64,000 nucleotides of DNA from a virus (IMGVR_UViG_3300023184_000033:62001-126000), one strand, 5' to 3'. Shown: positions 1-64,000, counted from the first letter of the stretch. Notes: generated by a model not told the origin, from the sequence alone. A program made the numbers and translations.

Positions 1-495
1 AGTGTAACACACTCCGTTCAGATGGTCAAGCTCATGGAGAAAACATCTTGCACTTATACCAGTTAAGTTTTCTTTTTTTAGTTCTCCTAGATGGTTGTGG
101 AACTCTACCACAATACCAGCAGAACGTTCAATATGCAGGCCTAACAATGGAAATGAAAGGCAACCTTCCGTCATCATTACTTTATCATTGGATTCAGCAA
201 TCAACTTGGGATTAAAAAATGCCACATATTCATCACCAGCACCCATTACAAATACACGATGTTTAAATCCACATTGATTGGCAGATAATGATACACCACG
301 ATGGTGTTTACATGTCTCAACCAAACGTGATGCCAATAAAACCGGATCTGTTGGTGGTTTTTTAAAATCAAATTCTGGTAGTACCTCTTTCAAAACCAGA
401 TCAGTTTCTGGAACCAAATCAAAGAGTTGTACATGCATCATCCGATTCGGTTCAGCCAAATCGTTTGTATTAAATCTAATAATCTCTTCACTCAT
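1..495 (-). CDS. def: Peptide deformylase, C-terminus cut by window edge
   Basis: Metal-dependent hydrolase that removes the formyl group from the N-terminal Met of new proteins. Reading the minus strand from the ATG at 495 gives at least 165 codons, open to the window edge. All three family motifs are visible: a GVSLSANQCG variant of GxGxAAxQ, EGCLSFP, whose Cys is a metal ligand, and HELDHLNG, which supplies two His ligands and the catalytic Glu. The start overlaps the gp46 stop as ATGA (492-495), so the two are probably translationally coupled. Phage deformylases are known from marine T4-like phages and are thought to favour host or phage protein maturation during infection. Identification is firm; only the extreme C-terminus is missing. 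Confidence 0.93.
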   Translation of the reverse strand, partial: MSEEIIRFNTNDLAEPNRMMHVQLFDLVPETDLVLKEVLPEFDFKKPPTDPVLLASRLVETCKHHRGVSLSANQCGFKHRVFVMGAGDEYVAFFNPKLIAESNDKVMMTEGCLSFPLLGLHIERSAGIVVEFHNHLGELKKENLTGISARCFLHELDHLNGVCYT

Positions 496-2207
496 TTTTC
501 AATCCTACTAAAATTGTTTTTCTTGCCAAACTTAATTACACTACGGAACTTATCAAATAGTTGGTCACCCTTATGAGAGATAACAAACACATTTGTATCA
601 ATACCAATTTCGTGTATCAGCTTTAAAAATTCTTCAGTGCCTACAGTATCCAAAGAAGAATCAAACACTTCATCCAAAATCAATAGATTGGTATTGGTAC
701 TATTCTTTAGTTTTGCAATCTGTCTCCATGTAAACAATAGAGCCAGATCGATACGCATCTTTTCACCCTCGGAGAAGTTTGCATAAGAGAAATCATCACG
801 GTGTCTACTCTTAATTGTTTCTTCAAAATTCTCATTGATGTTAAAGTTAACAAAGAAGTCCATTGCAGTTAGGTACTTGTTAATTAACTTGTTCATAACT
901 GGCAAATACTGTTTGATGATTCTGGTTTTGATACCCGTATCTTTCAACAGATTACTTGCAAATTCGTTGTATTGTTTTTCAATTAATAGTTCTTTGTATG
1001 TTTGATTGTATCCATCCAGTTCAACTTTCAAGTCTTTTAACTTTTGGTTTTCTTCTTCAAGGTTGTCTTTGCGTATGGATAACTCGCCAACTTCTGCTTG
1101 AATTTTGGCAATATATTTGTTTACTGCCGAGATGGTAGAATTGTGTTTTACAATCTCATTGTTATGTTCTTGGACATGTTTAACTATTTTTTGGATTTCT
1201 TCGATTCTTGCATTTGCTTTTTGGATTTGTCCCTCGATATCTTTAACTGCAAGGCTAACCGTTCCCTTTGTTTGATTGATTCCACTAAGCTGGCTATGTC
1301 TGAAGGTGTCAGCGATATCCTGCTTACAGGTTGGACAGGAGTGATTTTCATCGTAGAACTTTTCCTCTTTATCAAGTTTTTTAAGTTTAGATTCCAGTTT
1401 AGATTCTAATTGTAATAATTTAGAACTTTTCTTTTCGATTAATAATTTGTCCGAAATCTTATTTTGCAGTATATCAATGTGTTTATTGATTAATACAATC
1501 TCTTTATTTAATTTATCAATCTGTTGTTCAGACTCAATGATTTCATTTTTCTTTTTATCAATTTCGGCATCATTGTGTTTCTTATGTTCGTCAATATTAT
1601 GTTTTTGCAGTTCAATTTTTTCACCTGCAAGCACCATATCGTATTTGCTTTTGGTAAGATTTTCTTTTACAATAGACATACGTTCCTTCACAAGATTATT
1701 CATCGAGGAAAAGATTTGAATGTCTAGAAGGTCCTCAATGATTGTTCTTCGGTCTGATGAAGACAATTGCATGAACGGAGTGAATGATGCTGAACCAAGA
1801 ATAACAACCTGCGTAAAAGACTTATAGTTTAGTTTAAGAATTGAATTCTCTAATATGTCTTGATAGTCTTTAGCAGCTGCATCTTGATTCAGCAAAACAG
1901 AATCGCAGTAAATCTCAAACACGTTAGGTTTAATACCACGAACAATTTTATAGTTCTTTTGACCAATCTTTAATTCAATTTCAACAATACAATCACGTTG
2001 ATTAATTGAGTTCAACAGTTGTGGTTTATTAATTTTACGGAAAGGTTTTCCAAAAAGACCAAAACATAAGGCATCCAGAATTGTGGATTTGCCTGCACCA
2101 TTATGTCCAATCACAAGAGTGTTTGGAGATTTGGTTAAACTAATTTCGGTAAAGGCGGCACCTGTACTTAAAAAATTACGCCATCTAACTTTTTCAAATA
2201 AAATCAT
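492..2207 (-). CDS. 46: gp46 recombination endonuclease subunit, Rad50-like ATPase
   Basis: ATPase subunit of the gp46/gp47 nuclease complex (Rad50/SbcC family) that resects DNA ends for recombination-dependent replication and helps degrade host DNA. The 571-residue protein has a Walker A motif (GHNGAGKST, residues 34-42), long coiled-coil arms, a CPTC zinc hook near residue 291, an ABC-type signature (FSEGEK, about 477) and Walker B (LLILDEVFD, about 507-515). The length matches T4 gp46 (about 560). The start overlaps the gp47 stop by 4 nt (ATGA), which fits coupled synthesis of the two subunits. Confidence 0.97.
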   Translation of the reverse strand: MILFEKVRWRNFLSTGAAFTEISLTKSPNTLVIGHNGAGKSTILDALCFGLFGKPFRKINKPQLLNSINQRDCIVEIELKIGQKNYKIVRGIKPNVFEIYCDSVLLNQDAAAKDYQDILENSILKLNYKSFTQVVILGSASFTPFMQLSSSDRRTIIEDLLDIQIFSSMNNLVKERMSIVKENLTKSKYDMVLAGEKIELQKHNIDEHKKHNDAEIDKKKNEIIESEQQIDKLNKEIVLINKHIDILQNKISDKLLIEKKSSKLLQLESKLESKLKKLDKEEKFYDENHSCPTCKQDIADTFRHSQLSGINQTKGTVSLAVKDIEGQIQKANARIEEIQKIVKHVQEHNNEIVKHNSTISAVNKYIAKIQAEVGELSIRKDNLEEENQKLKDLKVELDGYNQTYKELLIEKQYNEFASNLLKDTGIKTRIIKQYLPVMNKLINKYLTAMDFFVNFNINENFEETIKSRHRDDFSYANFSEGEKMRIDLALLFTWRQIAKLKNSTNTNLLILDEVFDSSLDTVGTEEFLKLIHEIGIDTNVFVISHKGDQLFDKFRSVIKFGKKNNFSRIEK

Positions 2208-3292
2208 GCTTGATTAGTGTTCAATGCTTCAACATAAAGTTCACGTAATATTGTTTTCAACTTGGCGTTGTCAATATTTTCTTCTTGAATAGAATCCACA
2301 TACTTGTTCAAAATAGTCAATGTGTCTTCCGCTTGGTCAATCATATCATCTTCTAGACCTTCTGTCAAGTCCATAAAGTCTTCGGCAATGGTAATATCGA
2401 TTGGATTAATTCCATAAAGTTTGTTCATAAACTGGTCAAACAGATATGGATTAGTCTTGTTTATAACCACCACTTTAACATATGTGTTGGTATATAATGA
2501 AAAGTCTTTGTGTAGAATATTGTTTATTGAATCAGATTTATCATCATAGGTGATTCTATGAAACATGATATTAGGATTCTGTACAAATACCAAGTTGCGG
2601 GAATCCAAGTCAAAGATATGAAAACCCCGACCATCAGAATAATCCTGCCAGGTAAGTTCGTATGGATTACCAAGGTAATAAATATTATCCCTATCAGACT
2701 TATGATGATAGTGGCCGCTAAAAGTATACTCAAAACGTTTAAAAATATCACGACTCAATCCTTCCAAAGATGGCATTCCACGGTGCATTGCAAAACCGGC
2801 AATTTCAAAGTGACCCATGCAAAGTGTAGCTGATGTGTTTTTAATTTCAGCCATGCATTGTTCATAATTCTCAGGACAAATCCAAGGAACCATACAAACA
2901 TCGTATTCGGCATTCGCATACTGCAAATGAATTGTCTGAGGCGTATCAATCACATTGATATTGTCATACTCACGTAGTAACAAATCAACAGAGTTTACAT
3001 CATTGGTATTTTTAAAGTAGGTGTCGTGATTACCGGCCAACATGTGTACTTTGATACCCAAGTTTTGAAGTCTATCAAAGAACATTTCTTTGGTTCGTTT
3101 GAGTGAAAAGAAGTTAACGTATTTTCTTCGGTCAAATGTATCACCAAGAATTAAAACGGTATCAATTTTTTCCTCATCGATTTTTGGAAAGAATGTTTCT
3201 TTGTAAAACTTTTCATAATAGTCCAGAAAGTGAACAGAATCATTACGAGCACCAAAGTGTTGGTCAGTTATTATCGCTACTTTCATTACCAT
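2204..3292 (-). CDS. 47: gp47 recombination endonuclease subunit, Mre11-like nuclease
   Basis: Calcineurin-like phosphoesterase nuclease that partners gp46. Phosphodiesterase motifs appear in order: TDQHFG (residues 9-14), GDTFDRR (50-56), GNHD (87-90), GHFE and GHYHH. These supply the two-metal-site Asp, His and Asn ligands. The ORF opens MVMKV; either Met could be the start, at 3292 or 3286. The upstream cytidylyltransferase ends at 3286, so the first start would overlap it by 7 nt and the second by one base. The 362-residue length is close to T4 gp47 (339). Confidence 0.96.
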   Translation of the reverse strand: MVMKVAIITDQHFGARNDSVHFLDYYEKFYKETFFPKIDEEKIDTVLILGDTFDRRKYVNFFSLKRTKEMFFDRLQNLGIKVHMLAGNHDTYFKNTNDVNSVDLLLREYDNINVIDTPQTIHLQYANAEYDVCMVPWICPENYEQCMAEIKNTSATLCMGHFEIAGFAMHRGMPSLEGLSRDIFKRFEYTFSGHYHHKSDRDNIYYLGNPYELTWQDYSDGRGFHIFDLDSRNLVFVQNPNIMFHRITYDDKSDSINNILHKDFSLYTNTYVKVVVINKTNPYLFDQFMNKLYGINPIDITIAEDFMDLTEGLEDDMIDQAEDTLTILNKYVDSIQEENIDNAKLKTILRELYVEALNTNQA

Positions 3293-3705
3293 TTATTTTT
3301 CAGTGTTTCTTTCTCATAAACCATCCTGCGTAGATTGGTTGTGGAAAAACTATGTTTACGACTATTGAAATGGAGTTCAATTGGCAAGTCACAACCAGTG
3401 AATTGCGTATCTTTGTACTCCTCTCCAATGATTCTAACACTAATTGGATAAGAAAGCAATAGGTCCATCAACTCTTTTTCCGTTTCATATGGTATAATTT
3501 CATCAACATACTTACAGGCATCAAGTTGGATGTATCGTTCAAAGAGTGTTTGTACCGGTTTGTTTTTAGTTTCCGGTCTATCAATGGTTGGATCAGACTG
3601 TAATCCAACAATCAAATAATCACATTGAGTCTTTGCCTCTTTCAACATCATTACATGACCTGCGTGGAACAAATCAAAAGTGGAACAAGTAAAACCAATT
3701 TTCAT
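3286..3705 (-). CDS. Glycerol-3-phosphate cytidylyltransferase-like nucleotidyltransferase
   Basis: A small (139 aa) protein of the TagD/cytidylyltransferase family, which transfers CMP from CTP to a phosphorylated alcohol such as glycerol-3-phosphate. The nucleotide-binding HAGH motif is at residues 14-17, and the C-terminal STT signature (121-123, followed by NLRR) matches the ISTT motif of TagD. The length is near that of bacterial TagD (about 130). It lies between gp55 and gp47 with a 4-nt ATGA overlap with gp55, so it is expressed with the recombination block rather than with the virion genes. The true substrate cannot be told from sequence. It could feed lipid, polyol or glycan modification. 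Confidence 0.85.
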   Translation of the reverse strand: MKIGFTCSTFDLFHAGHVMMLKEAKTQCDYLIVGLQSDPTIDRPETKNKPVQTLFERYIQLDACKYVDEIIPYETEKELMDLLLSYPISVRIIGEEYKDTQFTGCDLPIELHFNSRKHSFSTTNLRRMVYEKETLKNKW

Positions 3706-4271
3706 AGTGGTTTCTCCTCTGTTACCTCATCATCATCAAAAAACTTTTCCAAAGCTTTCAACTTCATTTTAGTTGCCGCTTCTTTCTTCAACTCTCTGGC
3801 ATCTTCATAGTTGCCAATAAATTCAGAAATGTTGTCGTATAATTCAAATTGTTTTGAATGTCCATCTTCACCTTCCATCATTTCAAATTCATCTAAAATA
3901 CCAAACATTTCGGTAGCTTTGTATTTTACATAAAGCTGTTTTTTCTCTTTTTGAATCCTACGTAAAAAAGCAAAGTAAATCACTTGTGTGAAATATGCGA
4001 ATGGATTTTTGGACTTCTCAGGATCAAAGTTGTTGAAGTACTGTAGGCAGTTTTCGATACCATCTGACATCATCTCATCTCGGTATGAGTAATTGATAAA
4101 GTTTGGTTTATGTGACAGGCCCTCAGCAATTTTCATGAAACATTCCCCAATGTAATTGGGTATTGCAGGTTCAGGTGTGTTGTTCTTTTTTGCCTCTAGA
4201 CTTTTGGTCTTGTATTCAACCAAAGCCTCAAGGAAATCGGCGTTATTAATATAGTGTTTAATTTTACTCAT
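3702..4271 (-). CDS. 55: gp55 late-transcription sigma factor
   Basis: A minimal sigma70-family factor that directs host RNA polymerase to phage late promoters with a TATAAATA-type -10 element. The 189-residue size matches T4 gp55 (185). Residues 60-110 show the sigma region 2 pattern (RDEMMSDGIENCLQYFNNFDP, then FAYFTQVIYFAFLRRIQKEKK). The C-terminus has a hydrophobic/acidic element (LEKFFDDDE, about 174-182), which resembles the sliding-clamp contact of gp55 (inference). The NATAAATA/CTAAATA motifs upstream of many virion genes in this window are its expected targets. Confidence 0.95.
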   Translation of the reverse strand: MSKIKHYINNADFLEALVEYKTKSLEAKKNNTPEPAIPNYIGECFMKIAEGLSHKPNFINYSYRDEMMSDGIENCLQYFNNFDPEKSKNPFAYFTQVIYFAFLRRIQKEKKQLYVKYKATEMFGILDEFEMMEGEDGHSKQFELYDNISEFIGNYEDARELKKEAATKMKLKALEKFFDDDEVTEEKPL

Positions 4272-4305
4272 AGTTCTTTCATTTCAAATGTACCATCAAA
4301 AGCTG

Positions 4306-4334
4306 TTGACAAAGGGCTTGACAACCTGTATATT
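4306..4334 (+). promoter_or_regulatory. Sigma70-like promoter pointing against all genes
   Basis: TTGACA at 4306-4311, a 17-nt spacer, then TATATT at 4329-4334 on the plus strand (11 of 12 consensus positions). It sits in the 93-nt gap between the 123-aa gene and gp55. The heptamer TTGACAA is repeated 12 nt further on (4318-4324). No plus-strand gene follows, so a transcript would be antisense to the 123-aa gene and uvsW. Chance occurrence in AT-rich DNA is possible. Confidence 0.4.
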
Positions 4335-4364
4335 TCTCTATGTCCCCCCTTTAAGTTTGCTGAT

Positions 4365-4736
4365 TCAATGCATAACCACATTATTAGCTGTTTCCAGTTC
4401 TATCAATGCTGCTAACATATCTTTCATACTTTCCTCATCACGGGGTTCATCTTTTTCTCGGCTTAACGCACGTTTCAACTTACGGATCGTTTCCACATAA
4501 TATTCTGCAAAGTCTGAGTTTGGACACATCTCGCAAAGTATTTCTTTGGATTCAATAGTTACTGTATCACCTTCCATTACAGACAAAGGTAACCATTGTT
4601 CCAACACCAAATGAGAATTGCGAACTTCAAACATCATTGGATTATCCAATTCAACCAAGTCTTTTGTTAATAATGTTCTTGTTGTGATAACATCCACACC
4701 ATCTCTGAACCTAACAATTTTTACTAAGTCAAGCAT
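4365..4736 (-). CDS. Conserved marine-phage protein, probable Sm-like fold
   Basis: A 123-residue protein whose start lies inside the uvsW 3' end (8-nt overlap). The first ~80 residues have a short-strand pattern (LDLVKIVRFRDGVDVIT, then NPMMFEVRN, then LEQWLPLS, then DTVTIESKEIL). This fits the Sm/LSm-like fold reported for a protein of putative cyanophage origin from ocean metagenome data. The last ~40 residues are charged and helical. Position between uvsW and gp55 suggests a role in middle/early nucleic acid metabolism, perhaps RNA binding. The fold assignment is from memory of the family and should be treated as moderate. Confidence 0.6.
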   Translation of the reverse strand: MLDLVKIVRFRDGVDVITTRTLLTKDLVELDNPMMFEVRNSHLVLEQWLPLSVMEGDTVTIESKEILCEMCPNSDFAEYYVETIRKLKRALSREKDEPRDEESMKDMLAALIELETANNVVMH

Positions 4737-6255
4737 TTTTAATTCCTATTTTATAAATCTTAAAAGAGAACTTCTCTTCATTATATATTTTAACTCTTTC
4801 CACGAAATGTTTTAAAGTGAAATTCATATGTTTCTTATATCTCAAGTCATCAGCTATGTCATAAAGAGTTGCTTTAATTTTGCCTTCAGCTTGTCGTAAT
4901 CCTCTTCCAATCGATTGCAAATTTCGCACTCTTGATTTAGATGGTGACGCAAATATAATGTTATGCAAATTCCTAATGTTAATTCCAGTAGAAAAAGTCC
5001 CAAAAGAAGCCACAACAATAGCATCATTTTCTTTCTCCATTATTCGTCTAATTTCCTCACGTGCATCAGTATCTGTATTACCAGAAACAAAAAAGACTTT
5101 GCGGTCAACAGCTTTGTCCTTAATCATATTATACAGTATTTTACCATGTTTTTCAACCATTTGATACAAAACTAATGTATTCGTACCTAATGATATAGTA
5201 AGGTTTCTTATAAACTTATTGCGTTGTTCATTAGAAATTAAAAACTCTATTTCTTCTTGGTATGTTTTATCTTTTATTTGTTGGCAGATATCATCATTAT
5301 ATTTAAGAACCAAACATTTAATTTCAAAATCAGAAACTTGTTTATTGTCGATTAACTCTCTGGTCGTGGTTACTTGTTTAACCTTACCAAATAATCCCTC
5401 TAACACCAGTTTATGTGTCTTAGTACCATCTAATGTACCAGTTAGACCAATACGATACTTGGCATTCGTGCAAGATGTTAGAATAGACGTAAGTGATTGT
5501 GCCTTGAATAGGTGTGCCTCATCACCAATCACATAGTCAAATTGTTCAAAGTATTCTTTTGGCATGTTATATAGAGACTGCCACGTAGAAATAGTAATTG
5601 CTTTATCTGTGGTCTTCTCTTTGCCTTGATATATTCGGTGTACATGCATATAGTTTTTAAAAGTAGATTCACTGGCATAGTCACCAAAATCGCCATATAA
5701 TTGTTCAACCAAAGATGTTGTTGGAACAATAATCAAACCTTTGAGGCCTTGATAGTCAAGTAATTGCCTACAAATTAAATATATGATTAGTGACTTACCA
5801 GATGCAGTTGGAGATAATAACAAAGCTCTACGTCTTTGCATTGCATGAATAAATGCATCTAGTTGATAGTCTCTAACATCAACTGGTTGGCCCCGTGAAT
5901 GTAGATTTAAATCTTCTGCAAACTTCTTGGCCAAATAAATTGAGAAGTCATCTTCTACATCTGCTCTAGTATCATCATATTCAAATGTGTACTCACGTTC
6001 ACGGAAGAAGTCTTCCACGTAAGGAAGAAGGCCAAGATATATCTGACTAGTCTGTAGATTGAATAGTCTTATCCGGCCGTCCCAAATCTTGTTACGGAAC
6101 GCTGGAACAAATTGGTGTCCAGGTACAAAGAAGGTAAAGTATTCTGAAAGTTCTTTTGCAATATGCCGTTCACACGTAATTTTTGCAAAGACTTCATTTA
6201 CTTTGGATATAATGTTATTGTCCGCCAACGAATTTTTCCCATGATATAAAGTCAC
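4729..6255 (-). CDS. uvsW: UvsW DNA/RNA-DNA helicase
   Basis: Superfamily 2 helicase that unwinds R-loops and branched recombination intermediates and so shifts the phage from origin-dependent to recombination-dependent replication. In 508 residues it shows an N-terminal UvsW domain (FVPAFRNKIWDGRIRL, about 49-64), Walker A (SPTASGKS, 148-155), DEAH (245-248), GLTGTL and motif VI (SIGRGLRQ, about 441-448). The first codon is GTG with no clear ribosome site and overlaps uvsY by 41 nt. An in-frame TTG at 6228 would reduce the overlap to 14 nt, so the exact start is uncertain. Confidence 0.95.
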   Translation of the reverse strand: MTLYHGKNSLADNNIISKVNEVFAKITCERHIAKELSEYFTFFVPGHQFVPAFRNKIWDGRIRLFNLQTSQIYLGLLPYVEDFFREREYTFEYDDTRADVEDDFSIYLAKKFAEDLNLHSRGQPVDVRDYQLDAFIHAMQRRRALLLSPTASGKSLIIYLICRQLLDYQGLKGLIIVPTTSLVEQLYGDFGDYASESTFKNYMHVHRIYQGKEKTTDKAITISTWQSLYNMPKEYFEQFDYVIGDEAHLFKAQSLTSILTSCTNAKYRIGLTGTLDGTKTHKLVLEGLFGKVKQVTTTRELIDNKQVSDFEIKCLVLKYNDDICQQIKDKTYQEEIEFLISNEQRNKFIRNLTISLGTNTLVLYQMVEKHGKILYNMIKDKAVDRKVFFVSGNTDTDAREEIRRIMEKENDAIVVASFGTFSTGINIRNLHNIIFASPSKSRVRNLQSIGRGLRQAEGKIKATLYDIADDLRYKKHMNFTLKHFVERVKIYNEEKFSFKIYKIGIKNA

Positions 6256-6649
6256 GTAGTTGCCATGTTCTTTGTTTCAATTCACTCATGATTGATTCAA
6301 TAACAGACACCACTTCCTCATGATACACTTTCTTTTCCAATAACTTAATCAAGTCATTGTCTGCTTCCAAATATGTAGTAATGTCGGCTTTGAGTGTAAA
6401 TTGAAAGGGTTGCCAACCATAGTCTTGCAGGTCTTCTTGAGACATTTTACCCGTAAAGTATTCCCATTTGACCTTACGCATACGTAGATAGTCAAAGTGT
6501 GCCTTCTTGGAAGCAATCTTGTGTTTGGTTAAGATTGAAAGATACTTATTGTGTAGAGTCGGAATCTTCAACAATTCTTTGCCAGGTTCTGTCTGGTCTA
6601 TCTCAGTATCTTGTTGCCAATATTTAAGTACTTGTTCTAAATTTTCCAT
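6215..6649 (-). CDS. uvsY: UvsY recombination mediator
   Basis: Accessory protein that loads the UvsX recombinase onto ssDNA coated with the phage single-strand binding protein. The 144-residue length and overall layout match T4 UvsY (137): a basic helical N-terminal half (HKIASKKAHFDYLRMRKVKWEYFTGK) and a helical C-terminal segment used for oligomerisation. It is the first gene of the recombination block and lies just downstream of a sigma70-like promoter at 6674-6702, which fits early or middle expression. Its end overlaps the uvsW start. Confidence 0.88.
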   Translation of the reverse strand: MENLEQVLKYWQQDTEIDQTEPGKELLKIPTLHNKYLSILTKHKIASKKAHFDYLRMRKVKWEYFTGKMSQEDLQDYGWQPFQFTLKADITTYLEADNDLIKLLEKKVYHEEVVSVIESIMSELKQRTWQLRDFISWEKFVGGQ

Positions 6650-6673
6650 AATAAAGTGGTTGGTAAAAATACC

Positions 6674-6702
6674 ATCATATCATATAATATAATAAATGTC
6701 AA
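6674..6702 (-). promoter_or_regulatory. Sigma70-like promoter for the uvsY-gp46 block
   Basis: On the minus strand: TTGACA (6702-6697), a 17-nt spacer, then TATGAT (6679-6674), about 25 nt upstream of the uvsY ATG. The -35 box overlaps the stop codon of the preceding tail-tube-like gene, so it separates late virion genes from the recombination genes. Confidence 0.8.
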
Positions 6703-7214
6703 GCGTTTAGTGGTAATATATCAAAGTGTGTGTATTTAAAAGTAACTGAGGCCGTTAGAATATCATCAGCAGAAGTTTTGGTGTCAAACTGTACATCAGA
6801 TAAAGAAACTGGATACATGTCTGCAAATTGAATACGAAATAATGGATTGTTTAAAGATGATAATACAGTTAATATTCCATCAGATACTAATTTGCCACCA
6901 TATTGTTCCACCAAATCTTTTTTAATATTTTGGTCATGATATGCCATAGTGCGGAACCAATCATACATTTGTTTCCAACTTTCCATTGCTTCATCAATGG
7001 TGAAAGTAATCTGCAAATCTTCATAATTAATCTTATTACTTGGATAACTTGTTTCCAAAGTTGGTGTAGAACGTGTAATAGGATCGACAGATACACCAGG
7101 AAGATTAACACTTTGACAAAAGTATTGTGTTGCAGGTGAACGATTAAACACCAACAAGAACTTGGTTGGTTGTAGATAATTGGTATTCTGTGGTGCTCTT
7201 GTAATGGCCGTCAT
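6699..7214 (-). CDS. Tail-tube-fold structural protein (gp19/gp54-like), at the gp3 position
   Basis: A 171-residue protein with the central signature of the T4-like tail tube family: QSVNLPGVSVDPITRSTPT, then KINYEDLQITFTIDEAMESW, then YDWFRTM. It ends in a beta-rich half (YPVSLSDVQFDT, FKYTHFDIL). It differs from the true tube protein encoded at 13142-13684. In related marine phages this slot between gene 23 and uvsY is often given to gene 3 (tail completion), so it may be a tube-end or terminator protein with the same fold. It has an AGAGGAGA ribosome site and a CTAAATA motif upstream. Family is fairly sure; exact role is not. Confidence 0.7.
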   Translation of the reverse strand: MTAITRAPQNTNYLQPTKFLLVFNRSPATQYFCQSVNLPGVSVDPITRSTPTLETSYPSNKINYEDLQITFTIDEAMESWKQMYDWFRTMAYHDQNIKKDLVEQYGGKLVSDGILTVLSSLNNPLFRIQFADMYPVSLSDVQFDTKTSADDILTASVTFKYTHFDILPLNA

Positions 7215-7231
7215 TTAATTCTCCTCTGTAG

Positions 7232-7238
7232 TATTTAG
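7232..7238 (-). promoter_or_regulatory. Late promoter motif CTAAATA
   Basis: CTAAATA on the minus strand, 17 nt upstream of the tail-tube-like gene start (7214) and directly after the gp23 terminator T-run. This is a sensible place to restart late transcription. Confidence 0.5.
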
Positions 7239-7243
7239 GAGCC

Positions 7244-7272
7244 AAAAAAAAGACCACCCGAAGGTGGTCTTT
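7244..7272 (-). terminator. Rho-independent terminator after gp23
   Basis: On the minus strand a perfect 10-bp stem (AAAGACCACC/GGTGGTCTTT) closes a TTCG tetraloop and is followed by a T-run (A-run 7244-7251 on the plus strand). Confidence 0.93.
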
Positions 7273-7313
7273 GAAGTGTCACTCTTAATGGTGACTTCCC
7301 ATCCCGAGGGATG
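7273..7313 (-). other. Two extra stem-loops in the gp23 3' untranslated region
   Basis: Between the gp23 stop and its terminator are two more hairpins. One pairs 7273-7282 with 7291-7298 (GAAG..TCAC/GTGACTTC, with a 2-nt bulge). The other pairs 7300-7304 with 7309-7313 (CATCC/GGATG). With the terminator they form three tandem hairpins. Confidence 0.6.
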
Positions 7314-7314
7314 A

Positions 7315-8652
7315 TTACATCAAGTTCTTTACACCGAAAATGCGATAGTAAACGTTTGAACGTGGTGTCAACTGACCATTTGAAGGTGTAATACCTTGTG
7401 AGAATGGGTTTGCAACCATGCCGTAACGAGTCTTGAATCCAATTTTTGGTTGGAATGTGAACTGGTCAACTGCACGAACCATTTGTAGAGGAACGTATGG
7501 GCAGTAGAACAAACCAGCGTCATAAGGAGAAGAACCCTTATAACCAACTGTTACCAATTCTTGGTTAGATGCATATCCACCAAAATATGGGTCAATGTAA
7601 ACTTTGATACGACCGTGTAACAAACCAGCAAATGTATTGCCTGTGTCATCAACTTGTAGGTCAGCAGATAGTGCAGGTGTGTAAGAAAGAACACCAGCCA
7701 TTGCCATAGCAGAAGCAACGTCTGAAGAAACAATCAATACGTTACCTTTACCACGACGAGTTTGTTTTGCAATAACGTTAGCATCACGTTCGATTTGGAA
7801 AATCAAACCTTTGAAACGCTCTACAGACCAACGACCGTTAGAGTCAGTATCTAAGTCGAAGTAACCAGCAGTTGTTGTACCATACTGAGCACCTGTTACA
7901 GCAGTTGCGTAGATTGTACGGATAACTTCACGGTTGATTTCAGAAAGAATCTCAGTAGACAGAATGTTAGACAATTCTGTTTCTGCGTCAAGACCGTGAA
8001 CAGCTTTCAAGTCTTGTGCAAGTTCTAGTGAGTATTCAGCCTTCAAAGCACGTGATTGAGCAGTTACGGTAACTTTCTCAATGCTGAATGCCATTTGTTG
8101 GAATACGTTAGCACCTGTACCGTAGTCAGCAGCGCCTAAGAATTCAGCGTTAACTGTTGGAACACCAATACCAGTTGTGTACTGATTGTTAGCCAAGTTG
8201 CTAACTGGGTTAGTACCTGTATCAGTAGTTGTTGTACCTTGGAAACCGTATGGGTTTGCAGCAGAGTTACCACCAGAGAATACTGTGTTGGCTTCATTGA
8301 AGAAGGCCTCAGCACCATTGTTGGTAGCGTAACGAGCACGCATTGCAAAAATCAAACCTGTTGGTCCTGTCATTGGCTGAACGCCAGCAACATCATAAGC
8401 AATCAAGTTTGGTAGTGAACGGCGAACTAACGAAATCAAGATAGGGTCAAAGTTAGACACACCACCTGTTACGTTTGTAGGACCAGTTGCTGAAACTTCG
8501 TTCAACTGGCGTGAGCTTTCAGCCATTTCACGTTGTTGGTTTTCCAAAACAAGGGCAGTAACTGCACGCTTGTATGGGTCTTTAATAGACTCTAGTTCTG
8601 GATGGTCCAAAACTGGTGCCCATTTTTTTTGTAATTCTTCTGTTAGATACAT
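7315..8652 (-). CDS. 23: gp23 major capsid protein
   Basis: HK97-fold major head protein of T4-like phages. The 445 residues contain LVRRSLPNLIAYDVAGVQPM, SRALKAEYSLELAQDLKAVHG, ETELSNILSTEILSEINREV and a C-terminal FKTRYGMVANPF, all diagnostic. It is shorter than T4 gp23 (521). A likely gp21 cleavage site is LNE (residues 50-52) before VSATG, equivalent to the T4 LTE site that removes the N-terminal propeptide (inference). A strong AAGGAGA ribosome site, an upstream TATAAATA late promoter and a downstream terminator fit very high late expression. Confidence 0.98.
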   Translation of the reverse strand: MYLTEELQKKWAPVLDHPELESIKDPYKRAVTALVLENQQREMAESSRQLNEVSATGPTNVTGGVSNFDPILISLVRRSLPNLIAYDVAGVQPMTGPTGLIFAMRARYATNNGAEAFFNEANTVFSGGNSAANPYGFQGTTTTDTGTNPVSNLANNQYTTGIGVPTVNAEFLGAADYGTGANVFQQMAFSIEKVTVTAQSRALKAEYSLELAQDLKAVHGLDAETELSNILSTEILSEINREVIRTIYATAVTGAQYGTTTAGYFDLDTDSNGRWSVERFKGLIFQIERDANVIAKQTRRGKGNVLIVSSDVASAMAMAGVLSYTPALSADLQVDDTGNTFAGLLHGRIKVYIDPYFGGYASNQELVTVGYKGSSPYDAGLFYCPYVPLQMVRAVDQFTFQPKIGFKTRYGMVANPFSQGITPSNGQLTPRSNVYYRIFGVKNLM

Positions 8653-8689
8653 TATGGTTTCTCCTTATGAGTATCTTTGATGGTAAGTT

Positions 8690-8697
8690 TATTTATA
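8690..8697 (-). promoter_or_regulatory. Late promoter TATAAATA for gp23
   Basis: Exact T4-type late -10 box on the minus strand, 37 nt upstream of the gp23 ATG, in the 51-nt gap after gp22. Confidence 0.85.
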
Positions 8698-8703
8698 AAA
8701 ATT

Positions 8704-9954
8704 TTATTTTACCAATGTCTGAGAAATTGTCTTTGCGTAAGATTCAATTAAAGAATCAGAAGAACCTTTTGATTTCTTCACTTCTTCTTCAATATGAACT
8801 TCGTCATCCAATGCAGAATTATTAGCAAATTTTACTGAACTCTGGAAATATGAATCCTTGAGTGTTTCTAATTTGTTAGAAAATTCGGTCTCAGTAGTGT
8901 ATTCAATACTCTCTGCGAGTGATTTCATTTTTTCTACTTGAGTTTGAGTTAGGCCTTCACAAACTGTATGTACGGCCTCAATTTTTTTGTGTTCGTTAAG
9001 TTCTTTCTTCAATTCAATTGAAGTTCTAACTTGTGCGTTGTATTGTTCTTCAAGTTCATCTACCTTAGCAGATAATTCTTCAACAACATCAACTTTTTCT
9101 TCTGGAATGTCGATATAGTGTTCAGCAAATAACTTGTGTAGACCACCAATGAATTCTTCCACCACTTCAGCACGTAGGCCTTTGTCGATAGCGATTTGGT
9201 TTTCTTTTACCCATTCTTCAGTCATGTAAGTTAGGTAGTCATCAACTTTAGATGCCAAGTCTTCTTTGATTTCATCAACGGCAACTTGAAACTGTTCGAC
9301 CAATTCGTTTTCCATTTCTTCAACAATTTCTTCTACACGTGTAGTAACGGCAGCTTCAAAAATTGTTGTTGCTTTAGTAGCAAATTCTTCTGAAAGATTT
9401 TCACCTGAAAGAAGAGCATCGATATCTTCTTTCATTCTCATTTTCATTTTTGCATGTCTTGCTTCTTTACGTTCGTGAGCAGCAGACTCTTTGTCTTCTT
9501 TATCTTCTTCTTCGATAACATTTTCGTCATCAACTTCAGATTCTTCACCATAAGACTGGAATGTTGCACCAGGATTCTTAGCTAATTTTTGTTGTGGTGT
9601 TGCACTACCTTTGCGGTCAACATAAGCAGGATCGTTTTGAACGAACGCTTCTTTGTCGCCACCTAAGTCTGAACGACCTTGTGATTGACCAGGTTGTGGA
9701 GCCAATTTTTTCATTGGTTCTGAACCTACTGGTGGAGTTGCTCCAGGTGGTGTTGCCGTTGGCACACCTTTAGTTGCTTGTACGCCTTGGTTGCTAGTGA
9801 TACCACCAACTTCTTTAGTGCCATAAGCAACTTCGCCAGAAAGCTTACCGCCTTTGTCGCCTGAACCACGCTTAGAAGCAACGCTGGCTTCCAAGTTTTC
9901 TTTTGCGCCTTCTAAAATGTTTTTAGCGGCTTCTGACAAATTGAATTTTGACAT
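8704..9954 (-). CDS. 22: gp22 prohead core scaffolding protein
   Basis: Main internal scaffold of the prohead, later degraded by gp21. Its place between the gp21 protease and gp23 and its composition identify it: a long acidic helical/coiled-coil body (about residues 140-345, rich in Glu, Lys, Val) and a basic end (ESYAKTISQTLVK). At 416 residues it is much longer than T4 gp22 (269). The extra length is mostly a Gly/Pro/Thr-rich low-complexity N-terminal segment (about 30-130) and a very acidic stretch (EVDDENVIEEEDKEDKE). It has an AAGGAGA ribosome site and a TATAAATA promoter. Low sequence conservation is usual for this family. Confidence 0.88.
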   Translation of the reverse strand: MSKFNLSEAAKNILEGAKENLEASVASKRGSGDKGGKLSGEVAYGTKEVGGITSNQGVQATKGVPTATPPGATPPVGSEPMKKLAPQPGQSQGRSDLGGDKEAFVQNDPAYVDRKGSATPQQKLAKNPGATFQSYGEESEVDDENVIEEEDKEDKESAAHERKEARHAKMKMRMKEDIDALLSGENLSEEFATKATTIFEAAVTTRVEEIVEEMENELVEQFQVAVDEIKEDLASKVDDYLTYMTEEWVKENQIAIDKGLRAEVVEEFIGGLHKLFAEHYIDIPEEKVDVVEELSAKVDELEEQYNAQVRTSIELKKELNEHKKIEAVHTVCEGLTQTQVEKMKSLAESIEYTTETEFSNKLETLKDSYFQSSVKFANNSALDDEVHIEEEVKKSKGSSDSLIESYAKTISQTLVK

Positions 9955-9982
9955 TTTTAAAATCTCCTTGATTTAGTATGGA

Positions 9983-9990
9983 TATTTATA
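9983..9990 (-). promoter_or_regulatory. Late promoter TATAAATA for gp22
   Basis: Exact late promoter box on the minus strand, 28 nt upstream of the gp22 ATG, overlapping the gap before the end of gp21. Confidence 0.85.
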
Positions 9991-9991
9991 A

Positions 9992-10636
9992 TTAAAGTTT
10001 TTTAAGGAATGTTTCGAATATGCGTAGACTTACTTCTTCAATCTCTCGACCACTTGCTTTTTTAATCGCACGTATTGCTTGAGTTTGTTCAACTTCCGTC
10101 CAACGACCATCCACCATCATCCATTGTTTGCCTTCCATAATACCTTGAACAAAGGCACCAGGTGCAGACGGGTCTGCTACAATATCTGCCGCTGTGGCTA
10201 GATGAAAGTCATCTTGAACAATGTTAACACCATTGATGCATTTTATAGAACCTAAACCTCTAGATGAAACTCCTAATTGAGCTCCTCCTTCGATAAGGTT
10301 TCTTGCAATGTTACCCATTGGAGTTTCAAGAATCTTTGCTTTGCCAATCCAAACAGAACCTTCTTTGCGTAATGCCACGTTTAAGTGAGATACACGGTCA
10401 AGATTGATGGAAGGTGTTTCAGGATGTCCCAATTCACCAAAAGCACGGTTTTTATTAATATATTCTTCTGTGTATCGTTCAACCTCTTTATGCATGATAT
10501 CTTCTTTATACATGCGGTTGTTACGATTTACCTTTTCTGCTACGAGGAAAGGTCCTTCGATGTACAAGAATTTCTTGCCATCTTTTTCTTCAGTTATATA
10601 ATTAACGGTTTCATTAATTTCTTTAATAAGTTTCAT
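9992..10636 (-). CDS. 21: gp21 prohead core protease
   Basis: Serine protease that matures the prohead by cutting gp22, gp67 and gp23 after (L/I)xE-type sites. From the ATG at 10636 it is 214 residues, like T4 gp21 (212). The conserved blocks FGELGHPETPSINLDRVSH (catalytic His about 71) and LGVSSRGLGS (catalytic Ser about 124-125) are present. The frame stays open upstream to 10768, but that extension overlaps the neighbouring virion gene and has no homologous character. The ATG at 10636 sits one base after that gene's stop, so I chose it as the start. Confidence 0.95.
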   Translation of the reverse strand: MKLIKEINETVNYITEEKDGKKFLYIEGPFLVAEKVNRNNRMYKEDIMHKEVERYTEEYINKNRAFGELGHPETPSINLDRVSHLNVALRKEGSVWIGKAKILETPMGNIARNLIEGGAQLGVSSRGLGSIKCINGVNIVQDDFHLATAADIVADPSAPGAFVQGIMEGKQWMMVDGRWTEVEQTQAIRAIKKASGREIEEVSLRIFETFLKKL

Positions 10637-10637
10637 A

Positions 10638-11165
10638 TTAATGTGGTTCCAAATTATATGGTTTGTAATTAAACGCAGCAGGATCATTAAGTTGGCCACG
10701 TTGATAATGAGAATTGTCTTTACGTAATTCCATAACAATAGTGTATGAATCATTTGCTGACATACCACGTGTTACTATACCAATATCACCTATGCAACCA
10801 GCAGTTCCTGCAGCATTATTTGGAATTGTAATCCAATTGCCATGGCCATTATATTCTCCATTGGCGTTCATGATAAACATTGGTATTTTACTACTCGCAT
10901 TCCAAAATAATTGAACATCTCCATTAGAAGAACAATCATACCATAATCTTGAAGTGGCCAATCCATAGTAAGAAAGTGCGCCAGTATTTGCTGATGATGA
11001 TAACAAATTTCCTTTTGAACTATCTAGAGCACCAGATAGTGTATTTGCTTGTACACGAGCAACGTTTGATTCTTGGCCTGATGCACCATCGAAAGAACCA
11101 GTCAATTTAATAACAGCATGTTCTGTTGTATCTTTCAATACTTGATATGTGAATGAATTTGCCAT
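10638..11165 (-). CDS. Virion-associated protein between gp67 and gp21 (unknown function)
   Basis: A 175-residue protein rich in Ser, Ala, Asn and Gly with a beta-strand pattern (ATSRLWYDCSSNGDVQLFWN, SYTIVMELRKDN). A similar-sized structural protein sits in this slot in other marine T4-like phages, between the prohead core and protease genes. No enzyme motif is visible. The placement suggests a capsid-associated or decoration role (inference). It starts 11 nt after the gp67-like gene, with only a weak GGAATAAAA ribosome site. Confidence 0.6.
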   Translation of the reverse strand: MANSFTYQVLKDTTEHAVIKLTGSFDGASGQESNVARVQANTLSGALDSSKGNLLSSSANTGALSYYGLATSRLWYDCSSNGDVQLFWNASSKIPMFIMNANGEYNGHGNWITIPNNAAGTAGCIGDIGIVTRGMSANDSYTIVMELRKDNSHYQRGQLNDPAAFNYKPYNLEPH

Positions 11166-11176
11166 TTTTTATTCCG

Positions 11177-11389
11177 TTATTCTTGTGTTTGTTCTTCGGA
11201 TTCTTCGTCTTCAGATTCAAACGATTCTTCTGATTGTGTATCTTTAATCAAATTCTGTGCAATCGACTGTTTGTGTGCAGCCAAATGAGCAGAAACTTTA
11301 TCGTGAATTGCTCCATATAATGCATTTCGCATTTCACTTGCATTATCGTCATATGCGTAATCTACAACTGCTCTAGTATTATCTGTCAT
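11177..11389 (-). CDS. 67: gp67-like prohead core protein
   Basis: A 70-residue protein with a helical N-terminal half (MRNALYGAIHDKVSAHLAAHKQSIAQNLI) and an extremely acidic C-terminus (ESEDEESEEQTQE). The same design is found in T4 gp67 (80 aa), a minor prohead core component needed for head shape. It lies directly after the portal gene, as in T4. A GGAGA ribosome site and an exact late promoter lie inside the 3' end of the portal gene. The start overlaps the portal ORF by 11 nt. Confidence 0.75.
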   Translation of the reverse strand: MTDNTRAVVDYAYDDNASEMRNALYGAIHDKVSAHLAAHKQSIAQNLIKDTQSEESFESEDEESEEQTQE

Positions 11390-13073
11390 TTTTATTCTCC
11401 ATGATTAGTTTATTTATATCACTATTGGCTTCTTCTTTTTTATTGGAAGTTTTTGTATTAGTTTTTTGTTCTGGTACATCAGTTTCGGTGTCCAATGGTG
11501 CACCGTCTGGTGATAATCCTAATGAACGATTAATATCTGGCATCATTATTTGATTTTGAATATCTGTAGGAAGACCACGGCCATCTTTCTTTTCTTTCTC
11601 AATCTCTTTACGCATAGATTTGATTTCATCATCAGACAACCGCAAAACATTACGTTGAATCCATGCTTGTGAAAAGTAATTACCAGTATATGGATCAACA
11701 GAAGACAACAACTGTAGTCTGTTGGTCATCAATTCAGCATCTTTTAATTCTGTAAAGTTATTATCTTTAATAAAGTCATAATGAATATTTTCTTTAAATT
11801 CATTCCACTCTTCATTAGTACAAATACCTTTAAGTACACACTGTACACGCAATGTTTGGTCAAAAACATCAGAGAACTTTATTCTCATACGTTCAACAAA
11901 CTTACTAAACTTTAATTCATCACGTGTTACCTCAGCAGAACGACCAAGTGAAAATCCTTGGTCTGGTTCTAGTCTAGAGATAGGCACACTTAATGAACCA
12001 TACAATTTTCTTTGGAAATACTTAATGTCTTCAAGTTCACCTAAGTTTTGTCCACCAGGTAAAGTTGTAATTTCTGTTCCTTTTCCACCTTCTCTACGTG
12101 GCAACCAGTAATCTTCCATCATCGACAAGTATTTACGGTCATCACGTACTTCACCAGTATTGGCATCATACACAACCTTGTTCTTATACTTGACCATAAT
12201 GTCCCGAAGGTATTGTTCCGCCTTTAGTTTAGGCAAGTTACCAACGTCAATGTAGAAAATTCTACGTTCTGGTGCTCTAGAGATACGATAGATAACAATC
12301 GCATCTTCAATCATTCTCAACTGATTAAGTGGTTTGATTGCTTTGTGCAGATACGACAACACCACTGCTCGGCGAGAATCCATCAAACCAGAAACAACGG
12401 AGATGATAGAATCAGTAGTAATGCGTACACCAACTGGTCCAAAATTTGCAGATGAACCTGTAACAACCTTGTCATTATAGATGTAGTATTCATTTACTGT
12501 ATCTACAATATCAACACCTGTACGCTCATCTTTTTTCTTCTTTAACTCACGAACTTTGCGAAGCTTCCGTGGATCGATATATCTTAATTCTTTAATACCT
12601 TCTACCGGATTTTCTCTGTCAATTACTATGTGGTAATACATTCTTCCGTCAATATAGTATCTGCGGAATATATCTTGTGCCATTTTGTTGTAATTAAACA
12701 ACCGAAGGACATTTTGAAATTCTTTCTTGATAGAATCTTTAATCTTATCTGGTTGTTTTAAATTGTCCAGTACAATTTCAATTGTTTTCCCGTCATCGTC
12801 TTGACAAATTGCTTCGTTAACGATATCATCAATTGCTGATTCAATTTCTGGCTGCATAGCCATCTCACGATATCGGGAAATCAACTCTACTTCATTTTTT
12901 GCAGTTCCATCTAAATCAACATATGTACCATAATATGCTGCTGATTGAATTGTTAATGCACCATCATCGTTTGTTTGGGGTGCGAACGATTTCTGCACAG
13001 CCGAGTCTTCTTCAGACTTTTGGCGTGAGATTGTAAATCCAAAAAGAGAGAATTTATTGTTTATATCTGCCAT
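11379..13073 (-). CDS. 20: gp20 portal vertex protein
   Basis: Dodecameric portal through which DNA is packaged and the tail attaches. The 564 residues carry family-typical blocks: YREMAMQPEIESAIDDIVNEA, RRYYIDGRMYYHIVID, IVIYRISRAPERRIFYIDVG, MEDYWLPRREGGKGTEI, and KLYGSLSVPISRLEPDQGFSLGR. Length is near T4 gp20 (524). The C-terminus is a disordered, Asn/Lys/Glu-rich tail that contains the late promoter of the next gene. It follows a terminator placed after gp19, so it may be transcribed partly as a separate unit. Confidence 0.97.
   Translation of the reverse strand: MADINNKFSLFGFTISRQKSEEDSAVQKSFAPQTNDDGALTIQSAAYYGTYVDLDGTAKNEVELISRYREMAMQPEIESAIDDIVNEAICQDDDGKTIEIVLDNLKQPDKIKDSIKKEFQNVLRLFNYNKMAQDIFRRYYIDGRMYYHIVIDRENPVEGIKELRYIDPRKLRKVRELKKKKDERTGVDIVDTVNEYYIYNDKVVTGSSANFGPVGVRITTDSIISVVSGLMDSRRAVVLSYLHKAIKPLNQLRMIEDAIVIYRISRAPERRIFYIDVGNLPKLKAEQYLRDIMVKYKNKVVYDANTGEVRDDRKYLSMMEDYWLPRREGGKGTEITTLPGGQNLGELEDIKYFQRKLYGSLSVPISRLEPDQGFSLGRSAEVTRDELKFSKFVERMRIKFSDVFDQTLRVQCVLKGICTNEEWNEFKENIHYDFIKDNNFTELKDAELMTNRLQLLSSVDPYTGNYFSQAWIQRNVLRLSDDEIKSMRKEIEKEKKDGRGLPTDIQNQIMMPDINRSLGLSPDGAPLDTETDVPEQKTNTKTSNKKEEANSDINKLIMENKNDR
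11411..11418 (-). promoter_or_regulatory. Late promoter TATAAATA inside the gp20 3' end
   Basis: Exact late promoter box on the minus strand, 21 nt upstream of the gp67-like ATG and within the last codons of the portal gene. Confidence 0.8.
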
Positions 13074-13093
13074 GTTACCTTCATATTAAAGTC

Positions 13094-13129
13094 AAAAAAA
13101 CATAAGAAAGGGAGAATGAACTCCCTTTC
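13094..13129 (-). terminator. Rho-independent terminator between gp19 and gp20
   Basis: On the minus strand a perfect 9-bp stem (GAAAGGGAG/CTCCCTTTC, loop 13115-13120) is followed by TTATG and seven T residues (A-run 13094-13100 on the plus strand). Confidence 0.9.
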
Positions 13130-13141
13130 CATATAATAAAA

Positions 13142-13684
13142 TTAAGAAGTACTTGCTGCTTCCCACCATTGATAGGCAAAAGTGATGCCATATTCTTCTA
13201 TGGAGTCATTTGTTCCCCAATCTAAACCAATTGGTTCAATATCGGTTGGGAATAAACCCACGAACCTATAAGTTTTAATTGCATCACCATTCTTAGCATA
13301 TTGAGTCACAGTAGCATCTGCTGTATAAGATGTTGGACTTTGTGCATCGTCGTTTCTTTTATTACCCACATGACTATTTATTGCGTTCATCCATGATTCC
13401 ATGGCGTTACGAATTGTAAAATCTTCATCGTTGATGATTTGTACGGACCAATCTGGAAAAGTTCTATTTCCAGCAAACTTCAACTCACGACCAAAGTAAA
13501 ACACTGGGACTGTGCCGAGTGTTGAACCTGGAAGTTGTGAAGCTTTAGCCATAAAGGTTGTTTTTGAACTGGCAACTGCATTGCCGGTCACGATAGTTGG
13601 GAAGTTTAACGCTACTGAAAATAGATTGGGACGGGCACCGTCTCCAATCATGTTTGAACGAAACTCTGTTACATTGAAAGCCAT
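13142..13684 (-). CDS. 19: gp19 tail tube protein
   Basis: Subunit of the inner tail tube. The 180 residues show the gp19 pattern: ARPNLFSVALNFP, KASQLPGSTLGTVPVFYFGRELKFAGNRTFPDW, ESWMNAINSH and a C-terminal FPTDIEPIGLDW...YGITFAYQWWEA. Length is close to T4 gp19 (163). It lies directly after the sheath gene, as expected, with a TTAGGAGAAA ribosome site, a late-promoter variant 22 nt upstream and a strong terminator downstream. Confidence 0.96.
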   Translation of the reverse strand: MAFNVTEFRSNMIGDGARPNLFSVALNFPTIVTGNAVASSKTTFMAKASQLPGSTLGTVPVFYFGRELKFAGNRTFPDWSVQIINDEDFTIRNAMESWMNAINSHVGNKRNDDAQSPTSYTADATVTQYAKNGDAIKTYRFVGLFPTDIEPIGLDWGTNDSIEEYGITFAYQWWEAASTS

Positions 13685-13706
13685 TGTTTTCTCCTAATTT
13701 CTTTTT

Positions 13707-13714
13707 TATTTATT
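13707..13714 (-). promoter_or_regulatory. Late promoter variant AATAAATA for gp19
   Basis: AATAAATA on the minus strand, 22 nt upstream of the gp19 ATG, overlapping the gp18 stop codon. Spacing matches the exact late promoters nearby; the first base differs. Confidence 0.5.
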
Positions 13715-15425
13715 AGACTGAACCAACAACTGTAGCGAAATTAACACCTGTTGCAACTGCAACGAAGTTCAACTGAATGAAGTTAATTGAACGTGCAGGT
13801 TTAACGTAAATATCACCAACAAATTGGTTGCTATCAATTACTTGTGGAGTGTTATTAGTTGTATCGCAAACTACTTTGAAGGCTGTAATACCACGGCGGC
13901 CTTGTATATCACGTAAGAACGGATTAACAATTGAAACGAATTGAGCACGTGTAAATTCATCATTAAATTCGAACATTGAATATTGTGCGGCTTTTGCAAT
14001 TGCTTTTTCTAGTGTAATAAACAATCTACGAACGTTGATTCTATCAAAAGCTGAAGGTTTAGACTGCAATGTTTTGTCACCAAACAGAACTGTACCTGAA
14101 CCAGGTATAGAAATAACAGGATTGATACCAAGTGAATATAGTGTATCACGGTATGTCTTGTTAGGATTCCATGCCAACTTAATAGCATTCTTAATTGAAC
14201 CACGATTTAGACCAGCTGGAGAGAACCATGGATCACGAATACTATCTGTATATACACATAGACCAGCAGTGTCACCATTTAATGGAATCCAACGATATAC
14301 GTTATTATATCTGTCAAATTGGTATTTCCATCCTGAATCTGCAACAGCATATGAAGAAGAACGTGATAGTGATGTTAACCATGTAGAGATTAAGTTCATC
14401 TCGCCACCTGGATTGTTAACAACCGCAGTAATTGGAGGAGAAACGAAAGTTACACAATCACGGCGAGAACCAACGGCAGGATTAATATCAACACCACTAA
14501 TGTTATCGATAACATATTGTTGCACAGTAACGTTTCCGTCACCAGTCATAACCAAGTCTACGTTAACGGCTTCTTTGTTTTGAAATTCAGCAAAACCAGC
14601 AACTGTGTTTGCTGTTGTACCAAGGTCATCATTACCTATTACAAACTGCACCGTATATGGAGTTGGTAGATTTGCAAAGTTGTTGTTCAATGCGGGTCTG
14701 TTCCAAGTTGTATTGGTAGTGGCATAGTTTGGAGGATCCATTGCATAAACATAACGTGACTGGTCAAATAATACTTGTTTCCAGAAATTAGATTTGCCGT
14801 TCAATGCAGCATCGGATGCCTTAGACATGAATGGGAATGTTTCTAGCACTGTACCTTTTGTACCAGTGAAAGCTCCGCCAGCATCGATAACAATCATGTG
14901 GATTTCATCGTTTGCACCACCGGCTGTAGAAGTAAATACTGATGTGCTTGGAGCAGAACTGAAGTAACCTGAATAAGCCCAACCAGAATAATTGTTCGAA
15001 TCTGCAATAGAAACTTGCAATGAGTTACCCATAGCACCAGGATATCTTGCGATAACTGGACCATAAACGTTATTGTTATTCTGGTTCAAGAAAGTGTACT
15101 GGAAGGTATCAGGATTCTTGATTTGTAAGTTAATAGTTGACGCAACAGCCGCATTATTTGCGGATTGACCAACAGTACGTACAATGTTTAGATTATTACC
15201 ATAAGACAAAAAGTTGGCAGCTGTAAAGAATGAAACTGCTGAGTTCGAATCAGGAGTACCAAAACGTTGAGCCAAAATAATTTCATCCGAAATTAAAGTA
15301 ATTTTATTGACTGGACCCCAACGGAAGTAACCAGCATAAGCACCAGCGGTAGTAGATACGGAAGGAACGATTGTTGTTAAATCAACTTCCGAAATAGCTA
15401 CGCCTGGAGAGAGTTGAAACGCCAT
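13713..15425 (-). CDS. 18: gp18 contractile tail sheath protein
   Basis: Contractile sheath subunit. The 570 residues start MAFQLSPGVAISEVDLT, the usual sheath opening, followed by AGAYAGYFRWGPVN. The C-terminal part has the conserved sheath core (DRINVRRLFITLEKAIAKAAQYSMFEFNDEFTR, then FVGDIYVKPARSINFIQLNFVAV). Length is between T4 gp18 (659) and shorter marine homologues. It has a strong AAGGAGAA ribosome site and a CATAAATA motif 51 nt upstream. Confidence 0.97.
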   Translation of the reverse strand: MAFQLSPGVAISEVDLTTIVPSVSTTAGAYAGYFRWGPVNKITLISDEIILAQRFGTPDSNSAVSFFTAANFLSYGNNLNIVRTVGQSANNAAVASTINLQIKNPDTFQYTFLNQNNNNVYGPVIARYPGAMGNSLQVSIADSNNYSGWAYSGYFSSAPSTSVFTSTAGGANDEIHMIVIDAGGAFTGTKGTVLETFPFMSKASDAALNGKSNFWKQVLFDQSRYVYAMDPPNYATTNTTWNRPALNNNFANLPTPYTVQFVIGNDDLGTTANTVAGFAEFQNKEAVNVDLVMTGDGNVTVQQYVIDNISGVDINPAVGSRRDCVTFVSPPITAVVNNPGGEMNLISTWLTSLSRSSSYAVADSGWKYQFDRYNNVYRWIPLNGDTAGLCVYTDSIRDPWFSPAGLNRGSIKNAIKLAWNPNKTYRDTLYSLGINPVISIPGSGTVLFGDKTLQSKPSAFDRINVRRLFITLEKAIAKAAQYSMFEFNDEFTRAQFVSIVNPFLRDIQGRRGITAFKVVCDTTNNTPQVIDSNQFVGDIYVKPARSINFIQLNFVAVATGVNFATVVGSV

Positions 15426-15476
15426 TTTATTCTCCTTGAATTATTATAAGTGTGGTCGTTTAAAATACCATCATAA

Positions 15477-15484
15477 TATTTATG
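15477..15484 (-). promoter_or_regulatory. Late promoter variant CATAAATA for gp18
   Basis: CATAAATA on the minus strand in the 70-nt gap between gp17 and gp18, 51 nt upstream of the gp18 ATG. Confidence 0.55.
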
Positions 15485-15495
15485 AAACACCAAAT

Positions 15496-17178
15496 TTACA
15501 AATTATTTTTAAAATTTCCCATAAACGAAGAATATGTGGAACTACCGCTACCGGTCTCCCATAAATCACCATCAATGAGTTCTAAATCTGAATATGAAGT
15601 CATTGTGTCATCCATGATTGGTGCCGGCACCATTTCCTCATCAAATTGATTCATATTTTCAGCCTGAATTTGTTTTCTCAGATCATGATTAACAATTTCT
15701 CTAAAATATTTTTGAGTGGTTACCCATCCAAATAACACCAAAGACATAACCAAATCATCATTAGCATCGTCTTCTGCTGCAAAAGAGTTTTTCTTTGCAA
15801 CAAAAGTAGTTAACTCTGAATATGTATCAAAATCGTTAATTATAAGTTTGTCACCTTCAATCAAAGCTTTGAGGTTTGAACAACCAATGCGTTTGACTTG
15901 AGGAGACATTTTCAGTCCCATTTGTATACCTCTGGCAAAACCAGCCGATAACTGTTGAGGTTTTTTATTACCAGTAAACACTTTCCACAGATTTTCATAT
16001 TCTAAGTCAGAATGTAATGTTTCTGCCACCTGTGGTGTGTTGTTTATTTCCACCAACACATATGCATCATTATACAATCTGGCTGCATTATAGATTATGG
16101 TTGGAAATAATATTGGTGAAATGGTTGAAGACTTGTATGCTGCAACTTGTTTGTATGGTGTTTTGGATATGTCTATGATTGTAAATGAAGAACAATCTAA
16201 ACCTTTACCTTCAGAAACATCAACACACATGGCATACAGATGGTCTTTCATATTGACTTCATCTGATTTAATTGGTGCTTCATATATCCTCAACATATCA
16301 TGTTCGGTGATAGGATTGATATAAGTAATTTCTTGTAATTTTTTGGCAGAGATTAAAGTATTTGATGAACCTAAAAACTCAGTTTCAAACTCTTGACTAA
16401 ATTGTCGTTCAGAAGTGTTACGAATTGTTTCTTCTTTCCAGGCATCATCTCGACCTGGAACCATAGACCAATGAATCTCAAATGGTTTATAGTTACTACG
16501 TTTCTCAACGGCATCCATCCACATCTTGTAGAACAGATTCATACCATTTGGCGTAGACACCATCAAAATCTTTGTTTTAGTACCAGATGTAATAACAGGA
16601 TAAACTGAAGTAATGAAGTCGTATGCAACATTTCCTGGAACGAAAGCAAATTCATCTAAGAAAACAATGTTGTATGCGCCTGAACGTGCTGCTGAAGATG
16701 AAGTAGAGTTTGCAACAATAACGGAAGAATTTTCTAGTTCAATGCGACCCTTGTTCCATTCTACCACGCCTTGTTGTAACCACATTGGTAAGTTTTCATA
16801 TGCCAACTGTAACTTACCTAGAATGTCACGTGCTGTTTGGCCTTTGTTGGCCAACACGGCGATGTTCTGAGAATCTTTGAATAATATAGTCCAAAGAAGA
16901 TATGCAACCGCAGTTGTGGTTTTACCAACCTGTCGAGGGCACTTAACGATAACAAAACGATTATCATTAAAAGTTCTCATCATGTCTTTTTGGAAATCAT
17001 ACATTTCAAAAGGAACAAGACCACGGTCCAATGATATGATGCTGATGTATTTTGCAAAGTATATGGGATCAGCTGCACACTTCAGGTATTCTTCAACCTG
17101 TTCCTTAGTAAACTTATACTCAATGCCAACACGTTTTAATTTGGGATTGTCCCGGTACGATTCTTTAAGTGTTGCCAT
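15496..17178 (-). CDS. 17: gp17 large terminase subunit
   Basis: DNA-packaging motor with ATPase and headful nuclease domains. In 560 residues it has Walker A (CPRQVGKTT, 80-88), Walker B plus catalytic Glu (IVFLDEFAF, Asp175-Glu176), the coupling motif region (ILMVSTPNG, about 204-212) and RNase H-like nuclease acidic residues (CVDVSEGKG, Asp320; DDANDDLVMS, about 471-480). T4 gp17 is 610 residues. The start overlaps the gp16 stop as TAATG, which indicates translational coupling. Confidence 0.97.
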   Translation of the reverse strand: MATLKESYRDNPKLKRVGIEYKFTKEQVEEYLKCAADPIYFAKYISIISLDRGLVPFEMYDFQKDMMRTFNDNRFVIVKCPRQVGKTTTAVAYLLWTILFKDSQNIAVLANKGQTARDILGKLQLAYENLPMWLQQGVVEWNKGRIELENSSVIVANSTSSSAARSGAYNIVFLDEFAFVPGNVAYDFITSVYPVITSGTKTKILMVSTPNGMNLFYKMWMDAVEKRSNYKPFEIHWSMVPGRDDAWKEETIRNTSERQFSQEFETEFLGSSNTLISAKKLQEITYINPITEHDMLRIYEAPIKSDEVNMKDHLYAMCVDVSEGKGLDCSSFTIIDISKTPYKQVAAYKSSTISPILFPTIIYNAARLYNDAYVLVEINNTPQVAETLHSDLEYENLWKVFTGNKKPQQLSAGFARGIQMGLKMSPQVKRIGCSNLKALIEGDKLIINDFDTYSELTTFVAKKNSFAAEDDANDDLVMSLVLFGWVTTQKYFREIVNHDLRKQIQAENMNQFDEEMVPAPIMDDTMTSYSDLELIDGDLWETGSGSSTYSSFMGNFKNNL

Positions 17179-17594
17179 TATTCTTTATTCTTTAATAATT
17201 TCTGCAACTCAGTAGTAGAACCAACAAAGATTGCTTTATCAATATTTGTTTGTGGTTTATTATCTTTTTTGGAATCATCCATGGTGCGAATTTGTTTCTG
17301 TATAGCCAAGAGTTCTTTATTGGCATCTACCATATTTTTGAGTATACCACCATAAACTTCAAATGCTCTTGGGTGTTGACCTGCTTTAGCAATCTGTAGA
17401 ATTTCTTCCATTGCATCTTTGCCAGAATCAATAATAGATTGCAAGTTTTCTTTTGACTGTTGGTATGCATCAGTCAAATCCTCATCCATGTTTGCTTCGT
17501 TGTAGTGGGTAGTTACAACTTCGGTTTTTGGTTTCTTTTCGTCAATTGGCATGACGTTAAAAATATCTGAAAGATTTTTATTCAATTCGTTCAT
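17178..17594 (-). CDS. 16: gp16 small terminase subunit
   Basis: Ring-forming packaging regulator that recognises DNA and stimulates gp17. The 138-residue protein has a central pair of helices typical of the family (DAYQQSKENLQSIIDSGKDAMEEILQIAKAG...RAFEVYGGILKNMVDANKELLAIQKQIR). Position immediately before gp17 is diagnostic. Slightly shorter than T4 gp16 (164). Confidence 0.92.
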   Translation of the reverse strand: MNELNKNLSDIFNVMPIDEKKPKTEVVTTHYNEANMDEDLTDAYQQSKENLQSIIDSGKDAMEEILQIAKAGQHPRAFEVYGGILKNMVDANKELLAIQKQIRTMDDSKKDNKPQTNIDKAIFVGSTTELQKLLKNKE

Positions 17595-17609
17595 TTTAAA
17601 TCACTTTTA

Positions 17610-18605
17610 TTAATAATTTGCACTATACGTATTAGCTATTTCGGTAATAACAGTATTGGCCGTCCAATTTGAGGCATTCATTGTTGAAACACTTGGCGTA
17701 ATATCAATTTTGGCCAATCTTTGAGTTACCATATTATATGATGTGAATGAATAATTTGAATGTGTTTGTGTTCCAATAATTGGCATCGTAGAAACAAAAT
17801 GTCCTTTGATATTTTTTAAAGTTAAATTATTATATTTCCAAACAACAACTTTTGCTGTGGCCGTAGCGGTTGCAAGAGAATAACCTTGATACACAACTTC
17901 ATCCCGCAAATAAGTTCCATTGCCAGCAGGATTCATTGTAAACAAAATTTGGTCACCATCTGTAATCATATTATATACATTTGTAATTGAATGTGTAATT
18001 ACATTAGTTTGTGATACTGGACCAAAGATGAATCCTTTAACGGTAAAGTTGAGCGTCCAAATAATCATTCTGGTATCAGAATCACGACCACCTTCATATT
18101 TAATATCTTGGTTGGTTGAATTTAATACAATAGGAACTTCTTTAATAATACCCATCTCAGGTATCATATTAATCTTTACAGTATAATCTGGTGTAAAGTA
18201 TGACAAAACATGTTCTATAACTTGTGATGCATCTTCAATGTTACGAACATACAAATATAGATTGAAGTCAAAATTATATGGTACTGGATTGTATTGTCCC
18301 ACAGTACCTGTTGTTGTCTGTGAGAAATTTCTTATGTTGGTATTCTGTTTACGTGATGGATCATATGTGAATCCTGTCATCTCATAAGAAAATCTTGGTA
18401 AAGTAATTTGTACTTTTTTATCTAAGTCATAATCAGCTTCAAGTCTTTGCACATACAGTTCTTTGTTTGCATATGTGATAGGAATGATAAATCTTTCCGA
18501 TTCAGTTAAATCAGGATTGTAACGCACCAAAGTAATATTATCGAAAAGATTACCAAAGGCAACCGTTAATTTTCGAATGCTTCTATTGTAGAATGTATTT
18601 GCCAT
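17610..18605 (-). CDS. 15: gp15 tail terminator / sheath stabiliser
   Basis: Hexameric cap at the head end of the tail. The 331 residues include the family core: TFYNRSIRKLTVAFGNLFDNITLVR, then LYVQRLEADYDLDKKVQITLPRFSYEM, then NPVPYNFDFNLYLYVRNIEDASQVIEHVLSYFTPDYTVKIN. T4 gp15 is 272 residues; the extra length lies in a C-terminal beta-rich region (about 205-331). Its ATG overlaps the gp14 stop (TAATG). Gene order 13-14-15-16-17 is the T4 order. Confidence 0.94.
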   Translation of the reverse strand: MANTFYNRSIRKLTVAFGNLFDNITLVRYNPDLTESERFIIPITYANKELYVQRLEADYDLDKKVQITLPRFSYEMTGFTYDPSRKQNTNIRNFSQTTTGTVGQYNPVPYNFDFNLYLYVRNIEDASQVIEHVLSYFTPDYTVKINMIPEMGIIKEVPIVLNSTNQDIKYEGGRDSDTRMIIWTLNFTVKGFIFGPVSQTNVITHSITNVYNMITDGDQILFTMNPAGNGTYLRDEVVYQGYSLATATATAKVVVWKYNNLTLKNIKGHFVSTMPIIGTQTHSNYSFTSYNMVTQRLAKIDITPSVSTMNASNWTANTVITEIANTYSANY

Positions 18606-19489
18606 TAGATTGAACCAAACGGATTAATTTCCGCTGTGCTGATTATATTATTTGCTTGGGTGTTTATATATGAGTTATCATACTGTTCATTTTTAACTGT
18701 TGGTGTTAAAACATCATAGTTTCCAACAGTTCTTGTTGTATTGCTATTGTTACCACGAACAGTAACTGCGTTTCTGAACTCGCCTTGAATATTTGAAACA
18801 ATCAATTCCTTACTTACAAAATCCCAAGACTGTACGATAGCTGATGTGTATGAATTGGCCAGCGTTGCATCGTTTGACTGGAACACAATTTCACCTAAAG
18901 TAAAGTCACCAGTACCATTGCCAAGGTTGAGTGTAATGTTGTACGCTGAATTTGTAGCAGCTTCATCAATAACTGGAATACCAGTAGTAATTTCTTCTTG
19001 TGAGTATTTAAATTTCTCTAGTTCTAGTTCATAGAAAAATGGCACTTGTCGACCTAACATCATCATGTCTTTGTTTTGATTGGTGAATTTAATTTCATAT
19101 AGTTCACCAGTTCCGTTTGCGAATGGAATATAAATCAAGTCGCCTTCACGTGGTCTTGTAAATGTGTTCTGTGGAATTCTTTGTGCAAATGACCGTTTGG
19201 ATAATATTACTGATACTTGATTTCTAATCTCAAGTCCAAACTTGGAGAAGAATTCTCTTTCTCCGTTGTAATTCAATGCATTGGACAAATACATTTCAAG
19301 TGGAAATGCAGTTGAAAATTTCTTAACTGGATCTTCACCATACAATAAGTCACGTGCCTCATCATTATTATTAGGCAAATAGAAAGCATCAAACCCCATC
19401 AACTTGATGGATTCAACGAGCAAGTCTTCAATTAACCTTTGGTCAGTATACTTGGCGTTGTAACTATTGTAATAGGGATTCGTTGCCAT
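18605..19489 (-). CDS. 14: gp14 neck protein
   Basis: Head-completion/neck protein that joins the portal-bound gp13 ring to the tail. The 294 residues carry the family opening (TDQRLIEDLLVESIKLMGFDAFYLPN) and FPLEMYLSNALNYNGEREFFSKFGLEIRNQVSVILSKRSF. Longer than T4 gp14 (256) because of an extended C-terminal beta region. It starts one base after the gp13 stop. Confidence 0.94.
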   Translation of the reverse strand: MATNPYYNSYNAKYTDQRLIEDLLVESIKLMGFDAFYLPNNNDEARDLLYGEDPVKKFSTAFPLEMYLSNALNYNGEREFFSKFGLEIRNQVSVILSKRSFAQRIPQNTFTRPREGDLIYIPFANGTGELYEIKFTNQNKDMMMLGRQVPFFYELELEKFKYSQEEITTGIPVIDEAATNSAYNITLNLGNGTGDFTLGEIVFQSNDATLANSYTSAIVQSWDFVSKELIVSNIQGEFRNAVTVRGNNSNTTRTVGNYDVLTPTVKNEQYDNSYINTQANNIISTAEINPFGSI

Positions 19490-19490
19490 A

Positions 19491-20261
19491 TTAGTTCATG
19501 AACCATTCTAATGGAGCTCCATAATTGGATTCCATTTCTTTTTCTAATCGTTCGATTTCAATTGCAGCTTCTTCATAGATTTTTGTACCATTCAATGTAA
19601 CACCACCAGGCAACTGAATGTTATCAAACTTCTTCATATTATTACCCCAACTTCTCTTAATCAGAGCTGTTGCATATTCTTTTAACCATCTGTCATTCCA
19701 GACCAAGGTGAATTGTGTTGGATCAATAACTGCATAAGCTTCTGCAACAACAACTTGGCCAACTGGTGCTTGATATTTACCCCAAGCCCAATCAATGTAA
19801 AGTCTTTGAATGTGTCTTTGGAATCTAATTGGAACCTCACCAGCAAACATCAGTTCAAGTGAACGTAGATGTTGCATAGTGAGTGTGTAATTGATATAGG
19901 ACGCAGAGGTGAAGTCATACAACTCATTCAGGCGCAGCTGATAACGTAAGTCAAACATGCTTACACTAGCTTGCGAGTCCGTTAACGGAAAGATTCGTGT
20001 AATACCAGCAATCTCAATATGTGAGTTGCTTCTATCTAAAGCCTGTGAAGCATCGATGTATTTGTTATCCACATTTTGTTGTGTTAACTTATGAATCCAG
20101 TAAACTTTTTGCAAACCATCAAAATGATAGTCTTGCCAATATTGCAATGCATCGTCAATCCTATCTTGGATTTGTTCTTCATCGATGTTGATATCGATAA
20201 CCGGTGCACCAAGGCGGCGTAAGCAGTAATCGGTAAAATCTTTTCTTGTTGTAATTGCCAT
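19491..20261 (-). CDS. 13: gp13 neck protein
   Basis: Neck protein that binds under the portal after packaging. The 256 residues begin with the diagnostic TTRKDFTDYCLRRLGAPVIDINIDEEQIQDRIDDALQYWQDYH and contain WAWGKYQAPVGQVVVAEAYAVIDP. T4 gp13 is 309 residues. It follows the bilin reductase gene and has a CTAAATA motif 26 nt upstream, so the neck operon has its own late start point after the accessory genes. Confidence 0.94.
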   Translation of the reverse strand: MAITTRKDFTDYCLRRLGAPVIDINIDEEQIQDRIDDALQYWQDYHFDGLQKVYWIHKLTQQNVDNKYIDASQALDRSNSHIEIAGITRIFPLTDSQASVSMFDLRYQLRLNELYDFTSASYINYTLTMQHLRSLELMFAGEVPIRFQRHIQRLYIDWAWGKYQAPVGQVVVAEAYAVIDPTQFTLVWNDRWLKEYATALIKRSWGNNMKKFDNIQLPGGVTLNGTKIYEEAAIEIERLEKEMESNYGAPLEWFMN

Positions 20262-20287
20262 GTTTTTTTACCCCGAATGTATCTCGG

Positions 20288-20294
20288 TATTTAG
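20288..20294 (-). promoter_or_regulatory. Late promoter motif CTAAATA for the neck operon
   Basis: CTAAATA on the minus strand, 26 nt upstream of the gp13 ATG and overlapping the bilin reductase stop codon. Confidence 0.5.
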
Positions 20295-20959
20295 TTATTC
20301 TCTGGAAACAAACAATCCTGAATGAACATCTTTACTGTATTCGCATCTAGTCCTAAACTTTCCATAACCCTCGGTGTATGTGGATTCTGTTTTTGATTTT
20401 GACAATAGTAGTTCTGTTGTTCTCTGATACTACCATGATATGAAAGTGGTACATGTGTGGTACCAACATGCCAAAGATAGTAATCTGTAGTTTCATTAGC
20501 CAATGAAATTAATGTTTCTAGTTCTTTTTCGTCCTGTATATTACCTGCAGCAACCATAGACGATGAAAATATATTTTTGGCCCAATCTGGTAAATTTCTA
20601 GGCTTAGACCACTCAAAATCTTTAACACGATTCTGAAACCACTTTGACATAAAATGTTCACTATTCATACTGAAATCGTGAAAGGCACCAGTGATTTTAT
20701 TTGGTCCCGCAATTAAGTCCAAACCAAAAATTGGTGACGGGTCATTATAATGTGGAAATATACACAGATGCATCATATACAATTTTTTTGTATCACGTGC
20801 ATCTATAATATCCAAGTGTGCTCTACGAAAATTATCGGATGAATACACATAGTTTGGCCAATCAAAAGAATGTCCCTCATCAACCACAACAGAACCTTCT
20901 TTGATTTTGTTATGTACAGACTCCGATAGTTCCACCAAACGATTAAAGATGGTACTCAT
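20291..20959 (-). CDS. pcyX: Ferredoxin-dependent bilin reductase (PcyA/PcyX type)
   Basis: Enzyme of the family that reduces biliverdin to phycobilins with electrons from ferredoxin. The 222 residues align with PcyA through RRAHLD (about 45-50), MMHLCIFP (His64, matching PcyA His88), FGLDLIAGP (Asp81, matching PcyA Asp105) and a C-terminal HYCQxQ-like segment (REQQNYYCQNQKQNPHTPRVMESLG). PcyA Glu76, used for D-ring vinyl reduction, is replaced by Asp50, in a loop two residues longer. A PcyA-related family making phycoerythrobilin, PcyX, was reported from marine non-cyanophage phages beside a heme oxygenase, which is the arrangement here. Start overlaps the heme oxygenase by 17 nt. Subfamily and product are inferred. 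Confidence 0.85.
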   Translation of the reverse strand: MSTIFNRLVELSESVHNKIKEGSVVVDEGHSFDWPNYVYSSDNFRRAHLDIIDARDTKKLYMMHLCIFPHYNDPSPIFGLDLIAGPNKITGAFHDFSMNSEHFMSKWFQNRVKDFEWSKPRNLPDWAKNIFSSSMVAAGNIQDEKELETLISLANETTDYYLWHVGTTHVPLSYHGSIREQQNYYCQNQKQNPHTPRVMESLGLDANTVKMFIQDCLFPENN

Positions 20960-21467
20960 GTTCTAGTTCACCAAATAGTCTGATGACAAAATCGAAACAT
21001 TTGTTTGCTTCGGTACCCAGGTTCTCTGTTAACATTGGTCGAATCTTATCAATCATCTCTTTACGATTTTCGAAATCATACATTCTACCACTTGAAGGTG
21101 CCACTTTTTTAATCATCTGGCCACCATACATATCACCAAAGTGTCTGACATAAATGTGTGCCAAAAAATTAATTGGTTCTGAAGTAACATAATTCATATA
21201 ATCGATTGTAGAATTGTGTGGTACAAAATCAACTTCTGCCAATTCATCCAAGTCTTCTTTCATTTTATCGGCCCGCCACAGTTCTGGCATATCAGAGAGT
21301 ATACCTTGTTCCTGAGCTTTTTCTTCTAGTGTTCTATAACATAGATACTGGTTATACAGATATTCTGCATACATTCTTTTTGTTATTTTACCATTCAAAA
21401 GAAATTCTACAAATTTTGTTTTTTCTGCCGCTTCATGTTTGTCTGCAATTTGTTCACGCAATGTCAT
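20943..21467 (-). CDS. Heme oxygenase
   Basis: Opens heme to biliverdin IX-alpha, CO and iron, using ferredoxin as likely donor. The short 174-residue protein has the proximal heme His (His11 in LREQIADKHEAAEKTKF), the distal-helix GDMYGGQ motif (111-117) and family spacing between them. Bacterial and cyanophage enzymes are usually 200-240 residues, so this is a compact form. It overlaps the bilin reductase start, forming a two-step operon from heme to a phycobilin. It lies between a fibre gene and the neck genes; no own promoter is evident, so read-through from the late promoter at 22551 is likely. Confidence 0.93.
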   Translation of the reverse strand: MTLREQIADKHEAAEKTKFVEFLLNGKITKRMYAEYLYNQYLCYRTLEEKAQEQGILSDMPELWRADKMKEDLDELAEVDFVPHNSTIDYMNYVTSEPINFLAHIYVRHFGDMYGGQMIKKVAPSSGRMYDFENRKEMIDKIRPMLTENLGTEANKCFDFVIRLFGELEHEYHL

Positions 21468-21477
21468 AATTTTTATC

Positions 21478-22524
21478 CTATAGAGTATAAGTGATGGTGT
21501 TTATTAAATTGTTAGCAAAATATGTTATATTATATTTACGAGTTCCAATATTTGATATTGCTGAATTAATAGTTTCTTTAAATGATGTTACAAATCCATT
21601 GGAATTATAAGTCATTCCATCAATCGTTATAATACTATCTGTGTAAGACGATAGGTTTGTATTTGCATAAAAAATTATACCATTATTAGAATTGAATGCT
21701 GGTGAGTGAATTGATGATGCAAGACTTGTTGTGACATTGGATATTTTTGTATTTGTTGATACATTTATATCATATAGATTTTGAAATCTTGTATTTGATG
21801 TGTCTGATAAATTTTGAATTCTTGTATTTGATGTGGTCGATATATCAAATAAATTTTGAACTTTTACATTGATTGTATTAGACCAAAATAAGTAATTGTT
21901 TGCGTTTGCTGTTAATACTGTTCCGTCCGCACCAGCCGGCAAAGATATGTAGACACCGTTTGCACCCTGATATTGTATGTCACCAAGATTTGCCGTGACT
22001 ACTGCATTTTTCCAATATACTTGGCCATTTGCGGCAAGAGATAAGAATTGGTTTGCATTTCCTGTTGGTATGGTATCTGTTAAATTTAACCAACCTGGAG
22101 TTCCGTCTCCTGTGATTGCAAGTATTCGGTTAACGTTTCCTACGGGCAATCTTTGTGGTGAAGTATTACCTTGATATTGTATGTCACCTGGTTGGTTTGT
22201 TACAACATTCTTATAATCATCATTAAAAGTTCTCCAAAAATCTGGTGATGTATTTGGTTGTCTATTAATGTTGTTGCTAGATACCGCTATAAAACTTACG
22301 TTATTATATTTAATAGTATCAGATACTACATAGTAGGTGTTAGATGACCATTGATTATTCCATTGGAATCCATTTGAAATTAAAGACCAAGAAGTTAAAT
22401 TGAATGGTGAAATGGCCTTGGATGGTATAACTGCTTGATACAGTTTTCCACCATAAATTACAAAATCACCAGTTTTGTAAGATGTTGTGACGGAATATGG
22501 ACCAGTGAAAGAAGTATTTAACAT
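21478..22524 (-). CDS. Short tail-fibre-like protein, paralogue of the long fibre at 28613-32164
   Basis: A 348-residue virion protein. Its N-terminus has two units like the sugar-binding repeats of the long fibre (FTGPYSVTTSYKTGDFVIYGGKLYQAV and WSSNTYYVVSDTIKYNNVSFIA). The middle carries GDIQYQG/LPVG motifs and a short NLSDTSNTRFQNLYDI repeat that may form a helical bundle. The C-terminal ~65 residues (FYANTNLSSYTDSIITI ... INTITYTL) match the end of the long fibre closely. It therefore looks like a shortened copy or partner sharing both end modules. It has a GATAAATA late motif 26 nt upstream. Confidence 0.75.
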   Translation of the reverse strand: MLNTSFTGPYSVTTSYKTGDFVIYGGKLYQAVIPSKAISPFNLTSWSLISNGFQWNNQWSSNTYYVVSDTIKYNNVSFIAVSSNNINRQPNTSPDFWRTFNDDYKNVVTNQPGDIQYQGNTSPQRLPVGNVNRILAITGDGTPGWLNLTDTIPTGNANQFLSLAANGQVYWKNAVVTANLGDIQYQGANGVYISLPAGADGTVLTANANNYLFWSNTINVKVQNLFDISTTSNTRIQNLSDTSNTRFQNLYDINVSTNTKISNVTTSLASSIHSPAFNSNNGIIFYANTNLSSYTDSIITIDGMTYNSNGFVTSFKETINSAISNIGTRKYNITYFANNLINTITYTL

Positions 22525-22550
22525 TTTTTAGGAGTACTTTGACATACTCA

Positions 22551-22558
22551 TATTTATC
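22551..22558 (-). promoter_or_regulatory. Late promoter variant GATAAATA
   Basis: GATAAATA on the minus strand, 26 nt upstream of the short fibre gene; it may also drive heme oxygenase and the bilin reductase. Confidence 0.55.
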
Positions 22559-22584
22559 TAATCACCGCCACAACAAATTTAAAT

Positions 22585-24402
22585 TTATTCAGATGAGAAT
22601 TTAATTACATTTTTGTTTTTAACGGTAATTAGTTTGTTGTATTCTGGTAAATATAGATATTCTATTTGACTCTTTGATAGAGTATCAATAGCATCATCGA
22701 GTGTTTCCACTAAAGGATCACCACCTAAATTAAAACTGGTGTTGAAAACAATTGGTACTCCAGTACGGTTTTTAAACTCTGAAATTAATCTGTGATAAAG
22801 AGGATTATCTTCTTTTGTAACCGTCTGAATTCTGCAAGTGTGGTCAACGTGAATAATGGAAGGTATCTTTTCTTCTACACCAGGTTGACAGTTCACAGCA
22901 TACATCATGTGTGGAGAACTCTCCATACCACGCAAATCAAACCATTCATGCACATCTTCTTGTAGAATTGATCCAGCAAAAGGTCTAAAGTATTCTCGGT
23001 GTTTTACACTGTTAACAAAGTCTTTACCATCTTCAAATGTAGGATCAAAAAGTATACTACGATTTCCTAAAGCCCTAGGACCATTTTCACTACGACCTTG
23101 GAATATAGCAACAATATTTTTATTGACCATCAATTCAACGATATCAGCATCTGTAGCATCTTTGATTTCGGCTTGATTGTTGTAAATAATTTCAGACAAT
23201 TCTTCTGGTGTATAATTGTAAACTGGTCCAAGATATACGTCAGATTTACGTTTCATCATAGATTGTTCGGCCGAATGGTAGAACAATAATGCCACACCAA
23301 TTGCTGTTCCACCATCATTTGAAATCGGTTCAACATATAAATTAATACCTAATTCTTTTAATTTTGTCAAATAGTGGTAATTAGCAACACAGTTTAGTCC
23401 ATAACCACCACTCAAAACAATGTTTTTCTTACCTGTTTTTTCACTGGCTCGAATAATTAGATTCAATACTTGTTCTTGAGTTTGTGTTTGAACTGCATAG
23501 GCCAAATCTCTACGATTCTGTAATTTTGTAATGTCATCTTCTTCACCTATATCTTGCAACTCTTGTATCATACCAGCATTGATAAAAGCAGAACCTGGAT
23601 ATGTTGGTGTGATAAAGTTTCTATCAGATAATGTGTATTCACTAGATCCATTTACATTACTGAATAATTTTGGTATATTGGTATTTTCTTTACCATAAGG
23701 AAAAAGTCCCATTGTTTTTCCCGCTTCAATGCCGGAGAAACCACAAAACTCGGTTGCTGCCTCATATGTTTTTGTGATGCCAGCTCTATCCGAAAATATT
23801 GCTTCATATGTTCCTTCTTCATTCAGATACTGTGCATCAATATTTTGTTTCGAAAATGGTATACCATCTTTGTTACCATAGTGTTTATAAACAGTTTTGA
23901 AGTTTGCTGGATAAGAACATTCTAAGATTGTTTCTACTTCCCAAAAATAGATAGGTTGTCCTCTGCTTTCGGCAACCATGCAAGAACCAGCACCGTCAAC
24001 AATCAATGCTGCTGCATCATCAAAACCGGAACGATAAAATGCACAAGCAGCATGAATTTTATGGTGTTGATGACTTAAATCAATCACCTGTGGATGGTTG
24101 TACAAGTCTGCTTTTCTATCAATCAGACCTATTTTTCTTGCCAAACCGGTATACACATTATCACCTGTGAAGTCTACTGTACCGGCAGTTTCTTTTAATG
24201 GTTGTGTATGTGATACTACAATGTAATCAACTTTATTTGTATATTCTTTTACTTTCAATATACCAGCATATGGTCCACCATCGTATTTGTGTCGGCTTAA
24301 TCTTTCTTCTTCAAGACTAAAAACTATTTCACCATCTTTAAGTAAGCAAACACCTGCATTGTGACCACGACTAATTCCTAAAATATAACCAGTTTTATTC
24401 AT
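22585..24402 (-). CDS. NodU/CmcH-family carbamoyltransferase
   Basis: O-carbamoyltransferase that moves a carbamoyl group from carbamoyl phosphate, through carbamoyl-adenylate, to a hydroxyl, often on a sugar. The 605 residues match family size. The N-terminal Kae1-like domain shows GISRGHNAGVCLLKDGEI, metal-site histidines (LSHQHHKIHAACAF, about 109-122), VDGAGS and LSGGYGLNCVANY. The C-terminal domain has GRSENGPRALGNRSILFDP and FNTSFNLGGDPLVETLDDA. It begins 3 nt after the GT9 gene, so the two form one operon and may carbamoylate a glycan on the virion or host. Homologues occur in marine T4-like phages. Confidence 0.94.
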   Translation of the reverse strand: MNKTGYILGISRGHNAGVCLLKDGEIVFSLEEERLSRHKYDGGPYAGILKVKEYTNKVDYIVVSHTQPLKETAGTVDFTGDNVYTGLARKIGLIDRKADLYNHPQVIDLSHQHHKIHAACAFYRSGFDDAAALIVDGAGSCMVAESRGQPIYFWEVETILECSYPANFKTVYKHYGNKDGIPFSKQNIDAQYLNEEGTYEAIFSDRAGITKTYEAATEFCGFSGIEAGKTMGLFPYGKENTNIPKLFSNVNGSSEYTLSDRNFITPTYPGSAFINAGMIQELQDIGEEDDITKLQNRRDLAYAVQTQTQEQVLNLIIRASEKTGKKNIVLSGGYGLNCVANYHYLTKLKELGINLYVEPISNDGGTAIGVALLFYHSAEQSMMKRKSDVYLGPVYNYTPEELSEIIYNNQAEIKDATDADIVELMVNKNIVAIFQGRSENGPRALGNRSILFDPTFEDGKDFVNSVKHREYFRPFAGSILQEDVHEWFDLRGMESSPHMMYAVNCQPGVEEKIPSIIHVDHTCRIQTVTKEDNPLYHRLISEFKNRTGVPIVFNTSFNLGGDPLVETLDDAIDTLSKSQIEYLYLPEYNKLITVKNKNVIKFSSE

Positions 24403-24405
24403 AAT

Positions 24406-25473
24406 TTATACTTTCTTACTTTCTAAAGAGTTTGCGATAATCGATTTTGAAAATGGCAGATCATTTGATACTTGAACTGGTGGGCAACAAGAATTTGTTG
24501 TTTCGGGAATTGTAGGACTATATGTGGAATTTTTCTGTGTAGATTTTCCTAATTTGTCTGTAATGCTTTTAATAATTCTTTTAAAACTATCTTCACTCAA
24601 TACCATTAATTCTTCATTTGATCGTTCAATGAAGTAGTCCATAGAAATGCGGATTGGAGAATATGTTCTCTTACCTTTACCACCGTCAATAATGGTAAAA
24701 TCTTTATTGTTTGGATAACTAATGTTTTCTGGAAATGTGGCACCGATTACAACCGTAGCTGGTTTTTTGAGTGCGTTAGCAAAGTGTTGGCCAACAGAAT
24801 CACATCCTAAGAAATAATCTGAAGCTTTAATGATTGCCATCCATTGCAATAAATTAATATTTTCAGGCAGAGCAACCGATAATTGTTTGTTTCCTGGTGG
24901 TGGAGGTATCTTTAAATCGGTCATCAAAATCACGGCATAATGTTTTCCTAATTCTTCAATAATTTTCATTACATCGGATAGTTCAAAACTTCTACCAGTT
25001 TCATCGATGATAAAATTACCTTGCATTTTGGCACCAGAACCAAAAGGCTGAAACACCACCACTTTTTGTTTCTTTAAGTTAGTTTTAATTTCATTGGTAA
25101 AATTGTAACCGAATACTTGGTCACCTTTGCCAATATTTAAATTAAATTCTTTACTTTTTGGAATCTCATCGGTTGTTTCATTAATCAACATATCGAATGC
25201 TTGAATCAGATTTACTTTCTGATTGAAATAAGCATTTAACCGGTAAGGTTCAGGAGAAATAATTTCTCTGTCAAGGAGTTTATCCTCAAAAATATTTTTG
25301 TGGTTCATTGGATACACATTGTTTGCCAAGCTTGGACTGGTTAAGAATAACTCCATCCAAGCTTCTGCAACAATTATTGCCGTGGGATCCACATTTTTTA
25401 CATAGTGTTCTAATGCTGGTATTGCACAAAAAACTCGACCCGAACCACCATTTAGAAAAAACGCTTTCTTCAT
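24406..25473 (-). CDS. GT9-type glycosyltransferase (heptosyltransferase-like)
   Basis: A 355-residue GT-B protein. The N-terminal domain opens with FLNGGSGRVFCAIPALEHYV, a GDxL-type start as in heptosyltransferases. The C-terminal nucleotide-sugar domain has VVVFQPFGSG, ASDYFLGCDSVGQHFANALKKPATVVIGATFPEN, which holds the donor-binding motif. The last ~40 residues are a low-complexity Ser/Thr/Pro tail. A sigma70-like promoter (25505-25533) and a GGAG ribosome site precede it, and the carbamoyltransferase follows directly. Donor and acceptor are unknown. Confidence 0.8.
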   Translation of the reverse strand: MKKAFFLNGGSGRVFCAIPALEHYVKNVDPTAIIVAEAWMELFLTSPSLANNVYPMNHKNIFEDKLLDREIISPEPYRLNAYFNQKVNLIQAFDMLINETTDEIPKSKEFNLNIGKGDQVFGYNFTNEIKTNLKKQKVVVFQPFGSGAKMQGNFIIDETGRSFELSDVMKIIEELGKHYAVILMTDLKIPPPPGNKQLSVALPENINLLQWMAIIKASDYFLGCDSVGQHFANALKKPATVVIGATFPENISYPNNKDFTIIDGGKGKRTYSPIRISMDYFIERSNEELMVLSEDSFKRIIKSITDKLGKSTQKNSTYSPTIPETTNSCCPPVQVSNDLPFSKSIIANSLESKKV

Positions 25474-25504
25474 AATATCTCCATTTTATAAAGCTAAAAA
25501 ATCA

Positions 25505-25533
25505 ATTATAACATACTACACATATATAGTCAA
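25505..25533 (-). promoter_or_regulatory. Sigma70-like promoter of the GT9/carbamoyltransferase operon
   Basis: On the minus strand: TTGACT (25533-25528), a 17-nt spacer, then TATAAT (25510-25505), about 32 nt upstream of the GT9 ATG. A host-type promoter amid late genes suggests early expression. Confidence 0.8.
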
Positions 25534-25548
25534 TGAATAAAACTCAAT

Positions 25549-26760
25549 TTAGAACCAAGTCACGCACACTTGACCTGCACGACCAAGGTCACCACCACAA
25601 CAACCAGAATTTGGATCACAAATGGCTGTACAACCACCAAACATTATAGCAGCTGTTCCGCCGGCACCAGGTATTCTGCGGTAACCGGTATAACAATTAT
25701 TACAACACATGCCACCAAGGGTGCTGCCTTGCATACAGAGTACGCAGATAGAAGCAGCTTCGTATCCGTAGGTTGCTGGAGCTCGAGTATGGCCATAAAA
25801 GTTTGTATCGAAACACCAACATGCATTTAATCCTGGTATACCAACAACTTGTGCTCCATACGAAAAACACATATTTTTTAACGATGAATATACAGAACCA
25901 GTGTAACTTCCATAGAAGTTTGTGATTGTACTTCTACTATATGGTATGATTCCACATGAAGAACAGCTGTTGGAGAAGCAAAAATCTGCTGACCCGTTGC
26001 AAATACATGCACCGGAAGTAAAACAATCTGCCGATGACCATCTGCAACAACCGGTGCTCCAAGCATACATATCTTGATCGTAATACAAGGTGCACCAATG
26101 TGCTTTTGCACACGCACCTTCAGCACAGAAATTGGATAAACCATATCCTGTTACATATGACGCACAACTTCTACCTCCTTGTGCCGCCCATAAACAAACG
26201 TTTTGGTTTCTATTGCCAGCACATAAGTTATATGTACATCCAGGAATGACAGGAATTATTACTGAAGCATAAGCTCCAGACGTTCCCCAATCCGCACCAC
26301 CACAACAACAACCCTGGCCAGTTTTTCCGCCCGCACCCCAAATTTGAAACCTAGCAAATGTTGTACCAGCAGGAACAACCCAAGCGCAAGCTGCATCACA
26401 AGTGTAACAGCCGTTTCCTCGGACGGTAAGACCAGAATATTCAATTCCTGTTACCGGATTAGTACCGGCTGAACTTGTGTCTGGCGATCCAGGCATCCTT
26501 GGAATTGAAGATGCCCAGTTTGAATAACACCAAGGCAAATTCTCAGAATCACTGCACCATTGGCCACATTTTTGTGAACAAACATAGAGTGCTGAATTCG
26601 TGGCCCAAGCCGTAGCGTCATTTGCTGAACCGGCCGCCGCAATTCCGGCAGTGTTGCCAGCAGCTGCACCAGCAACGTTCGCAGCAGTATTTGCGCCGCC
26701 TTGTATACAAACAGTAGCATCAGATATAGCACGTACTGCTGAATATTTTAAAATGTCCAT
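25549..26760 (-). CDS. Glycine- and cysteine-rich putative tail adhesin A
   Basis: A 403-residue protein with about 39 cysteines (nearly 10%), including CC and CCC clusters. The N-terminal ~50 residues are Ala/Gly/Asn-rich. After that comes WVVPAGTTFARFQIWGAGG, GGADWGTSGAYASVIIPVIPGCTYNLCAG, and a Gly-rich end (IPGAGGTAAIMFGG). This resembles glycine-rich receptor-binding domains of phage fibre tips, where loops pack as polyglycine-type sandwiches (inference). It is a paralogue of the protein at 27456-28601. No signal peptide or enzyme motif is seen. The Cys could form disulfides outside the cell or bind metal. Confidence 0.7.
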   Translation of the reverse strand: MDILKYSAVRAISDATVCIQGGANTAANVAGAAAGNTAGIAAAGSANDATAWATNSALYVCSQKCGQWCSDSENLPWCYSNWASSIPRMPGSPDTSSAGTNPVTGIEYSGLTVRGNGCYTCDAACAWVVPAGTTFARFQIWGAGGKTGQGCCCGGADWGTSGAYASVIIPVIPGCTYNLCAGNRNQNVCLWAAQGGRSCASYVTGYGLSNFCAEGACAKAHWCTLYYDQDMYAWSTGCCRWSSADCFTSGACICNGSADFCFSNSCSSCGIIPYSRSTITNFYGSYTGSVYSSLKNMCFSYGAQVVGIPGLNACWCFDTNFYGHTRAPATYGYEAASICVLCMQGSTLGGMCCNNCYTGYRRIPGAGGTAAIMFGGCTAICDPNSGCCGGDLGRAGQVCVTWF

Positions 26761-26778
26761 AAGACTAACCTTTTTTTA

Positions 26779-27417
26779 TTATGGTAATACATCAAAAGCA
26801 AGAATCAAATCTTGTGGAATAGCCGGTACTTCTGAAAGTTTTGGTACAGCAATAATTTTCCAAGAAGGTATACTTCCTTTGCCTGTTGTTTCAAACGTAT
26901 CGAGTGTTTGTAAATATGTATTTGCGATTTGCATTAAATCTGTATTACTGGAAATTGTAGAAATATGTGCGTTCACATAATCTCTATTTCTTTGAGCCAT
27001 ATCATTTAGTCGGCCTTTTGGATTTCTTGTTATGAATGTCCATTTCCATGTGTCGGTTTGCAAATCATAATTTATATGGTACATGTCACGTAACGTTGGA
27101 TTCGTTATTTGTTCATAAGTTGTTCCATCAACTAAAGTTTCTGTTGCAAAAATCCTATCGGGAGTAGTTGTATTTGTTACATAATACGCAACATCAGGAT
27201 TTATTCTGGCATTAATTATTACTTGTTTACTAATATCTGGATTATAATTGAAATTTAAGTCCTCATGCACATCTTGTATTCCACCTTCAGGAATATCAAC
27301 GGCAACATATAGTAAAGTGTTTCCACTATAAACATAAGATTGTGTGTTTCCATTTGTGAATGAATCGATATACAATTCATTAGGAACCGGTTTTGTAAAA
27401 TTAACTTGAATATCCAT
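26779..27417 (-). CDS. Unknown protein between the two Cys-rich adhesin genes
   Basis: A 212-residue protein with no Cys and no recognised motif. The N-terminal half is beta-rich (NFTKPVPNELYIDSFTNGN, TLLYVAVDIPEGG). The second half is helical (MAQRNRDYVNAHISTISSNTDLMQIANTYLQ) and ends PSWKIIAVPKLSEVP. Placement between two paralogous adhesin genes suggests a fibre assembly or connector role, but there is no direct evidence. It has its own exact TATAAATA promoter and an AAAGGA ribosome site. Confidence 0.6.
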   Translation of the reverse strand: MDIQVNFTKPVPNELYIDSFTNGNTQSYVYSGNTLLYVAVDIPEGGIQDVHEDLNFNYNPDISKQVIINARINPDVAYYVTNTTTPDRIFATETLVDGTTYEQITNPTLRDMYHINYDLQTDTWKWTFITRNPKGRLNDMAQRNRDYVNAHISTISSNTDLMQIANTYLQTLDTFETTGKGSIPSWKIIAVPKLSEVPAIPQDLILAFDVLP

Positions 27418-27439
27418 TTAAAGTCCTTTTATTAACTAT

Positions 27440-27447
27440 TATTTATA
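27440..27447 (-). promoter_or_regulatory. Late promoter TATAAATA
   Basis: Exact late box on the minus strand, 22 nt upstream of the 212-residue gene and in the 38-nt gap after adhesin B. Confidence 0.8.
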
Positions 27448-27455
27448 ATGTTTTA

Positions 27456-28601
27456 TCAGATCCATGTAACACAAACAGCGCCACCGGCACCAGGGAGTCC
27501 GGAAGACATGTTGCCAGCGCAAACGTTTCCGCCTATACCACCTCTACTAGGAAATTGGTAAGTTCCGGATGAATAAGGTGAACATCCACCCATAGTTGTA
27601 AACAGGTAACAGCTGGAGCAAGTGGTTGTAGTTATATCAACAATTGGTGGGGAAACAAAAAATCTATATACGTCCCATGTTGATCCCACTGAAGTTTTGT
27701 TGAACATTCCTGGAGCGCCAATAACATAATGACAAGATTTAGTTGCTATACCAGGATTTAGTGAACCGTAAGCAATTCGGCAAGACGTAGAATATGGCAA
27801 CTGGTCATGACCAGTACACTGATTATTCCAGCAAAAACCGCCCCAGTTGCACATACAATATCCATAAGCGGTACCTCTACAAACTTTGCTAAAACCACCT
27901 CCGTTATTTTGAAGTACACAATATCCATTGATACCGCCGGGGGCAGCTCCACCAACTCTGGCTAACCAACACGCTGGACTTGGTTCACCACCATCAGCAC
28001 AGAAATTGGTTAAACCATATCCCGTTACAAATGACGCACACCCTTGGCCAGTATTGTAATTACCTTGTGTACAATAATAACAACAACATTCAGCACAACC
28101 AGCACAAAGAGTATATACGCATCCAGGAACAACAGGCATTATTACTGAACCATAAGCTCCAGAACCACCAAACATTGTAATTCCACAACAGACGTTACCT
28201 TTTGAAGCAGCGCCTGCACCCCAAACTCGGAACCTAGCAAATGTTGCACCAGCTGGAACAGTCCACGCACAACATATACCACATCGACCTTCAACTGTAT
28301 CAAAAACCGTAAGAGCTCCTGTAGGACTAGGTAGTGTTGGAATATTAGCCCAAGTATCATTACACCAAGGCCTTGTCCACAAAGAACAACCAGCCAAGTA
28401 TCCAAAATTAGATGCTTTTTCTGCTTGTTTTAATGATCCAACAAATGCTGCGGCGATGCCATTATCAAAACCAGTAGTATATGCACAAGTATATGCAGCC
28501 GGATACAACGTGTTGGTTGCATAAGTCTGTGCAACATTTAAAGCCGGAGCTAAAGCATTATAATCGGCCGCCAGTTTATTATATTCTAAAACATCTAACA
28601 T
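27456..28601 (-). CDS. Glycine- and cysteine-rich putative tail adhesin B
   Basis: A 381-residue paralogue of the protein at 25549-26760, with about 31 cysteines (8%). Matching blocks are WTVPAGATFARFRVWGAG, GGSGAYGSVIMPVVPGCVYTLCAG, CASFVTGYGLTNFCA and a C-terminal GLPGAGGAVCVTWI. The N-terminus (MLDVLEYNKLAADYNALAPA) is a different, helical segment that resembles the opening of the 32210-33004 protein. Cys positions differ in part from adhesin A, notably an ECCCYYC cluster. It follows the long fibre gene by 11 nt, so it may be that fibre's tip protein (inference, by analogy with fibre/adhesin pairs in T-even phages). Confidence 0.7.
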   Translation of the reverse strand: MLDVLEYNKLAADYNALAPALNVAQTYATNTLYPAAYTCAYTTGFDNGIAAAFVGSLKQAEKASNFGYLAGCSLWTRPWCNDTWANIPTLPSPTGALTVFDTVEGRCGICCAWTVPAGATFARFRVWGAGAASKGNVCCGITMFGGSGAYGSVIMPVVPGCVYTLCAGCAECCCYYCTQGNYNTGQGCASFVTGYGLTNFCADGGEPSPACWLARVGGAAPGGINGYCVLQNNGGGFSKVCRGTAYGYCMCNWGGFCWNNQCTGHDQLPYSTSCRIAYGSLNPGIATKSCHYVIGAPGMFNKTSVGSTWDVYRFFVSPPIVDITTTTCSSCYLFTTMGGCSPYSSGTYQFPSRGGIGGNVCAGNMSSGLPGAGGAVCVTWI

Positions 28602-28612
28602 TTTTTATCCTT

Positions 28613-31600
28613 TTATACTACTGTCCGTGTGATGGTGTTTATAATATTATTTGCATAATATGCTATAGTATATCTATAATTTGTGCCGCCACCACCAATT
28701 GCTGTGTTTACTTTTTGGTTGAAGTTCGTTACAAAACCATTTGCATTGAATACTGTGTTTGACACTTCAATAGTACTATCTTTGTAGAAAGCAATATTGG
28801 TATTAGCATAATATATAGTATTTGCCGAATTATATGTTGCATCATAAATGGCATCTGAAACTCTAACTTGTGATATAGAAGTGTTAGTGGATGTTGCAAA
28901 TGATGCTAAATTAGCGGTGACACTACTTATTGCACTATCAACATATGATTTAACCGCAGCCTGTGTTGGCACTTTTACGTTTGAGTTTTGTGAGAATGTG
29001 GAGTCAGTAGAGAACTCATTAATCTGAGCACCAATCTGAGCACCAATAGAACCAAGTCTCAATGATGACAATCCAGACAAGTTGAAAGCAGAAGCATTCA
29101 ATGTTGCAGAACCAGTCGCCTGATTAACAGCAAAATAAGGACCAACTGAGAAGTTACCGCCTTGGTCAGTTGTCACATAGTACACACGACCAGGATAGTT
29201 TTGAATTGTCTGATTGGATGGTATATTTTGTGTAACAGAAGTATTTGGATAATTTGTATTTGCTATGCCACCAGTACCAATTGACAAGAAATCGTGGCCA
29301 GTTAAACGAATGTTACTAAAGTTTTGACGGATAATAACCTGTTGGCCATCGAAAGCTGGATTACTTGCAGGTTTTGCACTTGCTAGTGTTACGATTGCAG
29401 TATTTGCATTGCTACTCCAGTTAGAAACGGATGCAACAACATATGAATAAGGATCATAACCAGTATTTGCGGCGCCAGTTGTAAACTGAAAACTGCATCC
29501 AGGTAAGATATTTGTATTAGCTGATAGATTATTAATTGTTACAATAATACCATTTTGACCAGTTATTGCACTAGCCGTTTGCGTGTTTGCATAAAAACCT
29601 GTTGGTGTCGTAAATGTTGCATCAGTATATTCAACAAGTCTTTCATTATTTGCAAAAGTATTTGCATTTTGACCAGTATACTGAAAGTATACTTGTTGAT
29701 TCGTTGTTTGAAATGTTAGAACCAAAGCTCTTGCATTTGATGTTACACCCAACATGTAGTTGTTAGATGTGAAAATTGAACCAGATGGATATACTGTGTT
29801 TGCAACGTATTGAATCATACTACCATAAACGTTGGCAGTGATTGGATTTTCACTCAGTAAATAACCAGTTGCAACAGCACCAAATGTTCCGTAAGAGTTG
29901 TTGCCGTTCAATGCACGAATAACACCGCCATTGTTTGCAACATAACCAAAGTAACAGAAGTATGTGAAACAAGAAACAATCTCAGCCCGACCACCGTTAG
30001 TTACATAGTAACCAACACCATTATCACCAAGAATGGTGAATGAGTGGAACAACATCGATTTGTTACCAGATGTATGAACTGCACCATCAATCATCGCAGC
30101 AATACCACCAGTTGAAATGGCGGTCATGTCATTGATGTATGGAGATTTATTGATAATTGGACTTGCAGGATTCAAACGTAAGAATACACCACCAATCGTG
30201 TGTGTATTAATATCTGAACCAGCTTGATATGCTGTGTTTGCAGAAATCGCCAGATTTGGTATATAACCAGTCATACCTCTTAATGTCATACGACCCATGC
30301 CGGTTGAGTCGCTCAGGAAGAACATCGTACTATTTGCATTTGGAGTCAAACCATCTGAGGATAATCCGGCTGCAGGTTCAATAATTGTTGTACGTGTTGT
30401 GTCACCGAATATTGAACATCCTGGCGGCAATGTAATTGGCAATTTCTCCTTATATACACCACCTCTTAACATAATCGTTGCAAGATTTTGACCTGGTGAG
30501 TTTGCTGCATCAAGTCTTTGTGTTGCATATTGAATTGATTGCCAAGGTCTTTGAGCACTTACACCGTGATATGGATTATCTATACCCGAATCAACGCAAA
30601 CATAATAAACGTTTGCATCTGGTGCTGGATTTTCCCATTGTGGAAGACCAGTATTTGAAACAACTAAAATTTGTCCGTTAGCACCGACCGGCAATCTTGC
30701 CATACCACCAGATGTTTGTATTAACAAGTCACCTGGAGATGTTAATGTACCCTCTAAAGAACCTTGTGCAAGAACTGACCAGTATGCACCATTATTAGCA
30801 GGCACAATATTTGTGTTATTGATTGTTGCATTTACATAAGTTGTATTTGCATAGAATACTGATTCACCAAGTTGATAGGTTGTTGCATTACTCCACGTAC
30901 CTCTACTCCGTATACCTTCAGAATATACTGCCCATTGTGTTGTATTTGAAGTAGTTGGTGAGATATTCGTAGAAGATGTTAACGCAATGTATGTATTACC
31001 ACCAAATCTTGATAAGTCACCAGCATTATACTGTTGGCCTGGATTATAGTAATTTGTGTAATTCGTGCCTGTATTATGTGTAACCCATTGAGCAGAATTT
31101 GATAGGGTTGGCGTAATATTTGCGGATGTTATTAGTGCAATATATGTATTACCACCAAATCTAACAACGTCACCAGCATTATACTGTTGACCATTAACAT
31201 ACATGTCTCTAAAATTGCTACCTGTATTGTATGTAGTCCATTGAGTAGAATTTGCTACGGTAGGTGTAATATTTGCGGATGATATTAGTGCAACGTATGT
31301 ATTACCACCAAATCTAACAACGTCACCAGAATCATATTGTTGACCATTAACATATGTATTTCTAAAATTGCTACCTGTTGTTAATGTTATCCAGCTGTTT
31401 GAATTTGCAACAGTTGGCATAATAGCTACAGTTTCAGTTTGAGCAATGTATGTATTACCACCAAATCTAACAACATCACCTTTAACATAATTTGTATTCG
31501 CAACGTAAGTACCCAAATATTGTGTACCTTTACTTACTAGGTCCCAATTTGATGCCAGTGACGGCAAAACGCCTGTAGATTCTAATTTGTTGACGTAAGT

Positions 31601-32164
31601 GTAAGCACCATAGTTGACAACTTCACCTGGTTCATATTTTCTTGAGTAACTATAATTACCAACAGCAATATATCCTGTTGTCATTATATCCCATGCAGCG
31701 GTATTAATGTTTGGATATTGGTTGATGTTGTTTAACGCAGCAACATAAGAATAACCACCATACGTTATAACGTCACCAACTGAATAGTTTACTGTGTTTG
31801 CATAGTTATCTAAGAATTGAAGACCACCAGCAAACAGTTGGAAGTTTCCAGTATTGGCTGCAAAACTATTTACGTTACCGGATCTATGTTGGGTTGTTAC
31901 AATATATGCATCAGCACCATAACGAACAACATCGTTTAGGTTATATTGTGTGTTTGCTGTCCATGGACCAGTCCAATTAAAACCTGGAGCAATTTTAGTC
32001 CAGTTTGAAATGTCGGTATAGAAGAATGAACTCGCTGTATGATTTCCCGTACAAGCGTAGGCAATACCACCATATGTGATGATGTCATCTTTGATATATG
32101 ATGTTGCGGCCACCCATGGACCAAGAAAAGTAAATTTTAATCTACCTAGTACAAAATCTGCCAT
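28613..32164 (-). CDS. Long tail fibre with sugar-binding-like repeats and beta-helix
   Basis: A 1183-residue virion fibre. Residues ~10-465 are nine ~50-residue units with a Y..GDVV.FGG.TY.A pattern, like the small carbohydrate-binding modules of chitinases. Next comes a GDLLIQTSGGMARLPVG linker, then a parallel beta-helix-like region (VCVDSGIDNPYHGVSAQRPWQSIQYATQ ... LPPGCSIFGDTTRTTII), which is common in phage fibres. The C-terminal ~75 residues match those of the short fibre at 21478-22524. The downstream Cys-rich adhesin may cap it. No lyase active site was identified in the helix. Confidence 0.85.
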   Translation of the reverse strand: MADFVLGRLKFTFLGPWVAATSYIKDDIITYGGIAYACTGNHTASSFFYTDISNWTKIAPGFNWTGPWTANTQYNLNDVVRYGADAYIVTTQHRSGNVNSFAANTGNFQLFAGGLQFLDNYANTVNYSVGDVITYGGYSYVAALNNINQYPNINTAAWDIMTTGYIAVGNYSYSRKYEPGEVVNYGAYTYVNKLESTGVLPSLASNWDLVSKGTQYLGTYVANTNYVKGDVVRFGGNTYIAQTETVAIMPTVANSNSWITLTTGSNFRNTYVNGQQYDSGDVVRFGGNTYVALISSANITPTVANSTQWTTYNTGSNFRDMYVNGQQYNAGDVVRFGGNTYIALITSANITPTLSNSAQWVTHNTGTNYTNYYNPGQQYNAGDLSRFGGNTYIALTSSTNISPTTSNTTQWAVYSEGIRSRGTWSNATTYQLGESVFYANTTYVNATINNTNIVPANNGAYWSVLAQGSLEGTLTSPGDLLIQTSGGMARLPVGANGQILVVSNTGLPQWENPAPDANVYYVCVDSGIDNPYHGVSAQRPWQSIQYATQRLDAANSPGQNLATIMLRGGVYKEKLPITLPPGCSIFGDTTRTTIIEPAAGLSSDGLTPNANSTMFFLSDSTGMGRMTLRGMTGYIPNLAISANTAYQAGSDINTHTIGGVFLRLNPASPIINKSPYINDMTAISTGGIAAMIDGAVHTSGNKSMLFHSFTILGDNGVGYYVTNGGRAEIVSCFTYFCYFGYVANNGGVIRALNGNNSYGTFGAVATGYLLSENPITANVYGSMIQYVANTVYPSGSIFTSNNYMLGVTSNARALVLTFQTTNQQVYFQYTGQNANTFANNERLVEYTDATFTTPTGFYANTQTASAITGQNGIIVTINNLSANTNILPGCSFQFTTGAANTGYDPYSYVVASVSNWSSNANTAIVTLASAKPASNPAFDGQQVIIRQNFSNIRLTGHDFLSIGTGGIANTNYPNTSVTQNIPSNQTIQNYPGRVYYVTTDQGGNFSVGPYFAVNQATGSATLNASAFNLSGLSSLRLGSIGAQIGAQINEFSTDSTFSQNSNVKVPTQAAVKSYVDSAISSVTANLASFATSTNTSISQVRVSDAIYDATYNSANTIYYANTNIAFYKDSTIEVSNTVFNANGFVTNFNQKVNTAIGGGGTNYRYTIAYYANNIINTITRTVV
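30770..32140 (-). repeat. Nine tandem ~51-codon repeats in the long fibre
   Basis: Units of about 50 residues share Y..GD(V/L)..FGG(N)TY.A and an aromatic near the end. The DNA string atgtattacc recurs on the plus strand at 30991, 31144, 31297 and 31450, exactly 153 nt apart. The inner units are recent duplications; the outer units have diverged. Confidence 0.88.
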
Positions 32165-32193
32165 TTTAAAAAGCTCCCGAGGATTCTATTTTA

Positions 32194-32201
32194 TATTTAT
32201 G
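32194..32201 (-). promoter_or_regulatory. Late promoter variant CATAAATA
   Basis: CATAAATA on the minus strand, 29 nt upstream of the long fibre ATG. Confidence 0.55.
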
Positions 32202-32209
32202 TATTATCA

Positions 32210-33004
32210 TTATGCGGGTCCAACTGAATAATCGTATTCATTTAGATATCTTGCAACCAAGAATCCTCTATTATTGATATAGTATGATAGTTGCACACCA
32301 TCAAAACGTACTTGTTCGTGTTTTCTGTGGTTTAGATTTGCATTTTCTCTACGAATTCTCATCACTCCATAAACGTTTGAGTGATTACCACTTGCATAAT
32401 AAAGTACATTTGGCGCATCTGCTGGTATTGTAAACGATAATGGACCAACACTTTGAGTGTTTAGGTCACCATTACTTCCACCATAAGCAGAACGTGAGTT
32501 TACAACACCAATCAAATATTCATTTGCATAATTTGCACCAGAAGGTTGTGTTGAAATGTACAAAGGATAACCTTGTGTACTTGGATCGGTCATGATAAAT
32601 GTATATGTTGCGCCACGTGTTACTTGCAATTCAATATTTGTGTTGCCGGTTCCAACTGTTGCTGGGTTACCGGAAATATCAAAATCGTAACCACCATTAT
32701 TAACACGAACATAAATGGTTTGACTTACAGCGACCTTATCACTAACTTCTGATTGTGTAATTGGTGTGTTATTGTGTGATACACCAGAATCGGTTGTACC
32801 ACGCAGAACTTCTTCTAGGCCCATGTATGCGAAACCTTGACCATCAGTCAATTCGATAGTCTCTGCTGTATTTGCAAACAAAGATTTTGTGTACGTTAAT
32901 TTACCATCGTTATCTCTACGTAATCCATGAAACGCAAACTGAGATGACGGTGTTTGTTGCGCTAAAGCACTTGCGCTATTAATATAGTCTGTAACTTTAA
33001 GCAT
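32210..33004 (-). CDS. Virion structural protein with cupredoxin-like domain
   Basis: A 264-residue protein. The N-terminal ~90 residues (MLKVTDYINSASALAQQ ... GLEEVLRGT) look like an attachment segment. The middle, about 93-222, follows a cupredoxin-like layout: IYVRVNNGGYDFDI, IELQVTRGATYTFIM, YPLYIST, FTIPADAPNVLYYASGNHSNVYGVMRI. Copper-type ligands are largely absent (YP in place of HP, no Cys), so it is probably a binding scaffold, not a redox protein. Similar domains recur in marine phage structural proteins. It overlaps the upstream gene by 8 nt. Confidence 0.65.
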   Translation of the reverse strand: MLKVTDYINSASALAQQTPSSQFAFHGLRRDNDGKLTYTKSLFANTAETIELTDGQGFAYMGLEEVLRGTTDSGVSHNNTPITQSEVSDKVAVSQTIYVRVNNGGYDFDISGNPATVGTGNTNIELQVTRGATYTFIMTDPSTQGYPLYISTQPSGANYANEYLIGVVNSRSAYGGSNGDLNTQSVGPLSFTIPADAPNVLYYASGNHSNVYGVMRIRRENANLNHRKHEQVRFDGVQLSYYINNRGFLVARYLNEYDYSVGPA

Positions 33005-33680
33005 TTATTAATGTTCTCCAGGTTCCTAATGAATATACCATTGTAAAAGCAACTCCGTTCGAATTAAACAATAATGTATCCATAACCCCATTAATTTTAT
33101 TGGTAGCCCCGTTAATATAAACAGGATTTATGTCTTTATTTCCACCACCATCACCAATCATAATCGAAAAACCTTCAAAAATATTTGTAGGTAATGTTAT
33201 ATTTATGGCACCATTTACCGTATTTGCCAAAACATTAAACTGACTTGGTGTTAATACTGTATTTGAACTTATTGTTGTCCAAATTTGTGCAGCTCCGCCT
33301 CCGCCACCACCAATGTTCGCAGCTTGAAAAGCAGCTTCAGCATGTGCCCTAGCTGAATTAGCTAAATTCCATGCAACATTTGCGGATGATAGTGTGATTA
33401 TTTTATTTCCAACGTCTGTAGTTATTCTAACATCAAAACCTGAAGCCAGAGATATGATATCGTTATTTGAAGACGATAAAACTAAAGAAGAATTTGAATT
33501 AACAGTTGCAAAAGAGTTAGTTATACCTGCCGCAAAATAATTAATTGTATTTTGAGCATTCTTATAGTATAACTTACCGTCAAAAAAGTTAAGTGCTAGT
33601 TCACCGCTTGATAAAGAAACGGGAACATTACCTGCAACATTTGACTTCTTTAACTGAATTGTTGTATTTGCAATCGGCAT
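32997..33680 (-). CDS. Fibre-like structural protein with MPIANT-type N-terminus
   Basis: A 227-residue protein opening TIQLKKSNVAGNVPVSLSSGELALNFFDGKLYYKN, the GELA.N..DG.L.YK attachment motif frequent in phage fibres. A helical segment (SARAHAEAAFQAANI) and a glycine run follow near residue 125, then a beta domain (VNGAINITLPTNIFEGFSIMIGD ... TLLFNSNGVAFTMVYSLGTW) that resembles the tip domain of some fibres. It shares its N-terminal motif with the protein at 34237-35877. Receptor unknown. Confidence 0.7.
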   Translation of the reverse strand: MPIANTTIQLKKSNVAGNVPVSLSSGELALNFFDGKLYYKNAQNTINYFAAGITNSFATVNSNSSLVLSSSNNDIISLASGFDVRITTDVGNKIITLSSANVAWNLANSARAHAEAAFQAANIGGGGGGAAQIWTTISSNTVLTPSQFNVLANTVNGAINITLPTNIFEGFSIMIGDGGGNKDINPVYINGATNKINGVMDTLLFNSNGVAFTMVYSLGTWRTLINA

Positions 33681-33685
33681 CTAAT

Positions 33686-34198
33686 TTATTTCTTAAAGAT
33701 ATCTTTTGTTGACATAATAACTTTAGGTGTTGCAGGTACTGCTGGTTCAACTTTAATTTCTTCAACCACAATCACTTCTTCAACATTTGTTGCAGTTGTT
33801 TTTGTTTTTTTACCACTCTTCAACTTTGTTTGCAAGTCATTGAGTTGTTTTTTCAAATCTATATTTTCTGCAGCAGTTGCAGCTAATTGATTTTTAAAAG
33901 TTTCGAGGTGTTGTAGTTGATGACGCATACTCTCAACATCACTTCTCTCTGATTTAAATATTTCAATTCTATTGTTTAAAGCAATAGTTTGAGCATTTAA
34001 TTCATCAACTTTAGTAATCTCATTTTCTCTTTGAGATGACAATTGTTCTTTTAATTTTTCATTTTCCGTTACGAATTGTTGGAAGGTTTCTTCTGTAACT
34101 TTTGCATTAGCCTGCATGGAGATGTTTCGAACAATTGCATCTTGTAGTGTTGTTGTTAGTATCTCAATATAATGATTAACGTATTTTTCCTGACTCAT
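33686..34198 (-). CDS. Coiled-coil protein within the fibre cluster
   Basis: A 170-residue protein that is almost wholly coiled coil from residue ~20 to ~130 (TENEKLKEQLSSQRENEITKV, RHQLQHLETFKNQLAATAAENIDLKKQLNDLQTKL). A basic patch, an acidic VEEVIVVEEIKVEP stretch and a short helical tail (STKDIFKK) follow. No family is recognised. It may be a fibre hinge, whisker-like or assembly factor. A TAGGAGA ribosome site precedes it. Confidence 0.65.
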   Translation of the reverse strand: MSQEKYVNHYIEILTTTLQDAIVRNISMQANAKVTEETFQQFVTENEKLKEQLSSQRENEITKVDELNAQTIALNNRIEIFKSERSDVESMRHQLQHLETFKNQLAATAAENIDLKKQLNDLQTKLKSGKKTKTTATNVEEVIVVEEIKVEPAVPATPKVIMSTKDIFKK

Positions 34199-34236
34199 TT
34201 CAATCTCCTATTTTATAAAATTATGTATTCACCAAC

Positions 34237-35877
34237 TTAAAACTGTCCTCCATCCATTGCAGAAGACCAAACAGGAACACCTGTATTAGTTACTGTAAGA
34301 ATTTGATTGCTCCATGTTTGATCTGCAAAACCTGCCACATACGTTGACTGAATTGGAGCAGCACCATCTGTACTGTTACCATAAATGATACCATTCGTAT
34401 TAAACGATGTTCTGCCTGTACCGCCTTGGCCAACAGTTAGACCAGCAATTGCTTGCGTTGTGAATCCTGTTACACGACCCCAAACATCAGTTGTTAAATT
34501 TGATACTGTATTGTTCGCAGCAAGCGTTGTGTTAATTGATGCAACGTTAGCAAGTTGTTGTAGTCCGTTTACACCAGAACCAATGACAACTTGACCGGTA
34601 TTAAACGATTGTTGTCCCGTACCACCATTGGGTACTGTTAACTGATTGACTAAGGTTGTTGCACCAAATACTTTGAAGTTACCTGCAACATATCCGTTGC
34701 CACCAATACCCAAATCGTTTGTGGTGTTCGCTTGGCCAGTTAAAGTTGTTGTGCCAATAACTGTTAAGTTAGTAGCAATCCGTTGATTACCAGTTACATA
34801 ACTGTTACCACCAACACCCAAGTCTGCTGTCGTATTTGCTTGTGTAGTAACAACTGTCGTGGCAATTACATTACCTTTAAAGGTTTGTGCATTAACGTTT
34901 GCTTTGCGGAAAGTAGTATCAGAAAAGTTAATTTGATTATTTCCTGATATTTCAGGAGCATAACTATCAAATAAGTAATATTCTTTGTCTGAATGGTTTC
35001 GTATAATACCTGTATGTGCATTTGAACCGTTATTATAGTGACCAATAATACCTATATCGCTGATATCGGTTGTATAGTTTCCTACAGCTAACAGAATCAT
35101 CGGATCGTTGGTTTCAAGTGTATTGGTATTAATTGATGTGGTATTACCTAAAATCGATACGTTACCAGAAACCGATAAATCACCAGTAATAGTAAGTCGT
35201 GAAGTAATCGTTTGATTACCAACAGACGTTGTATTAGAACGTAAAACTGTGTTATCAGTACCAAAGGTCATTGTATTGCCAGATGTGGCAGTCGTAATAC
35301 CTTTTGTTGCTATATGATAAAATGTTGAACCAGAATAAATTGTGTTACTGGTTGTTCCATCTGAAACGTTAAATGAACTAGTAACTGTTGTATTTGCAAT
35401 ACCCATGATACGGCCGTTTGCAGCAACTTGTACAATAGGAATTGTTGATGAACTTTGTGTGGAACCACCATAGAAACCAGCAACTAGACCAGGAACTGCA
35501 TTAAGTGATGTATTAAGTACAACATCGTTATTACCGGTGAACAGTACTGCCGCAGCAGTCATATCTCCACCAGCAACCGAGAAGTTTTTCGGAGTATCTA
35601 AAAGTACTGCCGTGTTTGCAACACCATAGAATCTACCAAACATACCACCAACAGGATCACGTTTAACTAACGTGCTTGCAGTATTTGATTGTGTAGCAGC
35701 ATCTAGTGTTGATGTGTAGTATTGACCACCAACGTTAACAACACCGTTTCCCGCAGCAGTACCAAGGAATAAAGTATTAGAGGCGTATGAATAGGCAAGT
35801 TCTCCAGCCTGCAACGAACTAGGACGGCCTACCGACAGAGAACGTTTTATTAGAATACTGGTGTTTGAGATAGGCAT
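34237..35877 (-). CDS. Repetitive tail-fibre protein
   Basis: A 546-residue Asn/Thr/Gly-rich protein. The N-terminus (MPISNTSILIKRSLSVGRPSSLQAGELAYSYASNTLFLG) shares the MPI.NT..IK and GELA motifs with the 32997-33680 protein. The body has repeated beta-helix-type units (LTITGDLSVSGNVSILGNTTS; TTADLGVGGNSYVTGNQRI and TTNDLGIGGNGYVAGNFKV), and PNGGTGQQSFNTGQV and GQGGTGRTSFNTNGI repeats, typical of phage fibres. The end (DQTWSNQILTVTNTGVPVWSSAMDGGQF) is a common termination in marine phage fibres. A CATAAATA motif lies 27 nt upstream. Confidence 0.82.
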   Translation of the reverse strand: MPISNTSILIKRSLSVGRPSSLQAGELAYSYASNTLFLGTAAGNGVVNVGGQYYTSTLDAATQSNTASTLVKRDPVGGMFGRFYGVANTAVLLDTPKNFSVAGGDMTAAAVLFTGNNDVVLNTSLNAVPGLVAGFYGGSTQSSSTIPIVQVAANGRIMGIANTTVTSSFNVSDGTTSNTIYSGSTFYHIATKGITTATSGNTMTFGTDNTVLRSNTTSVGNQTITSRLTITGDLSVSGNVSILGNTTSINTNTLETNDPMILLAVGNYTTDISDIGIIGHYNNGSNAHTGIIRNHSDKEYYLFDSYAPEISGNNQINFSDTTFRKANVNAQTFKGNVIATTVVTTQANTTADLGVGGNSYVTGNQRIATNLTVIGTTTLTGQANTTNDLGIGGNGYVAGNFKVFGATTLVNQLTVPNGGTGQQSFNTGQVVIGSGVNGLQQLANVASINTTLAANNTVSNLTTDVWGRVTGFTTQAIAGLTVGQGGTGRTSFNTNGIIYGNSTDGAAPIQSTYVAGFADQTWSNQILTVTNTGVPVWSSAMDGGQF

Positions 35878-35904
35878 TTACAATTCCCTTTTATTTTTAT
35901 TTTA

Positions 35905-35912
35905 TATTTATG
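35905..35912 (-). promoter_or_regulatory. Late promoter variant CATAAATA
   Basis: CATAAATA on the minus strand, 27 nt upstream of the repetitive fibre gene, overlapping the stop of the 112-residue gene. Confidence 0.55.
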
Positions 35913-36246
35913 AAAATAATCCACCATCAACCGTACCCAAATAGGTACCAGTAATAATGACGTTTCCATTCACAAATTCTTGATTATTAACTGTCAAGCT
36001 CTGACTGACAGTTACATTTCCACCAATTGTACCACCACCAGTAACAAACAAGTAACCAGTGTTTGCATAATAAGATGCCTGATTTGCTAATTGAAACGCA
36101 CTATTTGACTGTGATTCCAAGTAGTTTAATCTGGTGATAACATCAGTCGCACCAACAAACGTGGTGGTTCCTTTTAAAATCTGTGGTCTACCCTGATTGA
36201 CTCTTACGCTAATACTGCTAGAAGGAGTTACGGTAACTTTAGGCAT
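35908..36246 (-). CDS. Small fibre-related structural protein
   Basis: A 112-residue protein: a short beta N-terminus (MPKVTVTPSSSISVRVNQGRP), a helical linker (TRLNYLESQSNSAFQLANQASYYA) and a beta-helix-like end (GGTIGGNVTVSQSLTVNNQEFVNGNVIITGTYLG). The end GTVDGGLFS resembles the MDGGQF end of the next fibre, so it looks like a miniature of the same architecture. It lies between a 113-residue beta-sandwich protein and the large fibre. Function is unknown beyond probable virion location. Confidence 0.65.
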   Translation of the reverse strand: MPKVTVTPSSSISVRVNQGRPQILKGTTTFVGATDVITRLNYLESQSNSAFQLANQASYYANTGYLFVTGGGTIGGNVTVSQSLTVNNQEFVNGNVIITGTYLGTVDGGLFS

Positions 36247-36255
36247 TCAATAACC

Positions 36256-36597
36256 TCATCTAGTTGCACAAGGTGAAATAAATATTTGTCCTTCTAAAAC
36301 TCTAGTTACCAATCCAGTTGATGTTTGAGTAAGCATTACATCATAAACATATTTTCCAGGCGCAACGTTTGCAGTAACTGGAGCCGCCGCAGAAAGCGTA
36401 ACAACTCCATTATTAGCGTCAGGAATACTTACTGCAAAGTTAATGGCAGCATTTGCGGAATAGTATGAACGTCTAGCCTGACTTTTAATGGTAAAACCTG
36501 TCAAATTATATGCAGTTCCATTACTATCATCTAAAGTTATGTTACTATTGAATGTCGTACCCTGTTCGATATATTGGTCTTGATATCCAGCTGGCAT
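36256..36597 (-). CDS. Small beta-sandwich virion protein
   Basis: A 113-residue protein with a clear strand pattern (QYIEQGTTFNSNITLDDSNG, LTGFTIKSQARRSYYSANAA, GVVTLSAAAPVTANVAPGKYVYDVMLTQTSTG, RVLEGQIFISP). The layout resembles the small Ig-like/BppU-type N-terminal domains that attach fibre parts to phage baseplates. Similar small proteins occur in marine T4-like phages. A CTAAATA motif is 26 nt upstream. Confidence 0.6.
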   Translation of the reverse strand: MPAGYQDQYIEQGTTFNSNITLDDSNGTAYNLTGFTIKSQARRSYYSANAAINFAVSIPDANNGVVTLSAAAPVTANVAPGKYVYDVMLTQTSTGLVTRVLEGQIFISPCATR

Positions 36598-36623
36598 GTT
36601 AGTTTCTCGGAAGTATTATGGAC

Positions 36624-36630
36624 TATTTAG
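36624..36630 (-). promoter_or_regulatory. Late promoter motif CTAAATA
   Basis: CTAAATA on the minus strand, 26 nt upstream of the 113-residue gene, overlapping the stop of the GT4-type gene. Confidence 0.5.
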
Positions 36631-37760
36631 TAAAGAGGATATTGTTTCTTTAACCAGTCAAGTTCAGTTCTTTCATCATTCGGTTCATACCAACCTTGTT
36701 TTCCGTAAATATTTAAGACAGAATTAAAATATTCTTCATACATTGAACCAACTTTATCGTATGAGAAATTCTCTGCCCATGTTCTACAGTCTTTAGGTTT
36801 AATTTTATCAATGTTTTTTGTTGCCCAAATAAAATGTTCAAAGGTTCGGCAACGATAACCTGTTACACCATGAATATTATATTCGGAAAACGCAGCCCAA
36901 TCGGTAGAAATGACTGGTGTTCCTGATAACATACATTCGATTTGAACACCTGCAAATGGTTCATTGAATTGAGATGGAACAAATGCACCTTTGGCATTGG
37001 CCATTAATTTTTTACGTTTTTCTACATCAGCATAACCAACATATTCAATATTTGGCGGCAAATCTTTGTAACCCATTTCTTCCAGACTGCCTTGACCTGC
37101 AATCTTTAGTTTGATTCCAGTTTTTAGTGCCACATCAATTGCAATGTGTACACCTTTGCCTTCATAGACACGACCAATAAAGAGAAAATAATCTTCTTTT
37201 TCTTCTTTGTATTCGAAGTCATTTAAATTGAAATAGTTTGGAATAACCACATCATACCACTTTGGATAACAACGTAGAACATCTTCTAAACCGGTGTATG
37301 CTGAGAGTATTGAGTAAGATTCGAAGATTTTGAAAGGTGCAAAGAAACCAAAACCATATCCAATTCCTGGTTCCACAACAATCATATCGGCATGATGGTC
37401 ACAGATTGGTTTCATGGGATGACCCCAAAATGCCAATAAGAAATCTTTATCTTGTTTTCTTTTACCAACTTCAACGATTGCATTTTCAACAAACGCCTTA
37501 TATGCTTCATCGTCAATATTATATTTGAATGATGTTTTTCTCCAGTCATAATCACCATAGACTTTTTGCCATACATCATTGGTAATTACTGTAACGTGTT
37601 CGTCACATTCAACTTTTGAATCTTCATGACCATAGTGTATGATGTGGTGACCTCTAGATTTCATCATTTCACAAAACTTAACTACCTTCTGCGTGAAAGC
37701 ACAAGCACTAAATTCTTTTGATGAAACGGTATGTGGTAAACCTAAAACGTGGAATCTCAT
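36627..37760 (-). CDS. GT4-type glycosyltransferase
   Basis: A 377-residue GT-B glycosyltransferase (GT1/GT4 superfamily) with a retaining-type C-terminal domain: DYFLFIGRVYEGKGVHIAIDVA (about 198-219), LKIAGQGS, IEYVGYADVEKRKKLMANA, and the EPFAGVQIECMLSGTPVISTD block that contains the E-x7-E donor motif. N-terminal glycine-rich start RFHVLGLPHT. It is separated from the upstream oxygenase by a 92-nt gap. Both enzymes lie inside the fibre cluster, so the acceptor may be a fibre or capsid glycan, or host surface sugar (inference). Confidence 0.88.
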   Translation of the reverse strand: MRFHVLGLPHTVSSKEFSACAFTQKVVKFCEMMKSRGHHIIHYGHEDSKVECDEHVTVITNDVWQKVYGDYDWRKTSFKYNIDDEAYKAFVENAIVEVGKRKQDKDFLLAFWGHPMKPICDHHADMIVVEPGIGYGFGFFAPFKIFESYSILSAYTGLEDVLRCYPKWYDVVIPNYFNLNDFEYKEEKEDYFLFIGRVYEGKGVHIAIDVALKTGIKLKIAGQGSLEEMGYKDLPPNIEYVGYADVEKRKKLMANAKGAFVPSQFNEPFAGVQIECMLSGTPVISTDWAAFSEYNIHGVTGYRCRTFEHFIWATKNIDKIKPKDCRTWAENFSYDKVGSMYEEYFNSVLNIYGKQGWYEPNDERTELDWLKKQYPLY

Positions 37761-37852
37761 AGTATTTTTACAGTCAGGAGTAAATTAGCTTTTCGGACTC
37801 TTGGATACGGTCCTGATTTTTTTGGGGCTCGGAACAGATTTTTTCGAATTTT
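37761..37852 (-). other. 92-nt gap without recognised gene
   Basis: Between the oxygenase and the GT4 gene. It holds A-runs and a short GGAC/GTCC inverted repeat, but no convincing promoter, late box or terminator in the direction of the genes, and no clear ribosome site for the GT4 ATG. Confidence 0.5.
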
Positions 37853-38425
37853 TCATCTCCACTTAGGACCATCGAACCAAGCGGCTAACGAGTGTCGTTT
37901 ACCTTTGGTTACGGGAGTGGCTTGATGATCTAAGAAAGACGGAAAGAACAAAATTGTTCCCTGTTTTCTTATTTTTTCTTTGTCTGGAAAATTGATTAGA
38001 TCAAAAAACTCAAATTCACCACCTTCATACTCTGACGGATCGGTTAATTGTATAATTGCACTAATTTTTCTGTGGTATTTTGGATCATCATTAATCCAAA
38101 ACACATCATGGTGTCTATCATATTTGCCTTGATATGATGCATCATACTCGGCTACTTGTACATAATCTAATTTTGAGATATGGAAATTGAAAAACTTATC
38201 ATTAGCTTCTATTGCAAGTTTCCATAGTAAATTATTGAGTTGTTCTAATTTTGGGTTTTTCATATCCAAAAAACGAACAACACTTTTCCTCATTTCATGT
38301 GGTACCATCTTACCATCGATGCCAACAACAGCTTCTTGTGCTTTTGTCTCTAAACTAAATTGAATAATATGTTCACATGTTTGTTTAGTCAAATATGATT
38401 CATAATAACACCATTCACCTATCAT
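37853..38425 (-). CDS. 2OG-Fe(II) oxygenase, prolyl-4-hydroxylase-like
   Basis: A 190-residue non-heme iron dioxygenase. The facial triad is visible as HHDVFW (His, Asp), SFLDHQATPV (distal His) and KGKRHSLAAWFDGP (2-oxoglutarate-binding Arg). The jelly-roll strand ISAIIQLTDPSEYEGGEFEFFD is typical. I chose the ATG at 38425, which has a GAGG ribosome site; the frame opens 12 nt earlier at a TTG. Such oxygenases are common in marine T4-like phages. Here it lies directly after a collagen-like fibre gene, so prolyl or lysyl hydroxylation of the Gly-X-Y repeats is possible but untested. Confidence 0.88.
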   Translation of the reverse strand: MIGEWCYYESYLTKQTCEHIIQFSLETKAQEAVVGIDGKMVPHEMRKSVVRFLDMKNPKLEQLNNLLWKLAIEANDKFFNFHISKLDYVQVAEYDASYQGKYDRHHDVFWINDDPKYHRKISAIIQLTDPSEYEGGEFEFFDLINFPDKEKIRKQGTILFFPSFLDHQATPVTKGKRHSLAAWFDGPKWR

Positions 38426-38447
38426 AATAATCCTCAAAAATTACATT

Positions 38448-41144
38448 TTACAGTTTTTTCTTTACTTCGTCAAGCTCTGCCTTCAATTCTTTGATTGCTT
38501 CAACAAGAAGTGGCACCAACTTATCATATCTTACAGTCAAGTACTCTTTATCTAGAGGAGCTGGAACCACAACTTCAGGCAGAATTTTTTGTACATCTTG
38601 TGCAGAAAGACCAACGTCACGCTCATTAAGTTTAGCTTCATAACCCAATTCTTTAGCGAGTTCATTTGGTTCATAAATGAATCCAGTCAAAGACAACACT
38701 TTTTCGAGTGCATTTTCAATTAGACCAATACGGTTCTTTAATCTATCGTCAGAATAACCAGAGGTGATATTGTTTGTAGCACGAATTTCACCAGCTGTAC
38801 CTGATGCAGCTGTACCAACACCTAAACTACTGAATTGTACGTTGTCGTATGTATTTACGTTTTGGTTATAGCTTCCTGGAGGACCAGCTGGTCCTGGAGC
38901 TCCGGCCGATCCAGGAGATCCTGTTGGGCCTTGAACTGGTCCAGCAGAATAGTTTGTTGCAGTAGTTGTAATATATAAAATGCCACCACTAACATATGCA
39001 TTGGTAACACTAACACCTGTGGCTCCAACAGGCCCGGTAACTCCTGTGGTTCCTGTGGGTCCTGTAACACCAGTGGCTCCGACAGGACCAAGGATACTTC
39101 CTGACACAGCAACAACAACTGCATCGCTTCGTGTTAATTGTAGTTGTGTTCCAACAACAGCACCAGAAGTTACATAAGGTCCTGTAACACCGGTAACCCC
39201 AGTAACTCCTGTGGCTCCCGTGACACCTGTTAAACCTGTGGGTCCTGTAGCGCCTTGTGGAATTGTGAAGTTAAATACAGCAGCACCAACTGTTCCAGTA
39301 TTAGTTATTGCTGCTAAACTTCCTGCAGCACCAGTCGATACCGTTCCTAGTGAAACTGTGCCTGTTGCGCCAGTAACGCCAGTAGCACCTTTAACTGTTC
39401 CCGCATTAAAAGTGTAGGTGTTAGAGTATGTAATTTGTAAATCAGCACCAACAACTGTCGCAGATGTTAAGAATAAACCAGTTGCACCGGTTGCACCAAC
39501 TTGACCAGAAACAGTTACGGAATTTGCAACAGCAATAATTCTACCTTTAGAATCAACTGTAATGATAGGTACAGAAGAACTATTACCATATGTCTTTGCC
39601 GTCAAACCTACTTGGTCAGGAAGACCAATCGCAACAATACCTGTGTTTGCGTTTGCAGTTAAATCGCCAGTATTTGCGTAAACTTTTGTTCCTGGTGGAA
39701 TTGAAACTGTAGTATTAGATACTGCTAGAACTCGACCAAACTTGTCAACAGTAATTGCAGGAATGTTTGATTCATCACCATATGTTTTTGATGTTACACC
39801 AGTTGTTTCTAATCCAAAATCAATTATTTTTGTTGTATTATTGGCCAGAATTGCAATACCATTTGCAACGCTTGTGGTAATATTCAACCCGCCATTGTAA
39901 GCATTTGCAGAAACATTAATTGTATTAGCAGTAATTGAACTATACGCATTTTTACTTAATACGAAACTTTGTAAATAAGTATTAGCAGCATTTGTATATG
40001 ATTGTGAATAAACATTTGCCGAATATACAGCTGCCGATGTGGCCACGTTTGAAGTACTATTTAAATTGCTAGAATTATTTGAAAATTCATCAGTATGAAT
40101 TCTATAATAATTTCCATTAGTTACATCATTTAATTGCCACTGTAAAGCTGGTTCGTTCCAACTAATTGCTGCATTAGCATAAGAACCACCACCACGATAT
40201 ACACTATAGTAAGATGTTATACCATTAATATTACCTTGATTTAATTGATACGTATTTGATGAGTTGACTGTTGTACCGATTAGAATGAAGTTCGAATTAA
40301 CGGTTAAGTTGTTAACTGAAACACCATTGAAGAAAGCGTTTGCGCCAGAACCACCAAGTGTTGATCCAAGATTGATAACTGGCGTATTGATGACCGTGTT
40401 TGCAGTAATTCTATCAGATATAACATTACCACTCATCAAGTAGTTGTTAGCATACACAGTATTTGCATATGAGATTGTTGCAAAACTTTTAGGTGCTGAG
40501 AGGAATGTATTAGATGATACAGAATCGGAAATTAACTGGTTCTGCAATGTTAAGTTTGTTCCATAACCACTTTGAGTATATGTGAAGTTATTGGAAATTA
40601 TTGTTGCACCAGAAATGACTACAGTATTTGAAATTGTTGTGGCACCATTAACAGTTAGTGAACCAACAATTGTTGCAGTACCATTTGTTGAAAAGTTTCC
40701 ATTAATTTTACCAGTTCCCGTAACAGTAAGATTACCACTAACTGTTTCATTTCCTGTCGTAATAATATTGCCGCCAACTGTGACATTATTTGAAACTGCA
40801 AGACCTGTACCAGAACCCATTGCAAGAATAGGACCACTGATGTTCGCTTGGCCTGATGCAACTAGACTGAGTGTGGTGTTCGTGAAATAAACTTGACCAT
40901 CGACACGGAGGTTGTTTTGGACATATGCGGATGAACCTAGACCAATGACTTGTAATTGTCCACCAAGAATGGCATTGTTGGCAACTTGTAAACCTAGAGA
41001 ATTATCATTGAGAAATAATGTTCCGGTAGATTTTGTGTAGTTGTTTGCGGCCAACGAATTGTTTTCTTGCACCAAAGCATTCGTGGTAACCAACCAGTCG
41101 CCGAATGTATTTGCATATCCTAGAATAGAAACTGTATTTGCCAT
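38448..41144 (-). CDS. Collagen-like tail fibre with C-terminal S74 chaperone domain
   Basis: An 898-residue fibre. Residues ~1-500 are beta-helix-type repeats rich in Asn/Thr (NVTVGGNIITTGNETVSGNLTVTG). Residues ~540-760 hold interrupted collagen-like Gly-X-Thr runs (TGPTGLTGVTGATGVTGVTG, GSPGSAGAPGPAGPPG). The last ~100 residues are an intramolecular chaperone of the peptidase S74 type (SDDRLKNRIGLIENALEKVLSL, then GLSAQDVQKILPEVV, ending in a coiled coil), which trimerises the fibre and is normally cut off before the SD.RLK motif. A CTAAATA motif lies 28 nt upstream. Confidence 0.9.
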   Translation of the reverse strand: MANTVSILGYANTFGDWLVTTNALVQENNSLAANNYTKSTGTLFLNDNSLGLQVANNAILGGQLQVIGLGSSAYVQNNLRVDGQVYFTNTTLSLVASGQANISGPILAMGSGTGLAVSNNVTVGGNIITTGNETVSGNLTVTGTGKINGNFSTNGTATIVGSLTVNGATTISNTVVISGATIISNNFTYTQSGYGTNLTLQNQLISDSVSSNTFLSAPKSFATISYANTVYANNYLMSGNVISDRITANTVINTPVINLGSTLGGSGANAFFNGVSVNNLTVNSNFILIGTTVNSSNTYQLNQGNINGITSYYSVYRGGGSYANAAISWNEPALQWQLNDVTNGNYYRIHTDEFSNNSSNLNSTSNVATSAAVYSANVYSQSYTNAANTYLQSFVLSKNAYSSITANTINVSANAYNGGLNITTSVANGIAILANNTTKIIDFGLETTGVTSKTYGDESNIPAITVDKFGRVLAVSNTTVSIPPGTKVYANTGDLTANANTGIVAIGLPDQVGLTAKTYGNSSSVPIITVDSKGRIIAVANSVTVSGQVGATGATGLFLTSATVVGADLQITYSNTYTFNAGTVKGATGVTGATGTVSLGTVSTGAAGSLAAITNTGTVGAAVFNFTIPQGATGPTGLTGVTGATGVTGVTGVTGPYVTSGAVVGTQLQLTRSDAVVVAVSGSILGPVGATGVTGPTGTTGVTGPVGATGVSVTNAYVSGGILYITTTATNYSAGPVQGPTGSPGSAGAPGPAGPPGSYNQNVNTYDNVQFSSLGVGTAASGTAGEIRATNNITSGYSDDRLKNRIGLIENALEKVLSLTGFIYEPNELAKELGYEAKLNERDVGLSAQDVQKILPEVVVPAPLDKEYLTVRYDKLVPLLVEAIKELKAELDEVKKKL
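38875..39400 (-). repeat. Interrupted collagen-like Gly-X-Y repeats
   Basis: Several blocks of Gly-X-Thr triplets (mostly GVT, GAT, GPT) and a final Gly-X-Pro/Ala block lie in the fibre at 38448-41144, separated by ~30-residue beta segments (TSGAVVGTQLQLTRSDAVVVAVSG and relatives) that recur three times. Confidence 0.85.
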
Positions 41145-41164
41145 TTATTTCGAACCTATTGAAC

Positions 41165-41386
41165 TTATAGTTTATTTAGAATAGTTGTCAGGAGCGTTTT
41201 GATATCAGAAACATCTTGCTCTAATTTTACAATCTTTGCATTATTCTGTTCAAGTTCTTGACTCATTTTTTGTTTTCGTTGGTGATCTTTAAGACCACTA
41301 ATATCCGTATTCAATATAGCTTTACTGTAACCATCCCGTTGCAGATGGGGATTATCAGTTACTTCATATTTTACATTATCGATCAT
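41165..41386 (-). CDS. Small coiled-coil protein after the giant baseplate protein
   Basis: A 73-residue protein: an N-terminal segment (KYEVTDNPHLQRDGYSKAILNTD) and a C-terminal coiled coil (QELEQNNAKIVKLEQDVSDIKTLLTTIL). It overlaps the giant gene by 4 nt (ATGA at 41383-41386). Similar short proteins with the NPHLxRD.YSKAIxN pattern are found in marine T4-like phages near structural genes. Function unknown. Confidence 0.65.
   Translation of the reverse strand: MIDNVKYEVTDNPHLQRDGYSKAILNTDISGLKDHQRKQKMSQELEQNNAKIVKLEQDVSDIKTLLTTILNKL
41173..41179 (-). promoter_or_regulatory. Late promoter motif CTAAATA
   Basis: CTAAATA on the minus strand, 28 nt upstream of the collagen-like fibre ATG, within the last codons of the 73-residue gene. 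Confidence 0.5.
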
Positions 41387-44300
41387 GATATTGCAATAGC
41401 TCTAAATTTCTTAATTTGTGGAACAATTTCTGTTGCACCGGAATACATAACAACTTTAACAGCAAACGTTTGGAAAGAATTATGTATAACGCCATTACTT
41501 GTGTAGGAAATGTTATCCAAGAAATAATTTTGTTCAATAAAGTCTGTGTAAGAAGATGAATTTTTTGTTACACTATCTATATTTGGAACTAGAATCCATG
41601 GTTTAGTAGTAAATGCACTTACATCATCAGCAGCTAATACTTTAACAAACACATCAAAAGAAGTTCCACTCTGCATATTTGCATCAAACGTAACTTTAAT
41701 ACCTTTGGCATCAAATCCAGAAGCAAGTGTTACTGATCTTGTTACATATTTAGCAGAAGCATTACCACCACTTGCAGTAGTTTCTGGTATTGTAACATCA
41801 ACTCTATCATTGATAATGTTATTAATCATAATCATCGACATTCTATCTAGGTCAATAACAGGAGAAATGTTTTTATCAAGCGTTGCAAGTTTTGCTTTCA
41901 CCAATGTGTCACCATAAGCTGTATTATTTCTATATTTCTTTAATACTGTATTTTTATTAGCTAATAATGGAGTATATGATGTATCAAATATACCATCATT
42001 TTGGTTCATCATACTATAATCAATAGATGTAGTATTATTAAAGTCCAACTCTTGTGAAATTAAATCTACAATTTCAAAATCAAATGCCTGTGCGGGAGCA
42101 TCAGATTTAAATGTTGCTTCATAAGTTTTTGTTGTGTCAAATTGAGCATAATACAACTTGAACGATAAGTCTGAAGATTGGTCAGCAGTCCAAGTTGAAC
42201 CATTTTGCGATATAAACAAACTACCAATATTTGGTTGTTCTGAGACTGTATTTGTTGAGCCAATTTGTTTTTGTCCCACAGTCGCATAATATACTTTTGT
42301 TTTACTGCTATTTGAACCAACAACAATTGCATATTCGCCAGGTTGCAGATAGACAGGATCAGCAAATCTAAACAAAGTTTCAACAGATGCATCGGTTGAT
42401 GTGTTTATATCATAAGGATTTTTCCAAACAGTTGATGATGGAATAACTTTAGTGGAATTTGGATATCCATTAACTGTAGGTCTAATCTGTGCAAACACAG
42501 GCAACTTATCATCAACACTTTCAAAATACAAACTAACACCAGTCAAGAAAACACCGTTAGGATAAATTCCTGCAGGAACAAAGAATGTCTGTGCTAATGG
42601 ATCAGTAGTACAGGCTATGAATGAGGTTCTACTACCAAATGGTTCTTTGTTTGCTTTTGCAGCTGCTTCAAAATCAGCTCGGATTTTCGCATCTGCTTGA
42701 AGTGCCGTCAGGCCAAACTGTGTGCCACCCATAATAATATTTTCAGCAGCCAGAGCACCTCTACTAGTCCATATTGTTCCACCTGCGGCATTTTTAATAG
42801 TAGCTGCATACCAAGAGGGATTTGTTCCCCAGGTAGTAGCTGCACCAGTTGTTCCTTGATTGTCAATCTTACACTTAATCTGGTGTGCGCCTGGAGCTAA
42901 CCAGTTAACGGTAACATCTATGTATAATTTTCCATCATTACTATTTGGCCAAGCCGGTGTTTTCCAATGTTCAGAATTCTTATATTTTCCAATAGGTTCA
43001 TTATCAATCCAAACTTCAACATCATCATCGGCACCAAATGATATTGTGTGATTAGAACCAAAAGCTTGAGTTGTTGTAAAATTTCTATAAATTGTAAATG
43101 TTTGGCCAGATTTTAGATTTGTGTTGTCTCCTTCAGCCACTGGATATACAGCATTTGCCGCAACAAACTCAACACCAGTATTATTAGTCAATCCCGTACC
43201 AGCACCAGTGATCGCATAAACAATTGGTGAGGTCGTGGTGCTGCCCTGCTGTAACGCATAATATGCATTTAGCCAATAGATAAATCCTCCTAAGTCTGGA
43301 TTTCTATTCAAGTTTGCTGGATTTCTATAATAAGAAAGTATAGTCGGCCCAGTAATTGCAATTGCCTCGGCTTTCATCGCTGCGTTTAACCATATTTTAC
43401 CGCCGCCGGCCGGAGTACGAGAATTTGGATCAGCAATTGCTTGGTTGTAAGTTTGAGTAGTTATCAGATATGTGTATGCCTCAATGGCTTCTTTCATAGT
43501 CAAACTAGAATCAACAAAGTCACCAATTTTTGGTTTAGTAAGTAATACACCCGTAGCAACACTTACAGCACTAGCCGTACTTTGAATTGTTGTTGTTTTA
43601 TTTTGACTAATTGGAGCGTCTAGTTTTAATTCAACTGTTGCTGTTGACTTACTATAACCATTTAATGGATTAATATAAATTGCAATCGTTGCTGGCGTAG
43701 TGTCCGAAACAGAAATTGTTCCTGTAATTATATCTAATCTAGGAATTGTTCTGTTTTCAGCTTTGCCATATTTTTCGTAATGCCATTGACCAAATGCATC
43801 AATACCTTGTGTTGCAAATTTTCTAAAATCTGCATTAGCAAAATATGCAATTGCTTCTAACTCAACTGTTGCATAAATTTTGGTATAACCACCACTAAAA
43901 GTATTTGATGCATAAGAATTTGTACCAGTTGCACCATCATTAAATAAAGATTTAATATCAGCATAAGAGTTGACATAAGCGGTGTAGTTAAAACCACCAG
44001 AAACGTTCAAAACAGTATTTGTAGATGATGTTGCACCTTTAGTTAACCACATACCATCAACATTTGAGATGGTGAATGGTACTATAACAGAACCGCCAAC
44101 ATTTGTAGATGTAACGACATATGTGAGAGTCTCACTCATGTTTATACTAGTAGGTCCACTAACTGAATAAACTGCTGCCTTTGGACCAGAATAGAAAGAT
44201 GTTGTTGCTTGTCTATTATCATTAAAATAAAATGTCCAAATATAAGAACCAACTCTAGTTACTACATAATCTAAAGTTGTTGTTGTGCCAGGAGGACTTA

Positions 44301-47300
44301 ATGGTAGAGTACCACTAGCAGGAATTCTTTCACCATAGTTACTTACAGCATAATAATTTCCATTATTAGGTCCATTAACAACATTAAATGATATCTTATC
44401 ATTTTGTATACAAGATGTTGATGTGCTTAAATTAACTCCACTAGAATTTTTAGCGGAAAGCTCAATTGGCACTATGGGTGTTGCATTAATTGTAAATCCT
44501 GCATATACTTCTGGTAAAATGCTATTTAATTTTAATTTTACATTTTTAATATCATTAACTACAGATGCGGAAGTTAATAAAACAGATGCGTTGCCGTTTG
44601 AATCTGTTGTAAATGATCCAGTTAAACTAGCACCAGCAATGTTTGCAGATTCAACACCGGTAATTGTATAAGGTACACTTACGCCGGCACCAACATTCAC
44701 CGTTGACAATGTTACGTTAGCTGTTTTACCAATATTAAGTGCAGTTCCCAATGAAGGTTGAATTTGACTTGTGTTGGCGACCAACATGTAAGATTTAATA
44801 GCAGAAATTGGAACATTTACCGATTTACTGGATGTGTTTCCTGTTCCCCATGTGTATTGAATTGTGAATACATCAGAACCTCTCATTGCATAGTTAGAAT
44901 TAACTTGATACAATAATGTATTTGAACCAGATGGTGAATTTATTGTGAAAGCGCCACTTGTTTGATTACCTTTACTACTCACAACAGAATATTCATTTGT
45001 ATTGGCTGTTGATGTGATTGCGTAATAAACAGTTTGATTACTTGGGATACTTGAAGCTGAGAATATAGACTGTATGGTATTGCCAGCAACAATAGAAGAA
45101 TTTGCTGCAACACTAAATGTTGGAACAAATGCACTTTGAATTGCTACATTACATAACAATTGTTGTGGTCCTTTATATTGTGGATTTCCGGTATCTGTCG
45201 GAACATCAACTTCAAGAGTGATGTATTTGTTTACATAACTACTGATTGCACCACTATTAATTGGTATACTTACAATGGCCTGATTTTTGGAGTTTGTACC
45301 AATTGTACGTATAATTGTATTTCCACGAACGAAACCATTTCCCAAATCAGTGTTAACAATTGAACCAGAAATGTTTGCATTGTATGTTTTTCCCGCAGGA
45401 GCATTTTGAACATTGAAGATGAAATTAATAACACCACCTTCTCTGATAGTTGTATAATCAGGAGTTAATGTATATGATGCATCTGGCAACGCTGCAGTAG
45501 TAATTGCTCCAACATTTTTTGTAGTAATTGATGAATTGTCTGTACCATTTAAGCTTAATCTGGTAATAATATCCTGGTTTGGCTTTGTAGAAACAATTAA
45601 TGGACTTAATGTTTGTAGTAAACCTTGTGCATAGAAAGTGGTAGATGCATAAGATTTTCCAAGAGCAATACTAATAGGACTGTCACACAAAACAATATTG
45701 ATATTTCCTGTTAAGAATTTGACATCGTTATCATTTGGAATACAAATTTTACCAGAAGCAGAACCGGAAGAATCAGTATAAACAGCCATATCATGAGGTG
45801 AAATTCCACTATTATTAATTAGTGAAGTGTAACCATCAGGAAGCAAATAACTTGTCATGTTTAAACCATTCATATACAAGTATAAATTGGTTTTTGGTGA
45901 CATACCATCTACACGAAAACTTATTTCTTTCTTTCTTGCATAAGGAATTACTGTTTGATTTACAGTTGCAGTAGAAGATGATGTAACAACGCCTGGCGGA
46001 GAACTTAATATCTGTGAGTTTTGGGGCGTACCAACTTGACCAGAAACATTACGAACAGTATTTGTCCCTAAAACAGAATTGATTGTATCTGTTGTTTGTT
46101 CACCGGACCATAGAGTCTGCCATGCATTCCATTGTGTTTCAACAGATGAGTAAGCAGAGTAGTTATCGTTTTCACCATTTGTGTTTACGATAACAACCGG
46201 CGGAGTAACTATATCAAACCAAACGTCAGATTGTGGACTTAATTTTATTTCACCAACATAGGCAACAACGTCAAATGGATTTACTTTAATTGAACCTGAT
46301 GCAATTGGCTGATTGCCTCCAGGCATTACTTCGGAAACATAAGGTACTGTTATAAGAGATGAAAATGCTGAATTACCAGAAATTACTGTATTACTTGATT
46401 CTCTTGTATAATTTAACTTAACGTTCTCAGACAAATACAGCGGTCTTGCTAATTTGTTTGTGTAATCAATAGATGCACGATATTCATTACTACCAACATC
46501 ACCAACACCAGAACCAACGAAAGAATCGACAATAAAACCATTTTTAAATTGTGTATTGCCATTGTTGTCGGTAACAACTTGTGAGTTAACTTGAGTCTCT
46601 AAGAAATTTAATGAAGTATAATACTCCATATTTGTTAAACGTGTATCAAGATTGGAAATATCCTTCATAGTATAACGTTTGTGTGGTATAACTTGAAGAC
46701 CAACATCAGTCTCACGATATGTGTATGGTGAAAAATCTAACACATATAGTGTAACAGCATCACTTTGATTTGCTGGAGGTTGTGGTTTAACATCAGGAAT
46801 ACCTTGAATGTCTTTAAACAAACCATCTCTGGTCAGTACAACCTTATCAATTCTTCCAAGGTAGTATGTGATATCAGCAATAACGTTTTGATAATTATTT
46901 GTTGTTGGAATCTGGTGTGATGCCAACGAATATGTTGTTGTATCATCAACCCTTCTTGGTCTAAAATCTATACAATCACTTAATGATACAACTTTTCCTG
47001 TTACAAGCGATTTGTATGTTGGTATGATACCATAATCAATCGGATATGATTCTGGTGAGATGTAACCCAATCCAGAATGTGTGAAGTAACTATAAACCGG
47101 TAAAACTTTTATTGTACTCTGTGGTGCAGATTTTCTATTAATTGATGCATGGTCATAAATTGTATCTCTTTGGCCAGTATCCAATGAATATAATGTTACT
47201 TTATTGTCTAACACAGTCCAATTACCTGTGGATGTACTTGGAGTATTATTTAAATTAGTTCCTGAAATTGAAATGTATGCAATACCAGATACAGAAACAA

Positions 47301-49233
47301 CATCACCACTATTATATGTTGTTGCACTACTCCAACTTCCCAAATATGAAGAAGTTAAAGGATATTCATATACACCGTCAATTTGATACACATCAGACTT
47401 TAATAAACTATAAGCGTTTGTGTTTGAAATGCTTAATTCTGTCCCAACATATTTTAATACAGCAGTTTTTTGTTTATAAGAATCGTTTGTTGTATGAATA
47501 CGTGCAATAATGTTTACGTTACGACCATTATAAATGTTAGAACCAAAATTAACTGTTGCTTGATATGCTGTAGGTAGAGTTACACTAGCATTATCCATTG
47601 GAATAAATGTTCCACTAGTTGTTTCTACCGCAATATAGTTATCAATAATATTTGGTCCTGAACCTGAACCAACAAACGCATCGGTAGATTTGCAAGAAAT
47701 ACTTACTGTATTACCAGAAATTGTTCCTGTAAAATTTTGATTGTAATAGTATTCAACATTACGTAAATTTTTCACATATGATCTTGGCAATGTGAACAAC
47801 ATTGAGTTGTAATCAGAAAGATATAATTGAGTACCTTTACCATCAACTTGAGCTGAACTATCAATCAAACATTTGAATGTTGGTGTTGAATAGTTGCCAC
47901 CATTTGGTGCAGTCAATGATTTTACAGAAGAAAATTGACTAGAAGTTAGTGTGCTATTGTCTAGGTATAATGCATAAATTGCAGCTGCACCCACGCCACT
48001 TACATATTCAATACCTTTAATGTATGTCGTACCAATTCTAGAAGAAGAACTTGTGGGTGTTGTGATGTTATGTAATTCAACTAATGTGGATGTATTAATG
48101 TTTGGTAATCCACCAACAAGACTACTTACGAGTGTGTAATTTCCATAAGCAGAATTGATAATGTAAGAATTATCTGTGCCAGTTGTACGTGATTTATCTA
48201 CTGAAATTGTTGTTGTGGAAATTGTTTCAACTTCATACCCCTGGACAAATGCAGAACCAGGACTCACCTTCAACACTAATTTGTCCAAATCTTGTGGGTC
48301 ATTAATAATGGTTGGAATAAAATTCTTAATGATGAAGTCGCCACTAGTGTCAAATGTTCTTTTAGCCATTGTATCCATGATGGCAGAATATATGGGTGTT
48401 CTTTGGTCAGTTAATAAATTGCCGTCTTTAATGGAAACCAATTGAATAAAGTTTGGATATGTGACCGCAGTATCTGTGTACGTCTGTGTCGTTAACTGTA
48501 AGTCAATCTTATAACGGTCTGCACCAGGAGCAAGATAGTTTGATGCACCAAGAGCTGGATCCAATAAGGATGAATCATCAGCATAATCTATTACTGATTC
48601 TACAATATTTAAACCAACAACACCCGAAGCTATTTTTGAATATTTACCAACAACAACAGATTGTTCCGCACAGTATAAGAACGTACCATTACCAAAAAAT
48701 ACACCTTCGGAAATGTGAAAAATTAGAGATGAACCAGATGCTGATGTGGCCGCACTAGTAAAATAATTAACGCCAGTATTTGAATTTTTATTTAATGTCG
48801 CATAGAAATTTGTGTTATCAGAAAACGGAGTCTGGCTACCACTAACAATACTTACATGCAGTGTTGGCAAATCAGTTGCTGTTGCTGGCGTATATTTTTT
48901 AACGAGAGCAATTTTACCAGTTGAAGTTTCAACAATATATTGACCTTCAATTGTAGTATAATCTACATTAACAATCGTTGTTCCGTTATCATAACTTGGA
49001 TTTACTTTTAAATAGAATACACTATCATCTAGTTGGTGTTGACCACCTTTGACTACTGAACCTTCAGCAAAAATATTTGATGCAAAACTTCCAATTTGGT
49101 TACCCAAAATAGATTGCATCTGTGTGAGTTCTCTCGCTTGAACGGCTCTACCTGGTCTAAACAATACACGGTAAAACGCTTTTGCGGGATCAAAATCATC
49201 ATAGTATGGGTCAACATTAAAATTCAGAGCCAT
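41383..49233 (-). CDS. Giant multidomain baseplate/fibre protein (DUF4815-type N-terminus)
   Basis: 2616 residues. The N-terminus (NVDPYYDDFDPAKAFYRVLFRPGRAVQARELTQMQ) is the DUF4815-type start of marine T4-phage structural proteins, and that region runs to about residue 1230. About 1250-1770 is a chain of Ig-like domains (repeated N-SS-V-x-G/E patterns). About 1790-2000 holds two segments like those of secreted RTX/DUF4214 proteins (FGQWHYEKYGKAENRTIP; YRNPANLNRNPDLGGFIYWL). About 2030-2160 is a PA14/galactose-binding-like domain (ISFGADDDVEVWIDNEPIG). The C-terminal ~430 residues (DPLAQTFFVPAGIYP) return to the phage family. Probably a baseplate-anchored host-contact protein. Confidence 0.8.
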   Translation of the reverse strand: MALNFNVDPYYDDFDPAKAFYRVLFRPGRAVQARELTQMQSILGNQIGSFASNIFAEGSVVKGGQHQLDDSVFYLKVNPSYDNGTTIVNVDYTTIEGQYIVETSTGKIALVKKYTPATATDLPTLHVSIVSGSQTPFSDNTNFYATLNKNSNTGVNYFTSAATSASGSSLIFHISEGVFFGNGTFLYCAEQSVVVGKYSKIASGVVGLNIVESVIDYADDSSLLDPALGASNYLAPGADRYKIDLQLTTQTYTDTAVTYPNFIQLVSIKDGNLLTDQRTPIYSAIMDTMAKRTFDTSGDFIIKNFIPTIINDPQDLDKLVLKVSPGSAFVQGYEVETISTTTISVDKSRTTGTDNSYIINSAYGNYTLVSSLVGGLPNINTSTLVELHNITTPTSSSSRIGTTYIKGIEYVSGVGAAAIYALYLDNSTLTSSQFSSVKSLTAPNGGNYSTPTFKCLIDSSAQVDGKGTQLYLSDYNSMLFTLPRSYVKNLRNVEYYYNQNFTGTISGNTVSISCKSTDAFVGSGSGPNIIDNYIAVETTSGTFIPMDNASVTLPTAYQATVNFGSNIYNGRNVNIIARIHTTNDSYKQKTAVLKYVGTELSISNTNAYSLLKSDVYQIDGVYEYPLTSSYLGSWSSATTYNSGDVVSVSGIAYISISGTNLNNTPSTSTGNWTVLDNKVTLYSLDTGQRDTIYDHASINRKSAPQSTIKVLPVYSYFTHSGLGYISPESYPIDYGIIPTYKSLVTGKVVSLSDCIDFRPRRVDDTTTYSLASHQIPTTNNYQNVIADITYYLGRIDKVVLTRDGLFKDIQGIPDVKPQPPANQSDAVTLYVLDFSPYTYRETDVGLQVIPHKRYTMKDISNLDTRLTNMEYYTSLNFLETQVNSQVVTDNNGNTQFKNGFIVDSFVGSGVGDVGSNEYRASIDYTNKLARPLYLSENVKLNYTRESSNTVISGNSAFSSLITVPYVSEVMPGGNQPIASGSIKVNPFDVVAYVGEIKLSPQSDVWFDIVTPPVVIVNTNGENDNYSAYSSVETQWNAWQTLWSGEQTTDTINSVLGTNTVRNVSGQVGTPQNSQILSSPPGVVTSSSTATVNQTVIPYARKKEISFRVDGMSPKTNLYLYMNGLNMTSYLLPDGYTSLINNSGISPHDMAVYTDSSGSASGKICIPNDNDVKFLTGNINIVLCDSPISIALGKSYASTTFYAQGLLQTLSPLIVSTKPNQDIITRLSLNGTDNSSITTKNVGAITTAALPDASYTLTPDYTTIREGGVINFIFNVQNAPAGKTYNANISGSIVNTDLGNGFVRGNTIIRTIGTNSKNQAIVSIPINSGAISSYVNKYITLEVDVPTDTGNPQYKGPQQLLCNVAIQSAFVPTFSVAANSSIVAGNTIQSIFSASSIPSNQTVYYAITSTANTNEYSVVSSKGNQTSGAFTINSPSGSNTLLYQVNSNYAMRGSDVFTIQYTWGTGNTSSKSVNVPISAIKSYMLVANTSQIQPSLGTALNIGKTANVTLSTVNVGAGVSVPYTITGVESANIAGASLTGSFTTDSNGNASVLLTSASVVNDIKNVKLKLNSILPEVYAGFTINATPIVPIELSAKNSSGVNLSTSTSCIQNDKISFNVVNGPNNGNYYAVSNYGERIPASGTLPLSPPGTTTTLDYVVTRVGSYIWTFYFNDNRQATTSFYSGPKAAVYSVSGPTSINMSETLTYVVTSTNVGGSVIVPFTISNVDGMWLTKGATSSTNTVLNVSGGFNYTAYVNSYADIKSLFNDGATGTNSYASNTFSGGYTKIYATVELEAIAYFANADFRKFATQGIDAFGQWHYEKYGKAENRTIPRLDIITGTISVSDTTPATIAIYINPLNGYSKSTATVELKLDAPISQNKTTTIQSTASAVSVATGVLLTKPKIGDFVDSSLTMKEAIEAYTYLITTQTYNQAIADPNSRTPAGGGKIWLNAAMKAEAIAITGPTILSYYRNPANLNRNPDLGGFIYWLNAYYALQQGSTTTSPIVYAITGAGTGLTNNTGVEFVAANAVYPVAEGDNTNLKSGQTFTIYRNFTTTQAFGSNHTISFGADDDVEVWIDNEPIGKYKNSEHWKTPAWPNSNDGKLYIDVTVNWLAPGAHQIKCKIDNQGTTGAATTWGTNPSWYAATIKNAAGGTIWTSRGALAAENIIMGGTQFGLTALQADAKIRADFEAAAKANKEPFGSRTSFIACTTDPLAQTFFVPAGIYPNGVFLTGVSLYFESVDDKLPVFAQIRPTVNGYPNSTKVIPSSTVWKNPYDINTSTDASVETLFRFADPVYLQPGEYAIVVGSNSSKTKVYYATVGQKQIGSTNTVSEQPNIGSLFISQNGSTWTADQSSDLSFKLYYAQFDTTKTYEATFKSDAPAQAFDFEIVDLISQELDFNNTTSIDYSMMNQNDGIFDTSYTPLLANKNTVLKKYRNNTAYGDTLVKAKLATLDKNISPVIDLDRMSMIMINNIINDRVDVTIPETTASGGNASAKYVTRSVTLASGFDAKGIKVTFDANMQSGTSFDVFVKVLAADDVSAFTTKPWILVPNIDSVTKNSSSYTDFIEQNYFLDNISYTSNGVIHNSFQTFAVKVVMYSGATEIVPQIKKFRAIAIS

Positions 49234-49242
49234 TTTTTTCCT

Positions 49243-50610
49243 TTAGTATCCCAATACAAACTTAAATTGTTCTATTCCATCAACACTTCTTTGAATTCCA
49301 CTTCTGTTCTCTATATATGAAACATATCCTGAAAACGGTACGATATTTGGTTGATTATATAACAACAGTGTTCGAGCTGTTTTTGAATCTGTTCCAAAAA
49401 TTGGAGCATTCGTAACATTACTGCCTGATATATTTATAAGCTTAACCACGTTGGATGCTGGGTCAAAATCTAAAACTGTTGCAGTAAGTGTTGGATTTGT
49501 AATTTCACCTTGATATACAATTTCACCTAAATTAAACACACCAAATCCTGGTGCAACGTTTACGATTGTAGACAAGTCATAAATTGGATCAGAAGCTATA
49601 CCTGTAGGATCATCCAAAGCAGAAGGATTCACCAACATTCCTAATTGGTGATATGTAATATCTGTTGGCACATAACCACCTTCGGAACCATCAAACTCAC
49701 AGGTGAGCATAACGTTTGTGCAACCCAACTCAGGCACAGGATCATAACCGTGGCCACCTGGAGGTGAAATTGGTGCGTTTGCAGTTGCACCAGAGCCTAG
49801 AGTTGAGTTAATTGCAATATTTGCAAATGTGTATCCTACACCTGGATTTGTAACTGCAATATCAGTAACTTGGCCACCAGAAACAATTGCAGTTGCCGTT
49901 GCACCAACACCATCACCAGTTACAACTATAGAGATAGCTGCATTTGCGGGATCATATCCTGAACCAGGATTTGTTATATTAATAACTTCAATGTCACCTG
50001 CGCCAACATTATTTTTTGCGAATGAAAAACTTGATGCGCCCAAAGGAACAGGAAGCCAAGTTGTGTCTAAGAAATTGATTTTAGAACCCGAGTCGATGGT
50101 ATACATGAATTTCCATTTGTACAAATCGGCACCCTCATAGATTCCATTTGCACCATAAGTTCCAGGTTCAAAGTATGGTTCATATGTGGATAGTCCACCA
50201 TTATTGTTCCACAAACATTTGAAAACTTGGTCATAACGATTCTTAACATAAAATGTTTTGATTAAGTTGTCGTTTGAATCTAATCCAAACATCTCAACAT
50301 CGTCACGATAGTAATCATATACACGATTTGCATCCCAATCAACCCTACGGATCACTGGAGAGATATTGTTTGTGTTGATTTTTTTCATAACAAACATGTT
50401 CTTAAAGATATTTTTAAGAGATTTTTGTGTCTGAGTTGGTACTGGTGGATTTTCATTGTTCAACCAAGGATCAACTTGAGCTAAGAAACAATAGATAGTT
50501 GCCAGAGGAACGTTACTTGGTGGAACAACAGCTACAGGTGAATAGTACGTCTGTAGAACCTGAGAGGTCTTTGTTCCGTTTGTGAGTAGATTAGGATATT
50601 GTTGTGCCAT
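49243..50610 (-). CDS. 8: gp8 baseplate wedge protein
   Basis: Baseplate wedge subunit. The 455 residues have the gp8 core: WDANRVYDYYRDDVEMFG, KNRYDQVFKCLWNNNGGLSTYEPYFEPG, ADLYKWKFMYTIDSGSKINFLDTTWLPVP. T4 gp8 is 334 residues. The extra portion is a central repeat region with INITNPGSGYDPANA/IAVTNPGVGYTFAN units, which are small beta repeats also seen in the gp6 and gp7-position proteins here. It lies in T4 order downstream of gp6 and the gp7-position gene. Confidence 0.92.
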   Translation of the reverse strand: MAQQYPNLLTNGTKTSQVLQTYYSPVAVVPPSNVPLATIYCFLAQVDPWLNNENPPVPTQTQKSLKNIFKNMFVMKKINTNNISPVIRRVDWDANRVYDYYRDDVEMFGLDSNDNLIKTFYVKNRYDQVFKCLWNNNGGLSTYEPYFEPGTYGANGIYEGADLYKWKFMYTIDSGSKINFLDTTWLPVPLGASSFSFAKNNVGAGDIEVINITNPGSGYDPANAAISIVVTGDGVGATATAIVSGGQVTDIAVTNPGVGYTFANIAINSTLGSGATANAPISPPGGHGYDPVPELGCTNVMLTCEFDGSEGGYVPTDITYHQLGMLVNPSALDDPTGIASDPIYDLSTIVNVAPGFGVFNLGEIVYQGEITNPTLTATVLDFDPASNVVKLINISGSNVTNAPIFGTDSKTARTLLLYNQPNIVPFSGYVSYIENRSGIQRSVDGIEQFKFVLGY

Positions 50611-50625
50611 AGTCTTTATTTATCG

Positions 50626-52557
50626 TTACTTTGTAATGGATACAAAGGTATTTGCAAGTGTTCCATCCATACTCCAGTATTTTACATAGATGGTTGATGT
50701 GCCTGGAATATTATATGATGTTGAATTAACTGTTGAGTTGAGAGCAGAAACTCCGTGTGTGAATGTTTGGTTTGTGCCAGCAGTATTTGTAATCCATGCA
50801 TCAACGACTTTACCTGTTACAAAATTAGACAATGTAACTACTAAACCTGTTGCAGTCTGAGCACGAACGACAGAATTGTTTGCAAAGTCAATTGTAATTG
50901 CAGTCTGTGAACTTGGGTAAATGTTTGGTGTATAGATGAAACCTTTTTGTGGACTAACAGCACCACTAAATATTACAGAGTCTGCATTGAACGATGCGAC
51001 TTTTTGAATTGTATTTGAACCATTTGGTGTATTCCAGAATTCAATACGAGTTCCTCTTGCAGTATCACTAAATGACTCGCCTGCAACCAAGTCAATCTTT
51101 GTTGGTGATGATGATGGGAATTGTGTTCCAGTAAAACCATTACCAACAATACGCATCAGAACATCATTGTTTGCAACAGCTGCAGGTGCGGTAACAGAAC
51201 CACGACCCATACGACCAACTAAAACTGGGTAGGTATTTTGACCAAAACTATCCATAACAACACGTGTTACTGTGTTGGCTTTACCGGTCATCTGTAACAA
51301 GTAGTTTGTATTCGATGAAGCATAAGCTGAGTTTGCACCAGTAATTTGTACAAGTGCAACGTTAGGGTCAAAAGTACTATTGTTAAAGTCAACAAGTACT
51401 CCGTTGGTTACCAGATTTCCTGTTATAGCAAGGTCTTTGGTGATGTTTGTAGTACGATTAATAACCAAATTAGCTGTTGCAATCGATTGGCCAATAACCA
51501 TATCAACGTTGGTCAATGAAGAATAAATTGCATTGTTTGATAAAGTTAAGTTACCAATATTACCGGTATTACCAGTAACTGTACCAATAACTGTTACATT
51601 TCCCGGTGTTGTCAGAGTTCCTGTGCTATTAAATGTCCAATTATTGGATCCGAATCCAAGTAATAAAGTATAATTTTGAGTTGTAATTGTAGATATGGAA
51701 GGACTTGACGCTGGATTTGTTGTTGTAACTGTTAGAATATTGTTTACATTCATTGTTCCTGCTACGTTCAAATCGCCACCAAATGTGCCTGATGTGTTGG
51801 CCAATGCATTGTTTGCTTTATTGAACGCAGCCCATGCAGCATTGTTGGCCGTAGTTATGTTGGTATTCTGTGTTACATCAACACCAGTCTGATATACAAT
51901 ACTATTTGAATTGGTATTTGCTAATGTAAACGCAGCAACAGTATATGCAAGAGTTGCTGCAGCCGTATTCTGTACAGTACCATCATTAAATGTCAATGTC
52001 TTTCCGTTTACCAACCGCAAACCATCAGAAGTAACTTTTGCAATTACATTTGCAGAAGTACCGCCACCAGCAATGAAACGTGTTTCTGTATTTGATGACG
52101 TTGTACCAACAATCAAGTTACCACCAACAGCACCACTTGTATTACCTTGTACATACAGATAACCACTCATAGGTTCAATCGCCGTACCAATGTTATTGAA
52201 TTCAGAACCAGGAGCGTAATCCTTGTTTGCAAATCCCATATCAACAAAGTATGTTGAATCTGTACCTGTGTTTGCAGTAATCACGTGGTCAGCAGTACCA
52301 CCATTACTCAAATTAATAAAGTTGGTTTGCACGTAACTTTCACCTCGAAGTGCAAACTGTGCAACAGTATTTGGTAATGTGATAGCATTATTACCAACAT
52401 TCAGTACATTGTTTGCATAAAGACCGGCAGCAAGTGTTGTGGCTGTAAACTTACCTGTAATACCAGCTTGTGCATCAACAGCAACGAACACGGTGTTCGA
52501 TGTGTTAGCATTCAGCTGAGTTATTAAAGGTAATTGCGTAATCTTAATCGTTGACAT
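50626..52557 (-). CDS. Fibre-like virion protein between gp7-position gene and gp8
   Basis: A 643-residue protein that starts MSTIKITQLPLITQLNANTSNTVFVAVD, a common marine phage fibre opening. Asn/Thr-rich beta repeats follow, with NGKTLTFNDGTVQNTAA and a C-terminal domain (YTPNIYPSSQTAITIDFANNSVVRAQT). No catalytic motif. Inserted inside the wedge operon, it may be a short fibre or wedge accessory. No late box lies directly upstream, so it is probably co-transcribed with the wedge genes. Confidence 0.75.
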   Translation of the reverse strand: MSTIKITQLPLITQLNANTSNTVFVAVDAQAGITGKFTATTLAAGLYANNVLNVGNNAITLPNTVAQFALRGESYVQTNFINLSNGGTADHVITANTGTDSTYFVDMGFANKDYAPGSEFNNIGTAIEPMSGYLYVQGNTSGAVGGNLIVGTTSSNTETRFIAGGGTSANVIAKVTSDGLRLVNGKTLTFNDGTVQNTAAATLAYTVAAFTLANTNSNSIVYQTGVDVTQNTNITTANNAAWAAFNKANNALANTSGTFGGDLNVAGTMNVNNILTVTTTNPASSPSISTITTQNYTLLLGFGSNNWTFNSTGTLTTPGNVTVIGTVTGNTGNIGNLTLSNNAIYSSLTNVDMVIGQSIATANLVINRTTNITKDLAITGNLVTNGVLVDFNNSTFDPNVALVQITGANSAYASSNTNYLLQMTGKANTVTRVVMDSFGQNTYPVLVGRMGRGSVTAPAAVANNDVLMRIVGNGFTGTQFPSSSPTKIDLVAGESFSDTARGTRIEFWNTPNGSNTIQKVASFNADSVIFSGAVSPQKGFIYTPNIYPSSQTAITIDFANNSVVRAQTATGLVVTLSNFVTGKVVDAWITNTAGTNQTFTHGVSALNSTVNSTSYNIPGTSTIYVKYWSMDGTLANTFVSITK

Positions 52558-52560
52558 TCT

Positions 52561-55470
52561 TTACTCCAGTATTAATATACTACCGTCTTCTGTTGTTAAT
52601 GAGAAACCATCTTCCGTTACTAATTCAGGAACGTATTCTAGTCCAATTGGTCCAATAATTCTTACACTCTTACCACTTGCTTGTATAGTTCTGTTGACTG
52701 AAACAAAAGAATTGGCAATATTAGAAGTTACATTTGCTGATGTGTATAAAATTCCATGTTCATAATCTACTGATGATACAGTATATGTGTTAGTTGAAAT
52801 CTTAATTAAATCACCAGCAAACACAATGTCTTTTAATGGGTATGCAGTATTACTGTAAACGCCATTGTTCATTACATTGTAAGAATTTGTAATTGCTCTG
52901 ATATTTATTATCTTAGTGTTGGCATTGGCCGACACATATGCAACATTTGAATATGTTAAGAATACACTATCTTTTAATGTGATTAGGTTGTTTGCATAAT
53001 CAACACCAATAACTTCAGACCTAACATTAGGTCCATGTGATGTTGACATGTAAAACACAGAGTTTGGTATTCCAGATTGATTTGTGAATATGAATGTTGC
53101 AATGTTTGCACCAGCCGTATTACTCAACAATACTTTGTTATTGCTGTGGTTTGTAAAGTTAGCCACAATTTTTGCAGCGCTTGCGGAGTCTCCAGTATAA
53201 TCTTGTAAGTGTACAGCTTTATATAAAGCATTTAGACCGGCAACTTTAATGTTTGTATTTGACCTTAATGCATAACGACCTCTGAGTTTTGTTCCAGCAG
53301 GATGCAATAAATTCAGTACAACGTTTCTATACTTTTCAATTTCTCTCTCAACTGTAATTTGATAAGTGAAGTCATTGTAAATATCACTTTCAAGTACATC
53401 AAACGAACTTGGTTGACCAGATGTGTCTAAGTATTGACCTTGACTGAACACCAATCCGTTTAAGAAAGATGCTTGTGCTAAAGCTGCACCATCACCATAG
53501 TTTTTAATACCAAATCCATTATAATCAGGACTTCCAATATAATATCTGTTTGCCTCAGCCGCAGTATTGGCCATTCTTAGATTGATATTTTTATTTTCAA
53601 TCACCAATGGCAATCTTGGATTTGGTTGTGAGTTGTAATTGAAAACCCGAATGTTATACAATGAATTGAATGTGTTTATATCACCATTTAATAATCTAAC
53701 CGAATCCACAAATCCGGAATATGATGTGGTCTTAGGAGAATTACCTTGATAGATAAAGTCGCCGGCTGAAGGCAACAAAAGAATGTCTGCATTTGACACT
53801 AAAATGTCCTGCACAGAAAGAGAAACATTTGGTGAAGAAACATAATCTTCACCATTATTAGTTAAGTTGATTGTTGTGACAGAACCAATCTTTTGTGTGG
53901 CCACAGAGAATGATGCACCAGCACCCAAGATACCCGGAACAAAAAGACTTGCGTTAGCAGCTTGTGTGTTACTAGAAACAACTGTTACTGTTGGTAAAAA
54001 TTCATTGTTGTAACCCATGCCACCCAATGGATAATTTTGTGGCCTTGCAGTATTACTTCGATAAACATAACGGACACCAGTAATCGAACCTGCTGAGTTT
54101 ACTGTGATGTTTGCTTGAGCGCCATATCCATTACCACCAGTAATTCTAATAACATCATTTGCACGATAACCACGGCCAGCATTTGCAATTTGTATTGGTG
54201 CAAGAATGCCTAGTTTATCTAAAAAGGCATCACCATTAATATCGGTTTTCTGAGTACTGTATGCAGTAACTTCTGGTAATTTTGAAATACCACCGCCACC
54301 ATTAATAACTGCAACAGAAGAAATGGGGAATGTTGAAAACGAAATAAAGTTTAATGTATTACCAATTGATGTGTTTGCATTTGACCATGCGGAGTTTACA
54401 AAGTTGTAATTGTTTGCATTGAGTACTACAGCCAATTTGCCATAAATTGAATCTGTTGGAAACATAAACACATTAGCTTGTGTATTTACATTTGGGTCAA
54501 CAGAATACACAATTGCATTTGCACCTGGAGCATTAGTAATTGTTAATTTTGTATACGGATACAAAGAATAACCAAAACCACCTTTAATTGTATTGATACC
54601 TGTAATCGCACCAGACGTTACGGTACCGATTTCAGCAGTAGCACCAATTGGTGTTTGAATATCAGGATTTAAACCACCATAAACAATTACGGGGTCACCA
54701 ACTTGATATAATGTGCCTCGATTAAGTGGAACACCTTTATCATTATTTTTTAAGTTAATTTGACTAACTTGACCTACAACTTTACTTGTAAGAATTGTTC
54801 CATTAATTAAAATATTTTGATTATTATTATCAACAATACGAATTGTTTCACCAGATTCGAACAGACGTTCGATGTTTGAAATAAAGACTTCAATTTTATT
54901 ACCAACTAAAATTGCATTTTCAATTGTTGCAATAGACTTGGATGTTTCACCAAAAACTCTTAGGTTTTTAGTTTGTAAGAATCTTAAATCACTTGTTGCA
55001 AGTTTAAGACTCTTTGCAACATACCATGTACCGGCCGATGCCCGTAAAATTGTATCACTTGTTTTGTAATATTCAAAATCAGAATTATATAAAACACGAA
55101 ACAAAAATTGATAGGATGCTGGCGTGCCTTTTGATTGATAGAGCTGTTTTGCAAATTTAACAGCTTTTTGTTGATTGACTAATGATTCTTTTGGAAAATA
55201 TGGTAAAAAATCATTTACATAGTAATCAATGAACGCATCAATTGTTGTGTCAATATCCTTATACTGTAAAAGATTTGAAGAACCAAAATTAGCACCTTGA
55301 CCGGTACTAACAGCTTCAGTAACTGCTGAATTGGCGGTGTTGGCTAACTCAAGCCATTCATAGTAGGCCTGAAGAAATACCTGAAAATTACTGTATTCGG
55401 GATTTTCTCTTACGAATTGAGGTAATTGATACGGTACAAGTAATGATGTTTTTTGTGTATTTGGTATCAT
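52561..55470 (-). CDS. Baseplate wedge protein at the gp7 position
   Basis: 969 residues, near T4 gp7 (1032), and in the T4 slot just after gp6 with a 4-nt ATGA overlap. The N-terminus (VPYQLPQFVRENPEYSNFQVFLQAYYEWLE, then FIDYYVNDFLPYFPKE, then AKQLYQSKGTPASYQFLFRVLYNSDFEYY) is conserved among marine T4-like phages. The middle has GGGYG-type beta repeats (IQIANAGRGYRANDVIRITGGNGYGA). The gp7 label is by position and size, not by motif. Confidence 0.75.
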   Translation of the reverse strand: MIPNTQKTSLLVPYQLPQFVRENPEYSNFQVFLQAYYEWLELANTANSAVTEAVSTGQGANFGSSNLLQYKDIDTTIDAFIDYYVNDFLPYFPKESLVNQQKAVKFAKQLYQSKGTPASYQFLFRVLYNSDFEYYKTSDTILRASAGTWYVAKSLKLATSDLRFLQTKNLRVFGETSKSIATIENAILVGNKIEVFISNIERLFESGETIRIVDNNNQNILINGTILTSKVVGQVSQINLKNNDKGVPLNRGTLYQVGDPVIVYGGLNPDIQTPIGATAEIGTVTSGAITGINTIKGGFGYSLYPYTKLTITNAPGANAIVYSVDPNVNTQANVFMFPTDSIYGKLAVVLNANNYNFVNSAWSNANTSIGNTLNFISFSTFPISSVAVINGGGGISKLPEVTAYSTQKTDINGDAFLDKLGILAPIQIANAGRGYRANDVIRITGGNGYGAQANITVNSAGSITGVRYVYRSNTARPQNYPLGGMGYNNEFLPTVTVVSSNTQAANASLFVPGILGAGASFSVATQKIGSVTTINLTNNGEDYVSSPNVSLSVQDILVSNADILLLPSAGDFIYQGNSPKTTSYSGFVDSVRLLNGDINTFNSLYNIRVFNYNSQPNPRLPLVIENKNINLRMANTAAEANRYYIGSPDYNGFGIKNYGDGAALAQASFLNGLVFSQGQYLDTSGQPSSFDVLESDIYNDFTYQITVEREIEKYRNVVLNLLHPAGTKLRGRYALRSNTNIKVAGLNALYKAVHLQDYTGDSASAAKIVANFTNHSNNKVLLSNTAGANIATFIFTNQSGIPNSVFYMSTSHGPNVRSEVIGVDYANNLITLKDSVFLTYSNVAYVSANANTKIINIRAITNSYNVMNNGVYSNTAYPLKDIVFAGDLIKISTNTYTVSSVDYEHGILYTSANVTSNIANSFVSVNRTIQASGKSVRIIGPIGLEYVPELVTEDGFSLTTEDGSILILE

Positions 55471-57548
55471 TGCTGAACTGTAAGGTTGACGGTTATTGCA
55501 CCTGGATCGTAAGGATCAATTGTTATCACTCGGTTGTATGATGAGGAAATAATACTTGACTTTGGTATTGCAGTTATAGTTAATTGCCCCAAAGGATTAT
55601 CAATTTGAATTGGATTGAAATCGTTTAGTGTTATAAGACCATTTGTATAATCAACTGTTCCCAAATTAGGATTCAAAATAGTTTTTGCTTTATCTTGATT
55701 GAAATAATAACTTTGAAGTTTACCAATTGCACCAGACAAATTAACTGTTACAGCACCAAGTTTACCTGTTGTGTCGTTTGCGACAGGAGTAATTATTGCA
55801 ACAGCAGAACTATAGTTTGTTCCTGGATTTAAAATATTGATTGCTGTAATCGAACCAACCGAATTAATAATTGCTTGCGCCGTTGCACCAATACCATCAC
55901 CAACAATATTTATTAGTGGTGGATATTGATAGCCAAAACCTGGATTGGATATTGTAATTGATTCCACACCAGCAACAATTGATGGCAATTCTTGTATATA
56001 AACTCCAGGAACAATTGTTGTTCCGGATACCAAGTCAAAGAATTGCATACTAGGTGAACTAGTAATACCACTCAAGTATACACCTTTTTGCAATGGTGTG
56101 CCGCAATATAATTTATATGTCTGTGAATTATTTAGAGTTGGTATAAACTTTTTCTGTATTGCAACATTCACCTCATTAGAAACGATAGATGGGTCTGAAT
56201 TTTGGATGGTTACAATCAAATCAGCCAAAGAAAATATTGAATTGAATGTGTTTAATGTTTTAGTGGAAAATGATTGAATTGCTGTGGCAATTTTATCTTT
56301 AATCTGATTGAATGACAATGTTGTTTTCTTAGAATTTATTACAACATTTGCGGTAATCTTTAAGAATGTGTAATCTGGATCAACAATTGTTGGCGACACC
56401 GTTATCATTGATATTGGACGAATCAATTCTTTAACGATTCGACTTTTTTGTATATCAGTTAAAATTAATGAACCGGTCGGTTTCATTGATACAAATACTT
56501 GGCCATATACGGGCGGAATGTTTTCTTCACCACCCCATACATTCACCGCATCAAATGAAAAACCTAGTTTGTTTTGTTGAATTGCAGTAATGTAATCTTC
56601 TGTTGTTACTGCCCGCCCTTGAGCTGCATAAGATTTGGGTGCTTGGAATTTAATAGAATCTATGGTTTCTTTGCTACCGCCAGTAGTTGCTGAATTGATA
56701 GGATACACAACGTTGTTGGAATATCCATTAACAGAATTCATCAACACAAAACTATTAGCTCCAGCCCCAGCAACACCTTTTGTAACAATATATTGAATTA
56801 CAACAACGTTTCCATTAAATAATTTTTTACCTAGAATACCGTCACCAAAACTAATTCGATATTTTTGATCTGTTCCTTCTTCTAAGAAGAAAACTTTTGA
56901 TTCACCAGATAGTTGCAAATAATTTTTTGCTTCAGTAAAAACTTCTGAAGAGCTATTTGAACTGGATGTTCTAATAGTAACTTTAATTGTTGTTGTATCA
57001 ATACCATCATCAGGTATTCTAATGACAAAATTTGGATTTTCTATCGAATCTTGAACGGTATAGTTTACTGTGACTGGTGTTCCCTGTTTAATATAAACAT
57101 CCGAGAACATTGCAGTATTATTACTTACGGGAACGGTACGTGAATCTATTGTAACAAACCTATAATTGATACCATCAATCGCTTCAGATAAAAATGTTGT
57201 ATATGCAGGTAAAGTTAATGCTGTATCTACAACACCATTAATCTTTAAATTGATTTTTGCCGTAGCTGCAGTTTCAGATTTTGGTGTATAATTTAATAAT
57301 TTTGCATGTGAAACAACAGAACCTCTTTGCACCGCAGAGTCCAAAAACATCTCATTTGCAACCATATTCAAGTAAAAAGCATTGTATTGTGTATTGTATG
57401 CAAGAACATCCAACAAAGTAGAAAGTGCGGCACCTTCATAGTTGTAATCTTTTAGTGTATCTTGAGACTTCAAAAAAGTCTTTAAATTATTTTTTATATT
57501 ATTGAAATCCAAATCTGTAATTTGGATATTTGAATTAAGGCCTGCCAT
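55467..57548 (-). CDS. 6: gp6 baseplate wedge protein
   Basis: Core wedge subunit of the J/gp6 family. The 693 residues (T4 gp6: 660) open DFNNIKNNLKTFLKSQDTLKDYNYEGAALSTLLDVLAYNTQYNAFYLNMVANEMFLDSA, which is diagnostic. Further on are FGDGILGKKLFNGNVVVIQYI and AQGRAVTTEDYITAIQQNKLGF. A SNPGFGYQYPPLINIVGDGIGA repeat near residue 520 matches repeats in gp8 and the gp7-position protein. It begins 1 nt after gp25, as in T4-like wedge operons. Confidence 0.96.
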   Translation of the reverse strand: MAGLNSNIQITDLDFNNIKNNLKTFLKSQDTLKDYNYEGAALSTLLDVLAYNTQYNAFYLNMVANEMFLDSAVQRGSVVSHAKLLNYTPKSETAATAKINLKINGVVDTALTLPAYTTFLSEAIDGINYRFVTIDSRTVPVSNNTAMFSDVYIKQGTPVTVNYTVQDSIENPNFVIRIPDDGIDTTTIKVTIRTSSSNSSSEVFTEAKNYLQLSGESKVFFLEEGTDQKYRISFGDGILGKKLFNGNVVVIQYIVTKGVAGAGANSFVLMNSVNGYSNNVVYPINSATTGGSKETIDSIKFQAPKSYAAQGRAVTTEDYITAIQQNKLGFSFDAVNVWGGEENIPPVYGQVFVSMKPTGSLILTDIQKSRIVKELIRPISMITVSPTIVDPDYTFLKITANVVINSKKTTLSFNQIKDKIATAIQSFSTKTLNTFNSIFSLADLIVTIQNSDPSIVSNEVNVAIQKKFIPTLNNSQTYKLYCGTPLQKGVYLSGITSSPSMQFFDLVSGTTIVPGVYIQELPSIVAGVESITISNPGFGYQYPPLINIVGDGIGATAQAIINSVGSITAINILNPGTNYSSAVAIITPVANDTTGKLGAVTVNLSGAIGKLQSYYFNQDKAKTILNPNLGTVDYTNGLITLNDFNPIQIDNPLGQLTITAIPKSSIISSSYNRVITIDPYDPGAITVNLTVQQ

Positions 57549-57549
57549 G

Positions 57550-57945
57550 TTATCTGTTTCTCTCTAATATAAGGTTTACTGTTGTTGGAGTTGTTGCATT
57601 TTCAATATAAAATGATATAGAAACTTCATATGCATGGTCATCAGGCATTGCCTTAACAGAAACATAATTTAAATTAGCTCTTCTTTCAAAATTACCAATT
57701 ACATTCTTAATTTCATTTTCAATACTAGACGCAGTTAAAGGCGTTGAATTTTCAAATAATAACATATCCAAATTCGAACCAATTGCTGGATTGAATAATT
57801 TCTCATAGTGTTTTGTCAATAAGAGGTTTCGTATTGAACGAACTACCGCTTGAGAATCGTAACTAATGGCAATATCACCTATCACCGGTCTCTTGGTGAA
57901 GGTGAAATCTATGTCCGAGTATATTTTTTTAAGAGTATCTGCCAT
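57550..57945 (-). CDS. 25: gp25 baseplate wedge protein
   Basis: Small wedge protein of the gp25/lysozyme-like family, which initiates sheath polymerisation in contractile systems. The 131 residues match T4 gp25 (132). Typical features are the DIDFTF start, the SIRNLLLTKHYEKLFNPAIGSNLDMLLFE block and the terminal NLILERNR. The family EPR core appears as NFERR. It precedes gp6 directly. Confidence 0.95.
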   Translation of the reverse strand: MADTLKKIYSDIDFTFTKRPVIGDIAISYDSQAVVRSIRNLLLTKHYEKLFNPAIGSNLDMLLFENSTPLTASSIENEIKNVIGNFERRANLNYVSVKAMPDDHAYEVSISFYIENATTPTTVNLILERNR

Positions 57946-57952
57946 TTTCTAT

Positions 57953-58807
57953 TTATGAGTTTATTCTAGACTTTATCTTATCGGTACCTAACACTTCATT
58001 TAACAAATATTTTTCAGTCTCTCCGGAACTGGAAAAACTTCTCATTTCATTAAATCTATTCACCATGCTCTTAACATTTGTGAAAAATGCAATATCATGT
58101 CCTTGTCTTTCAATCATAAATGCATTTAGTTCATTTAATTTTGATGTTATTCCTGTGATTGCGCCTGTTGGATCACTATTAGCTGCAATAATCGTATTCA
58201 CCTTAGTCAATATTGAGGTAACATTACTTGCATAATCCTTAAATTGTGGTACAACCAGAAGGCTGGTCAATGAACCTAAAATTGGAGAGTTGTCCACAAT
58301 ACCATCAGTTTGATTTGTGATGTAGATGGCTTGTTTACCATAAGCCGTTAAGGTTTTATAGTAGGGATTGATGTGTGTATCTTCCTGACCTTCCATTGGA
58401 GTTACACCAGAAACTTTATTTGTGTGGAAAATCATATTATTTGCAGCAATTGTTATATTATTCGCTGCGGTTTTAATACCAATCAAGCTTGGTCCAAAAT
58501 AAGACGGCGGCAATGGTTCATCAGTCATAACATTCGTACCGGCCGAGGTCATTGCAACACCAATTTTCTGAATAATTGTATTTGATGTTGATATAATTGT
58601 ATTAAGATATGCAACGACCGGATTTTGGTAATAACCACCAACATCATTATTTTTTAAGTCTGTTGCTTGCCACTCATTGATAATTGGAGGAAATTGTTGT
58701 AAATTTGCTTGTGTATTTGCAGAAAATTCTTGAACTGTTCCATTTGGATCATTAAAATTGAAACCTAATGTTGCGTATACGCCTGATGCATTATTAATTA
58801 AAGCCAT
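57953..58807 (-). CDS. Unknown baseplate-region protein upstream of gp25
   Basis: A 284-residue protein, mostly helical in its second half (SLTSLLVVPQFKDYASNVTSILTKVNTIIAANSD, KLNELNAFMIERQGHDIAFFTNVKSMVNRFNEM). The N-terminus has FPPIINEWQATDLKNNDVGGYYQNPV. No family is recognised. Its place between the gp5-like spike and gp25 suggests a hub or wedge component. The AAGGA ribosome site is good. Confidence 0.65.
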   Translation of the reverse strand: MALINNASGVYATLGFNFNDPNGTVQEFSANTQANLQQFPPIINEWQATDLKNNDVGGYYQNPVVAYLNTIISTSNTIIQKIGVAMTSAGTNVMTDEPLPPSYFGPSLIGIKTAANNITIAANNMIFHTNKVSGVTPMEGQEDTHINPYYKTLTAYGKQAIYITNQTDGIVDNSPILGSLTSLLVVPQFKDYASNVTSILTKVNTIIAANSDPTGAITGITSKLNELNAFMIERQGHDIAFFTNVKSMVNRFNEMRSFSSSGETEKYLLNEVLGTDKIKSRINS

Positions 58808-58817
58808 AATATTTTCC

Positions 58818-59744
58818 TTAAATCATTGGTAATAAAGTTGAACTAGTTGGAAAACCTTTATTTCCAATATGAGCGTGTGCATTAAAAATACCTGTGTTTA
58901 CTTCATCTGTCATCCAAACTGCGTCCATAAGACCGGTTTTCACCATCACAGGAAAATTTCCTAGTGGTGAATTAACCGCAAGTAATGCATTAACGGACAT
59001 CACCGCATTAACAGACATCAATGTGCTAATTGGTAACATTGCAAAAATGCTACCCATACAGGTGATTGATCCTGGTGTAGCTACAGGTGTTAGTGGTGTT
59101 GGAAAACCAAGACTCAGACCACCTAATGCGGAAGTGAATCCATAAGGTCCTGCGACAACTCCCATGCCTGCATTAACACGTGATTCAGCGGTAATCGTGT
59201 CACAAGAAATAGAACCACCAACATCTAGATCCGCACCAACGTACACATTATCAGATGCATTAATTCTTACTGAACCACCAAAAGTTTCATTGGCTGAAAT
59301 AATAACATCGTCATCACCATTAACCCATATCTCACCACTAGCTCTAAGATTATATTCACCTTTTACATAAAGATTATAATCACCAAGAACTTGATGGTTG
59401 AAATCACCAGTAACATCTAAGTTACAATCACCTTTAACTGTAATATTGCAATGTCCGGTTACTTCAACGTTTTTGTTACCTGCAATAATTTCATAACCAT
59501 TTCCTAGAATTTTAATGGTATTGTCACCCAGAGCATTAAACTCCATGAATGAACCAATTCTATGTTGCAAACGAATACGTTCAGCTCCAGGAGTGTCATC
59601 CATTTCAAATGAATGACCAGATTCAGTTTGTGTTACATGGTTATAAGGAAAAAGTGGTGGATTATCTACTGTTGGACCTTCAGGTTCTGTCCATAAACCA
59701 GGAGCTTCCGCTGGAGGTGAATTGATGTCGGATTCGTTTGCCAT
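58818..59744 (-). CDS. 5: gp5-type cell-puncturing spike (beta-helix part)
   Basis: Central tail spike. The 308 residues contain the VgrG/gp5-like joint (TESGHSFEMDDTPGAERIRLQHRIGSFMEFNALGDNTIKIL, about 40-80), then five strict 8-residue repeats of the xGxxNxxV type (about 96-137), which build a triple-stranded beta-helix. A more hydrophobic Met/Ala-rich C-terminal part follows. There is no lysozyme domain and the OB-fold part is a separate gene (60880-61212), unlike T4 gp5 (575 aa), which joins all three. Confidence 0.85.
   Translation of the reverse strand: MANESDINSPPAEAPGLWTEPEGPTVDNPPLFPYNHVTQTESGHSFEMDDTPGAERIRLQHRIGSFMEFNALGDNTIKILGNGYEIIAGNKNVEVTGHCNITVKGDCNLDVTGDFNHQVLGDYNLYVKGEYNLRASGEIWVNGDDDVIISANETFGGSVRINASDNVYVGADLDVGGSISCDTITAESRVNAGMGVVAGPYGFTSALGGLSLGFPTPLTPVATPGSITCMGSIFAMLPISTLMSVNAVMSVNALLAVNSPLGNFPVMVKTGLMDAVWMTDEVNTGIFNAHAHIGNKGFPTSSTLLPMI
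59334..59459 (-). repeat. Octapeptide beta-helix repeats in the spike
   Basis: Five consecutive 8-residue units (GHCNITVK, GDCNLDVT, GDFNHQVL, GDYNLYVK, GEYNLRAS) with Gly, Asn and hydrophobic residues in fixed positions, as in the T4 gp5 needle. Confidence 0.88.
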
Positions 59745-59746
59745 TT

Positions 59747-60664
59747 TTATATCGTTGATCTGTTAGCGGATGAGGAAATCGAAGCCATTGATGTTGATGT
59801 TGAAACTGTATTTGCTATATTGGCGGTTGTAGGCATCGAACTTGCAATTGATTTAATCGTCACTGATGCAGTATTTGCGGTATCAGCAGTAACTGATTGA
59901 GTCAATGTGCTTTGTGCTGTTGTTAAAGATGCTGCGCCAGTCACAGAACTTGCAGATTTATTTAACTTGGTGCTTGTAAGAGCTCCTAACGATTGTACTT
60001 CTGCAACTGTCTTACCGGCTAAGGCAACTGTTGTTGTTATTGTTTTAATAATTTCTTTACCATCATTCATAATCTCTTTTATGTCTTTTCCAATTCCACT
60101 ATCGGGACCATCACTTTCAAACAAAGTGTCAATAAAAACTTTTCCAATTGCAGAAATAAGAGCAGTTAAACATTCACGTAAATATTTTAGAAAACGTGCG
60201 GGTAAACCAAGAATCCAAGCAATAACCGCTTTAATATAACCAATAAATTTAATAACTTTAATTAAAAATTTTGCAATTGGTTTAATATAGGTATTAACAT
60301 AGTATTTAATTTCTTGTACGATTGCTTTAACTTTATTGATAATTGTGGAAATAACTCCTGATGGATCACCAAGTCCTAAAAACCTTTTAATTGCACGAAC
60401 AGCTTCTCTAACTGCTGTCAACATTGCTTTAATATATTTTTTAAGTCCAATTCTTCTTGAAAGATTGATACCAAAATCACAATGATGAGCAAGTCTATTA
60501 CTCATTTTGTCGATAGTTGTATCTTTCATCACACCTCTGGCTGCACGTGGTGTAGTAGGAGTTCCTTTTATGCGAGAATCACCCTTTTCCTTTGGTTTAG
60601 GTGGGTTAGATTCTTTACCATCAGCTGCCGCTGGAGCTAACTCTGGATATGGTTCATCGTTCAT
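59747..60664 (-). CDS. Basic, hydrophobic-helix protein in the hub region
   Basis: A 305-residue protein of unknown family. A disordered Pro/Lys N-terminus (1-50) precedes a strongly basic and hydrophobic helical middle (about 70-180, including IAKFLIKVIKFIGYIKAVIAWILGLPARFL), then a Ser/Thr/Ala-rich tail. Two or three stretches are hydrophobic enough to insert in a membrane. It lies between the OB-fold and spike parts of gp5. A hub-enclosed protein released on contact with the cell membrane is one reading (inference). The start overlaps the 72-residue gene by 4 nt. Confidence 0.65.
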   Translation of the reverse strand: MNDEPYPELAPAAADGKESNPPKPKEKGDSRIKGTPTTPRAARGVMKDTTIDKMSNRLAHHCDFGINLSRRIGLKKYIKAMLTAVREAVRAIKRFLGLGDPSGVISTIINKVKAIVQEIKYYVNTYIKPIAKFLIKVIKFIGYIKAVIAWILGLPARFLKYLRECLTALISAIGKVFIDTLFESDGPDSGIGKDIKEIMNDGKEIIKTITTTVALAGKTVAEVQSLGALTSTKLNKSASSVTGAASLTTAQSTLTQSVTADTANTASVTIKSIASSMPTTANIANTVSTSTSMASISSSANRSTI

Positions 60665-60879
60665 TTTATTCCTGATGCATTGAGGTTTAAATTTATAATG
60701 TCACGATAGTGTGAAGCACATTCTTCATGTTGTTCGTCAACACAAATTTCATCATGGCAATGAAATTGTTTCATTCTTTCATCATATTCTTCTTGTGTTA
60801 TTAATTCCGCCTGTAGATGTGCGTTCATTACTTCAATTTCGTGTGCCATTAAATGCAATTTATATAATTCGTGACTCAT
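60661..60879 (-). CDS. Small His/Cys-rich hub-region protein
   Basis: A 72-residue protein with a helical N-terminus (LYKLHLMAHEIEVMNAHLQAEL, EEYDERMKQF) and a cluster CHDEICVDEQHEECASH with three Cys and several His in 17 residues, which could bind a metal ion. It directly follows the OB-fold gene (stop TAA, then ATG) and overlaps the next gene by 4 nt. Short hub assembly proteins occupy this area in T4, but no similarity is evident. Confidence 0.65.
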   Translation of the reverse strand: MSHELYKLHLMAHEIEVMNAHLQAELITQEEYDERMKQFHCHDEICVDEQHEECASHYRDIINLNLNASGIK

Positions 60880-61212
60880 TTAAGCCTCCTCTAACTCAGA
60901 ATTATCTGTATCTGCCGGATCATTTTGTAATCCAGGTAAAACGCCCATCATCACCGGTGATTGTCCAGATAAACCATCAGTAAAAAATCCAACGACCCAA
61001 TCACCAATTCTTGGTGGTGAAAATGTATTTGAATTATTTATGGGTAACAGTGGAATAGCCCACGGTAAATCTTCTGTTGGCAATAGTTCTATATTATCAG
61101 TATGCCATCCAAAGATTCTACATTGACAACGACCAAGACCCATCGTATCTATTCTATTTTCTACAATACCCATCCACCAAATAAAACCATCTTTACCTAA
61201 AAAGTTTTCCAT
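60880..61212 (-). CDS. gp5 OB-fold domain as a separate protein
   Basis: 110 residues from the ATG at 61212, which overlaps the upstream stop as TAATG; the frame extends to a GTG at 61221. The pattern FLGKDGFIWWMGIVENRIDTMGLGRCQCRIFGWHTDN ... LPTEDLPWAIPLLPINN ... PRIGDWVVGFFTDGLSGQSPVMMGVLPG is the N-terminal OB domain of T4-type gp5, which sits between the gp27 hub and the spike. The lysozyme and needle parts are not on this polypeptide. Confidence 0.88.
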   Translation of the reverse strand: MENFLGKDGFIWWMGIVENRIDTMGLGRCQCRIFGWHTDNIELLPTEDLPWAIPLLPINNSNTFSPPRIGDWVVGFFTDGLSGQSPVMMGVLPGLQNDPADTDNSELEEA

Positions 61213-62606
61213 TATATCCACACCTCTTTCATTCCATCTACCAATTTTTGCAAATTGGAATCATTATCATTATCAACATATGTTGCACTTTCTGTTCCAC
61301 TATCTTTTGCCAATTCCAATATAGTTTGATATGCACTAATTGATGGTTGAATAATATGTCTTGCAGCTGTAACCAAATACTTACCTGAATAATTAATATC
61401 TAATTCGCCATTGTTTTGTATGGACGGAAGAGATATCTCCACAACTTGGCCAACCATAAGACCAGAAAAACCAGGTACAACAATTTTTATGGTTGTTAAC
61501 ATAGATAATGCAATTTGTGCTGTTCTGTTTGGAATAAAGGTTTCAACATAAATGTCTTTAGTATCGGAATTCGTATCCGAAAGATATTCATTTTTTTCTT
61601 GGTTCGAATTTCCTGTTGCCAACTTCAATGAACCATCATAACCAGTATATAATTCTTTACCAAATCTATTTTTTAAATTGTTTATTATTGAATTACCATT
61701 TAGAGAAGTTGTATCCGTATCAGCATTATACTTATTATAATTAAAAGTAGTTTGTGTTTTCTTTCTTTGTATTGGGTCTAGAGATATCAATTTATTGGCA
61801 AACGCACCAGAATTAATTCCTTGTAATACATCATAAGCTTTTGGAAATTCAAAAGATATAATAACTTTCATCTTTTCTTCTAATGGTTGTTCTACATCAT
61901 TTAGATTTCTTCGTTCATATTTAAAATCTCTATAGGTTGTGTCTTTAAACATAGACTGCAAAGACCTAAAATTATATCCATTTTTTGTTTCAAAGAACAA
62001 CATGTCAGCACCTATACCTTCGGCCGGTCTTGCATAATTAGATAACCAACTTATTGCTTCAAATGGTTTCAATCTAGGTACAACAAAATTATATGTCCCA
62101 ATTGTGTCTTCTATTGTGGAAATTCTTTCTGTTGGTATTTCTAATTGTTCCGTCAAAATATCATATATGATATCATTTACTTGATATCCCATATAAGATT
62201 TACTAATTTTTGTTTGTTCTGAGAGCGTCAATTCATCCGAACAAAAATATAATGTATAATACTCTGACATAAAGTTGCCAGAATTATTTCGGTCTGCTAA
62301 TTTGTAAACTTTGTATGTTTTTTCGTGTTTGTCTGGATCATCAGCAGATTTCCCATAAACAATTCGTATGTACTCATTCCCAGCTAACTTAAATGCTTCT
62401 ATTAAACCAAGAGCATCTTCTACTTTTACATAACCAGACACAGAAAAACTAAAAATATCTTCATTTATCGATAATTCACGTAATATTTTACGCAAATCAA
62501 TACTTTCACCATTTGTCGCAAAAAGTCTAATTTCCTCTAAGTGATAATTTTCAGAGTAATATACACCTTTCGAATCTTCTACTGTATCAAAATTTACTGT
62601 GGCCAT
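61212..62606 (-). CDS. Baseplate central hub protein, gp27-like
   Basis: A 464-residue protein in the slot before the gp5 OB-fold gene. Features of the gp27/VgrG hub family include SFSVSGYVKVEDALGLIEAFKLAGNEYIRIVYG, SKSYMGYQVNDIIYDIL, FVVPRLKPFEAISWLSNYARP and the terminal SGKYLVTAARHIIQPSISAYQTILEL. T4 gp27 is 391 residues. Identification rests on strand pattern and context, so moderately sure. Confidence 0.78.
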   Translation of the reverse strand: MATVNFDTVEDSKGVYYSENYHLEEIRLFATNGESIDLRKILRELSINEDIFSFSVSGYVKVEDALGLIEAFKLAGNEYIRIVYGKSADDPDKHEKTYKVYKLADRNNSGNFMSEYYTLYFCSDELTLSEQTKISKSYMGYQVNDIIYDILTEQLEIPTERISTIEDTIGTYNFVVPRLKPFEAISWLSNYARPAEGIGADMLFFETKNGYNFRSLQSMFKDTTYRDFKYERRNLNDVEQPLEEKMKVIISFEFPKAYDVLQGINSGAFANKLISLDPIQRKKTQTTFNYNKYNADTDTTSLNGNSIINNLKNRFGKELYTGYDGSLKLATGNSNQEKNEYLSDTNSDTKDIYVETFIPNRTAQIALSMLTTIKIVVPGFSGLMVGQVVEISLPSIQNNGELDINYSGKYLVTAARHIIQPSISAYQTILELAKDSGTESATYVDNDNDSNLQKLVDGMKEVWI

Positions 62607-62609
62607 TTT

Positions 62610-63206
62610 TTATTGTTTAAATAATTTAGTAATTTCAGTTTCAATTTGCGACACATAACCAGCGTTTATAAGATTAATATTGCGTTTGGCTTCATTTTTT
62701 TCATTTTCCATTGTGTATATATTAACTACTCGGACCTTTTCCGAAATAACACAATCAATAGTACTTGTTTGATATGATTTGGTTACTGGTGCAAAATTGT
62801 CATATTCATTTTTATTAATTGAAACGATGTCAACCGTATTAGTATTTGTAAGTTTGTCAGTAGTTGTAATTATTTTTTCATAATGATCCACCGTAGCAAA
62901 AATGTCATTATTTGGATATTTTTTGGCCAAATAATCAGACATTACACTCTGAGACAATGGCCAGTCCCATTGTGGATTAATGATTTTATTTGCAAATAAT
63001 ACCAACCAATAACGATATACATCACCATAATATTTGTGAGCTATAATTTCTGGAGTATCACCTTCTTGTATGTCATAATTATAAAATACCATTGGGTTTG
63101 AAAATAAACCAGGAATAATACTAGACCTAGCTAATAAATTTGTCCTTATGGTTGAATTACCATTTTCGGTTACAATTATTTTTGGTAGTGCATTAAAATA
63201 TTTCAT
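62610..63206 (-). CDS. 53: gp53 baseplate wedge protein
   Basis: Wedge subunit that links neighbouring wedges. The 198 residues (T4 gp53: 196) open MKYFNALPKIIV and carry the LysM-like core YDIQEGDTPEIIAHKYYGDVYRYWLVLFANKIINPQWDWPLS, which is characteristic. It lies just after gp48 and begins 3 nt before the hub gene. Confidence 0.94.
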   Translation of the reverse strand: MKYFNALPKIIVTENGNSTIRTNLLARSSIIPGLFSNPMVFYNYDIQEGDTPEIIAHKYYGDVYRYWLVLFANKIINPQWDWPLSQSVMSDYLAKKYPNNDIFATVDHYEKIITTTDKLTNTNTVDIVSINKNEYDNFAPVTKSYQTSTIDCVISEKVRVVNIYTMENEKNEAKRNINLINAGYVSQIETEITKLFKQ

Positions 63207-63208
63207 CT

Positions 63209-64000
63209 TTAATATCCGTTTTCAACACCAGTTTGACCATCCCTATCAATAAGTGACAATTCTTTAAAATCTACTTTCATTTTAATATTTACAGGTGAAC
63301 CATCTTGGTGTGTTGACCATCCATTTGGTGCATAATCAATCTCAACATTTGTTACCACAGAATCTGCAACTTTATTAACATACGTATTTCTTCCATCTAA
63401 GAATCTAAAGTCGATTTCGAAAATTGATGGCGGAGTAAAAGCCATGCCATAAGATCCTTCCATAGTTCTTGGACGTGAATACATTTTGAAAGCTTCAATG
63501 ATATTTCTGACAGATGTTGTTTCTTTTTTTGATTTTGGCATAAAAATAAATTCAAAAGAAAATGTTCTTAGGGGTATGCCATCAAATATTACTTGTTGGT
63601 TTGGATTGATTGCTATTCCTTGTGATTTTAAAAATAATTTACTTACATCATTAGAAGCTATACCAGAAAGTGTTTTTGCAGCACCGCCAATGACGCCTGG
63701 TAATTTTGATAAAGCATTACCTTCGGCCAAAGGATTAAGAATTATTTCACCATAACTGGCTTGATAATCAAATTGAACCGAATCGGGAATATATAATGAT
63801 ATCTCTGCAACTTGTTGAGTTAATCTAGGATTCAAAGTGGTATTGACTTTATTAATTAATGATTTAGTAGAATCTGTGGCCTTGTCTATGAGTTTACCGA
63901 ACTGGCCAGTTAATGTACCCTCTTTGTCAAACGTTAATGATAGGTCGGTGCCGGATTCCAATTCAAAAGGTTCTATATCATAAATTCTAAAGGTAATATA
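63209..64000 (-). CDS. 48: gp48 baseplate tail-tube cap protein, N-terminus outside window
   Basis: Protein that caps the baseplate and starts tail tube assembly. The frame stays open to the window edge (at least 263 residues; T4 gp48 is 364), so the start lies beyond 64000; the TTG at 63961 is internal. Conserved blocks are EISLYIPDSVQFDYQASYGEIILN, RTFSFEFIFMPKSKKETTSVRNIIEAFKMYSRP, and FTPPSIFEIDFRFLDGRN. The related gp54 has a similar fold, so gp48 is the likelier but not the only choice. Confidence 0.82.
   Translation of the reverse strand, partial: YITFRIYDIEPFELESGTDLSLTFDKEGTLTGQFGKLIDKATDSTKSLINKVNTTLNPRLTQQVAEISLYIPDSVQFDYQASYGEIILNPLAEGNALSKLPGVIGGAAKTLSGIASNDVSKLFLKSQGIAINPNQQVIFDGIPLRTFSFEFIFMPKSKKETTSVRNIIEAFKMYSRPRTMEGSYGMAFTPPSIFEIDFRFLDGRNTYVNKVADSVVTNVEIDYAPNGWSTHQDGSPVNIKMKVDFKELSLIDRDGQTGVENGY

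Follow-up and report, generated by a model that had tools for sequence, protein, structure and literature searches.

Whether a phage can infect a given marine cyanobacterium or other bacterium depends on its receptor-binding proteins, and those of T4-like cyanophages are mostly unassigned. A stretch of viral DNA of 64,000 nucleotides, which is called the window here, raises the question of what two cysteine-rich proteins contribute to such a virus. The first transcribed of the two (slot 1; 27456..28601, minus strand) has 381 amino acids with 31 cysteines (8.1%), the second (slot 2; 25549..26760, minus strand) 403 amino acids with 39 cysteines (9.7%), while the other 49 open reading frames counted in the window contain 100 cysteines in 19,823 amino acids (0.50%). 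The cysteine counts given in an earlier note on this DNA were reproduced, as were the CC clusters described there, with five CC steps in the slot-2 protein and four in the slot-1 protein. The reading which we regard as rather probable is that both are receptor-binding fibre tips of a T4-like marine myovirus which are cross-linked by disulfides.

Features of the Two Proteins

Besides cysteine the proteins contain much glycine (14.7% in the 381 amino acids of slot 1, 13.6% in the 403 of slot 2). The cysteines are found mainly towards the C-terminus, with 34 in the last 289 residues of the slot-2 protein and 5 in the preceding 114, and 28 in the last ~280-283 residues of the slot-1 protein and 3 in the preceding ~98-101. 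The slot-1 protein consists of an N-terminal helical segment (residues 1-98, 3 cysteines; 28308..28601, minus strand) with predicted helices at residues 4-41, 48-56, 59-76, and 81-85, and of a TNF-like/glycine-rich domain (residues 99-381, 28 cysteines; 27459..28307, minus strand) assigned by a Foldseek match to 7ypx_A and by profile alignment. The W.VPAG.TFARF..WGAG core which had been noticed before is indeed common to both paralogues, in the form of WVVPAGTTFARFQIWGAGG and WTVPAGATFARFRVWGAGA. In the slot-1 protein the conserved core WTVPAGATFARFRVWGAG is encoded at 28212..28265 (minus strand), where alignment columns are near-invariant, and in the slot-2 protein the core WVVPAGTTFARFQIWGAG at 26329..26382 (minus strand). 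Since relatives keep the frames at full length and dN/dS to the nearest relative, in locus L006, is 0.35, the two reading frames are real genes, and an artefact or a wrong frame was ruled out.

Distribution of the Family

In a profile search of IMG/VR at least 297 relatives passed and 80 loci were kept, which rules out a one-off oddity. Cysteine makes up 5.8-11.8% (median 9.7%) of the sequence in 167/167 non-redundant full-length members, and searches using low-cysteine members as queries yielded no relatives with lower cysteine content. The earlier note had known of no counterpart, but the family occurs on hundreds of metagenomic contigs, and in annotated phages tblastn located it in P-SSM2, P-SSM5, and single-cell marine viruses, then in S-CAM1, S-CAM3, S-SSM7, S-SSM6a, and Sf-FS3. 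Members in cultured cyanophages are annotated 'hypothetical' or carry no annotation. Direct homologues are PSSM2_304/306 of P-SSM2, SXBG_00224-226 of S-CAM1, and SfFS3_97-99 of Sf-FS3 (PHROG 35878 / 4205), with the same cysteine load, companion gene, and gene order; they differ in occurring in two or three copies and in being annotated hypothetical. Both window proteins matched PHROGs 35878 (E 3.1e-38 for slot 1, 2.3e-39 for slot 2) and 4205, both of unknown function. Neither had a match in a Pfam and NCBIfam search, with no Pfam family at E<=1, and a PDB sequence search with the window proteins returned nothing. A literature search gave no match for cysteine-rich cyanophage fibres and no functionally described counterpart.

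Four matches in MAGs (L113-L116; Flavobacteriales, Actinomycetota, Rhodobacteraceae, and Euryarchaeota bins) lie in the same tandem as in the phages and have the appearance of viral contigs caught in genome bins, so that a cellular origin was rejected. These GTDB bins belong to four unrelated phyla, and the contigs with the block are probably phage DNA which was binned along. Another observation was that cysteine-rich proteins (8-10%) starting with MAKN(I/L)..F.P lie beside family members at L040:1572-2588, L040:4715-5794, and L075:4704-5786. They fall under the family profile threshold and are perhaps a third divergent branch.

Fold and Glycine-Rich Relatives

Structure prediction, which had been suggested in the earlier note, was carried out for the slot-1 monomer and led to a phage fibre. 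The AlphaFold2 model had a mean pLDDT of 73.6 and a pTM of 0.75, with poor cysteine-rich loops. Its best Foldseek match in the PDB was the fibre of cyanophage Pam3 (7ypx_A; E 6.2e-6, prob 1.00, TM 0.33/0.46, sequence identity 15%), followed by the Bxb1 tail tip and then by TNF-like/glycine-rich domains of ALK/LTK. Among viral models it matched P-SSM2 Q58M49 (E 2.5e-24) as well as numerous phage proteins labelled 'glycine-rich domain'. The T-even/S16 gp38 adhesin (6F45) was absent from the 50 best Foldseek matches of this model and gave no PDB sequence match either.

In Pam3 the chaperone gp25 serves the tail fibre gp24 (PMC9608196; PDB 7YPX). Common to gp24 and the proteins described here are N-terminal helices, a TNF-like plus glycine-rich distal domain, and variable distal loops; next door both systems also have a gene, for a chaperone in Pam3 and for a putative one here, with the beta domain first and helices last. 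By analogy with gp24 (PMC9608196), residues 1-98 of the slot-1 protein probably serve for docking and trimerisation. Pam3 differs in having a single fibre protein instead of two paralogues behind a CBM-repeat fibre, and gp24 in a distal domain with 39% glycine and in the lack of any cysteine in the region aligned to the slot-1 model.

With PF21722 Gly_rich_2 the family has in common a W.VPAGV...WGAGG start, a V.PG..Y...G middle, and a G..G.V.V.Y end. The window proteins themselves lie under the curated cut-off of 24.3 bits, and no match to this family was found in G000, the record which contains the window; the close relatives SXBG_00224 (40.4), SfFS3_97 (27.1), and G010:C74 (33.4) lie above it. 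Profile-profile alignment of the family with cysteine-poor Gly_rich_2 domains extended from VPAG at one end to G..G.V.V.Y at the other, over 206 columns (E 3.9e-5, probability 70.6). With 18% the family domain falls short of the very high glycine content of ordinary Gly_rich_2 domains, which is mostly 23-47% in the controls (some 20 domains from bacterial genomes); its cysteine content is 10.5% as compared to 0-1.4%. Cysteine is thus abundant here where other Gly_rich_2 members abound in glycine. Ordinary cysteine-poor Gly_rich_2 proteins also occur in P-SSM2 and S-CAM1 (2 cysteines in 485 amino acids and 1 in 723). As both Pam3 gp24 and ordinary Gly_rich_2 domains are poor in cysteine, the fold as such has no need for it. 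According to the earlier note, homologues which share the fold and lack conserved cysteines would refute its reading, and here the comparison points in both directions: close relatives all keep their cysteines, whereas the distant Pam3 gp24 and Gly_rich_2 domains lack them. The family can be regarded as a new, cysteine-rich form of an established fibre-tip fold, and it occurs widely among marine phages of the T4-like type.

The Gene Block

The cysteine-rich proteins had been described as a pair. Two paralogues are present, but a third gene, which is free of cysteine, lies between them (26779..27417, minus strand; 212 amino acids) and is part of the block. The recurring order is tail fibre, cysteine-rich protein, companion, cysteine-rich protein, glycosyltransferase-9-like (GT9-like) protein, and carbamoyltransferase, the alternative being three cysteine-rich copies and then the companion. 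Over 86 loci, many of those missing a block gene ending at contig ends, homologues of the companion were found in 77/86, of the GT9-like protein in 77/86, and of the carbamoyltransferase in 72/86. The companion is probably a tail-fibre assembly chaperone; PF16778 Phage_tail_APC is matched by 11 of 30 relatives and not by the window copy, and its model (pLDDT 96) had no confident fold match in the PDB and none to gp25.

Upstream of the block lies a tail fibre of 1183 amino acids with CBM_5_12 repeats (28613..32164, minus strand; phrog_9851 tail fiber E 1.3e-265, PF02839 E 2.4e-18). Such a CBM-repeat fibre is found in 49 of the 61 loci long enough to reveal it and is the probable carrier of the cysteine-rich tips. 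On the other side, at 22585-25473, a GT9-like and a NodU-type carbamoyltransferase gene are tightly linked to the tips. The former encodes a heptosyltransferase-like protein (24406..25473, minus strand) with PF01075 in 12/16 relatives, the window protein itself remaining under the cut-off (E 6e-4), and the latter a NodU/NolO-type enzyme (22585..24402, minus strand; PF16861 E 2e-59, PF02543 E 3.4e-27, phrog_1601 E 3.6e-168). Heptose-synthesis genes come after the block in P-SSM2, S-CAM1, and AG-345-P14, and large LPS gene clusters have been noted in P-SSM2 and S-SSM7 (PMC3037559). The linkage to sugar enzymes may concern the host lipopolysaccharide or the tips themselves.

Evolution and Proposed Role

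The slot-2 protein is about 83-84.7% identical to its nearest relative in L006, compared to 95.7-99.7% for the neighbours. Its dN/dS of 0.35 (neighbours 0.02-0.16) and its dS of 0.28 (neighbours 0.06-0.14) are both raised; it is likely that the protein changed faster and also that a divergent copy was imported. The changes concentrate near residues 100-125 and 225-300, and 37 of the 39 cysteines are retained. Fast, clustered change is typical of receptor-binding parts. Slot labels on the tree changed 6 times as compared to 21 when shuffled, so the slots are old separate lineages and the pair did not arise by recent duplication.

Block order, the chaperone-like companion, the divergence of slot 2 from L006, and its dN/dS of 0.35 all point to a role as tips, which, as judged from homology and context, is well supported. 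The fold match, the gene order, the companion gene, and the fast evolution also bear out the earlier description of paralogous, glycine-rich, fibre-tip-like proteins. Presence in the virion, a trimeric state, receptor binding, and disulfides are all four features which we infer. Both proteins would sit at the distal ends of the tail fibres in a T4-like marine myovirus as receptor-binding tips, carried by the CBM-repeat fibre immediately upstream. The N-terminal helical part would dock the tip onto the fibre and trimerise, the distal part would correspond to the TNF-like/glycine-rich domain of Pam3 gp24, and the gene between the paralogues would encode the chaperone which folds the tips. A large part of the glycine in the glycine-rich lattice would have been replaced by cysteine in this lineage. 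Most probably, disulfides within and between chains would form when the particle passes from the reducing cytoplasm to oxic seawater, where they would brace a domain with fast-changing loops and prolong stability outside the cell.

Cysteine Patterns and Chemistry

CC steps are strongly over-represented (z 12.6) and CxC steps less so (z 3.1), with no excess of CxxC (z -0.4), a pattern which suits cross-links between neighbours better than zinc-ribbon sites. Nine or ten cysteine columns are nearly universal among the 167 members (slot-1 positions C138, C139, C166, C173, C201, C251, C257, and C328, plus the S304 column) and all others vary; about half of all cysteines fall in columns conserved in >=50% of members. 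The number of cysteines is even in 85/167 members, so that parity carries no signal among them, and odd in both window proteins, where consequently not every cysteine can pair within one chain. Co-gain and co-loss of cysteine pairs on the tree likewise gave no general signal, with 1 of 1,326 pairs passing correction. A fixed pair C107-C169 (r 0.91) was rejected, as it came down to 2 co-changes when ancestry was counted (p 2.7e-3 before correction). Odd counts together with uncoupled gains and losses make it unlikely that the disulfides follow one fixed pattern lying entirely within the chain, and the simplest account would be a disulfide network which is partly variable and partly inter-chain. 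A search for a phage sulfhydryl oxidase, run without a positive control, found none. A thioredoxin gene is present in the source phage and was not found in P-SSM2, Sf-FS3, and S-CAM1.

Binding of a metal (Zn, Cu, Fe, or a cluster) by the tip cysteines, which would order the glycine-rich lattice or aid docking to a metal-uptake receptor, is considered an unlikely explanation of these patterns. Coliphage fibres hold iron and docking to iron receptors has been proposed for marine phages, the frequent CC, CCC, and CxC steps recall metallothioneins, and odd cysteine numbers pose no difficulty for it. However, CxxC is not enriched, histidine amounts to just 1.8%, the conserved cysteines are scattered across the whole domain and not arranged in sites of four, and we know of no fold-mates which require a metal. 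With 381 and 403 amino acids, a predicted beta fold, and the CxxC and CxC values given above, the proteins are not like metallothioneins, which are short, unfolded cysteine-cluster proteins enriched in CxC and CxxC.

Disulfide-bonded virion proteins are known from a myovirus, the Agrobacterium phage Milano (PMC10491603). There, 2.4% cysteine is spread across neck, collar, capsid, and tail, whereas here 8-10%, about 4 times the load of the Milano structural proteins, is confined to two proteins; with 0.50% in the rest of the window, a Milano-type rise in many structural proteins was not found. The bovine ultralong CDR H3 antibodies (PMC7366855), an analogy only, also have fast-changing cysteine-rich recognition loops with varying pairing and odd counts, but differ in protein, origin, and setting.

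A Second Cysteine-Rich Family

As the first relatives had come from cysteine-rich queries, loci were re-collected with the cysteine-poor GT9-like query. The cysteine-rich family was present in 59 of the 62 informative loci collected in this way. One of the other three had no block, and in L206 and L241 the slot is taken by another protein, whose cysteine content is 11.5 and 13.3%. Relatives of this protein with 6-9% cysteine are encoded at the corresponding place in L219, L223, and Kyanoviridae virus AG-345-P14 (L248), the order in the latter being fibre, a 105-aa protein, a cysteine-rich protein of 282 aa, companion, GT9-like, carbamoyltransferase, and heptose genes. The second family is located at L241:6523-7422, L206:6532-7395, L219:2-898, L223:747-1430, and L248:5117-5965. 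It has 6-13% cysteine with conserved CC pairs, fills the slot before the GT9-like gene, and showed no relation to the first family in profile comparison (probability 0.5% and below). As an unrelated protein fills the same slot, the cysteine load goes with the locus rather than with the fold; this favours the view that cysteine itself is under selection. The retention of the load in 167/167 members and its recurrence in this unrelated protein suggest that it serves a purpose not yet described.

It is possible, if somewhat doubtful, that marine T4-like phages, as a whole class, arrived at cysteine-dense receptor-binding tips two or more times, starting from unrelated proteins, at one GT9/carbamoyltransferase-linked locus, with cysteine chemistry as the working principle. 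If this were true, a stable yet re-wireable recognition surface would result from a disulfide lattice which can be reshuffled, from bound metal, or from modified thiols, and the logic of this surface would be comparable to that of the cysteine-rich ultralong antibody loops.

The same linkage would fit tips which are themselves substrates, the GT9-like protein adding heptose to cysteine or other residues and the carbamoyltransferase decorating the heptose. Tips and both enzymes are strictly linked (77/86 and 72/86, in the reverse direction 59/62), also where the tip is the unrelated cysteine-rich protein, and the next genes in P-SSM2, S-CAM1, and AG-345-P14 are heptose genes. This is nevertheless improbable, given that the GT9 similarity is weak (E 6e-4, under the cut-off), that the GT9-like protein matched no protein-glycosylating family, and that such sugar genes usually alter the host lipopolysaccharide against re-adsorption or superinfection. 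Quite improbably, the proteins could be late products which act on the surface of the infected cell and do not enter the virion. The adjoining sugar-modifying genes and the absence of proteomic detection would agree with this; the published virion proteomes of S-SM1, S-PM2, Syn9, and S-CREM2 have no bearing on the question, as tblastn showed no family member in these phages. The structural similarity to fibre and tail-tip proteins of phages, the chaperone-like companion, and the position behind a tail fibre speak against it. Covalent adsorption, by exchange of free tip thiols or strained disulfides with thiols of the host surface, would be in line with odd counts, the lack of a fixed pairing signal, and cysteines at hypervariable as well as conserved positions, but is very improbable, because a reactive tip would become oxidised in seawater, about half of the cysteines lie in columns kept in >=50% of members, which looks like structure and not like a single reactive site, and to our knowledge no phage works in this way.

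With fibre tips cross-linked by disulfides as the preferred reading, candidate receptor-binding proteins are now indicated in the cultured phages P-SSM2, S-CAM1, and S-SSM7. As the cysteine load is kept family-wide and recurs in an unrelated protein of the same locus, the role of cysteine in a virus particle in seawater has become testable.

Neighbouring Genes

Downstream of the carbamoyltransferase, at 21478-22524 of the window, a second, short fibre-like protein with CBM_5_12 repeats (348 aa) is encoded. A ferredoxin-dependent bilin reductase and a heme oxygenase adjoin each other amid structural genes (20291-20959 and 20943-21467), and no psbA was found in the 163.8 kb record. Beyond the window, at 138.5-140.3 kb of the same record (G000:C1; L112:5561-7258), there is another tail-fibre-tip block, which comprises a Phage_tail_APC chaperone and three small fibre-tip-like proteins and is adjoined by a phoH-like gene.
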